A DNA stretch of 64,000 bases from Pomacea canaliculata (lineage: Eukaryota > Mollusca > Gastropoda > Architaenioglossa > Ampullariidae). This document shows, in pieces, positions 1-64,000 of the stretch (within the stretch, counting starts at the first letter, position 1; each line of letters opens with the position of its first letter). The notes under the pieces are model-generated. The model worked only from the letters and a program-made list of their open reading frames with translations. It ran no database searches and was not told where the DNA came from. Location: NCBI RefSeq assembly GCF_003073045.1, contig NC_037593.1, forward strand, positions 2,409,525 to 2,473,524, in the 5' to 3' direction. Position numbers and translations under genes: made by a program.

Positions 1-1215
1 CTAGCACCTCAACTGCCAAAGGGTAGAAATGAACCGAGGGCTTGAAGGATAGGACCTATGCCACTGCATATCTGTGTATGAATATTAAACTCTGTTCCTA
101 ACAACAACAATCGGACGACCTGATCGGCAGACTTTCGAGTCAGCTAAGTGCCAGAGCCAGGAAGGCGAATAGTTCATAGGCAATAGGCTTTAGACATCGT
201 GTTTTTTATTTTTATCTTTCCTTTCTTTCACCGTTCCATTTCTTTCGTGTCAGACATTGAATGCGTTCACTGTTGGTCGGACCTTTTTGTATAACAAAGG
301 TAGATGAGTGTCGCGAGCCAGTTTTACATGTAGATGTTTACACACGCATACATTCATAACACACTCTTCACAAAACTTTACAAGGGAACGTAGCTATTGG
401 CACGAGTGCATCTACTCATCTACTCATTCTAGTCAGGCGCGGACACGGGTAGGAGGACCGCCACCCGCACGGCAGCCGAGTAATACACGGGAAATAAACA
501 GTAAGACTTTCAGTCTTAAAACTGGGACAGGGGGAAGGTCTGGTCCCAATCTATTTATGACATTTTCCAGTCTGATGTGGGTGAATGTTTAGTTTTAGTC
601 CAGTAACTAGGTCCATTGCTACAGTTACTGCCCTCATTTGTATTGTTGTAACTGCTTATGTCATGGTATTGCCAATGTTGGTATCTTACACCCGGATATA
701 GGACTTTCATAAAAGACTGTGGTTGAATTATTTCATAGTAATTTTTAAACTAGTGTGTGTGCCTGCCATCGAAGTTTGGACAACTATTTTGTGCTTCGTA
801 TAAATTTGTATTCGGCCATTTGTGTGCGTTTATTTTTTATTTTGTTTCGGAATAATTATTTGATCTACATTGAGCCGAGACTCCAAACTGAAGTTACTTT
901 TAGTTCTGGAAAGAGTGCGCATGTCCACCCGCTAGTCGTCAATACATGGATAAGGGAAGAAAATCTGGGCTTCCAGATTTTTAAATGGAGTTGTACTCCA
1001 ACAACCCCAAAAGACAAATAAATAGTGATATATTTAAATTCTTATTCTTATGTGTATTGTAATAAAATGATTGTTTGGAACTTTGTATATATTGAGTAAA
1101 TAATTAATTTCTACCTTTTGACCTACTTCCCGATCTTTAAACCCTTACTCTCCATTTTTCTCATAAAAAGTTACTTTACCTCCAGTAATACATATCTCAA
1201 TTCTTTGTGTTTTAG
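1..1215. other. No recognisable gene
   Basis: I see no exon of either window family and no credible protein similarity in the short reading frames here. The sequence is A+T-rich. The bases just before 1216 (a T-rich run ending in TTTTAG) look like the 3' end of the intron that precedes the stray peptide exon. Confidence 0.5.
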
Positions 1216-1355
1216 CAAAGTAAACTAAAATCCGTCTACACAAGCTTCACAAGACAGCCTCTAACAGCACCAGGTTTGGTAGTGACACTGGTCTTGATGG
1301 TGGGGCTATCTTAGGTAGACGTCTTGCACCCGATGAACCACACCTCGTCATGTGA
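1216..1355 (+). pseudogene. P0: stray second exon of the secreted-peptide family
   Basis: This is the only plus-strand member of the peptide family. It follows a plausible acceptor (TGTTTTAG) and keeps the family layout: LHK, then ASNSTRFG...GGAILGRR, then the tail LAPDEPHLVM and a stop. The total length of 140 bases differs from the 134-base members by a multiple of three. Two features suggest decay. In the family's phase-1 frame the second full codon is TAA, and the pro-region cleavage pair KR has become KT. No signal-peptide exon is visible upstream in the window; it could lie before base 1, and a different acceptor could avoid the stop. The following 90 bases match the 3' UTR of P1, P2 and P4. 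Most likely a relic or exon fragment. Confidence 0.6.
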
Positions 1356-1557
1356 ACCGCTCAACTGTGGACGACCCACATCACCTGCTCCTGCCTAACC
1401 ACTCACCGCTACGAGGACAAGCTATAACAACTTACTACAAACTGTTCTACTCCTTAGGATTAGTAATTTAATAGAAATATTGCTGGCGCTGTCTGTTTTT
1501 TTCTTCTGTAATTTTCTAACCCCTATGAAACAAACCAAAACGTTTATTCAATAAAGA

Positions 1558-1585
1558 ATTCGTTCGTTCGTTCGTTCGTTCGTTG
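1558..1585. repeat. TTCG tetranucleotide run after an AATAAAG tail
   Basis: About seven TTCG units follow CAATAAAGAA. A short tandem tail directly after an AATAAA-like motif resembles the 3' end of a CR1/L2-type LINE or a SINE. Similar tails occur at 6312, 44980 and 51000. Confidence 0.5.
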
Positions 1586-1792
1586 TCTACTGGCTGTTAT
1601 CTGTCAGTTATCATTACTGGTCTGCGCACAGAGTGTGATCGATCTCGTCATGCTGCTGCACATTATAACTGCCATTATTATTATTACTGGTGTGACTCTC
1701 AGTGTGACACACGATGTGTCTATACACTACACACAGTAAGTAGAAAGATCCAGAAAGAACTAGATGTACCTTGAACGTGTTACAACAGTCTA

Positions 1793-2490
1793 GGCTGACG
1801 TAGCAATGACGTCATGATTTCTAATCTTGTTTCCATAACAACGTCTTCGGACCGACAACTGACGTCGTTCGCTACGAGTTGCTATGTGTGACGTCACTAA
1901 TTATTAAAGTCGTGGTTAATAGCTGAGCTGAATGGTAATAAGGAATATTACGTCATCAGTAAACATCTACGACAAACAAGCATCCATTCATTAAATAAAT
2001 TAAGCAAATAAAGATCGTGGAGTAAATAAATATGTGAAGTACAAAACATTTCAAGTAAACAGAGCAGATCAACATTGAGACTGACGGACATTTCTTGTGG
2101 AGACAGGGAGGTGTGCTGCTTGTCACACAGCAACACGTGTTTGGTATTTGACGTCAGGAAAGTGACTTGTACAACACGTGCAACGTGCGTCAACAGCTGA
2201 CGTCTGTACACCCGGTGTACACACTAGAGACTAGAACCTTCTACTAGAGACTTGTTCATACGTCACTGATGCTACACACTAGAGACTAGAACCTTCTACT
2301 AGAGACTTGTTCATACGTCACTGATGCTACACACTAGAGACTAGAACCTTCTACTAGAGACTTGTTCATACGTCACTGATGCTACACACTAGAGACTAGA
2401 ACCTTCTACTAGAGACTTGTTCATACGTCACTGATGCTACACACTAGAGACTAGAACCTTCTACTAGAGACTTGTTCATACGTCACTGAT
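1793..2490. promoter_or_regulatory. Dense cluster of CRE/ATF-type sites
   Basis: Three perfect TGACGTCA palindromes lie at 1807-1814, 1889-1896 and 2149-2156. Related sites are TGACGTAG near 1794, TGACGTCG at 1860, TTACGTCA at 1948 and CTGACGTCT near 2198. Two CACGTG E-boxes lie near 2133 and 2176. The 55-bp tandem repeat that follows adds one ATACGTCAC per unit, five in all. TGACGTCA is the known binding site of CREB/ATF bZIP factors. The density is far above chance for an 8-mer in 0.7 kb. Which gene it would serve is unclear; it could also be an unrecognised transposon promoter. Confidence 0.5.
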
Positions 2491-2493
2491 GCT
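2219..2493. repeat. 55-bp tandem repeat, five near-perfect copies
   Basis: The unit begins ACACACTAGAGACTAGAACC and ends in ATACGTCACTGATGCT. Starts fall at about 2219, 2274, 2329, 2384 and 2439. Copies are essentially identical, so the expansion is recent or homogenised. Each unit carries a CRE half site. Confidence 0.9.
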
Positions 2494-3700
2494 CGTCCAT
2501 CATCAGCCAGTTTCACAACACATACAATGTACACAAACTGCATCGTCTACCATGGTAGGTGTCACCAAGTGTCTGTAGTGCAGTTTTCTCTGTTTTTATT
2601 TTCTCTCTGTGTGCCATGGGTGTCTGCTGTCTGTAGCCGTCAACTATAACAAGCTTGACAACGAGTCTATAATGTCTTTCTTTATTTATTGTTTTAAAGA
2701 CTATTTAAAAATATTTACGTGGTGTAAAATTTAAAAATTGTAGGATTGGTTTTCTTTGAGTAAAATCAAATAACAGATTGTAACTGTCTGATACAAAGAA
2801 CCTTGCCGGCGAATAAAATGTTGACCGGTAGTTATAAAAAATTATATGTATTAACCTACAATAAAGTAAACTATCTGTGATACTCCATTATAAAGAGCAT
2901 TTTGAAAATTTTTTTAACTGGTGTTAATTAACAAAAATAGCTTTTTTCTTGCAGTAAAATCAATTGAAAGGTTGTAACTCTATAACAAAAAAGAATTCAC
3001 GAATCTGAAATTATTTAGAAAAAAATGAAGAAGAATGTTTTACACAATATATGCAAACAGAAAGTACAAACAAATATATATTTTCTTGAAATATACTTAA
3101 AATATCAATATTACTTACTGTTTTCCTCTTATCTTATTTTTAGTTGTTTTGAGTACAAATCGATGTTGAACTGAGTAACCGGCAACCGACTTTAACATGG
3201 CGCTTGTTACACTGAACCTTTTCCACCTTTAAGCTGTTAGAGGGAAGTAATCTATAATAGAACACTTACTGAAGAATGCACTAGTTTTCTCCCTTATAGA
3301 TTCAGTTATTCACCCAATGACAACCTCAGACTTCAACAATGAGGTGTACGCCGGTGCGCGACATGTAGATAAGCGAAGGCCTCGGGGTCGACTATTTTAT
3401 TCGCACATGGCTTTTCACACTGACTTGTTGTGCGCATGCGCCAACTGCTTCACGTGGTTACCAGGCTGACAAACCTTGACCTCGACCTCGCGAAAGAAAC
3501 GCTAGCTCTCGTGGCCGACACTTTCAGTCAAAACAAACGGAATAAAAATAAGAAATGCCGAGATGTGTGTGCTTCGAGACTGATAGTAAGATGAAATGAG
3601 AAAGTTATGACATGTTCTGAAGACAACGAAGGTGAACAAAGATGTGGAATAGAAGACAAAACCATTTGCTGGCTCCAAAATTATCAACAGCCAAAAGAAT
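2494..3700. other. Non-coding; right part duplicated at 57.0-57.7 kb
   Basis: No gene is seen. From about 2960 onward the sequence matches 56940-57720 in the same orientation, for example the shared stretch around ACCGGCAACCGACTTTAACA. This is the start of the duplicon that carries the P1 and P4 second exons. Confidence 0.6.
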
Positions 3701-4300
3701 GATAATAATATTGGATGTGCATCAAAGGCTTTATTTTCAAAGTATACAAAAATACAGTATGTTTTCAGCTAAAAATACTTTTGTAAATTATATATATATG
3801 TGGGGTGGGGACAACTATATTTACTATACTTATCTTCCAAATCAGTTTCACCCACCCTCCCTCCCTCAGAATATTTTTATTGCATTCATTTTGTCTGTTT
3901 TTACTATATTATTTCCAGTATTATGGTGAGTGTCAATGCCAGTACATGTGTCTCTTGTTATCAGCCTCACAGCAGCCAAACACAAAGTTTGTCTCTCGTC
4001 TGCTGTTACCTGTGGACTGACAGTGCAGCCAGGACTTGAACTACAGGAAGGTTTATCATCAGAAGACAGACAGACTAAACTACAAGCACTAGGTGAGAGT
4101 TGTGTCAGCTCTGGTTATAGTTTGTCTGTACAGGAGACAAAGCTGTAGTAGAAGTCTCTTCAAGTCATCTGCCAGGCCGCATGTTTGTAGGAGCAAAGAA
4201 GGAGTAGACAAGTTTGTAGTAAGTGATGATTGTAGCTTGTCTTTGTAGCGGTGAGTGGTTAGGCAGAAGCAGTGATGTGTGTCGTCCATCGTTTAGCAGC

Positions 4301-4434
4301 TTACATGACAGGGTGTGGCTCATCGGGTGCAAGACGTCTACCAAAGCCACCGCCAAAGCCACCGCCGGAAAGCGTCTTAGTGCGATCAGAGGCTCTCTTG
4401 TGAGGCTTGTGTAGAATTTGTTCTTCTTGTATTG
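4301..4434 (-). CDS. P1: second exon of a secreted, probably amidated peptide precursor (partial)
   Basis: Read on the minus strand after the acceptor CTGTGTTTTAG, the exon encodes AIQEEQILHKPHKR, then ASDRTKTLSGGGFGGGFGRR, then LAPDEPHPVM and TAA. The KR pair would release the middle segment. The terminal G-RR is the standard signal for dibasic cleavage and amidation, giving a 17-residue Gly/Phe-rich peptide ending in Phe-amide. The 3' UTR runs down to an AATAAA on the minus strand at 3730-3735. No signal-peptide exon is present upstream on the minus strand up to about 10 kb. That interval is broken by a LINE remnant and the long-inverted-repeat element, so the gene as seen is incomplete. 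The sequence of the putative mature part differs strongly from its paralogues while both flanks are nearly invariant. Function unknown. Confidence 0.7.
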
Positions 4435-5170
4435 CTAAAACACAGAGAAATGAGATATTGTATTACTGGTCCGTGACATTCCTGCCTCCCGAACTTAAAC
4501 ATTCATACACGGTAACTTTTATATCTCAACTGCTTTAAGTCTTAAGTTTTCTACAAAATCAAATAATGCAATTGTCTCCTTTTCTTACGATTCTTCGTAG
4601 TTTTCATCTTTCTGCCCTTGTCCTCGTAATCAAAGTTCAGCATCTGGTATTTTAATTCTTTGGATGCGGTTCCATTGGCTATAAGTATCGGTCTTCTCTG
4701 GATCTTACTCTGGTCTGTTCGTGACTCCGTGTTTTTCATGGGACTATAGACTGCAAGTGTATGTTTAATTTATGGGAGAATGAGTGAGAACATTAAATGG
4801 GAAAGGGTTAACTGTGACACAAACTGTTTTGTAAACCCGGTTCAGCAGCAGCGGGAGCGATGTAAAATTTAATCAACCGAGTGAGGAGCACGAGACAGAA
4901 GGGTGGGGCGGCCTTTCAAATCATTGCAACCAAACATTCACAGTAATATGAGCAGCGTGTGTACTGACCATCACAACTATAACCTAATTAAATAAGTATA
5001 TGTGCTTTTAATAAATACAACGATTATTTCAGTGTGTATCTCACAATAAATTTTATGTACTGAAATGATTTTGAGACAGGATTATTTGATGCCATGCAAT
5101 GTGTCCAGTCTTTCGTGTGTGTAAGTATTTGTGTAAGTGTTTATGTGTAGAAGGTTGTTCGTCTAAACTT

Positions 5171-5312
5171 TAACGGAAAGTATTTGTTATTTCTTGCTCT
5201 TTCTACCAAAACAGCATTAATTGTGTAATAGTTTAGTCCCTGTTACTCCTGGAAGAGCATAGGGCCGCAACAACACCTCGCCAACGGACATGGTATAGGG
5301 CAGCCCTTCAGA
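5171..5312 (-). mobile_element. Remnant of a LINE 3' region
   Basis: The stretch containing GCATTAATTGTGTAATAGTT and GCATAGGGCCGCAACAACAC matches the 3' part of the LINE fragment at about 59780-60020. It stops abruptly at about 5312, where the long-inverted-repeat element begins (TAAAACGCGCCACACTCGAG). It marks a junction inside what was the P1 upstream region. Confidence 0.6.
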
Positions 5313-6073
5313 TGGCTCCATGTGGTAAAACGCGCCACACTCGAGAAACCACACACACAATCATTCCCTAACTTACACTCAAACATTCCCCAACTCACAA
5401 ACAAAAATTCCTTTTTTCTCATGTACTTGCATGTATATTGTCACGGATCAGTCCGTGCCTCCTGTGTTTGTTTTTTTTTTTAGAGAGTTATGGTCATGGT
5501 CAGTTTGCGACCTGTCCAGCTGATTAATTGTATTGTATTTGTCTCGAAAGAGGTACTTTATTTATCTTCATGATAAGAAATGTAAATAATATGTGAATGT
5601 GGATAATGATTGTACTTGTGGTAATAAGAACAGACTTATGTATGTAAAAGGAAAGCGAAAGCTTGATTTTTCTATGCGAGACACATTGTGTTTAACTTGA
5701 GTCTAAATGAATGTTATTATAATAACTTAGAAAAAAATGTTTGTAACATTTTTTTTATTTAGAGGAGGGAGGTATGTCACGGACCAGTCCGTGCCTCCTG
5801 TGTGTGTGTGTGTGTCTTTTTGGGAGAGTGTGAACGTGCCCGTGTTAAAATGAAATCCTCGTGCAAACCGGGCACAGGTCCCTCCAGCGAGCTCAAGATG
5901 TCACCACGAGCCGCATTCTGACACATCGGGTTTATGGCGAGAGCTAACTCGACCTCTGTTTCAATCTCGTCGACACTCGTTGGTCCACCGGCAAACTACT
6001 GAAAGCGGACTAACTAGTATGCTCGTAGAGCCTCTGCCCACCCAACGGATAGCATCATGGTCCTCTCTATGTA

Positions 6074-6198
6074 CTAATCTTCTGTCGTGGGCTTCTGCCC
6101 GTGATGAACAAATGTTTCTTTTTGTTCAGCAGTGCTTTTAGGCCCTTGGTCACCCAAGGTTTGTTGTTAGGATAAACATACACTGCCTTGATGGACTG
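6074..6198 (-). mobile_element. LINE reverse-transcriptase ORF fragment (L2/CR1-like)
   Basis: The minus strand reads QSIKAVYVYPNNKPWVTKGL followed by KALLNKKKHLFITG and a stop. The PNNKPWVTKxLK...LNxKK signature belongs to the linker before the reverse-transcriptase domain of L2/CR1/Rex-type non-LTR elements. It is nested inside the LTR. Confidence 0.75.
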
Positions 6199-6199
6199 G

Positions 6200-6333
6200 T
6201 GCAATCAACACTATTTTACTCCTCACTTTTACTCCTAACTGTTTGTTAAATGTCTGTATGGGTATGTGAGCAAAGACAAATTTCTGTCCTCCTGGGCAGA
6301 CAATAAAGTCTGTTTTGATTTGATTTGATTTGA
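6200..6333 (+). mobile_element. LINE 3' tail with GATTT repeats
   Basis: CAGACAATAAAGTCTGTTTT followed by GATTTGATTTGATTTG is typical of the 3' end of CR1/L2-type LINEs, which end in short tandem repeats instead of poly(A). It is oriented plus, opposite to the neighbouring reading-frame fragment, so two events or one rearrangement are involved. Confidence 0.55.
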
Positions 6334-7934
6334 AGTAGCGAGTAAAGTTCACCCCAAGCTTAGGCTTAGAGAACAGTGTATGAGCATTCCCAACGAAACC
6401 GCCAAGTCGGATGGTCTTGCTGTACGTGTGGTTACAGGGACCGGGAATGATTGGTTTAAGTTCCTTGCCTAGTCAAGGTAACAGATTAATTGTTGCAGAA
6501 GTTGTGAATTTTGATTGATGGTGTAAAGAAACGTGTTTTTAAACTGTCTATAAATGTGACTTGATTTTCTAGAAGTAATATATTATCACTTGACGTTGTG
6601 AAACTGTATAAAGTAGTGTAAGTTGTAAATGCAGTTAATTAATTAATCACCGAGTTACAGGAACTTATGGAGAGAGAGAACTTATGGAGACCAGGAACTT
6701 ATGGTGACCTGGAACTTATGGAGCGAAGGGCTTGCCTAGTCAAGAACTTCTGAGAGGGCTTCTAAGAAACTTATGGAGAAGAACCTACGTGGAAGAGAGA
6801 GAGAACTTCTGCGAGAACTTAGGGAGAGAATGTTTGCCTAGTCGAGGAACTCCGGAGAGAGCTTCTGAGAAACTCCTGAGAGAACCTAGGAGGGATCCAC
6901 TGGCAGTGAGCGCTGGTGAAAGATCCATTGGGAGTGTGTTGTCCCAAAGAAGCCGCTGAGACGTGGAAGGTTTTACAGTGCAAGTGGTAGCTGTCCGCGA
7001 CCCCAGCGTCGTGGAGTATGTGTTCTCAAGTGTATTAGCCTAGTGTGAGCTGGCTACGGAGATTCCGTGGGAATATGTGTTTTCATGTGTGAGTCAACCT
7101 GTACGCTCGCCGTGGACTGCGAGGGAGCACTGGGATTCTATTGGAATAGGTGTTGTGTGTGTAAGTGAGTCTGTACGTTCGCCGTGGACAGTGAAGGAGC
7201 GTTCGTGCCCCAGAGATCGGACTTTTATGTCGCGGAAGAGACGTGAGTAAACCAGTAACTGTAAGTGTTTAATCTTTATATACAATATCTGAGAAACTAT
7301 GTGCGCTCGAGACTTACTTCCAGAGTGGCGCTTTGTATTGTTATAACACCGCGGGAATTGGACAGGCACGGTGGACTACCACCGTTGAGAGAGGACAGTG
7401 TGCCGAATGTCATGTGTATTGGATAGCTAGTGTATGTTTATGCTTTGTGGTTTTGTTTAATTTGTTTTCGGGTCTACCAGACCTATGACCCGCTTTCCCC
7501 GAGAGAGAGGATAAGTAAGGGCTTTATTTTCTTTTAGTAAAGTACACGAGAAGCCCATTGGCAGATCGCTGTGTTTTGTGTTGTGTGAACGCGCGTGACG
7601 TCAGTGTGTGACGTGATTTGTGACATATATATATATGTACAAACAGACTCTCATCCTCCCTCAATAACAAAAAATGTATACTCAGCAAGGCGTTAGTTCC
7701 TAGTACTTTTAGCAGTTTATTAGGTAATTAAGGTGAGTGCAATGTGTTTGAGTAAACACTCATAACTACGGTGTACGTAAATAATGAATCTGTTTCTGTT
7801 TGTCAGTCGGTTAGTTGAACGGCGAGCCACTCACGTCATCAATTCTGTCTGAAGTCAGTGAATGTCATGACACAGGTATGCAGATAGCAGTAGAGTCAGG
7901 AACTTATTTGACACGTGTCCATCCAGACAGTCTT

Positions 7935-7990
7935 AACAACAACAACAACAACAACAGCAGCAACAGCAACAACAACAACAACAACAACAA
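7935..7990. repeat. AAC trinucleotide microsatellite
   Basis: An AAC/AGC run in the left arm of the long-inverted-repeat element. Its mirror is the GTT run at 9725-9776. Counterparts occur in every copy: 22383-22432, 45858-45994 and 62246-62271. Confidence 0.9.
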
Positions 7991-9724
7991 TCACTTTTAT
8001 GTATGGAAAAGATGTACCTGTGAGACAGTTTTAAAAATAAAGCTCATTAGTCTAATCAGTGGACAATCTTAAGAAGAAAGTCTTCCACCTTTCCTCAAAA
8101 GCTCAACGTGTTCAGACATCCAAACCACCAGGTGTCGCGCTACAGCGAGTTACACTTAATTACACAACTTGCAGGTTTGTACCAGACTCACCGAGTGACT
8201 TAGATGTGAGTGCGAGGGATCGCGACATTTCGCGACAAAATAAAAGCGACTGGGGATCAGACCATGGCTTCTACTCGGAGTGGAGGCTGTAGGATGGAGG
8301 GAGCTTGAAAAACAAGTTATTCTATATGTAACAACCAATCCTTTCTGTGGGTATTGAGAGGGACAGGTAACACGTGGTCGTACCTGCCTACCTGTCTAGT
8401 TCACCATACATAATACACACATAATGGAAGCGGAATGGAAACGTAGTGGGACGAAACGAGTTCTTGAGAAAGGGAGTACACTAGTACTTGGACAAAGTAT
8501 TCAAACCATCACATCTCACAAAATCTTAAGACAAAAAGCAGCAGATGTTGTGGAAAACATAATCAGTAAACAGAACTAGGGGATCGTTCCATAAGAGGAC
8601 TTCTTCCTTGGGCATTACTTCTCATCCTGTACTAATTACCAAACTGAAAGGTAGACAATAATTTCCAAAGTAAGTATTCTGTTTGTATACATGTAGCATA
8701 TAGAACAGATTCCAGGGTTAGTCTGTCTCTATTTTTGTGCACCGCATGCATTATGCAACATCCCTGTTACTCAGGCAATCTCTCAGTTTGTGAGTCGAGT
8801 CAATGCAGAAACAGATATACAATTGAAACTAAGCACACGTGACTAATATACCAAGAAACAGCAGGAAAATATCAGAAGGTAGCGACAAAAATGCATCAAG
8901 GAGGTGAGTTGATCAGGTAGGAGGGTTAAGTCAAGGAAGCCGGTGAAAGACAAGACCACAGGAAGGACAAAGAGGCCGTTGGATGAAGTTTAACTGATAG
9001 TATTTTACAAATGAAGATGCGTTTGTTACATTTTAGTGTGTTTGTCACAGGAAGGAATCCCAAGCAGGCAAATCCAGATGTTGTCCACAACGACAAGTAT
9101 CGGCAGACGCTCGTCAATTGTTGGCAGTCAGTGGATGAATAAGTAAACGAATGAATTCCTCACGTTCATGACCCCGAGTCGCGTGCACCTTCCTGTAGTC
9201 AGGTCTACGTGATCACGTGTCTGTGTTGACAAGTTGTGTGAGGTCGTCACTAGGTCTTGTTTTGTCACACGATATCACCTTGTGTGACCCCCGAGTGTAC
9301 TGACAAGACAGTTCATCGTGTCAAGGCCGCTGTAGTACAGGTTCTCACCAAACAATATGTGTGTATTATGTATGGTAAACTAGACAGGATTGGTTGTTAC
9401 ATATCAAACAACTTGTTTGTCAAGCTCCCTCCACTCTTCAGCCTCCACACTGACGAGACACAATGTCGGTTTTATTTTCTCGAAAAAAGTTGCGACGCCC
9501 TCGCCCTCACCTCTTAAAGTGCACTCGGTGAGTGAGTCTCACACAAGCCTGCGAGTTGTTTCATTATGTGTAACTCACGGTAACTCATACAAACACCTCA
9601 AACATGTTGAACCTTTGCAGAAAGGCGGAAGAAAAGATTCCTAAGACTGTTCAACTGATTAGACTAATGAGCTTTATTTTTAAACTGTCTCACAGGTACA
9701 TCTTGTCCGTACAGACAAGTGCTT

Positions 9725-9776
<52 letters not shown>
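9725..9776. repeat. GTT trinucleotide microsatellite
   Basis: About 17 GTT units in the right arm of long-inverted-repeat copy I, mirror image of the AAC run at 7935. Confidence 0.9.
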
Positions 9777-9779
<3 letters not shown>

Positions 9780-10199
9780 GATGGCATGATCGAACACGTG
9801 TAAAATAAGTTCCTGACTCTGCTGCTATCTACATACCTACATACGAACTGACTTCAGACAGAATTGATGACGTGAGTGGCACACCTTCAACTAACTGACT
9901 GACAAACCGACTGACAAACAGAAACAGATTCATTATTTACGTAGACAGTGGTTGTGAGTGTTTACTCAAACACATTGCACTCACCTCTCGTTAGTCTGAA
10001 TTAATATCAATTGCCAGTAAGCCCTAATTACCTAATAAGTTGGGGTTTTTTGTCGTCACCTGTAACTTTCATACATCTATCTGATGATCTATCTGACCAA
10101 AAATTATATATATATGTGTGCTTAACATTTTATTTAAAGTCTAATTCGTTTACTGAAACCATCATTGTGTTTAGATGTTTTTGTGTCTACGTCTTTGAG

Positions 10200-10765
10200 C
10201 AACAAATCTTAATTAAAAACATACAGTAAATAGTGTCACTGCAGATGTTCACTCATCTCCCAAAGTTTGACTTTTTCATCTGAGTCCTTCTCTCTCTTTC
10301 TCTCAACTTTGTGGTATTCTCGTTTCTGTCTCAAGGGAGGAGGAGTGCACCATGTAACCCCCTAAAAAATAATCTAGGTCTAGGACATGTTTGCTTCTAA
10401 CTGTGTCTGGAAAACTTTTATCTCGCTCTCCTCTCTTCTCTCATTCCTGTTACAGTCGCCTTGCAGTCACTGTTCTTATCTAGTTAACCCTTTCTCTCTG
10501 TAATAACGCCTTTGGTGCTGACACAGTGCTGACTGACCGTTCACAATCATACAGTTAATAAACAGGCAATCGCTCGAGCACACACAGAAATACTGGAAAC
10601 GAATGAAAAATGACGTAGAATTTACAATTTATTTTTTAAAGAAACACGCGACATATGGGATAAATGCTGGCGGACTGCTGTCTGTCTGTCTGTCTGTGAC
10701 TAAAAAAAAAAAAGCTTAATTTGATTCGAAGTCAAACCAGGTGACAGCCATATACTAGACACTAA
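10200..10765. other. Downstream flank shared with SULT-B (inverted)
   Basis: No gene. The segment is the reverse complement of about 32020-32930, including the CTCGAGCGATTGCCTG stretch. At about 10344 it preserves the uninterrupted target site of the LINE insertion found at 32437-32887 in the SULT-B copy. Confidence 0.75.
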
Positions 10766-14167
<3,402 letters not shown>

Positions 14168-14571
14168 GACGTATCTCTACCTGCAGAGAGAAAAGTAGTC
14201 CCGGAGGAAGGCGAACCAGAACGTGCCAACTCACACACGCTAGCATGAATATTTTTCTCAGTATTGCTACACCAGCTTTTCATTCATCGAAGTAATGTCA
14301 CTTTTAAACGGCTTCTCTTCTAAGATTGCTTGAAATTACAGCAACCGCGATCTTTAGTATCTTATTACTCTTATTATCTTCAATAGCATCACCCAAGCCG
14401 GCCGACAGCTAATCTGTCAGTGAACTTTGTAGGTTATCAACCCCAATGTGTAGCTACTGCCACCTTAGAGACACTTGTCATGACAAATCCTTGACAGTCT
14501 GCAGTAGTCGGCAGATCAACAACCTGGAGTCCACACTAACAAACACTCTCACAAACAACACTCTCACTTAC

Positions 14572-14700
14572 CTGCAGCCAGCAACAACAACAACAACAAA
14601 CATGTGTTATAGGGTCGACCTGGTGTACGAGTGCACGGATGTCTCTTTGTGTTGTCACCAACATCAACATTTACTCAGTGTGAGTTCGCTCGTCCCGTCA
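14572..14700 (-). promoter_or_regulatory. Candidate 5' non-coding exon and promoter of SULT-A
   Basis: On the minus strand GCTGGCTGCAG is followed by GTAAGTGAG, a strong donor, which could pair with the acceptor at 14181. The same donor is kept in the SULT-E copy at 53299. The exon start is a guess and no TATA box is clear. Confidence 0.45.
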
Positions 14701-15059
14701 CACGTACGCAGCCTCCACCTACTCGGCCAGTGGAGAGGGTCAGAGGTCGAGAAGCAGCACGCCCCTAGCGGCAAGCTCAGTGACTATCACCTGGCAGCCA
14801 ACATTGGGGTCAAAGGACTTGAGGGCTGCAACATTTTTCTAAATATAGAGAGACATGAGAGTGGTTCATCTTGTCAAGGTCTCAGCCAGTGGAGGAACTT
14901 GACTGCGCATGCCAGTGACGGTCTTCAGGCTAAATACCGGTTTATTTGCTTTATACTATATTTTATTTACTTTACTTTATTTACTTCATACTTCTACTTT
15001 CTTTCTCATTTTACTGACCATTATCAACTATCATCGCACTCACTAGACCCCGGTTTTAA

Positions 15060-16430
15060 AACTTTTCCAGACGAGTACCCCTACTTATATGTAGACCTGT
15101 CTAGGACTTAAGGTGCTCGGGTACTAAGAGTTGTACTGTCACACACCAGTCGTGGTACTCGTGTCGCAGTTTGCAAAGCGGGGCACTAGGTCATTGGTGA
15201 GTTCAAGTAGAAATGGGGATCACCTACTTTGTCCAGTCTTGCTAACCTCGGCAAGTATTTTCTTGTGAGTAGGAGGATTTCAAACACTCGTCTAGAAGGC
15301 TTTATGGAGCAGGACACGTGATTGTACTGTAAGGTGTTGTGTTATCCAGTGAATTGTAATGGATCAACAGGCACAGTTAAGGTTTCTATAACCAGCTATA
15401 CTTAGGTCACAAATGTTAAGCAAAGAAATCTCCAATGAATACAACACCTCCCTTCTTCTGTCCCAAAAATGAAAAACAAATCATTACATACCGTTTTTCA
15501 ATGTTCTTTATACCATACTACTTATTCCCCCTTTCATCTCTCATCATGTCATGTGTCTTCGGCCATCAAAATATTGCCACGATTTCCTTTTCATTGTTTA
15601 TAGGAGTTACACTGAAAGCTCTTAAATTGCTGTCGAGCCCTCCATACTTTGTGATGATGGACAATATTGATGCGGTCTACCGAGATAATAAAAATAATGC
15701 CAGAGTCCAGCAATGTCACTAGCAGGACTGTGTATCACTATTGGCTAGTACAAACATTGCATTAGTAAACATCTCACATCTAGTAATGACAAGACGGCGC
15801 AGATGTGAGGGTAGAGATAAAATGGCGAAAAGATGGAAAGTGGGGCAGACACAGACATCCATCCAGAAACGTAGAAAATAACAGATGAAAAGATAAACTG
15901 ATGAACTGATGAACATTAGACACAAAACCTCGCGCAGATAAAGGGACAAATATCAAAAAGAGAGGAGTCACCCTCAAGCCAGTTACATCTACTAAAGAAA
16001 GCAAAGGCTGTTTATGTTTCAGAAAAGACAACAATTGAAAACCTTTAGTTAGAGAAGTGTGACAGCTGAGTGCAGCGCACCATGGATCACCGGACATCCT
16101 CGCGTGACCCGAGGAGGGCGCGGCTTCACTTTCCCACCTCAGTGGTGGCTTCTGTTATCTCTTTGCTGAAACTTTTGACATCATCTGTCATGTTTAGTAC
16201 AGAAATTATAACTACATATGTTTATACCCACTTGTACACTCAAGGAATGATGGAGAGTGAAGAAAGCACAGCAGACAGTTTGTTGAGCTGACACATGATT
16301 GTACTGACTGCAGTTTGCTTCTCCGGCATGCGATGTGATGTCACAGGAGTAAAACATATTACAGAATTCATAAATTCGTCTTTGTATGTATTTCTTTCTG
16401 TAATTCCCTTAATCTTTTGGTGCTAAGCCT
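15060..16430. other. Non-coding; right half duplicated in inverted form at 49.5-49.8 kb
   Basis: No gene recognised. From about 16080 the sequence matches the reverse complement of 49500-49740 (the stretch around CATGTTTAGTACAGAAATTA). The left half has no clear partner. Confidence 0.5.
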
Positions 16431-16436
16431 CTTGTC

Positions 16437-17060
16437 TTAGACAACTGCTTTTGCAGAAGTAAGTTGTGTTAAGACAAAGGTGCTTTGAGGTTTTAGAGAA
16501 ACAAGAAAATTCTTTCACAAAAAGTCGAACTGACGAAATGACAAACCTTCGTTGTCTATACAGGTTTCCCATCCGTTGTGGCCTCCAGTACCAACTGTCC
16601 GTGCTGTGTTTTAATTTCTTTGTGACACCTGCCCTGATTATTTCTCTCAACTGCTCTTCCCTTTCATCCCAGCTACACAACTCCGCTCCTCGTCTCATGA
16701 TCGTCTTCTTACTCTCCATACCCGCCACCTACCCCACTACTGAATCCTTTACACGTGCACTGAAAACTCACCTCTTCCGTCAACATGACTCCTAACAACC
16801 TATCCCATAATGCTCGTCCTTTGTCACACCCTTCCTTTTGTAATATCATGTTACTCTCAGCTCTTGTTCTTGTTATTTGGTTCCTCTTTGTGTTTTCTGT
16901 CTTTGATTATATCTTCGTTTAGTACGGTTGTTTATTCTTTTATCGTTCATATGTTCTTTGCTTGTTTGTTTTTTACTGTCCGTTGTATGCTGTCCGTGTT
17001 TCCTTTGTGTTCTTAAGAGCATGCTCCTTAGGAGTGTGAGTATGGGTTTTAAAAATTTAG
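16437..17060 (+). mobile_element. LINE 3' end: reverse-transcriptase C-terminus fragment
   Basis: Pieces of translation read NLRCLYRFPIRCGLQYQLSV, then TYPTTESFTRALKTHLFRQH. The LHWLPI...LQ.....FK..LKTHLFR pattern is the well-known C-terminal end of CR1/L2/Jockey-type ORF2 proteins. An inverted, longer copy lies at 49040-49500. The A/T-rich tail to about 17060 is shared by both copies, so they were duplicated with the surrounding block and did not insert separately. Confidence 0.7.
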
Positions 17061-17384
17061 CAATAATTATTTTTTTTTAAGTTTGACTTTTCAAATGTCG
17101 GCTGTGTGTGTTTCAGAGGAAAGTAGGGGTTGAGGTGGATATAATGACAGTAAAGGGAAGACAGACAGACTTCTACCCACCACTCGACTTACATGTCTTT
17201 TCTTTCTTTCCTTCTTTCTCTCAAGTTTTGCATCAGCACCTCTCAAAACTGAGAGTGATATCTATGAATGAGTTGTCAGATAATGACTGCATAAAGACAA
17301 TAGACAATAGAAATTACACTTACACACACTGACAAACGCAAACGTCAGCAAAGTACAAACACCATTTGTGTATAGAAGTCTGAG

Positions 17385-17834
17385 TTTATTTTTAAAAGCT
17401 TTAGCGAAAGAAGAAAGAAAGAAGGTTGTATGTTGCCATTGTTGTCCATTATTATAGTGAGTGTCAATGCCAGTACATGTGTCTCTTGTTATCAGCCTCA
17501 CAGCAGCCAAACACAAAGTTTGTCTCTCGTCTGCTGTTGTCTGTGGACTGACAGTGCAGCCAGGACTTGAACTACAGGAAGGTTTATCATCAGAAGACAG
17601 GCTGATACTAAACTACAAGCACTAGGTGAGAGTTGTGTCAGCTGTGGTTATAGTTTGTCTGTACAGGAGACAAAGCTTTAGTAGAAGTCTCTTCAAGTCA
17701 TCTGCCAGGCCGCATGTTTGTAGGAGCAAAAGAAGGAGAAGACAAGTTTGTAGTAAGTGATGATTGTAGCTTGTCTTTGTAGCGGTGAGTGGTTAGGCAG
17801 AAGCAGTGATGTGTGTCGTCCATCGTTGAGCAGC
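17385..17834 (-). other. 3' UTR of P2 with polyadenylation signal
   Basis: The minus strand carries AATAAA at 17385-17390, about 450 bases past the P2 stop. Most of this UTR matches the 3' UTRs of P1 (from 4300) and P4 (from 58311). Confidence 0.6.
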
Positions 17835-19878
17835 TTACATGACAGGGTGTGGCTCATCGGGTGCAAGACGTCTACCACTGGCAACGCCATAGCCAGGTTT
17901 AATACTACCGCCAAAACGAGTCTTAGTGCCATCAGAGGCTCTCTTGTGAAGCTTGTGTAGAACTTCATCTTGTATTGCTAAAAGACAGAGAAATGAGATA
18001 TTGTATCCTCGACATTCGTGCCTCCCGAACATAAATATTCTTACGGAGTAATGTTTATATCTCAACTGCTTTAAGTTTAAGTTTTCCACAAAATCAAATA
18101 GTGCACTTGTCTCCTTTTCTTACGATTCTTCATAGTTTTCGTCTTTCTGCCCTTGTCCTCTGGATCAAAGTTCAGCATCTTGTATTCTAATACATTGGAT
18201 GCCATCTAATTAGCTATAAATATCGGTCCTTTCTGGGCTTTACCCAGCTCACTTCGTGACTCCATGTTTTTCGGATTATTTTAACCTTTGCGACTTGCAG
18301 ACTGCAGGTGCTTGCTGAATGTATGGGAGAATGGGTGAGAACATTAGATGGGAAAGGGTTAACTGTGACACGAACTGTTTTGAGAACGTGGTTCAGCAGC
18401 AGATGTTTGGCGGGAACGAGGTTGAACATCTACTCAGGCTCGGAATAAGGAAGAAATAAAACATGCCAGAGTCACGACCTGTAAATGTCCCGAATTGAGA
18501 TTTCAGGGTAGAGCAGGGTGGTGGTCATCAACACTGGATGGGACGCGGTGCTGACCCCTTGTGGGTTCACCTCGTGTAGATAAGCTTTTAATTGTAAGGC
18601 TAAAGGAACTGGAGCCCTTCTGGATATGGAAGAATCCTCTGCCAGGACCATTCTTTAATCCTCTTTGGTTCAGTACCCAGCAGCACTTGGTTAGTAGCAC
18701 CGTTAGCAAAGTGACGTCACTGGTGTGACTACAGAAACCGCCTGACGTCACGGCCAGTGTGTACGACCTGCGTGTGTGTATTTGTGTTTGTGCAATGTAG
18801 TTGGCTGGACATGTGGAGGGCAACAGCTCTAAGATAGAAGGACGATGAACTGTGAGTAACGAACACAACGATTGCTACAGCGGTTATAAGACACGTCACT
18901 GAACCGGAACATGAGAACTGAACCTTGTTGACAAACAGTAGGAGAGAGTGCGAGGAGTATGTATCTTCATGCTTTTAATTGTGAGTATGCTGAGACTGAT
19001 CGTGGCGAGTGCCCCGGATGTGAACATTGCATGTGTCCTTTAGATTATCGTCGCCTTTAGAACACTGTGTTGAGGCGAGTTGTTTACAAGTAAATATTTG
19101 TGTGGTAGTGTGTAGAGTCCTGAGCCATAACAAACTAACGAAATAAACATGATGTGTACAGCCTCAGGCAAATGTTCTGTTGTTTGTTGACAGGACGGAC
19201 AGTCGTCTGGTGCGAGTGTTGTCAACCTACCTGTGCTGTGACACATAAATATTATGTGAGGTTTGGACTGTAGTCTGCTCTCACTGTGGGCGTCTGTACG
19301 AGCTTCACCATTTCACCTTCATTAACATGGAGAAAGAGCCATTGACATCAAAGAGAAGTTCTTAGCCACTTTCACGGTGTCCTGCTCGTTAGTAAGTGTA
19401 GATAATGAGTAGAGGAAACAAAGTAAACCGATGAAAGCAAAGCATGCCGGTCTGCCTGTGTCTGACTGTCACCGTTACCTGTGGGCTGGTGGTCGGCTGC
19501 TACCATCAACACCTGTCTCCTCGAGTGAGGAGCGCGAGACAGAAGGGTGGGGCGGCGTTTCCCCTTATTTACACCAAACATACACAGTAATATGAGCATC
19601 ACAACTATAACCTAATTAAATAATTATATGTGCTTTTAATAAATACAGCGATTATTTCAGTGTGTTTAACACAATATATAAATTTGGAACTGGCCTCCGT
19701 ATGGGGAAATGAGCTATACTATTCTTATTTTTGTCTTTTTTCTAAATCGGGCATAAATAATGACTTGTGTTTATCATACATTGGGATAAAATAACTTACC
19801 ATCAGGCTCTGCATCACAAGAACTCATCTCTACACACAGGATGAGTAGAGCTGCTGCCAGGATCATCAGCTGACGCAT
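17835..19878 (-). CDS. P2: secreted peptide precursor, 73 residues, two exons
   Basis: Exon 1 (19878-19800) starts MRQLMILAAALLILCVEMSS, a classic signal peptide, and ends with a GTAAGT donor in phase 1. Exon 2 (17977-17835) follows the acceptor TCTCTGTCTTTTAG. It encodes AIQDEVLHKLHKR, a variable segment ASDGTKTRFGG...GYGVASGRR, and the tail LAPDEPHPVM. Cleavage at KR and at RR with amidation at the preceding Gly would give a 21-residue peptide ending in Ser-amide. This is the architecture of neuropeptide and amidated antimicrobial or toxin precursors in the regulated secretory pathway. A TATA box lies about 85 bases upstream of the ATG. The intron of 1822 bases lacks the LINE fragment found in P3 and P4. 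I do not recognise the family. The alternative frame through exon 2 is also open, but only this frame joins the signal exon and keeps indels in threes. Confidence 0.8.
18480..19240. other. P2-specific intron sequence
   Basis: This part of the P2 intron has no counterpart in the P4 or P3 introns. A 121-codon open frame on the minus strand (18503-18868) shows no family I know and no splice context. It may be an old inserted repeat. Confidence 0.4.
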
Positions 19879-19960
19879 GGTGACAAGTGTTTAGAGTTGC
19901 AATAAGGCTACAGGCTGAGACGATTGGCGGATAGCTTCTGTCAGAAACATCGTCTTCAGT

Positions 19961-19969
19961 CCTTTTATA
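19961..19969 (-). promoter_or_regulatory. TATA box of P2
   Basis: TATAAAAGG on the minus strand, about 85 bases upstream of the ATG, leaves room for a short 5' UTR. P3 has the same motif at 48248-48256 and P4 the variant TATAACAGG at 60777-60785. Confidence 0.65.
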
Positions 19970-20039
19970 GCCAGTCTTTAGCACGCCTCCTGGCAACTGC
20001 CGGGTGAGGTTGCTTTTGTTGTCCTTGTTCACCTTCAGA

Positions 20040-20590
20040 AAAGCTTCTACGTTTTACAGAAACAAATCACACACAACATTTCTCCCACTGGCCTCTCGGC
20101 CTCAACTAACAGAGGGTGGAGTCCATAATCTGTCAGTAACTTCCTTTTCCTCTGACCTGTCCTTGGTGTGATGGACATGTCTACAAATATGGGTGTCATT
20201 ATAAGTCTTATATAAAGTAGAGAGTGAACAAAAAGTATCTAACAAAACTTTTATTTTTCAGTGCACCCAACAGTATGACAAGTAATGAAAGGTTCAGTGT
20301 AAGGAAGCAATGAACCAGTCAGCAATCGTCCAGAATGCAGGTCCAAGGTAGGAGGTGTTTGTAAAGTCCAGAGTTCACCTCCGCGACCTCATGCAGCAAA
20401 CACATAACAAGAGTTCAGCTTCATTGTTTGTTTGTCACTTTTGACACAAGTACCCTTACCTCTTAGCTTGATAAAAGTACTCTGTTGGTCTCAAATGTGT
20501 GAAAATCATCAGCTCACAATTTTAATTACTTACAAATATTAATTAAAAAACAAGGGAACACACTTGATAAATGTTTCCTTAAACACTAAT
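20040..20590. repeat. Peptide-gene upstream block, duplicated at 60.9-61.4 kb
   Basis: The stretch around GTGCACCCAACAGTATGACA is shared in the same orientation with 61085-61300, so P2 and P4 share the promoter and at least 0.6 kb upstream. Any common regulation would sit here. No coding sequence. Confidence 0.65.
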
Positions 20591-22545
20591 ATAAGATTAT
20601 TAGATCATCTGACATTACTACCTGTCATCAGATAGATGTATGAAAGTTAAAGGTGTCGACAAAGAAAAAAAAAACTTCTTCTAAGGATTGACAAAACATT
20701 AGTAAAATTGGCCACACTCGAGAAACCACTCACACAAACATTCCCTCACTCGGGACATTTTCCTACAAAATAAAGCCGACACTGTATGTAGTCTGAGTCG
20801 AGGCTGTAGGGTGGAGGGAGCTTGAAAAACAAGTTCCTCTATATGTAACAACCAATCCTTTCTGTGGTTATTGAGAGGGACAGATAACACAGTCTCGTAC
20901 CTGCCTACCTCTCTAGCGTATCATACATAACACATACATAAAGTGTGGTGAGAACCTGTACTAGGGCGGCCTTGACACGATGAACTGTATTGCCAGACAC
21001 TTCAGTTCACTCGGCGGTCACACAAGGTGATATTGTGTGACAAAACAAGACCTAGTGACCACCAAACACAACTTGTCAACACAGACACGTGATCACGTAG
21101 ACCTGACTACAGGAAGGTGCACGCGCCTCGGGGTCATGGACGTGGGCAATTCATTTATTTATTCATCCACTGACTGCCATTATTTGACGAGCGTCTGCCG
21201 ACACTTGTCGTTGGGGACAACATCTGGATTTGCCTGCTTTGGATTCCTTCTTTGTGGCAAACACACCAAACTGTAACAAACGCATCTTTATTTGTAAAAT
21301 ACTAACAATTAAACTTCATCCAGCGGTCTCTTTGTCCTTCCTGTGGTCTTGTCTTTCACCGGCTTCCTTGGGTGAACCCTCCTACCTGATTTACTCACCT
21401 CCTTGATGCATTTTATTCCCTACCTTCTGACATTTTCCTGGTGTTTCTTGGTATATTAGGTTACGTGTGCTTAGTTTGAATTGTATATCTGTTTGTGCAT
21501 TGACTCAGCTCATTATCAAAGTACCGGGTAGTTGACTTTGTAGGAGACAAGGTGTGTGTTGGATCGTCTTGTGCTTGAAGAGATCACAAACTGAGAGATT
21601 GCCTGAGGAACAGGGATGTTATATAATACATGTGGTGCACTAAAATAGAGGCAGACTAACCCTGGAATCTGTTCTACATGCTACATGGATATCAACAGAA
21701 TATTTACATTTGAAAGTATTGTCTACCTTTAAGTTTGGGAATTAGTACAGAATGAGAAGTAATGCTGTAAGAAAATGTAAGAATTCCTCTTATGGAACGA
21801 TCCCTTAGTTCTGTTTGTTGAATTTGTTTTCCACAACATCTGATGCTTTTGTTTGAAGATTTTGTGAGGTATGATTGTTTGAATACTTTTATCCAGGTAC
21901 TGGTGTACTCTCTTTCTCAAGAACTAGTTTTGTCCCACTACGCTCTTATTCCGCTTCCATTATGTGTGTATTATGTATGGTAAACTAGACAGGTAGGCAG
22001 GTACGACCACGTGTTACCTGTCCCTCTCAATCCCCACAGAAAGGATTGGTTGTTACATATAGAATAACTTGTTTTTCAAGCTCCCTCCATCCTACAGCCT
22101 CCACTCTGAGTAGAAGCCATGGTCTGATCCCCAGTCGCTTTTATTTTGTCGGAAAATGTCGCGACGCCCTCGCACTCACATCTAAGTCACTCGGTGAGTC
22201 TGGTGCAAACCTGCAAGTCGTGTAATTAAGTGTAACTCACTGTAGCGCGACACCTGGTGGTTTGGATGTCTGAACATGTTGAGCTTTTGAGGAAAGGTGG
22301 AAGACTAGCTTCCTAAGATTAGACTAATGAACTTTATTTTTAAAACTGTCTCATAGGTACATCTTGTCCATACATACAGGTGATGTTGTTGCTGTTATTG
22401 TTGTTGCTGCTGCTGCTGCTGTTGTTGTTGTTAAGACGGTCTGAGTTGACACGTGTAAAATAAAGTCATGACTCTGCTGCTATCTACATACCTGACATTA
22501 CTACCTGTCATCATATAGATGTATGAAAGTTACAGGTGACGACAC
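20590..22545. mobile_element. Long-inverted-repeat element, copy II
   Basis: Both ends carry the stretch around CATCAGATAGATGTATGAAA in the order expected for a member of the same family as 5.3-10.1 kb. The body contains the same interior reversed (around GTGATCACGTAGACCTGACT) and a GTT/GCT microsatellite at 22383-22432. No transposase. Confidence 0.6.
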
Positions 22546-22576
22546 ACACACGCACGCACGCACGCACGCACACACA
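22543..22576. repeat. ACAC/ACGC dinucleotide-type repeat
   Basis: Short alternating CA/CG run at the outer end of long-inverted-repeat copy II. Confidence 0.7.
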
Positions 22577-23584
22577 AAGTACAGTTAAGGAACAAAACAA
22601 CATAGTGCGCAGACATTAGTTTGTCAGAAAAATGCATTAATAATAATCTTTGCCGGATTACAGATTGAATTAGAGATTTAACGTTTTCAAAATAGTTACA
22701 AATCTTATAAATAAAGAAGTATCTGTCGATATTTACAGATTTCAGCAATTAACATACAAATCCACACTGTTTTTGTCAAATGTGGTTAAACACTTTAGCA
22801 GTTATTCCTCTTCTTTACAAATACCGCAAACTGTTAGTTATTGTGTATCTGAGAACACGATTTGTTCTGGAACATTTGTATGTTTTACTTATTGTGTTAA
22901 GCCGGACCGTAAAAAAAAATTTCTGTGAAAATTTCATCGCAATGCCACAGGGTATAGTGTACTATATACCCTGTGTGAGAGAAGAAAGGGACAAAACCGC
23001 AGCTGTCGGGGGTTCTGCAATGATTACTTCCCCTCCACCATCAATCGGAGTCGTCCTCTTCTTCCTTTGCCTTTCATCTGACCTGGTCTGCAGCGAACAA
23101 AAAGGACCCCAGAACGCCGGGCTGAAAACATTTTGTAGTCTAAATAAATTACAATTGCTTGGCTTCATGGCCGAAATGGTGCTAACAGATCGAATGACGA
23201 AAATAATCATCGTGAATAGATGTAAAATGTAAATAATCCTTTTATCAGTCAGTTGCCTTGTAACCTGAAGGTGTGTGCACTGTAAAGGCTCAACAAGTCT
23301 AGGGTTGGGTGATGACAGTGAGTTTTCTAGTCAGTGATTGAGCGAAGCTGAATCCAGAGGCCTGAAGTGGGCAGTCGGCTACAGTACAAGGGGCGTCACT
23401 CTTACGGATTTTGCGGAGATAAGGGAGACAACTTTGCGGGCAACAATGAGAATATTTCTTTTATCTGAATACATTGCTCCTTACTGAAATAGGGTAAAAT
23501 ATCAACTTTGTCGTAAAAATGCGTCAGTGTCGTATTAAAAGACTAAAATTATTCACTAGGGACAAACATTTAGTTTTTGTTACT

Positions 23585-23835
23585 TGTATCCGTGTGTGTG
23601 TGTAGAGGGTGTATGTAGAGGTGTGTGTATAGAGGTTGTGTGTGTAGAAGGTATGTTTGTAGAGAGTGTGTGTGTGTAGAGGGGGTTTGTATGTAGAAGG
23701 TGTGTGTATAGAGGATGTGTGTGTAGAGGTTGTGTGTGTAGAAGGTATGTTTGTAGAGAGTGTGTGTGTAGAGGGTGTGTGTGTAGAGGGTGTGTGTAGA
23801 GGGTGTGTGTGTAGAGAGTGTGTGTGTGTAAAAGC
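23585..23835. repeat. GTGTGTGTAGAGG-type minisatellite
   Basis: A degenerate array of GTGTGTGTAGAGGGT-like units. The paralogous site at 43300-43360 holds only a few units. Confidence 0.85.
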
Positions 23836-24187
23836 CGGTATAGAGTGTCACGGCCCAGTGACCAAAATGACAGAAACGTAAAGTGGTTTATCGTATCAAG
23901 GTCTATGCAAGTCCTTTTTTACCTCCCCTGATAAATTAGGTTCGCATGTCTTCTATTCCAGAAAATTTCCAGCAACAGACCGGAGAAGACCTTCAGCCCA
24001 TCGCACTAACCTCCTGGGGCAGCACAATATATATTTTACATTGTATATCTGGCCTCTGATGTTTTGGGGAAACTCAGTGTGAGATAACATTTTATAAAAT
24101 CTGGGTGAATAACCATCTTTTGTTATTGAAATAGTCGCCTACAAACACCACCAGCCACAGTCAGTATCGTGACCTCACCTTTGAAAG

Positions 24188-24405
24188 ACTGCACTTGTTT
24201 ACACTAAACACCCACTTGTTTACACTAAACACCCACTTGTTTACACTAAACGTCCACTTGTTTACACTAAACATCCACTTGTTTACACTAAACACCCACT
24301 TGTTTACACTAAACATCCACTTGTTTACACTAAACACCCACTTGTTTACACTAAACATCCACTTGTTTACACTAAACATCCACTTGTTTACACTAACCAT
24401 CGCGA
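24188..24405. repeat. 21-bp minisatellite, about ten copies
   Basis: The unit is ACTTGTTTACACTAAACA plus a variable three bases (CCC, TCC). The paralogous site at 43715-43800 has four units. The repeated heptapeptide frames it creates on both strands are a by-product. Confidence 0.9.
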
Positions 24406-25472
24406 GACACGCGCACACAGCATGAGAGAGTGCCGATGATGTAACATCTACCACAGTATTACTCCAGGCTTCCTCATAAAAACAACAAACATTGAGCTTA
24501 AAATTCGAGGGAAAGAACTGCCCAGAAGACGACTACTGTACTTTGACATTATTGCAGCACAGGGCGAGTGCGATGTGCCGGGGTGGAGTGGGGTGGAGTC
24601 GGGTAGTGGATGTAGAAATATTTTAGCATTTGAAAGCCGTGAGTGCAATGTAGTGCAGCTGACCTAGAGATAGATGTTTGCACAGACCTGAAACTTCTGT
24701 CACCTTGTCGTGGGTACAGCTAAGTGCAGACAGAAGGTTTGGCTGTCAACTTGATTGGACTTCGCAGCAAATAGACTGACTGACCGACCGACGAATGACA
24801 GACAGGCTGACTGACAGACTGACACCAATCATTCATGGCTAATGAGAAAGCGTGATTTTTTATAAAGTAGATTTTCCAGTCATTTCCAGTATTTGTGTGT
24901 GAGAAATGTGTGATTGCTTATTGCTTGATTGAATGTCAGTCAGTAAATACTGTGTCCCCATCGAATGCGTTATTAAGACAAGAAAGGGTTAAAGTAGTAA
25001 GACCATTAATGCAATTTCAATAAAAATGAGAGAGATGAGGAGAATGACAGTAAGTTTAACCTTCATGTGATAAAGATTCTCCAGACACGGATATAAACGA
25101 ACACATCCTTCACCTCGATTAGTTTTTTTTACAGGCTCCACACCTTTTGAAGACAAAGACGGTCAGAAAGTAGAATGTTGAGAGAGAAGAACTCAGGTCA
25201 GAAAGTAGAATGCTGAGAGAAGAAGTGCTCTTGGGAAAAAGTAGAACGTTGAGGGAGAAGGACTCGGGTCAAAAAGTAGAACGTTGAGAGATAAAGAAAA
25301 GGAGAACAGCTGCAGTAGAGTGCCCCCATTTGCTGGGTGTCAGGGTGGTGTACTTTGTATGATGCTGATAATAATAAGCTTGCATACAATTTAAAATATG
25401 AAGTATTATACGAATTATGCACATTTAAAATATAAATCATACTAAAAGTTTTATTTATTTTTATACACAAGG

Positions 25473-25816
25473 CAGGGGCGGTCCTGGGCAGAAAAGGAAT
25501 CGGTGGCCCACTTCCCCGCCAATGTCAATCAAAGCAAGTGGCGGCCCATGATATTGTCATGACTGCAGACCGTTATAATACTACATATGTTGTATACACA
25601 GTCCTGTACATACAGCTTACTGCTCCGACTCTAGCAACATTAGTAAGTACAGCCAACTTACTAACAAGAAACAGGATGATTCTCGGCTACATTGCCGTCA
25701 GCTGTGTCATTATTTTAGTTTTATGTTTTATATTTAATATATATATATGTGGCGGCCCCTGGGTTATGGCGGCCCGGTGATGGTGAATAGTTTACACGTG
25801 GGTAAGTCCACCCCTG
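25473..25816. mobile_element. Short DNA transposon-like insertion, possibly hAT-type MITE
   Basis: The ends CAGGGGCGG and (reverse complement) CAGGGGTGG form imperfect terminal inverted repeats. The same flank at about 33165 in the next duplicon lacks these 344 bases. CAGGGGCGG-like ends are common in hAT-related MITEs. The target duplication is not clearly conserved. Confidence 0.5.
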
Positions 25817-27550
25817 GGCAACGAAATGCTTAGGACTGAAATACAGTTCGACTTCAAAATAACATAGACATGTCGTGTTATCTTTATTATCTCAAGCATA
25901 TTTTTATAGAAGTGACAATCTGATAACAGCCAAAACTGTGGACAAATCGTTGCCGGTCTTGTCGTCTGATGACGGCTGCAGTTCAGTCGGTGAGACAAAA
26001 ACAATAATCGTGACCATTAATCTCTGGAGCAAGCTCACATTCATTAGTGACTCACATGGCAGAATGTCCTGTAGTGCTGAAGGAAGTCTGTCAAACCTTG
26101 ACAAACAGGAATTCCAGGGATGTAGGAACCCTGGCCGCCAGCCAGTGACCGACATTCTTCTGTCCACTGAACAGTCCTCTTGCTTCTGTACTTCATTGTT
26201 TTAACGAGCGGATAATTGCGAGGCAGAGTAAATATCATGGGAGAAATTAGTAAATGAAGACTCCTTTTGAAAAATAAATCATTTTTAGTATTGGTGCTCA
26301 GAAAAGGGGACTTTTCTGGCCAAATATTTCATTTTTGTGACTTTCATAGTTGATGTTTTTGTTAGAAAGTATGTTACTTGACCGCCGTTAATTCATCATC
26401 AGTTACACTTAGTATACACTGCTGCTAACTGCACTATACTTACAACAGACCTGCCCTGTTGTTGTTGTTGGGCTTTGTTTCATCTTAGTAATGAACCGGC
26501 TACAACACATTCAATATTTCTTCATGAAACATCGACACAAGATATCATCGGAATGCCATGTACCCTTTAGGAAAGTAGGTAAACAGTAAAAACAAAAACA
26601 CTTTTATGTAACTAGGATGGAACTTATTGAGGTGGTAAAAAAGCAAACACCTGGGAGACTTTTAAAAAGTGCTTACTAATATTTGCAAGGGAAGAAAAGA
26701 GCAATTGCCCTGTCATTGCCTTACAAAGATCCCCCAATGATGGTTCAACTTGTCCAGACTATTGCATGAAGGGAGACTCGGGTGGAGTATAAATACAAGC
26801 GACTCTCTACATTTGCCAGTCATGAGGACAGGGTAGGTGGTGTAGATAACCAAGTTTACACAGGACTTGGGGGCAAGCTGCTGGTCTGTTCACGGGTACC
26901 GCGAAGTGAAGGTAGAGGGGTACATCTGTCCATCGGCTGCCAACAGCAAAGTGAGTCGTTGTTATTGTCGTTATTTCCTTCATCTAAAGTGACAGACAAC
27001 GACCTTTCGACTAGTGTGGTATAAACTAGGTGTAGCTAGCTATGGTACTAAGCGTATGTAATTTTCCACATAATATTCCATGATAGCATGCTCTGCCTGA
27101 AGTAGTATGGAAAACATTACTTGAGAGATGGATGGTTTGACTGGTTCGCTGGCTGCTTGGCTGTTTAATGCCGTGTCAGCAGGACTCTTCATGACATCGC
27201 AAAAAAAAGGTTGAAGCTGTAGGGAAAATATGATGTGGAAAAAATACGAGACAAGATATGTAACTCACGTGTGGCCTACATTCTGACAATTATCTCCATG
27301 CACTAATATGTGGAAGGGCATAAGAACAGACAGACGAAGAGAGAAATCAATTCTAACCCCGATAACTTTTGTAAAAGATAACACCTTCCCGTGCAGTGTG
27401 TGTACAGAGTAATAGAGTGTACAACAGTGTGTATACAGATATTTATTTCCGATCCGACAATCAACCGTCTGGAGAGTTCTGTTGGTTCCTGCAGTCTGCT
27501 GTCATATCGGGGAGCAAACAAGGTTAAGAGCTCCTAGATAGCACTACATG
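25817..27550. other. Non-coding flank upstream of SULT-B
   Basis: No gene recognised. The first part, to about 26000, matches 33165-33330 in the SULT-C flank. A TATAAATA at 26788 precedes an ATG, but only four codons follow before a possible donor, so I do not call a gene. Confidence 0.45.
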
Positions 27551-27559
27551 TCCTTAGGA

Positions 27560-27790
27560 AGAATATAAATATGAATGTAGCTCAATGGCCCATTCATCTG
27601 TTCGAGGCTGGAGGGGAAGTTGGAAGGGATGGGGGATGGGGGAGGTGGGAGAGCACGTGTTGCCCTGTGAATGAGGTCAGCACACATCGGGAAGTGGGAG
27701 GGTACAGGGTACAGGGTAGTCCACTCACTGTGTGCCCGCACCCCGGACCAACCGCTAGATGTTGTTTGCTGCAGGAAGTTCCCACAAAGA
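27560..27790 (+). promoter_or_regulatory. Candidate promoter and 5' non-coding exon of SULT-B
   Basis: This block is conserved before SULT-C (33400-33612) and weakly before SULT-D (37930-38060), with a G-rich stretch and TTGCCCTGTGAATGAGGTCAG. It ends in ACAAAGA followed by GTGAGTTTTG, a plausible donor that could join the acceptor CATATTGCAG at 29127, just before the SULT-B ATG. TSS not determined. Confidence 0.4.
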
Positions 27791-28091
27791 GTGAGTTTTG
27801 TTTACAAGGTACATTAAGGCTGTATGTGTAAAAATGTGTGGTGACAGTCTAGAAGCAGGCTTACCCTTTACATCATGCAGCAACCAGAAAGAGAGATGAG
27901 ATATAGGAATGCAGTGACAGAGGAAGGCTGGCAGACACACACGCACACACAAAGACAGAAACATTTATGCAAGCAGCAGACATCATGTATCAGAGAGCTG
28001 TGTACCAATATACTCCACCATCAGGTGGATGTGGGTCAGTCTAACCGCTAGGTCAGGGTCACGACGGTCAGCGGCTTTTCTAAATGTCTTA

Positions 28092-28185
28092 TGGAGAGAA
28101 AGAAATGTGTGTGAGAGAGAGAGAGAGCGAGAGTGTGTGTGAGTGACAGAGTATGTGTGTGAGAGAGAGTGTGAGAAAGAGGGAG
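28092..28185. repeat. GAGA/GTGT simple repeat
   Basis: Mixed GAGAGA and GTGTGT runs in the presumed first intron of SULT-B. A shorter GTGT run occupies the matching place upstream of SULT-C, about 33670-33720. Confidence 0.75.
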
Positions 28186-29140
28186 AGCCCCGTTGCTAAC
28201 AAGTGCAGATGCACTCCAGTACCAGCTAAAAGAAGCTGCCAAGTTACAAACTGTGTATTTAAATCTTTTAACCTTATAAACACTCAGAAAGTAAATAAGT
28301 GCCAAATGGCAGTAGTATCTGAATGACCCCAATGCCAGTCCAATGTGTACTTTGTGTTCAAAACAAATCCTTATCCAAACTTTTCACATCCGATTTTAGC
28401 GCACTTTTTTTATCAAAAGTCGCGAGGTTCATCCATCAAATGAGGTCTTCTTCTCGCCCCTAGATGATGAAATTTCCTATTTTTAGATTATTTACTCTCA
28501 CGCGAGGGAACGAAACCGAAAGTGGAGTAACGGCTATGACCAACTTTCAATATCCAGTCATAAAACAAATCACACTATTTGAAATACAAACAAGAAATAC
28601 TATGTGTGTGTATATAGTGATGTTCTAAATGCAATAACAAAATTGTAGTTTGTTGGAAAGGGTGGGGATGCTTACAAGGCTACGACACGACCAGAGCAGC
28701 ATTGACCAGTATAATTAATATACCGCTTCTAAATCATTTTCTTATACCGTAAATTTCGGTCTATTTAGCGAACCTGCTTATCAGCATCATTCACTAATTT
28801 TTGTTAAATCTTAAATTTTTTCCACAAATACGCCGAACTAGTTTATAAGCTGTAGATATAAACATGACAGCGTCATCGTAGGCATTTTGTCTCGTGTTCG
28901 GCATGACGAGGGTGTGTGCTTCAGCAACAGATGCTTCGATTGTTTGAGGCTTTGGTTTTAAAATACGAGCACTGTAACAACCTAAACAGTTAATCTTGCA
29001 TGGCATGTTGAGAACAAAGATGAGGTGTACAGTGTACTGACAGTTATTTTTAGTGTCAGATGTGTTCGCACGTGTTCTGTGCATATTTATTCTCATCTGC
29101 CTGAGAAGTGAGTTCGCCATATTGCAGATAAACAGTAAAC

Positions 29141-32018
<2,878 letters not shown>

Positions 32019-32085
32019 CGAGTGTCTATTATATGGCTGTCACCTGGTTTGACTTCGAATCAAATTAAGCTATTTTTTTTTAGTG

Positions 32086-32130
32086 CCAGCCAGCCAGCCA
32101 GCAGCCAGCCAGCCAGCCAGCCAGCCAGCC
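32086..32130. repeat. GCCA tetranucleotide repeat after SULT-B
   Basis: About ten GCCA/GCCAGC units. The matching place after SULT-A (about 10675-10697) has short GTCT repeats, so this microsatellite changed after duplication. Confidence 0.85.
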
Positions 32131-32436
32131 TTTATCCCATATGTCGCGTGTTTCTTTAAAAAATAAAATGTAAATTCTACATCATTTTTCATTCGTTTCC
32201 AGTATTTCTGTGTGTGCTCGAGCGATTGCCTGTTTATTAACTGTGGACAGTCAGTCAGCACCGTGTCAAAGGCGTTATTACAGAGAGAAAGGGTTAACTA
32301 GATAAGAACAGTGATTACAAGGCGACCGTAACAGGAATGAGAGAAGAGAGGAGAGCGAGATAAAAGTTCTCCAGACGAAGTTAGAAACGAACATGTCCTA
32401 GACCTAGATTATTTTTTGGGGGGTTATATGGTGCAC

Positions 32437-32887
32437 ACTCTTGCCAAGGAAGGATCCAAAAAAGAGCAGCAAGACAGGTCCACCACCTACAGCGAAGTCA
32501 AATCCATCATCAAGGCCAAACAGCACAACAAGTGGCTGCAGCAGCACCCACGTTTCAACCGAAACGACCCATACTACCTGCTTACAAGAGCTGAGCAGGT
32601 CATTATTTTCAGGCTGAGGACAGGCCACAACCGTCTCAATTACCACCTTTACACCAAGCTCCGAATCGGCCAGACAGACCAGTGCCCGTGCCAGACAGGC
32701 AGTCAGACAACAGCACATCTACTGCAAGAATGTCCCATGCACGAAGAACTCAGGCACCGCATTTGGACTGATGAGACGCCAGTATTGAGGAAGCTACACG
32801 GCAGCCTGGAGGACCTGCGGCGCACAGCATCATTTGTGCAGGAGGCAGGCGTGTCCATTTGAGTGATCGACGAAGAAGAAGAAGAAG
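32437..32887 (+). mobile_element. Young 5'-truncated non-LTR retrotransposon with target duplication
   Basis: The 451-base insert is flanked by identical ATATGGTGCAC at 32426-32436 and 32888-32898. It ends in a GAAGAAGAAGAAGAA tail. It carries an uninterrupted frame that runs through LRTGHNRLNYHLY, a CPCQTGSQTTAHLLQECP zinc-knuckle-like segment and ends QEAGVSI. That is the C-terminus of LINE ORF2 proteins, following the RNase H region. The paralogous position at about 10344 is an intact empty site, so the insertion is later than the SULT-A/B duplication. Confidence 0.88.
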
Positions 32888-33399
32888 ATATGGTGCACTC
32901 CTCCTTCCTTGAGACAGAAACGAGAATACCACAATGTTGAGAGAAAGAGAGAGAAGGACTCAGATGAAAAAGTCAAAATTTGGGAGATGAGGAAAAGGGA
33001 AAAATCTGCAGAAGATTGACAATATTTACTGTATGTTTTTAAGGGTTAGATACTTCATATGATGATACTAATAATAATTTTACATATATTTTAAAATAGG
33101 ATATGGAGTACATAACCAAAATTAAAATATAAAATGTTTCTCTCTTTATTTATTTTTATTTATTGCACAAACAAATATTTAGGACTGAAACACGCTTAGA
33201 CTTCAAACTAACAAAAACGTTGATGTCCTTCCTGTTATCTCTATTATCTTAAGTACAGCTTTGACATCAGTGATGATATGATAAGAACCACAACTGTGGA
33301 CTAATCGTCGTTGGTTTTGTCGTCTGCTGGCGGCTAAAGTTCAATCGGCGAGTAAACAAACAAAATGTCAGCCTCCAAAACCCATCCGTTAATTAATTA

Positions 33400-33612
33400 T
33401 CCGCCAGCAAAGTGCGCCATTCGCTTGTTGATCGCAGGTATAAGGTAGCGGGTAATTATCCTGGGGAGGCTGGAGAGGAGAGTGTGACGAGGGAGATCAC
33501 GTGTCGCCCTATGAATGACGTCAGCAGACACAAACTGTGGTGTGTGCTGTAGGTCAGTAAGTGTGTCGCTGAGCCAGCTCGACCTGCTTGCTGTTGGCAG
33601 CTCCGACAAACA
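33400..33612 (+). promoter_or_regulatory. Candidate promoter and 5' non-coding exon of SULT-C
   Basis: Homologous to the block at 27560-27790. It contains ATGACGTCAG, a near-perfect CRE, near 33515, and ends in CCGACAAACA followed by GTGAGTTTCG. The next coding exon acceptor would be TCATTTTGCAG at 35176. Confidence 0.4.
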
Positions 33613-33619
33613 GTGAGTT

Positions 33620-35175
33620 TCGGTTATAAGATACATTGTCGATCATTGTAAATAATTCAGTGTTCAAATGTGTGCGTGCGTGTGTGTATTAGAGTGTTTT
33701 AGAGTGTGTGTGTGTGACTGTGTATATGAGAAAGGGAGCCGATGTTGACGGGTGCAGATGTACTCTAAGAACCAACTACAGAGGCTGTCAGCCTCTTTCA
33801 CTGCAATCGGATGTTTTTGAATATTTACAACCAATAATCTCTAATAAAGACAACCAACTGTTTACACCGTTTTAAAAAGCATTTTTCAACATTTGCGTGG
33901 TGTGACTTTTAAGAATTAGAGGTTTTGTTTTCGTCTACTAAATCAAAATGAAAGTTTGTAGCTGTACGGGACAGAGAGAAAACCGGGAAAGTGGGTCAAT
34001 AGTGCGAAAGTTCTCTAAAAATTATTTCTACCTTATCTGCAGACATATAGTGCCAAAACACATATACTTTATTAGAATAAACATTATGCTTTATATATTA
34101 CTTACTATTTTCTTGTAATTCGCATTTGTTTGAGAACATATCCATGTCGAATTGAGTAACACCCAACTAATGTAAAAGGACACCTGGTCGACTAGAACTT
34201 GACTACTTTCACACATGACATAGTACCTGACTGGTTGACGTTTTCAGCGGTTAAGGGGAAGTAATCCATGCTACACGAAATCATGGATTACCAAGAGTTT
34301 TTTCCCTTGTTTTTTTATTCATTTTAGCATATCGCGATGCTGTACGACACTACAATATTAGGACACCTTCACACGACCGCCAACTACGTGTAGAGAGGAG
34401 TTTTTTCTTTTAACCCTTTGTGCCACACGCAAGTAGTAAACAAGAGCCGGAAGGCAGTATTTTCTAAGTGATACCCGTGTGCACAAATCGCTATTCAAAT
34501 TGTTCACATTCGATTTTAGTGTACCTTGGTATCAAAGGTCGCCAGGTTCGTTAATCAAATTAGACATTATATTCTCTCCTAGTTAATGACACTGGCTATT
34601 TTTAGATCATCTACTGTCACACGTTGGAATGAAACGTTAAAGTGAAGCAGCGACTAACTACAGCAATGGCCGGCATTGGATATCCAGTCATAAAACAAAT
34701 CACGCTACTTAAAAAATAGAAAATACTGCTTACATATTGATGTACTAAACTCAATACCAAAATTGTACACCTTGTTAGAAAGTGAGAGAATTGTCACAGG
34801 ACTACCTCACAGCAACTCGCCCAAGTTGGAATGCCCAGAACTTGCCGAGAGAACCACAGAGATCCTTGCCAGACAATATACATTTTACTGTAATAACTAA
34901 TATACTGCATCTCAATAAATTTTTATTTTAGCACTTTTGTAACCAGCAAATTCACAAATTAATTTTTTATTTGAAAACTTATTGCAATTCTTAAACTTAA
35001 AATTCAGTTTGACAAATACAAAGCAAGGAAAGAGTTTGCCAACTGTAATAATGAGAAAAGAACATACTAAAGCCTATATGGCATGGATGAGAGCGAAGAT
35101 GAAGTGACAATTAATTTAGTGTCGGATGTTTGCGCATGCTTTATGCATATTTAGAAAGTAGTCTGTCATTTTGCA
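33620..35175. other. Presumed first intron of SULT-C
   Basis: Non-coding. 34490-34760 matches 28360-28640 of the SULT-B intron, around ATATCCAGTCATAAAACAAA. This supports a common long first intron of about 1.3-1.6 kb. Confidence 0.5.
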
Positions 35176-35189
35176 GATAAAGAGTAAAC

Positions 35190-37388
<2,199 letters not shown>

Positions 37389-37437
37389 CTGGCCTCCACT
37401 CAACCACAGTCTGTCTACAGCGGCCTCACAACGAGGC

Positions 37438-37550
37438 TACAGTGATGTCACGTGTTCTCATCAGTCAAGTGATGTCACATGTTCTCATCAGTGAAGTGAT
37501 GTCACGTGTTCTCATCAGTGAAGTGATGTCACGTGTTCTCATCATCAACT
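37438..37550. repeat. 27-bp tandem repeat in the SULT-C 3' UTR
   Basis: Four copies of TGATGTCACGTGTTCTCATC plus AGTGAAG. Each unit contains TGATGTCA next to CACGTG, a CRE-like site overlapping an E-box. The other SULT 3' flanks hold a related single TCAGATGTTGTCATGGACAC segment and no array. Confidence 0.8.
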
Positions 37551-37734
37551 GTCTTCAACATCACAGAAAATGTGAGAACATTTCATGTCTACAACTGTAG
37601 AACTGTCCAGGTTGTCGACAGTCGCCTGCTCATCACCAAGGTGCCTACAAGCAAAGGACTGAAAAAAACATGTTTCGTCATGGCTGACATTTTTCTTTGT
37701 ACAGAGCTTTTATTTTCAGTTGAACAAGTCCTGG

Positions 37735-37740
37735 AATAAA
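37735..37740 (+). terminator. Polyadenylation signal of SULT-C
   Basis: AATAAA followed by an A-rich stretch, about 350 bases after the stop codon. Confidence 0.55.
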
Positions 37741-37929
37741 AAAAAATGTAATTTTGATCATCAAGTTCTTTTCTCTGTTTCTTGGTTTTAATTGAGTTAA
37801 TACAAGTCAGTGAACTCTGGTAGTGATGACCATTGTGACGATAGTGCGAAGTTTGAGAGTGACAGAAGCAAGATAAAGGCCGCCAAAGGCTTGTGACATG
37901 TGAACAGTGAACGGTTAGGTGTGGAACAA

Positions 37930-39700
37930 AAGGGTATGAATGTTGCTCTGTGGCCTGACCCCTTTAGCGGGAATTGGAGGAGAGGGGAGGAGCTCTGTGG
38001 GTGTACAAGGGGATGGGGATGAGGGAACGGGTTGCCCTGTGTTAGAGGTCAGTGTGCTTCGAAAAGCTTGCAATCATTAACATTAACACGAAAATTCCTT
38101 TCTCATCCGGCCCTGAACTACATAAACCACACGACTATATCGACTGAGGTACAAAAATAAGAAACAAATATACACATTTGTTCTTGTCTAAATTATAAAA
38201 AAAAACACGGATGAAGGGATTTATCCATAGCTTTGTCTATACGTGGGTAAAGCTATAGTTTGAACTATGTATAGAGAACACAAAACACAATTCCAATCAT
38301 CCTCATTTTCCGAAAATGCTTAAACTTGTTGATGGGACACAATGTAAACTGTACGAGTCTTGCAATGTAACATTTTTGTGATACAGATACAATAACCACA
38401 GAAATCACAGTTTGTTCTCGTGACAAATTAGTTTCAATATTTGGGTGTCCTTCACCTTGGTATTAAAATTATTGCCCAAATGTTATTAAGTCTTTTATTC
38501 TTTATTCTTTTACTAAAGAAAGAAAGACTCATACTTCTGTAACATACGTGTAACAGATACACTTTTTAATATTTGCTATCCTTGGAATTAAGGTCAGGGA
38601 TAGACAGCTCAGAAGATGTAGACCACACGAGGTCATGACCTGTCCATCAATCAGCACCGTCAGCAACTGTCACACCCACCGCAGCCATAAGTGTCGAATA
38701 ACATGTTTATATTAACAGTCAAGTAAACTAACCACCAGGCTATCAATGCCACCTCAATGATAAGAATTATAAAAACCACTATTTAAATGATAAATTAGTT
38801 TGGAAATTATTAAGACATTAAAAATTTATTTTAAACCTTTCTTCTCTGAGAATGCATAAAGTATGTTCGATGTTTGTAAATATAACAAATATCTCGGTGT
38901 ACTGTGCACAGAGACAAGACAAAAAACCTCAGAAATTCGCGAAAATCATTACGAGAAACCCCGAGATTTGAACGCGTCGACGAAAAACAGCGAGATGTAG
39001 CAATTGTTTGACGAGAAACAGCGAGATTTGGCAATTGTTCGACGAGAAACTAAGCGTTGGTCTCGGCAGACAGAAGGCAGTCCACCTCTACATGTCCGTG
39101 GGTTTCACGGCCTTATAACAGGAGGGAACAGAAAGAATAACAGTTTGCTTTCAAGGTATTTATGATGTGGACTATGACAGAAATCTAGGAGTTGTATTTA
39201 TATTTATATATTAGATAAATTATTTATATTTATATTCATATTTTATATTATATGCATACAGTGTACCTTGTCATTTGACCTGCTCCGTGCCCGAGAATTT
39301 CTGTCCTATTTTGTAAGAAATTCTGTGTCGGTTGTCTGTAATTAGTCACCGAGTATTCCACGGACCACAAGAGTGAAATGAGGAACAGCTTCACATTATG
39401 AAGGCTCACGACCCACGTGACATATTGCTATGCACGTCACGACATACACCTTGAAATCAGAAAACTCTCATCCAAACCTCGCCCTACTCTATTTCTAGCT
39501 CAAGTTTTAAATATGTATGAATAATTTAACCACGGACTAAAACAATAGGAACAAATGTAACTGAAATGGCTTTGATGACAGCAAAGGTTTATCTAGCAAA
39601 GGGGAGTCACTCTCCTGCGAGCGTCTCACCAGTGCAGTTGCATGTTGTATGTGTGTTGAGTCTGGTCTGCCAGATATCTATTTACATTTCTTTTTGCTAG
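37930..39700. other. SULT-D upstream region
   Basis: 37930-38060 weakly matches the promoter blocks of SULT-B and -C (GGAGGAGAGGGGAGG and TTGCCCTGTG followed by GAGGTCAG). The rest is A+T-rich with no gene seen. The acceptor TTTCTTTTTGCTAG lies seven bases before the SULT-D ATG. Confidence 0.4.
38941..39060. repeat. Degenerate 33-35-bp tandem repeat
   Basis: Three to four units resembling CGACGAGAAACAGCGAGATT followed by TGGCAATTGTT. Upstream of SULT-D only. Confidence 0.7.
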
Positions 39701-39706
39701 TAAATC

Positions 39707-42506
<2,800 letters not shown>

Positions 42507-42593
42507 CGAGTGTCTGATATTGTCACTTATGTGCCAAGCCTGTTTCCAGTGACATCAGATGTTGTCATGGACACCATCTGAGTACACGTTTTG

Positions 42594-44400
42594 TTCTGGA
42601 ACATTTTTCTGTATGTGTTACTTATTGTGTGTCACCCCGGACCTCAAAATATCTCTGTGACAATATTGACGCAGTGCCACAGGGTATATACCGTGTAAGA
42701 GAAGAAAGGGACAAAACCACAGCTGTCTGCAGTTCTCTATGTTTACCTCCCCTCCACCATCAATCGGAGTCGCCCTCTTCTTCCTTTCCCTTTCATCTGA
42801 CCTGGTCTGCAGCGAACAAATGTGATCCCAGATCGCCGGGATAAAACATTTTGTAGTCTAAAGGAATTAAAATTGTCTGGGTTCATAGCCGAAATGGTTC
42901 TGACAGATGGAATGGCGAAAATAATGACCGTGAATAGATGTAAAATGTAAATAATCCTTTTATCAGTCAGTAGCCTTGTAACCTGAAGGTGTGTGCTCTG
43001 AAAAGGCTCAACATGTGTAGGGTTGGGTGATGACAGGGAGTTTTCCAGTCAGTGACTGAGCGAAGCTGAATCCAGAGGATGTAGGAAGTAAGCTACAAGA
43101 CACTCTTACGGATATCGCAGGGAGAAGGGAGAAAACTTTGTGGTAGGCAATGAGAATTTTTTTTATTATTATTATTTAAACGCATTCCTGCTTACTGAAA
43201 TAGGCTAAAAGATCAAGATTGTCGTAAAAATGTGTCAGTGTCGTATGAAAAGACTTTGTTCAAAGGTGACAAACATTGAGTTTTTGTAAACTTTTATCGG
43301 TGTGTGTAGAGGGTGTTGTATAGAGGGTTGGTGTGTATAGAGGGTGTGTGTGTGTAAAAGCCGGTATAGAGTGTCATGGCCCAGTGACAATAATGACAGA
43401 AACGTAAAGTGGTTTATCGTATCAAAGGTCTAAGCAAGTCCTTTACTCTTTACCTCCCCTGATAAATTAGGTTCGCATGTCTTCTATTGCAGAAAATTTC
43501 CAGCAACAGGTCTGAGAAGACCTTCCGCCCATCGCACTAACCTCCAGGGGCAGCACAATATGTAATTTACATTGTATATCTGGCCTCTGATGTTTTAGTA
43601 AAAATCAGTGTAAGATACCATTTTCAAAAATCTGTGTGAATAACCGTCTCTCGTTATTGAAATACAAACACCATCAGCCACAGTCAGTATCGTGACCTCA
43701 CCTTTGAAAGACTGCACTTGTTTACACTAAACACTTACTTGTTTATACTAAACATCCACTTGTTTACACTAAACAGCAAATTGTTTACACTAAACATCGC
43801 AAGACACGCTCACAGCATGAGAGAGTGTGGATGCTGTAACATCTACCACAGTATTACTACAGGCTTCCTCATAAACACAACAAACATTGAGCTTAAAATT
43901 CAAGGGAAGAAACTGCGAAGAAGACGACAACTGCACCACAGGGCGAGTGCGATGTGCCGGGGTGAAGTGGGGTGGAGTAATGTGGGGGAATAGTCAGCGG
44001 ATGTAGAAATATTTTAACCTCTGAAAGCCGTGAGTGGAATGTAGTGCAGCTGACCTAGAGATAGATGTTTGCACAGGCCTGAAACATCTGTCACCTTGTC
44101 GTGGGTACAGCTAAGTGCAGACAGAAGGTTTGGCTGTCAACCAGATTGGACTTCGCAGTAAATGGACTGACTGACCGACCGACGAATGACAGACAGACAG
44201 GCTGACTGACAGACTGACACCAATCATTCATGGCTAATGAGAAAGCGTGATTTCTTAAAAAGTAGAATTTTCAGTCGTTTCCAGTATTTGTGTGTGAGAA
44301 ATGTGTGATTGCTTATTGCTTGATTGAATGTCAGTCAGTAAATACTGTGTCACCACAGCAGGCGTTATTAAGGCAACAAAGGGTTAAAGTAGTAAGAGCT
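42594..44400. repeat. Duplicon, right copy (partner 22.87-24.86 kb)
   Basis: Lies directly after the SULT-D 3' UTR. The same order of landmarks as 22.9-24.9 kb is kept: GTGAGAGAAGAAAGGGACAA-like segment, short TGTGTGTAGAGG array, four-unit 21-bp minisatellite, GACTGACTGACCGACCGACG. No gene. Confidence 0.75.
43715..43800. repeat. 21-bp minisatellite, four copies
   Basis: Contracted or ancestral counterpart of the ten-unit array at 24188-24405. Confidence 0.85.
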
Positions 44401-44497
44401 TTGAAAGGTTGTAACTGGATAAAAAAAAGAATTCAATAAGTTTGAGTTATGTAGAAAAGATATAAAAAACATATATTTTCTTGAAATATACTTAAAA

Positions 44498-45000
44498 TAT
44501 AAGGCTCAACAGCTTCTCTTCCTTCTCCGTAAGCTGAAGTCTTCTCTGTCTCCCACCAATTTCTTCAGCTTTTCTACAGATCGCACATAGCATACTGTCC
44601 TCGTTTATTTGTTTCTACAACAGTTTGTCGGTGAAGGACAAGAGCAGCCTACATCGTGTGGTGTCCACCTGCTCCAAAGTCATCTGATCAACTCAGAGTT
44701 ATCTTCAGACTCTGTACAATAGACGGACTCTTCTGAAGGTGTCTGCCATTCTTGGTGATGACAGGCATGCTCTGTCGACAGAACTTGTCAGACTCCCGTC
44801 CGGCCGCCGATGTTGTGTGTCTGCATGCAGGACAAACAGACTGCGGCTGTCTTTTGTTGTTTCAGCCGTGCGACATTTGATTGTTGTGAATGAGACATGA
44901 ATAGTTTTGTGCGTGCAATTGTGTATGAATTGCATTTTTTTTTGTTCGAGTTGCACCAGAATTGCCCTCTAGGACAAATAAAGTTTTATCTTATCTTATC
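44498..45000 (+). mobile_element. LINE 3' end (L2/Rex1-like) with TTATC tail
   Basis: The segment starts KAQQLLFLLRKLKSS in translation. Further on it reads RLPSGRRCCVSACRTNRLRL, the PSGRR...RT.R..SF motif near the C-terminus of L2/Rex1-type ORF2. It ends GGACAAATAAAGTTT followed by TTATC repeats. It is 5'-truncated and joins a block otherwise seen at 2960-3110 and 56940-57080. Confidence 0.8.
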
Positions 45001-45003
45001 CCC

Positions 45004-45889
45004 TTTCTCTCACGTACTTGTATGTATGTATATGTACAAACAGACTCTCTTCCTCCCTCAATAACAAACAAGAAATACTCAGCAAGGCGACAGTTACACT
45101 TGCTTTTAGTGGCTTTGTAATAGGTAATGAGGGCTTAGTGGTAATTGTCTTTACTTCAGACTAATAAGAAGTGAGTGCAATGTCTTTGAGTAAACACTTA
45201 CAAGTACTGTCTACGTAAATAATGAATCTGTTTCTGTTCGTCAGTCGGTTCTTAAGTAAGTAAACAACAACAACAAGAACAACAACAACAACAACAAAAT
45301 TATCTGTATGTATGGACCAGATGTACCTGTGAGATAGTTTTAAAAACAAACCTCATTAGTCTAATTAGTGGACAGCCTTAAGAAGCTAGTCTTCCGCCTT
45401 TTCACAAAGGGTCAACAACTTTAGACAAGAAGTAAACGAATGAATTCCTCGAGTCCATGACCCTGAGGCGCGTGCACCGTCTTGTAGTCAGGTCTACGTG
45501 TTCACGTGTCTGTGTTGACAAGTTGTGTTTGGTGGTCACGAGGTCTTGTTTTGTCACACGATATCACCTTGTGTGAGTGAACTGAAGTCTCTGACAATAC
45601 AGTTCATCGTGTCAAGGCCGCTGTAATACAGGTTCTCACCAGACATTATGTGTGTGTTATGTATGGTAAGCTAGACAGGATTGGTTGTTACATATCAAAC
45701 GACTTGTTTTTCAAGCTCCCTCCACCCTACAGCCTCCACACAGGCTAGACACAATGTCGGTTTTATTTTCTCGGAAAATGTCGCGACGCCCTCGCTCTCT
45801 CCTCTTAAAGTTCACTCGGGGAGTGAGTCTCACACAAGCCTGCGAGTCGTTATATTATGTTGATGATGATGATGATGATGACGATGTGT

Positions 45890-45921
<32 letters not shown>

Positions 45922-45935
45922 TTGTTGTTGTTTTT

Positions 45936-45994
<59 letters not shown>

Positions 45995-46300
45995 AAGACT
46001 GTCTGGGCGGACACGTGTAAAATAAGTTCCTGACTCTGCTGCTATCTACATACCTGTGTGTCATGACAGTCATGTCAACATTCACTGACTTCAGACAGAA
46101 TGGATGACGTGAGTGGCTCGCCGTTGAACTAACTCACTGACGAACACACTGACAAACAGAAACATATTCATTATTTACGTAGACAGTAGTTGTGAGTGTT
46201 TACTCAAACACATTGCACTCACCTCTCATTACTCTGACGTAATGTCAATTACCAGTAAGCTCTAATTACCTAATAAACCGCTAAAAGTACGAGTAACTGT
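45004..46300. mobile_element. Long-inverted-repeat element, copy III (short interior)
   Basis: The left arm matches 7630-8100 and the right arm matches 9390-10020, with less interior than copies I and II. The junction near 45015-45040 preserves the uninterrupted target of the LTR element that entered copy I. Contains a long GTT/GCT microsatellite. Confidence 0.6.
45858..45994. repeat. GAT/GTT/GCT trinucleotide microsatellite
   Basis: GATGATGAT followed by mixed GTT and GCT units and then a pure GTT run of about 17 units. Confidence 0.9.
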
Positions 46301-46387
46301 CGCCTTGCTGAGTATTCCTTGTTTGAGAAATAGAGTTGATGGGGCCGACGTTAAAAATATTGAAGTGATAATATTAATTTTGTTCAG

Positions 46388-46425
46388 TCAGGCGAGATCG
46401 GGGACTAGAAGACCCGGTTCAGTTA
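46388..46425 (+). pseudogene. Decayed fragment of SULT exon 6
   Basis: After TTTTGTTCAGTCAG the sequence GCGAGATCGGGGACTAGAAG resembles the start of exon 6 (GCGAGGTCGGGGACTGGAAG). It contains an in-frame TAG where Trp stands and diverges after about 38 bases. No other SULT exon is adjacent. Confidence 0.6.
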
Positions 46426-46657
46426 ATAACCAGCGACACACTTCAAACGCTATAAACCTTAAACACACACACACACAGACACACACACAGTACAGTTAAG
46501 GAACATAACAACATAGTGCGCAGACATTAGTTTGTCAGAAAAACGCATTGCGAATGTTTAATTATTGTCAGTAGTTGAAGCGAGGCTACAGGTCCGCCCA
46601 TTTGGCGTGCGCATGCGTGATAACCGCATTTTTATTAGCGTTTCGGAATTTCTATAA

Positions 46658-46840
<183 letters not shown>

Positions 46841-47178
46841 CTGGTGTCTGATATTGTCACTTGTGTTTTCGTCTGTTGTCAGTGACATCAGATGTTGTCA
46901 TGGACACCAGTAAAATGACACGTGTACCAGTGAACATGAAGCGTGTGTACAAGTGTGTGGCTGACATATTGTAGCTGTACACATGATGTCAAACATGTTG
47001 GAGATGTGAGAGCAATTTTCTAAAACATCCATGTAGACTTTGGGTAGTCACTGAAATGATATTTTAAACAGTCTCATTGATTACACTAATTCATTACACA
47101 ATTCATTACATCCATGCGTTAGAGCAAAAGACAGAAGACAAACTTATGCTGTCAGCCGATCTCTTTGCCGGTTACAGA

Positions 47179-48165
47179 TTAAATTAAAGATTTTAAATTT
47201 TCAACGTTGAGCAGCTCACATGACAGGGTGTGACTCATCGGGTGCAAGACGTCTACCCAAGGAATCCCACCGCCACCGAAACGAGTCTGAGTGCGATCAG
47301 AGGCTCTCTTGTGAGGCTTGTGTACAATATCTTGTATTGCTAAAACACAGAGAAATGAGATATTGTATTACTGGTCTGTGACATTCCTGCTTCCCGTGCT
47401 TAAATATTCTTGCGCAGTAATTTTTTTTTATCTCAACTGATTTAGGTTTTAAGTTTTCCACAAAATCAAATAGTGCAAGTGTCTCCTTTTCTTGCGAACT
47501 TTCACGGTTTTCGTCTTTTTGTGTTTGTCCTCTTGATCAAAGTTCAGCATCTGCTATTCTAATTCTTTGGATGCCGTCCCATTGGCTATAAATATCGGTT
47601 GTGAATCCACCCGTGCTGTGACACTCAGTCAGTTTATTTTGTCAACGTCGGTTACCTATAGCAACATCCAATCAACATTTAGCAGGCTTAGGTGTAGGGA
47701 AACCCCTCAGTTGGTTCCTGGTGGTTTGCACGTCCTTATTCTAAGGATCGACGCAGTAGTAAAACGCTCCTCACTCGAGAAACCACACACAGAATCACTT
47801 GTCACTCTCCAGGTTTCACAACCATACAGTAGGACTGATTTCACATTGGAGTTGAAGATGTGGGTCTTACTACTGAAGGACAATGCTCGGGAGTTCCAGA
47901 TGGTCCGTAGGCTGTTGAAAGCATGCCTGGTCTTGTTGATGCAGCTTTTTGATGATGCCAACAATTTAAATTAGGAACTGTCCTCCGTATGGGAGTATGC
48001 GCTATATATTTCTCTTTTTTTTTTTTTTGTAAATTGGGCATAAATACTGACTTGTGTTTATCATACACTCGGATAAAATAACTTACCATCAGGCTCTGCA
48101 TCACAAGAACTCATCTCTACACACAGGATGAGTAGAGCTGCTGCCAGGATCATCAGCTGACGCAT
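47179..48165 (-). CDS. P3: peptide precursor gene with shifted reading frame
   Basis: Exon 1 (48165-48087) encodes the same MRQLMILAAALLILCVEMSS signal peptide as P2 and P4. Exon 2 starts at 47339 after CTGTGTTTTAG and reads AIQDIVHKPHKR, ASDRTQTRFGGGGIPW. It is 10 bases shorter than P1/P4 before the usual stop, so the frame shifts. The GRR amidation signal and LAPDEPHPVM tail are replaced by VDVLHPMSHTLSCELLN and a later stop (47179). The predicted precursor has 79 residues with an unpaired Cys at the C-terminal end. A TATAAAAGG promoter is present at 48248. The intron of 747 bases contains a LINE fragment. It could be a pseudogene or a neo-peptide using the alternative frame; the first seems more likely. 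Confidence 0.6.
47735..47970 (-). mobile_element. LINE ORF2 C-terminal fragment in the P3 intron
   Basis: Minus-strand translation includes AFNSLRTIWNSRALSFSSKT and VKSVLLYGCETWRVTSDS. This matches the first third of the fragment at 59953-60492. About 47735-47800 instead matches the long-inverted-repeat family (TAGTAAAACGCTCC...CTCGAGAAACCACACAC), so a second event replaced its 3' part. Confidence 0.7.
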
Positions 48166-48247
48166 GGTGACAAGTGTTTAGAGTTGCAATAAGGCTACAG
48201 GCTGAGACGATTGGCTGATACCTTCTGTCATACACATCGTCCTCAGT

Positions 48248-48256
48248 CCTTTTATA
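48248..48256 (-). promoter_or_regulatory. TATA box of P3
   Basis: TATAAAAGG on the minus strand, about 85 bases before the P3 ATG, at the same distance as in P2. Confidence 0.6.
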
Positions 48257-48414
48257 GCCAGTCTTTAGCACGCCCCCTGGCAACGGTTGTTTTTGTTGTC
48301 CTTGTTTACCTTCAGAAAATCGACTACTTCTGTCAGAAACAGACTACACACAACATTTCTTCCACTGGCCTCTCGGCCTCAACAAACAGGGGGTGGAGTC
48401 TTGTGTCTTTCGCT

Positions 48415-49760
48415 AAAGCTTTTAAAAATAAACTTCGACTTCTATGCAGAAATGGTGTTTGTACTTTACTGACGTGTGCGTTTGTCAGTGTGTGTGTCTG
48501 TAATTCTATTGTCTATTGTCTACTGTCTACTGTCTATTGTCTCTTGTCATTATGCAGACATAATCTGACAAGTTAGTCATAGATATCACTCTCAGTTTTG
48601 AGAGGTGGTGATGCAAAACTTGAGAGAGAGAAGGAAAGAAAGGAAAGACATGTAAGTCGTGTGGTGGTTAGAAGTCTGTCTGTCTTCCCTTTACTGTCAT
48701 TATTTACACCTCAACCCCTACTTTCCACTGAAACGCATACAGCTGACGTTCGTTTCAAAAGTCAAACATAAAAAAAATAATCATTGCTAAATGTGTAAAG
48801 CACATACTGACACTCCTGAGGACCATGCTCTTAGCGCATAAGAACAATAACGAGACATGGACAGCATACAAGGAACAGGAACACAAACAAATAAAATGTG
48901 AATTATAAAAGAATAAACAATTGTACTAACGAAGTGTAAAATCAAATACAGAAAACACAAAGATAAACCAAATAACAAGAACAAGAGCTGAGAGTAATAT
49001 GATATTACAAAAGGAAAGGTGTGACAAAGTAAGAGCATTATGGGATAGGTTGTTATGAGTCGTGTTAACGGAAGAGGTGTGTGTTCAGTTCACGATTAAA
49101 GGATTCAGTAGTGGGGTAGGTGGCGGGTACGGACAGGGAGAGAGTTCCATTGTTACTCTGCACAATAACTAAACATCCTGTGGCCATGTGATGTTGTGAT
49201 GACAGGAAGAGAAAGAAGACGATCATGAGACGAGGAGCAGAGTTGTGTAGCTGGGATGTAAGGAAAGAGCAGTTGAGAGAAATAATCAGTGTAGGTGTCA
49301 GCCAAGAAATTAAAACACAGCACGGACAGTTGGTACTGGAGGCCACAATGGATGGGAAGCCAGTGTAGACAACGAAGGTTTGTCATTTCGTCAGTTCGAC
49401 TTTTTGTGAAAGACTTTTCTTGTTTCTCTAAAACCTCAAAGCACCTTTGTCTCAACACAAGTTACTTCTGCAAAAGCAGTTGTCTAAGAGAAGAGGCTTA
49501 GCACCAAAAGATGAATGGAATTAGAGAAAGAAATACATACAAAGACGAATTTATGAATTCTGTAATATGTTTTACTCCTGTGACATCACATCGCATGCCG
49601 GAGAAGCAAACTGCAGTCAGTACAATCACGTGTCAGCTCAACAAACTGTCTGCTGTGCTTTCTTCATTCTCCATCATTCCTTGAGTATACAAGTAGGTAT
49701 AAACATATGTAGTCATCATTTGTGGACTAAACATGACAGATGAAGTCAAAAGTTTAGATC
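48415..49760. repeat. Inverted copy of 16.1-17.4 kb
   Basis: The start (CTTTCGCTAAAGCTTTTAAA) is the reverse complement of about 17390-17410. The order continues to about 16150. The block contains a LINE 3' end on the minus strand. Confidence 0.75.
49040..49500 (-). mobile_element. LINE 3' end: reverse-transcriptase C-terminus fragment (inverted partner)
   Basis: Minus-strand frames read NLRCLHWLPIHCGLQYQLSV and TYPTTESFNRELNTHLFR. LHWLPI is closer to the usual consensus than the copy at 16.4 kb. It keeps extra bases around ATCCTGTGGCCATGTGATGT that the 16.4 kb copy lacks. Confidence 0.7.
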
Positions 49761-50130
49761 TTGTGCTCTGCGTCGGATCCAAGAATCCGATCAAACGGCG
49801 TGACGTAACATGAATGCGGCGGACTTCTGTAACCAGTGTACTGTTTAAATTTGTAACCTGTGCCACTTCATTCTGTGCTTCTGACCTGTGTATATCCAAC
49901 ACCAGGTTATTGGCAATTCTTACCCTTTCAGTCCATCCGTCCATACTTCCTATAATTAATAACCACCGTATACGTCACAAAAGGGGCGCTTCACACGGGG
50001 CGACTCAGACGCGTGTGTTCAGCTGGCATAGTTTTTACGTTTGTTCACCTGTTTCAGCCCTGTTGGAGGGACTGTTTTTCGTTTTGGAAGTTTTATGAAA
50101 GATTCAGGATGCGTGCTGTCTTGCTGCTGG
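49760..50130. other. Unassigned segment
   Basis: No gene or known repeat recognised. It lies between the inverted block and the LINE endonuclease fragment and could be the 5' part of that LINE. Confidence 0.4.
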
Positions 50131-50242
50131 ACGGTTTGGTGGTGGTGGCAGTTGTTTTCTGTGCATTCAGAGTTGGTGTTGTTGCTGGCACACCGGGTCA
50201 ACATGGCGACTGATATCCAGACGCTCAATCGACATATTTCTC

Positions 50243-51014
50243 ACGCCCAAGTATCTGCCACGTGAGTTTGGACTGGTGTGTATCACTGTTGTGTATGGGC
50301 ACCCGACAGCGACATTGTCACGCGCCGCCACGGAGATCGCCGAAGTTGTCCGATCGCTACAGTCACTTCGCCCAGATGCTCCTAACTTTGTACTTGGTGA
50401 TTTTAATAACTGGGGTTGTACGATCTGCTCTGCCTGCTTTCAAACAATATGTAACTTGTAATACCCGTCTTGATGGTGACCCCGATCGTTGCTACGGCAA
50501 CATTCCAATGCATTCAAATCCATCCAGCTCCCTCAAATCGGTCAGTCCGATCACAACGCTGTACGTCTTATTCCTGCCTACTGAGTAGATTATGCAAACA
50601 AACTGAATGCATTTTATTGTCGCTTTGAGAGGGATGATGGTGGGGAGGAGTTATTTAATGTGATTTCTGCACTAGAGGAAAGAGTAGGGGAGGAGCAGCA
50701 TGGGAGCGAATTGGATGACTTTGTGATTAAGGAAAACGCTGTTTTATCCCTTTTTAGACTGGTGAATGTGAGGAACGCATGTGGCCCTGATGGTATTTGT
50801 GGAAGAGTGTTGAAAAACTGTGCGACTCAGCTGTCTGGTGTTATTACTCAGTTGTTCTCTTGGTCTGTACAAGTGAGTACTGTACCGAATATCTGGAAAA
50901 ATCCATCATTTGTCCTGTTCCTAGAACCAAAAACCTCTATTGCCAGTTGTCATACCACGTCATATAATTTCTCCTAGTGAGATAATAAAGTTCCATTGAA
51001 TTGAATTGAATTGT
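50243..51014 (+). mobile_element. Internally rearranged LINE (L2/CR1/Rex group)
   Basis: 50243-50418 encodes LTPKYLPREFGLVCITVVYG and later FVLGDFN, the apurinic endonuclease domain signature. 50590-50880 reads DYANKLNAFYCRFE, then NACGPDGICGRVLKNCA, the start of the reverse-transcriptase domain. The element ends GATAATAAAGTTCC followed by ATTGA repeats at about 50990-51014. Most of the reverse transcriptase is missing and frames change between the parts, so it is a dead copy. Confidence 0.82.
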
Positions 51015-51660
51015 GCGTAAATGAACGAAAATATAAGGGAGAAAACACAGGAACCTCTAGAATACGTTCCTCTTTCGGTTGCTTCCCTTTAGAGACTGAA
51101 AAAAATCAACCTATCAGGTACTTTTTTCGTCTTAAACAGTCTTATAACCACACGAAGGTTTGTTTACTTGAGCGCCATCTTGACATTCGTTGAGGGTCAC
51201 TCGATTTACGTAGATTTGTACATAAACAACAGAAAATGAGGAGAAAACAGTAAGTAATATTTAAATTCTAATGCATATTCTATTAAAAAATTATCTTGTT
51301 CGGTACTTTATGTTTGTATGTATTATGTAAAAAAAAAATTATTTCTTAATTTCTTACTTTACATCTGAGGCCCGACTTGTGAAATCTGCCCCACACCGTT
51401 ACTATCTTTGATGTGAGCTTACTACAAGAAATTAGAAACTATAATTCTTGAAATTAACACCAAACAAATGTTTTGAAAATGCTCTTTTAAACGGTGTATC
51501 ACATATATTTGTCTTTCTTGTAGTTTACCACATAGAATTTTTTTTAAAACACCGGTGAACATTTTCTCGGTGCTTCGTAGTGAATTATCTTCGCGCGGCT
51601 CTGTACCTTCGTAGCGAACCGATTATCGGTTAGTTATCGGAAAAGTTTGAAAACCGGGGT
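51015..51660. other. Unassigned A+T-rich segment
   Basis: I see no gene or clear partner elsewhere in the window except short A/T-rich similarity. Confidence 0.4.
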
Positions 51661-52016
51661 CTAGTGAGTGCGATGATACTTGATAATTAAAATTAAGTAA
51701 AATGAGAAAGAAAGTAGAAGTATGAAGTAAATAAAGTAAATGAAATATAGTATAAAGTAAATAAACCGGTATTTAGCCTGAAGACCGTCACTGGCATGCG
51801 CAGTCAACTGGCGGAAGTTCCAGATCCTCAACTTGCTGAGACCTTGACAAGATGTACCACTCTCATGTCTCTCTATAATTAGAAAAATGTTGCACCTCTC
51901 AAGTCCTTTGACCCCAATGTCGTCTGCCAGGTGATAGTCACTGAGCTTGTCGCTAGGGGCGTGCTGCTTCTCGACCTCTGACCCTTTCACTTGGTGAGTA
52001 GGTGGCTGAGTAAGTA

Positions 52017-53169
52017 TGTCACGACCTTACGTCGGACTTGCGCATTCTTTACGAAAAACGACACGAGATCACTTCCAGGTTGGGACGTCTGTTTAATATA
52101 CACACAAACATAAAATACACAACTCTACCTCTCACTCGTCAACACATCTATAATACATTGGTAACTAATCAGTCCGATAATGGAGGTCGGAGCACCAATC
52201 TGGAACCTGGTCCAGAGTACAAAGGGTCTCCCTGATAAAGAATATGAATACACTTACGTTACCGTCTGCCAGAGTCACTTCAGTAAGCATCAAAATGTCC
52301 GACGTATCTCGGCGTCAGGAACACTCAGTCCGTCCACGGTGAGCGTGCAGGTACACCGACACACTCCCGCAACACACTAATACACACTCCAAGCTGCTAC
52401 GTATTCCTCCAGGATATCCGTATCTGGCGCTCACACAATGCCACACCAGAAATACACACTCCACGCTGCTACGTATTCCGAACACTGGGTCCCGGAATAT
52501 CACAATAAACACTCCAAGCTGCTACGAATTCCGAACACTGGGTCCCGGAATATCACGATAAACACACTCCAAGCTGCTACGAATTCCGAACACTGGGTCC
52601 CGGAATATCACTCCAAGACGTCGACGGACTGCACTCCGCTCTGGACGTCAGACTCAAAATGGAGTAGGCATAGGAAGGCTCTTGGACCTTGCCGCTGTTA
52701 GGGTCTTCTCTTGAAAACCTTGTCCACTTTAGTGGGTCCCCTCTCGAAGTTCCTGTAACTCGGGGGTTTATTTAATCTAATGAATTTACAACTTACATCT
52801 ATCAGATAATTCCATAACGTTACAAAAATATCTTTACTGTTAGAAATTAAGTCACCACGTGATTAATTTAGAAATTCTACTTATATTTAAACTTTAACAA
52901 ATATTTAATCTGTTACCTTGTCTAGGCAAGGAACTTAAATTCTCAGATTCCCCGGTTCTATAATCCAGACATTCAGTACAACCGACCGTCTAGGCGGTGG
53001 CGTTGGGAATGCTCAAAAACAGTTCACCCGCCAGAACGCGCGGTGAACACTACTCACTCCTAGCCACGTGAGCCACGTGAGGCACGGGAATTACACCTCA
53101 ACCGAGCACTGTCACACGCTCCAACAAAAAAAAAAAACACACACTGGAGGCACGGACTGGTCCGTGACA
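52017..53169 (-). mobile_element. Solo LTR (same family as 5775-7625), fossil
   Basis: On the minus strand it begins TGTCACGGACCAGTCCGTGC and ends CGTGACA. The flanks are AAGTA and ACGTA, a 5-bp duplication with one difference. The empty site survives in the inverted SULT-A copy near 14705. It carries no internal region. The segment around AAGTTCCTTGCCTAG...CAAGGTAACAGATTAA is shared with the LTR at 5.8-7.6 kb. It sits about 130 bases upstream of the SULT-E 5' exon donor. It is old enough to differ clearly from its relative but younger than the A/E duplication. Confidence 0.85.
52440..52620. repeat. About 60-bp tandem repeat within the solo LTR
   Basis: Three units containing GAACACTGGGTCCCGGAATA and CACTCCAAGCTGCTACGAAT. 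Partial units extend to about 52380. Confidence 0.8.
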
Positions 53170-53174
53170 ACGTA

Positions 53175-53298
53175 TGACGGCACGAGCGAGCTCACACTGA
53201 GTAGATGTTGATGTTGGTGACAACACAGAGACATCCGTGCACTCGTACACCAGGCCCACCCCATAACACATGTTTGTTGTTGTTGTTGCTGGCTGGAG
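53175..53298 (+). promoter_or_regulatory. Candidate 5' non-coding exon and promoter of SULT-E
   Basis: GCTGGCTGGAG followed by GTAAGTGAG at 53299 is the counterpart of the SULT-A donor. The acceptor CTTTTCTCTCTGCAG ends at 53685, just before the ATG. The solo LTR directly borders this block, so the original upstream promoter was displaced. Confidence 0.4.
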
Positions 53299-55635
53299 GT
53301 AAGTGAGAGTGTTGTTTGTGAGAGTGTTTGTTAGTGTGGACTCCATGTTGTCGATCTGCCGCTTACTGCAGACTGTCAAGGATTTGTCATGACAAGTGTC
53401 TCTAAGGTGGCAGGAGCTATACACTGGGGTTGATAACCTACAAAGTTCACTGACAGATTAGCTGTCGGCCGGCTTGGGTGATGCTATTGAAGATAATAAG
53501 AGTAACAAGATACTAAAGATTGCGGTGGCTGTAGTTTCAAACAGTCTTAGAAGAGAAGCCGTTTTAAAGTGACATTACTTCGATGAATGAAAAGCTGGTG
53601 TAGCAATACTCAGAAAATATTCATGTGAGTTCGCACGTTCTCTGTGATGGTTCGCCGGCCTCCGGGACTACTTTTCTCTCTGCAGGTAGACATACGTCAT
53701 GCCTGCAGCTTACCTGGAGCTGAAGGACAATTTTGGCAATGATCTGAGGTTTGCAAATGGAGGAGATATCTGGTACCCTCCCTTTCCCTTCGCACAAGAT
53801 TATCGACAACACGTCAAAGACATCCGTCAGGTGGAGCTCCGTCCAGATGACATCCTCGTAACGGGTTTCCCCAAAACAGGTGAAGTGTGTTCTTGTCACA
53901 TGTTCGCTGTACAAATATCATCTCGGGTGGCTGGTGGCAGAGTTACTAAACACGACAGTCAGAATCGGGTGTCGTGTGTTGGTATTCTGGCTTCGAGTTA
54001 CCTGTTTGTGACACCTGCTTACACAGATAACCGTCAATGGTTTTTCTCCTAAAACTCTGGTTTCCTCCACAATGGGTGTGTGAGAGAGAAACTATGACTT
54101 GAATGGTAGTAAATGAATTTATTAGACTATTCATGGTGAGATAGTCACTCTATAAATAAACTTCTGTTATGATTATTATGACTTTTAACGAGGTGTCAAC
54201 TGATAACTGTTTTAACTCACGACTGGAAGGCAGATGACTATTTTTATTAAATCAAAATAACTCACAACTCAATAAAGACAGGTTATCGCATACAGCACCC
54301 AGGTACTTATCGGTAGTACTGACACATTTTACTGTAATGTCTGTGTCAATCTCGCAGGATTTCACTGGCACCACGAGATCTTGCACATGCTGCGGGCAGG
54401 ATCACCGGAGTTCGTCACCAAAGCCGAGAACAGAGAGTTCTTGGACTTTTCAACAAAGAAAGAGTTATTGCCCCCTGATAATCCACGAATACTTGCCACT
54501 CATTTCCGGTAATTTTACTTAACTGTTTCAGTTCTATTGCTCTTACCCCGTAGTTCCTGTCTTTGACACCACGTGTCGTTCTTTTTTACGTCTTTGACTG
54601 GGAAACTCTGCCGGTCACACCACAACCATTATTGGATGTTCTTTTCGTGCACAGAATTTACAGCACTCAAATGTCTTGTTTGTTGTAATCTGTCTTATTA
54701 AACACGGTTCCCTAATGAAAGCCAGTACCAAGGTTTAGACGAGATATCTGTACTATTTGGTAAGACACTAAAGAACATGTCAAAACAACCAGTGGTAAAA
54801 ACCTTGTATTTCTCTCTACATGTTGCTACTGTAAGAGTATGTATAAAATTAAATTTTGTTCTAAGGTCTTAAAGAAAGTTTCTCTGTTGCCCAGCTACCA
54901 TCATCTTCCTCTACAAGTGTGGGAGAAGAAAGTCAAGGTTGTGTACTTGACCCGTAACCCTAAGGACACGTGGGTGTCTCTCTACAACCACCTGCATGGA
55001 CACTCGGGTCTCTGCAACTACGATGGTCCCTGGAATCAGTTCTTTGAAGTCATGATGGACATGGGATGTGAGTGCTGCTCATCAGTCGCTAGTATTTATC
55101 TTTGTACCGCTTACAGATCCGACATGACAAAACTATCTCTAAAGATTGGACATGACGAAGGTACCAGTAAAGATCGTTGACGAAGGTACCACTCACGACC
55201 CACGACAAAGGAATCACTAAAATTCCGACATGACAAAGTTGGCTCACGTGAAGAAATGACCATAAGTCTAGAAACATTATTCTGGGGATTAAAATGTCCG
55301 GATTACTCGCAGTAATCTGCTACGTGACTATTTATCTCATTCAATTCCTTGAATAATTTATATTATTAATTTTGAATGTATTTAACTTCCACTTTGTGAG
55401 TTTACATCGCTTTCCACTTATTAACTGTTGGCTTTCCTGCACAGTCTGGTACGGCGACTGGTTTGACTACGTGTTGGACTGGGAGGCTAAGCTGTCAGCT
55501 GACAAAGAACTCAACTACATCATCTCTCCCTTTGAAGACCTCAAGCTGGTGAGAGTCTGAGGGTTAACTTCAATCGTCTTGTATCAACTCGTAGTTACCT
55601 TCTCCTGATTGTATACAGTCTTCATGGTCCACACT

Positions 55636-55656
55636 TCGTTTGAAGACTTCAAGCTG
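55636..55656 (+). pseudogene. Duplicated 3' end of SULT exon 4
   Basis: TCGTTTGAAGACTTCAAGCT plus G and GTGAGGGGCC, 88 bases after the true exon-4 end, matches the end of SULT-D exon 4 and its donor. It marks the recombination point between C-type and D-type sequence. Confidence 0.7.
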
Positions 55657-55815
55657 GTGAGGGGCCTTTTGGGGTTGTCTACTTTAGTATACAGAAGGCT
55701 TGAGGTCCACACGATATTTACGAGTAATTTTAGCACAAATATCTCAGAAGAAGTCTTCAGAAAGTACACTTATCATTCAATTTAAACATTACTTTTCGGC
55801 CATTTCTACTATTAG

Positions 55816-55866
55816 AATGTATAATGTTTATGTATAATGTATAGTGAATAATGTATAATGTATAAC
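55816..55866. repeat. TATAATG-type repeat in SULT-E intron 4
   Basis: Short interrupted counterpart of the array at 41452-41527. Confidence 0.75.
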
Positions 55867-56189
55867 AGGGAATGTATTGTACAAGGATAGAGGCTGCTGG
55901 GGTTGGTAATGAATGACCAAATAAAATCTAAACTTTGAATTATTGAATGTTATGTTCCTGATTGTAATGTTGTAGTTAACTGATTGATTGGTTGCAGGAC
56001 CCCGTGGGACAGATACAGAAGCTGGACAAGTTCCTGGGTCTCAACAGGGGCAGAGAACTGTGTGAGCGCATCGCGGAAGCTTGCAAGTTCTCTAACATGA
56101 AGGCGGTCAAAGATGCACAAACGCCAAGTGAGATGGAAAGAAAATTATGGAATGACAACGCGCCAGACTTCTACAGGAAAGGTAGGTAG

Positions 56190-58311
56190 TATGAAAATAC
56201 GACAGCGCCGTCACGAGTGACATGTAAACAACTAATAATCATGGGCAGATAACTGTGCACGCCTCTCTCTTAAAGGCGAACACAAGTCAATCATGAGGTT
56301 CACCCCAAAGTTGTTGGCAAGTTAATATGGTAACGGGTAGTCATTAGAATTTTACACAACTATATTGGAGATTGTGACAATCGTTTATTATAATAACAGC
56401 AAAGTGTATTGACTTTAATTCTAATAACTGACAGACGTAGGTAAATGCAATGCTAGAATTATATGTTCATGGGCGAGTATACTCTGGTGACACCAGGGGA
56501 AGTGAATATCCACCACACAAAGACACCACGTGGACAGAACACAGGTCTTTATTTCAGAATTGAGAAATCAACATTTTATAACAAATTAAGTTGCTTTGTT
56601 CTCAAGCGATTTTTCTGCTTTCTTGTTCAACCTCTTTATTTGTATTATATGTTTCTTTTAACTGCTTGTTGCATTCTTGCTTCTATTTGTAATTGCTCTA
56701 TTTTCTTCTTGTTGTCAATTTTATTTTAAAATATAGTTATATAGATATTAGATGTAATTCTTTTTGTTCATTGCTAATGAGAAAGCGTGATTTTTAAAAA
56801 AAATTAGATTTTCCAGTTGTTTTCACTATTTCTGTGTGAGAAATGTGTGATTGCTTGATTGAATGTCAGTCAGTAAATACTGTGTCACCACCTCAGGCGT
56901 TATTAAGACAACAAAGGGTTAAAGTAGTAAGAACATTGAAAGGTTGTAACTGTATGAGAAAAAGAATTCACAGATCTATGTAGAAAGAAATGAAGAAAAA
57001 AAATATTTACACAATATCTGTTTAAACAAAAAGTACCAAACAAATAAATATTTTCTTGAAATATACTTAAAATATAAATATTACTTACTGTTTTCCTCTT
57101 ATTGTTTGTTCTTTTGAGTACAAATCGATGTTGAATCGAGTAACCGGCAACCGACTTTAACATGGCGCTTGATCAACTGAACCTTCGCCTACTTTCAACT
57201 GTCAGAGGGAAGTAATCCATAGTAGAACAATTCCTAAAGGATGCAGTAGTTTTCTCCCTTATAGATTCTTTTATTCACCCACAGTCACAACCTCAGACTT
57301 ACTACTGTGCTTACAACAATGAGGTGTACGCCGATGCGCGACATGTAGAGAAGGGAAGGCCTCGGGATCAACTATTTTATTCGAACATTGCTTTTCGCAC
57401 TGACTTGTTGTACGCATGCGCCAATTGCCGCACATGGTTGCCAAGCAGACAACCTTTGACCTCGCAAAGGAAAAGCTAGCTCGCGTGTCCGACACTTTCA
57501 TTCAAAACAAACGGAATAAAATGCCGAGATGGGTGTGCTTCAAGACTGAAGGTAAGATGAAATGAGAAAGTTGTGACTTGCCGGATGAACACTGTAACAG
57601 TCAGCACTGAGAAAGAACGAGATGAAGACAACGAAGATGAACAAAGATGTGGAACAGAAGACGACATCACTTGCTGGCTCCACAATTATCAACAGCCAAA
57701 ATCATGATAATAATACTGGAAGTGCATCTAAGACTTTATTTTCAAAGTAGACAAAACTACAGTATGATTTCAGCTAGAATTATTTTTGCAAACTATCAAT
57801 AGATAAGGGGGGGGGGCGGGGACAACTATATTTACTATACTTATCTTGCAAACCAGTTTCACCCTCCCTCCCTCAGAATATTTTTATTGCATGAATTTTG
57901 TCTGTTTTTACGAATATTATTTCCATTATTATGGTGAGTGTCAATGCCAGTACATGTGTCTCTTGTTATCAGCCTCACAGCAGCCAAACACAAAGTTTGT
58001 CCCTCGTCTGCTGTTACCTGTGGACTGACAGTGCAGCCAGTACTTGAACTACAGGAAGGTTTATCATCAGAAGACAGGCTGATACTAAACTACAAGCACT
58101 AGGTGAGAGTTGTGTCAGCTCTGGTTATAGTTTGTCTTTACAGGAGACAAAGCTTTAGTACAAGTCTCTTCAAGTCATCTGCCAGGCCGCATGTTTGTAG
58201 GAGCAAAAGAAGGAGTAGACAAGTTTGTAGTAAGTGATGATTGTAGCTTGTCTTTGTAGCGGTGAGTGGTTAGGCAGAAGCAGTGATGTGGGTCGTCCAT
58301 CGTTGAGCAGC
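56190..58311. other. SULT-D-type intron remnant, then peptide-gene duplicon and P4 3' UTR
   Basis: 56190-56600 is SULT-D intron 5. About 56780-56900 matches 24830-24960 and 44230-44350. 56940-57800 matches 2960-3830. From about 57900 it is the P4 3' UTR, with AATAAA on the minus strand at 57735-57740. No additional gene. Confidence 0.6.
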
Positions 58312-60694
58312 TTACATGACGGGGTGTGGCTCATCGGGTGCAAGACGTCTACCAATCAAACCGATCAAAGCAACGCCGAAACGAGTGGTAGTGGTATAAG
58401 AGGCTCTCTTGTGAGGCTTGTGTAGAACTTGTTCTTCTTGTATTGCTAAAACACAGAGAAATGAGATATTGTATTACTGGTCCGTGACATTCCTGCCTCC
58501 CGAACTTAAATATTCTTGCACATTAATGTTTATATCTCAACTCCTTTCAGTTTAAAGTTTTCCACAAAATCCCATAGTGGAATTGTCTCATTTTCTTACC
58601 AATTCTCAGTTTTCGTGTTTTTTGCCCTTGTCCTCTGGATCAAAGTTCAGCATCTGGCATTTTAATTCTTTGGATTCCGTCCCATCGGCTATAAACATCA
58701 AAATGTCAAGCCACCCGTGCTGTGACACTCAGTGAGTTTATTTTGACAAAGTCGGTTACCTATAGCAACATCCAATCAGCATTTAGCAGGTTTCTTACTG
58801 GGGAGCTCTAGTCGGGAGATAAGTGTAAATATAAATATTATGTGAGGTTTGGACCGTAGTCTGCTCTCACTGTGTGCGTCTGTACGAGCTTCACCATTTC
58901 ACCTTCATTAACATGGAGTGTCATGGATCTAGTCAGAGTGCTAGGACTGGGCGCGTGTGTAGATGAAAGCGTGCGAATGATGTACGTTGTCTAAATGGAA
59001 CGTGAAAAATGACGTAGAGTGACGTCAAAAGAAATAGTGAGGTAAGAGAGAGGATCGTTGAGAGGGGATATAGAAGCAGAAGGACGTGAGAGGACATTTT
59101 TTTTGGAAGAAGAAGGAGGTTAAAAGAGCGGATAGAAGACGGAGTGAGTTGGAAGAGAGCCTTTGCCAAGACAATGTGCCTCGCGAGTGAGTAAAAGATT
59201 GAGTGTGATAGTCAAAGAAGAAACCAGCGTGTTAGTGACTGTATTTTTTTTTTAGTCAGGATTTTTTCTTTTGAGTTTTTGTTTAGTAAACAAGGGCAGA
59301 CTCGATCGAACAGGCGAATCTTTTTTTTCTGAGTGAAAGAACTCGCAATTGTCCGACCCGCTGGTGAGTTGGAGAGAGCGAGAAACTATAGGCACCGGCG
59401 GCGTCGTGACATGGAGAAAGAGCCATTGACATCAAAGAGAAGTCCTTAGCCACTTTCACGGTTTCCTGCTGTTTAGTAAGTGTAGATAATGAGTAGAGGA
59501 AACAAAGTAAACCGATGAAAGCGAAGCATGCCGGTCTGCCTGTGTCTGACTGTCACCGTTACCTGTGGGCTGGTGGTCGCCTGCTACCATCAACACTTGT
59601 CTCCCCGAGTGAGGAGCACGAGACAGAAGGGTGGGGCGGCGTTTCCCCTTATTTCAACCAAACATGCACAGTAATGTGAGCAGCGTGTTTACTGACCATC
59701 ACAACTATAACTAAATTATATAAGTATATGTACTTTTAATAAATACAAGGATTATTTCAGTGTGTTTCACACAAAAAATGTTAAACGCAAAGTATTTGTT
59801 ATTTCTTGCTCTCTCTATGTGGAATCACGCAAGCATGTCAGTGTGAAATTTCAAGGCAATAGGCTAACCATCACTGTGCACGTTTCTGTTTCTACAACAA
59901 TTCCTTCCTGTACCAAAACAGCATTAATTGTGTAATAGTTTAGTCCTTGTTACTAATGCAGGAGCATAGGGCCGCAACACAACTTCACCAGCGGACCCGG
60001 TATAGGGCAGCCCCTCAGGTGGGTCCAGGTGGTTCCCACATCCTTTGCCTCGCTCTCTACTGTTCTTTTCCAAGTCTTTTTCGGTCTCCCAAATCTCCAC
60101 TTCCCCTGGGGTTTCCAGTCACGTGCCTGCCTGGCAATGGTGTCAGCTGGTTTGCACAGGGTGTGTCCTGTCCAGCCCCATTTGCGCTTTGTGAGGTCTT
60201 GGCTAGTGGCATTCTGTTTGGTTCTCTTCCAAAGGCTGCTGTTGGAGAACTTTTCAGGCCATCTTCTTTCCAGAATATGAATTAGGCATCGGTTGGTAAA
60301 GGTCTGCAGCTTGTTGTTGATGGTGTTTGTCACTCTTAAGGTTTCACAACCATACAGTAGGACTGAATTCACATTGGTGTTGAAGATGTGGGTCTTACTG
60401 CTGAAGGACAATGCTCGGGAGTTCCAGATGGTCCGAAGGCTGTTGAAGGCAAGCCTGGCATTGTTGGTGTTGCTTTTTAATGATGTCAACAATTCAAATT
60501 AGGAACTGGCCTCCATATGGGAAAATGCGCTATACTATTCTTATTTTTGTCTTTTTTCTAAATTGGACATAAATACTGACTTGTGTTTATCATACATTGG
60601 GATAAAACAACTTACCATCAGGCTCTGCATCACAAGAACTCATCTCTACACACAGGATGAGTAGAGCTGCTGCCAGGATCATCAGCTGACGCAT
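58312..60694 (-). CDS. P4: secreted peptide precursor, 70 residues, two exons
   Basis: Exon 1 (60694-60616) encodes the same signal peptide as P2 and ends in a phase-1 GTAAGT donor. Exon 2 (58445-58312) encodes AIQEEQVLHKPHKR, then ASYTTTTRFGVALIGLIGRR, then LAPDEPHPVM and TAA. KR and G-RR processing would free a 17-residue hydrophobic peptide ending in Ile-amide. Only AS, the TRFG core and the GRR end are shared with P2 in the middle segment, while both flanks are almost unchanged. The intron of 2170 bases holds a solo LTR and a LINE fragment, neither in exons. A weaker TATA (TATAACAGG) stands at the usual distance. Function unknown; a neuropeptide, defence peptide or toxin-like secreted product are all possible. 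Confidence 0.8.
58919..59411 (+). mobile_element. Solo LTR of a second family in the P4 intron, fossil
   Basis: The sequence starts TGTCATGGATC and ends GGCGTCGTGACA. It is flanked by TGGAG on both sides (58914-58918 and 59412-59416). The P2 intron keeps the empty site (ATTAACATGGAGAAAGAGCC, about 19322). The ends and the 5-bp duplication fit a Gypsy-type LTR. No internal sequence. The target duplication is intact, so the insertion is later than the P2/P4 duplication. Strand is arbitrary. Confidence 0.8.
59953..60492 (-). mobile_element. LINE ORF2 C-terminal fragment in the P4 intron
   Basis: An uninterrupted 179-codon frame on the minus strand includes VNSVLLYGCETLRV, LERRWPEKFSNSSLWKRTKQ, KRKWGWTGHTLCKPAD and FGRPKKTWKRTVE. 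This is the conserved C-terminus of a widespread invertebrate non-LTR retrotransposon ORF2 (the KRKWGWIGHTLRK and GRPKTTWRR motifs). The 3' UTR continues to about 59778. The P2 intron lacks it; P1 and P3 retain parts. Confidence 0.85.
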
Positions 60695-60776
60695 GGTGAC
60701 AAGTGTTTAGAGTTGTAATAAGGCTACAGGCTGAGACGATTGGCGGATATCTTCTGTCATACACATCGTCCTCAGT

Positions 60777-60785
60777 CCTGTTATA
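60777..60785 (-). promoter_or_regulatory. TATA-like box of P4
   Basis: TATAACAGG on the minus strand at the position of TATAAAAGG in P2 and P3. One base makes it weaker. Confidence 0.5.
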
Positions 60786-61627
60786 GCCAGTCTTTAGCAC
60801 GCCCATTGGCTACAGCCACGTGAGGTTGTTTTTGTTGTCCTTGTTCACCTTCAGAAAAGCTTCTATTTTTTTACAGAATCAGACTACACACAACATTTCT
60901 CCCACTGGCCTCTCGGCCTCAACTAACAGGGGGTGGAGTCCATAATGTGTCAGTAACTTCCTTTTACGGTATTCTCACCTGTCCTTGGTGTGATCGACAT
61001 GTCTAGAAATATCAGTGTATTATGTCTTGTATTAAGCAGAGAGTGAACAGAAATCGAAAGTATCTAAAAAAAATTTTATTTTTCAGTGCACCCAACAGTA
61101 TGACAAGTAATGAAAGGTTCAGTGTAAGGACAACAATGAACCAGTCAGCAATCGTCCAGAAAGCAGGTCCAAGGTAGGAGGTGTTTGTAAAGCGACAAGT
61201 CCAGAGTTCACCTCAGCGACCTCATGCAGCAAACACATAACAAGAGTTCAGCTTCATTGTTTGTCACTTTTGACACAAGTACCCTTTACACTTACCTTTG
61301 ATAATTCGTTACAAATATTAATCAAGAAACAAGAGAATACGCTTGATAGAAGTTTCTTTAAACACTAATAGAAGATTGTTAAATCACCTGACATTACCAC
61401 CTATCATCAGATAGATGTGTGAAAGTTACAGGTGACGACAAAGAAAAAAACAACTTATTCTAAGGATTAACACAACATTAGTAAAACGCTCCACACTCGA
61501 GAAACCACACACACAAACATTGCTTAACTCACACACTCGCTCACTCCCCTCTCTCTCCCGTAGTTGCATGTATATATATATAGATACAAACAGACTCTCA
61601 TTTTCCCTCAATAACAAAAAATGAATA

Positions 61628-62098
61628 CAGTGTTTCCTCGTTTATCGCGGGGGATAGGTGCTATGATCAGCCGCGATAAACGAATTTCCGCGAATTAGGG
61701 ACATGCAATAATAATATATAGATGTAAAACAATATCATGTTAGTGTAAAGTAATATATTAATCATGGTATTAATACAGTACAATAACACTTAAGTGTAAA
61801 AAAATATTACTGTACTCAGAGAAACCCAAAAAACTGATGCGAACTGGCTGCGAGATGGGAGATAGCTATCATGGCTCGTCGCTTACGTATAGCAATGGAT
61901 TTCTGTTACACAATTATTTCTTTCGTCTGACTATCTACAACATTACCATGATATTTTGATAGAAATACTAATATAGCTAAATATTTCCTCTTTTTCCTGT
62001 TGAAGTATCTATGGTATTTTGTAGAACGATAATTCCCAGCGCGGAAGCATCGATCGATACTTCACTCAAACAAACCGCGAAGTAGCGAGGGAACACTG
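61628..62098. mobile_element. pogo/Tigger-like MITE, 471 bp
   Basis: The ends CAGTGTTTCCTCGTTTATCG and (reverse complement) CAGTGTTCCCTCGCTACTTC are terminal inverted repeats flanked by TA on both sides, the Tc1/mariner superfamily signature. CAGTG-TCCCTCG ends with CGCGG nearby are typical of pogo/Tigger elements. The same point in long-inverted-repeat copy I (about 7676) is an empty TA site. No transposase frame. Confidence 0.85.
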
Positions 62099-62245
62099 TA
62101 CACAGCAAGGGGACAGTCGGCGTGTAACTAAGGTAATCAATTCTGTCTGCAGTCAGTGAATGTTGACATGACTGTCATGACACACAGGTATGTAGTTAGT
62201 ACTAGAGTCATGAACTTATTTTACACGTGTCTACCCAGACCGTCG

Positions 62246-62271
62246 TAACAACAACAACAACAACAACAACA
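62246..62271. repeat. AAC trinucleotide run
   Basis: About eight or nine AAC units in long-inverted-repeat copy IV. Confidence 0.85.
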
Positions 62272-62610
62272 ACACCTGTATGTATGGACAAGATGTACAT
62301 GTGAGACAGTTTTAAAATAAAGCTCATTAGTCTAATCAGTGGAACAGTCTCAGGAAGCTAGTCTTCCGCCTTTCTACAAAGGCTCAACATGTTTGAGGTG
62401 TTTGTATGAGTTACAGTGAGTTACACATAATGAAACGACTCGCAGGCTTGTGTGAGACTCACTCACGAGTGAACTTTAAGAGGTGAGAGGGAGATTTTCC
62501 GAGAAAGTAAAACCAACACTGTATCTAGTGTGTGTGTGTGGAGGATGTAGGTTGGAGGGAGCTTCAAAAAAATTGTTTGATGTGTAACAACCAATCCTGT
62601 CTAGTTTACC

Positions 62611-64000
62611 CCCTCTCAGCAGGGCCGCCGAGAGCCAGCCTGGGCCCCGGGACAGACGACCTCTCCGGGCCCCTTGTACTTGTAATCGTCAATTATTTTC
62701 CCAGTATATAATGTATGTTTACAATTCGAATCTCAATATCTACACTTCCTTCAGTAACGAAATATAGACTGCAAACATCAGGACAAGTGCACTAGGATCT
62801 ACATCACTACTTGAACATAAAGTTGTTTACATGCGAGTGGTTAGTAAATGAGGACAAATGATGTTAAAGGATCAGACTTGTAGCACCCCCGCTCCACAGA
62901 CCCCCCCCCCTTTAGTAAGGACTGTTACGTCAGCAGCGATGTCAAAACCTCGACAGATTAGAACAACTGCTAGAGGTATCACATAGCCTTTTGTTCTAAG
63001 TGCTGCGAGTTTGTACTAAGCTCACTGACGTGCAAGGAAATGTTCTCTGTGTAAGTGATTTATACTTCTACATGGAAAGAGGAAGAACCGAAGAAGTAAA
63101 TGCCTAAACAAGTCTTCATCGAGTGTCGTTAATAACCTCATTAAAAAAGTGTTTGCTGCGACGAACAGCAGAGCACATCAGTTATCATTTTTATCAACTT
63201 ACATAACAAACACGCAGCACCTATCGAAAGTCCCTTCCTATATTATTCCTTTAGCAAAACCGCACGCGCGCGCGCGCACACACACACAATAACTACACAC
63301 ACACGCATGCTGTTACACGTAAACACATATCTGAACTGTCGCCTTCAGACTCTTTAAAGCAGAAATTTTGAATTCATCCAACTTTTTACGAAGCATAAAT
63401 TCGGTCGACTTCAACTCCCATCAGTCACTAGCCGTTAAAATACCTGCTCAGTTTTAGAAGACAAAGCAACTGTTTTAAAGACTAGTTAGCTAGTAAGTGT
63501 TAATACTTTTAATATTTAAGGAGATTAGAAGGTTTTGTAAAAATGACAGAAAAATAGAAATGTTTAGCATATTTTAGCTGAATCGTAATAGTTCCTAGAA
63601 CAAAGTTATACTGTACTAATATTGTCATTTTACCTGCTGACTACAAACTTTATGAGCTTTTCTCACAAACTTCATTATTGTCAGTCCTTTTGAGACGTTA
63701 GTCACTCTCATTGACACTGATGTTCCTGCCTTGTCAAATGCTATTTGCCAATAAACTCGATTATTATACTGTATGGTAGTGTTACGACTGTAGCAGTAAC
63801 TTGGCTGTTTAAAGATCTAAAAATCTGCGGTGTCACACTTTCCTGTACATAGTCACTTCAGTCATCCGTTGAACAGAGGATAGAACACGTATACAGCGGC
63901 TCACACTGTAATATTTGATTATATTTCTCAGTATTATTTCAATGTTCAACAACTCAACGTTATAACCACATAATCAGCGGACTGCCACACAGGCTACTAA
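62611..64000. other. No recognisable gene
   Basis: It begins with a short GC-rich stretch (GGGCCGCCGAGAGCC...GGGCCCCGGGAC) that may be the edge of another repeat. A CG/CA alternating run lies at about 63265-63305. No exons of the two window families and no other protein similarity seen. Confidence 0.5.

Follow-up and report, generated by a model that had tools for sequence, protein, structure and literature searches.

A candidate family of secreted prepropeptides with a variable, cysteine-free core in the apple snail Pomacea canaliculata

Conotoxin precursors contain a basic cleavage site, their products are frequently amidated at the C-terminus, and the mature region of most conotoxin superfamilies is built on a cysteine framework. 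Cleavage after KR or RR and conversion of glycine to an amide are standard chemistry of the secretory pathway. Passages of one paper describe toxin precursors as conserving the signal and spacers while the toxin region varies, and signaling precursors as showing the reverse (PMC10501145). Parts of another indicate that conserved signal, UTR, and intron sequences have served as primers for the cloning of conotoxins (PMC6266589).

Here we analyze a 64-kb stretch of P. canaliculata DNA (the window) in which two genes, G2 and G4, encode a two-exon precursor with a signal-like start followed by KR, a core, G-RR, and a tail, just as the initial annotation had described it. The apple snail is a plant-eating host in which, to our knowledge, no venom gland or venom organ occurs. 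Like conotoxin precursors, as parts of PMC10501145 and PMC6266589 portray them, the precursors of the window combine a conserved signal, spacer, and UTR with a hypervariable mature segment. They differ in that the core is followed by a constant tail of 10 residues and that the intron diverges by 13–14%, whereas the alpha-conotoxin intron is called highly conserved in passages of PMC6266589. In addition, the conotoxin cysteine framework is absent: the P1, P2, and P4 cores (those of the three intact copies of exon 2) are free of cysteine. No sequence relation to conotoxins was found, in that a protein search gave only Pomacea proteins and there was no Pfam family.

With molluscan neuropeptide precursors the family shares a signal-like start, dibasic sites, and a G-RR amidation signal, as well as the serial units that are present in one database relative (LOC112563154). 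Conserved neuropeptide families typically have orthologues in several molluscan classes. The matches in the protein search were all from P. canaliculata. If the core is the product, the pattern of conservation is the reverse of that in neuropeptide precursors; if the tail is the peptide, it is not reversed. (Note that this comparison sets duplicates in one genome against the orthologues considered in the relevant parts of PMC10501145.) The initial annotation had named toxin, defense, and some neuropeptide families together as having such a pattern. The contrast between core and flanks is indeed like that of toxins or defense peptides, but of the three classes the neuropeptides would appear to fit least, because published signaling precursors show the opposite pattern in the portions of PMC10501145 that deal with them. 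Linear amidated antimicrobial peptides offer a further likeness, since the cores are short and cysteine-free, have a predicted pI of 8.8–9.7 (as free acids), might carry an amide, and in the case of P4 are hydrophobic (GRAVY 1.00). The P1 core, in contrast to such peptides, is Gly-rich with little charge, and no sequence relation to them was found.

Gene structure, copies, and relatives

We propose that the family consists of tandemly duplicated two-exon genes of the apple snail, each encoding a secreted prepropeptide. Exon 1 would supply the 5' leader and the signal peptide (the predicted cleavage point in G2 was placed by eye), and exon 2 would supply a short acidic pro-region ending in KR, a cysteine-free core of 17–21 residues, G-R-R, and the constant tail. 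After removal of the signal, a convertase of the furin/PC type would cut behind KR and behind RR, the glycine before RR would give rise to a C-terminal amide, and the core would be set free as an active peptide. In amidated form the cores would have average masses of ~2055.3 (P2) and ~1783.1 (P4). The copies would thereby hold the rest of the message near constant and diversify the core. Secretion, cleavage, amidation, expression, and the role of the peptides are all predicted here from the DNA. The features of the window are collected in Table 1.

Table 1. Positions of the peptide genes, their motifs, and neighboring genes in the window.
Feature	Positions	Strand	Remarks
G2 coding gene	19878 to 17835	-	ATG 19878, stop 17835; 73 residues coded, two exons
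G2 TATA-box-like motif	19961..19969	-	TATAAAAGG; 83 nt upstream of G2 ATG
G2 exon 1 (coding part)	19800..19878	-	predicted signal peptide MRQLMILAAALLILCVEMSSCDA plus EPD
G2 intron		-	phase 1; GT donor at 19799, acceptor AG before 17977
G2 exon 2 (P2)	17835..17977	-	pro-region ending KR, core ASDGTKTRFGGSIKPGYGVAS, G-RR, tail LAPDEPHPVM, stop TAA
AATAAA downstream of P2	17385..17390	-	within sequence not common to P1/P4
G4 TATA-like motif	60777-60785	-	TATAACAGG; counterpart of the G2 motif
G4 exon 1 (coding part)	60616..60694	-	
G4 exon 2 (P4)	58312..58445	-	core ASYTTTTRFGVALIGLI; 70-aa predicted product, C0Q70_06709
AATAAA of P4	57883..57888	-	
G3 TATA-box-like motif	48248-48256	-	same motif and same distance as in G2
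G3 exon 1 (coding part)	48087..48165	-	intact
G3 exon 2 (P3)	47218..47339	-	core frameshifted; G-RR and tail out of frame
P1	4301..4434	-	intact exon 2, core ASDRTKTLSGGGFGGGF
AATAAA of P1	3876..3881	-	
P0	1216..1355	+	inverted degenerate exon 2
Sulfotransferase copy	10345-14176	-	
Sulfotransferase copy	29132-32436	+	
Sulfotransferase copy	35105-36905	+	
Sulfotransferase copy	39699-42515	+	
Sulfotransferase copy	53690-56589	+	

Searches of the 64-kb window with tblastn, blastn, and nhmmer found five copies of exon 2 (P0 to P4) and three of exon 1. The nhmmer E values of the five exon-2 copies, obtained with a model built from these same copies, ranged from 3.6e-70 to 3.8e-92 and lie far beyond chance; after the family copies, the next matches over the window reached only E 0.39 (exon 2) and 1.5 (exon 1). 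Two of the five second exons belong to complete intact genes (P2 and P4), one is an intact orphan exon (P1), and two are degenerate (P0 and P3). In G2 and G4 the exons and splice sites fit exactly, with an intron in phase 1, and a check of the splice sites on the minus strand found the coordinates first given for the G2 exons to be exact. The position of TATAAAAGG upstream of G2 suggests a TATA-box-like role. No exon 1 for P1 was recognised upstream of it in the window, the exon-1 model giving nothing between P1 and G2; we entertained the idea that P1 might serve as an alternative second exon for exon 1 of G2.

The dibasic sites and the amidation signal are in frame in P1, P2, and P4, and KR and G-RR are retained in all three of these intact copies as well as in both units of LOC112563154. 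P0, on the other hand, reads AK-stop-TKI, its third exon-2 codon being an in-frame TAA, and carries KT at the site of KR; the core of P3 measures 56 nt with the G-R-R codons, which puts the tail out of frame. Similarity of P3 to its sister copies extends only ~16 nt beyond the tail, the homologous 3' flank being missing. This breakage of P0 and P3 suggests weak constraint. The initial annotation was thus partly confirmed in what it had observed: its counts of five second and three first exons stand, as do the P1 and P4 cores that it quoted and its statement that the lengths of P0, P1, P2, and P4 differ by multiples of three (66, 60, 72, and 60 nt of core including G-R-R, each itself a multiple of three), but the fixed design that it ascribed to all five copies does not extend to P0, with its stop and lost KR, or to the frameshifted P3.

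The coding sequence of exon 1 is identical across G2, G3, and G4, so that its 26 residues are the same in all three copies, while the adjoining promoter and intron DNA differ. When exon 1 of G2 is taken together with ~50 nt of the 5' leader, identity amounts to 100% with G3 (145 nt) and 98.7% with G4 (150 nt); a longer stretch upstream of exon 1 shows 87–89% identity between G2 and G3/G4. Note that in G3 a perfect signal exon lies beside a frameshifted exon 2, which would be odd if selection on G3 alone conserved exon 1. For G3, this combination favors gene conversion or recency over selection.

Three relatives were found in the protein search, all from P. canaliculata, and all three contain the 26-residue signal exon of the family. 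LOC112563154 (P0001; 115 aa), a paralogue whose LOC name suggests an NCBI gene model, is annotated as "uncharacterized"; C0Q70_06709 (P0002; 70 aa, "hypothetical", with the UniRef name "Secreted protein") is identical to the product of G4, the variable core included, which points to P. canaliculata or a very close relative as the source of the DNA; and C0Q70_06710 (P0003; 69 aa) has the same start and a different end, departing from the family after the start of the core. The G2 and G4 products share with LOC112563154 the signal exon and the layout KR-core-G-RR-LAPDEPHPVM. In LOC112563154 two core units follow each other in one precursor, joined at the tail position by LAPDVKSD, as if by an internal exon with its own donor; on the strength of this gene model, the family may include serial-peptide precursors. 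None of the three family proteins scanned against Pfam at E up to 0.1 matched a family, and a sequence search of the PDB gave no solved relative (its one match, at E 0.88, was dismissed). The initial annotation knew no family with this tail, which holds for Pfam and for solved structures; NCBI nevertheless lists members of the family under hypothetical or uncharacterized proteins, and the family is uncharacterised rather than wholly unseen. The text of open-licence articles in PMC (without supplements) contained no paper with the sequence strings or gene tags of the family, and the family goes unnamed in the open-licence PMC titles and abstract beginnings listed for Pomacea neuropeptides, antimicrobial or uncharacterized proteins, the albumen gland, sulfotransferases, or gene-family expansion.

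Several further features of the neighborhood were recorded. Copies of a sulfotransferase gene, whose matching pieces are ~75–94% identical, are interleaved with the peptide genes, and Sulfotransfer_1 (PF00685) was found in three of the five stretches scanned from these copies. An inverted pair (16169-17411 / 49755-48406, 84–95% identical) lies directly against G2 at its 3' end and against G3 on the upstream side. A 55-bp unit is repeated 5.0 times with 100% matches at 2218-2493. A shifted reading frame runs on without a stop into the 3' flank in P2 (17696-17977, minus strand, 94 codons) and in P1 (4168-4434, minus strand, 89 codons); a conserved overlapping second frame was considered and rejected, the frame being open in P1 and P2 and containing stops in P4. 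An Rfam scan of 17400-20100 gave no matches.

Divergence of the core within a conserved message

P1, P2, and P4 were aligned together with ~250 nt of intron and ~380 nt of downstream sequence. (The divergence counts omit the broken copies P0 and P3, as well as P0001 to P0003, which are represented by protein only.) Variable columns amounted to 22/51 in the core, 49/244 in the intron, 3/38 in the pro-region, 1/42 in the tail, and 14/376 in the 3' flank; in the contrast of the core with tail, pro-region, and 3' flank the family follows the conotoxin-like pattern, a likeness in how it works and not in membership. Listed in the order P1–P2, P1–P4, and P2–P4, the differences were 32/248, 34/252, and 34/244 in the intron; 3/38, 1/41, and 2/38 in the pro-region; 10/51, 18/51, and 18/51 in the core (where P2 has 12 extra nt); 0/42, 1/42, and 1/42 in the tail; and 9/376, 9/376, and 10/385 in the 3' flank. 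With three copies, the core differed from the 3' flank with p = 6e-14, from the tail with p = 2e-6, from the pro-region with p = 3e-4, and from the intron with p = 0.001 (p = 0.004 once the final 50 columns of the intron are dropped), a contrast drawn from few copies, few sites, and non-independent pairs.

The most variable window of the intron had 15/51 variable columns, compared with 22/51 in the core. Between P1 and P4, none of 1468 overlapping 51-base non-core windows reached the 18 differences of the core (the maximum was 12), and between P2 and P4 none of 548 did so (the maximum, 16, came close). Between P1 and P2, however, 134 of 699 non-core windows equaled or exceeded the 10/51 of the core (Fisher p = 0.27 versus the intron). 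The excess of core over intron divergence rests on the comparisons with P4 and is absent in P1–P2.

At the level of codons, the core had a pN of 0.23–0.40 and a pS of 0.15–0.24 (Nei-Gojobori; pN/pS ~1.5–1.8), values that are compatible with positive selection but that come from 48 codon sites, too few for proof. The tail had a pN of 0 in all three pairs. In the pro-region pS was 0 and pN 0.03–0.11, its few differences all being replacements; the pro-region is not cleanly constrained at the protein level. Note also that the P1 and P4 cores align slightly better when two compensating single-base gaps are allowed (score 26 versus 24), and a compensated frameshift may have been the source of part of the P4 core (VALIGLI).

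The profile of differences between P1 and P4 shows a single spike, in the core, within a block of low divergence. There are no differences from 4500 to 4417, a stretch that crosses the splice acceptor; after the core the count stays at 0–3 per 50 as far as 3933. The stretch 3932-3829, which contains gaps and the AATAAA of P1, has 4 and 2 differences per 50, the rise in divergence falling across 3918-3829, and from 3828 to 3579 there are 6–7 per 50. The homology of P2 with P1 and P4 stops at 17445. Stretches of low divergence thus roughly track the inferred message, and it is this message-following conservation that, in our estimation, speaks most strongly for the transcription units being real. 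The initial annotation had set very different cores against nearly identical flanks. The difference between core and flanks is borne out, but because ~376 nt of 3' non-coding sequence are also near-identical, the identity of the flanks is not specific to protein-level constraint on the tail; the conservation of the tail is nothing special, the 3' non-coding part being as conserved. The conservation of the message could stem from constraint as well as from conversion between copies.

Weighing the explanations

We favor a toxin-like role because, if the core is the product, the family sides with the pattern of toxin precursors. On this reading, to which we give roughly an even chance, the genes would encode secreted prepropeptides with a diversifying core bounded by KR and G-RR, serving in exocrine defense or in a toxin-like capacity and not as a conserved neurohormone. 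(Peptides of reproductive conflict might be named beside toxins and exocrine defense as having such a pattern.) The interpretation offered by the initial annotation is partly supported as a whole; the contrast behind it is striking but comes from three intact exons, and we regard the genes as real and the interpretation as plausible but unproven.

One alternative is that the conserved pieces (EPDAIQEEQVLHKPH and/or LAPDEPHPVM) are the active peptides and that the core is a relaxed spacer, as in ordinary neuropeptide precursors. Parts of PMC10501145 describe signaling precursors in which the peptides are conserved and the spacers drift, and both the absence of replacements from the tail in every pair and a P1–P2 core divergence no higher than that of the intron fit such an arrangement. 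We nevertheless consider this serious rival less likely than not, given that the tail DNA (1/42) is no more conserved than the 3' non-coding flank (14/376), that the core exceeds intron divergence in P1–P4 and P2–P4, and that P1, P2, P4, and both units of LOC112563154 retain a glycine ahead of RR for which a spacer would have no use. The constant signal exon also speaks against a spacer, although among duplicates it may only mean recency.

Recent duplication together with gene conversion could instead have homogenized exon 1, exon 2, and the 3' UTR, leaving a core that escaped and drifted with no adaptive diversification. One would then have to explain how a short core was spared within the conversion tracts of three pairs, and why the P1–P4 replacement divergence (0.40) lies above the divergence of the intron (0.135); moreover, the P1–P4 block of low divergence sets in close to the acceptor and tapers off around the poly(A) signal, a pattern resembling constraint on the message. 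Conversion draws its appeal from the 3' flank, which at ~2.4–2.6% (376–385 nt) contrasts strongly, for a non-coding stretch, with the 13–14% of the intron, from the presence of degenerate copies and of G3, whose perfect exon 1 accompanies an exon 2 that is broken, and from the synonymous divergence of the core, which is also raised, so that heterogeneity of mutation or conversion could contribute. Taken together, we judge this explanation rather improbable. That the open frames arose by chance or belong to a non-functional relic family is a very remote prospect: the breakage of P0 and P3 and the lack of an exon 1 for P1 within the window speak for it, but NCBI gene models exist, the signal exon is invariant, and splice sites, TATA-like motifs, and AATAAA motifs are in register.

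Significance

What is new here would be a conotoxin-like layout with a cysteine-free core and, in the protein search, without relatives beyond P. canaliculata. A further reading, which we hold tentatively and consider somewhat doubtful, is that a lineage of non-venomous, plant-eating snails evolved a conotoxin-like diversification of linear amidated peptides independently of cone snails, nearly all of the remaining message staying constant (3' UTR included) while a block of ~51–63 nt outpaces the introns through substitution, indels in multiples of a codon, and possibly compensated frameshifts. If true, this would be an independent case of peptide evolution with a constant frame and a variable core outside venom glands, in duplicates close enough for intron, UTR, and core to be compared side by side, and whether selection or focal mutation is the source of hypervariability would become testable. 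P. canaliculata is an invasive crop pest, and the genes described here would then represent an unexplored peptide family in such a snail.
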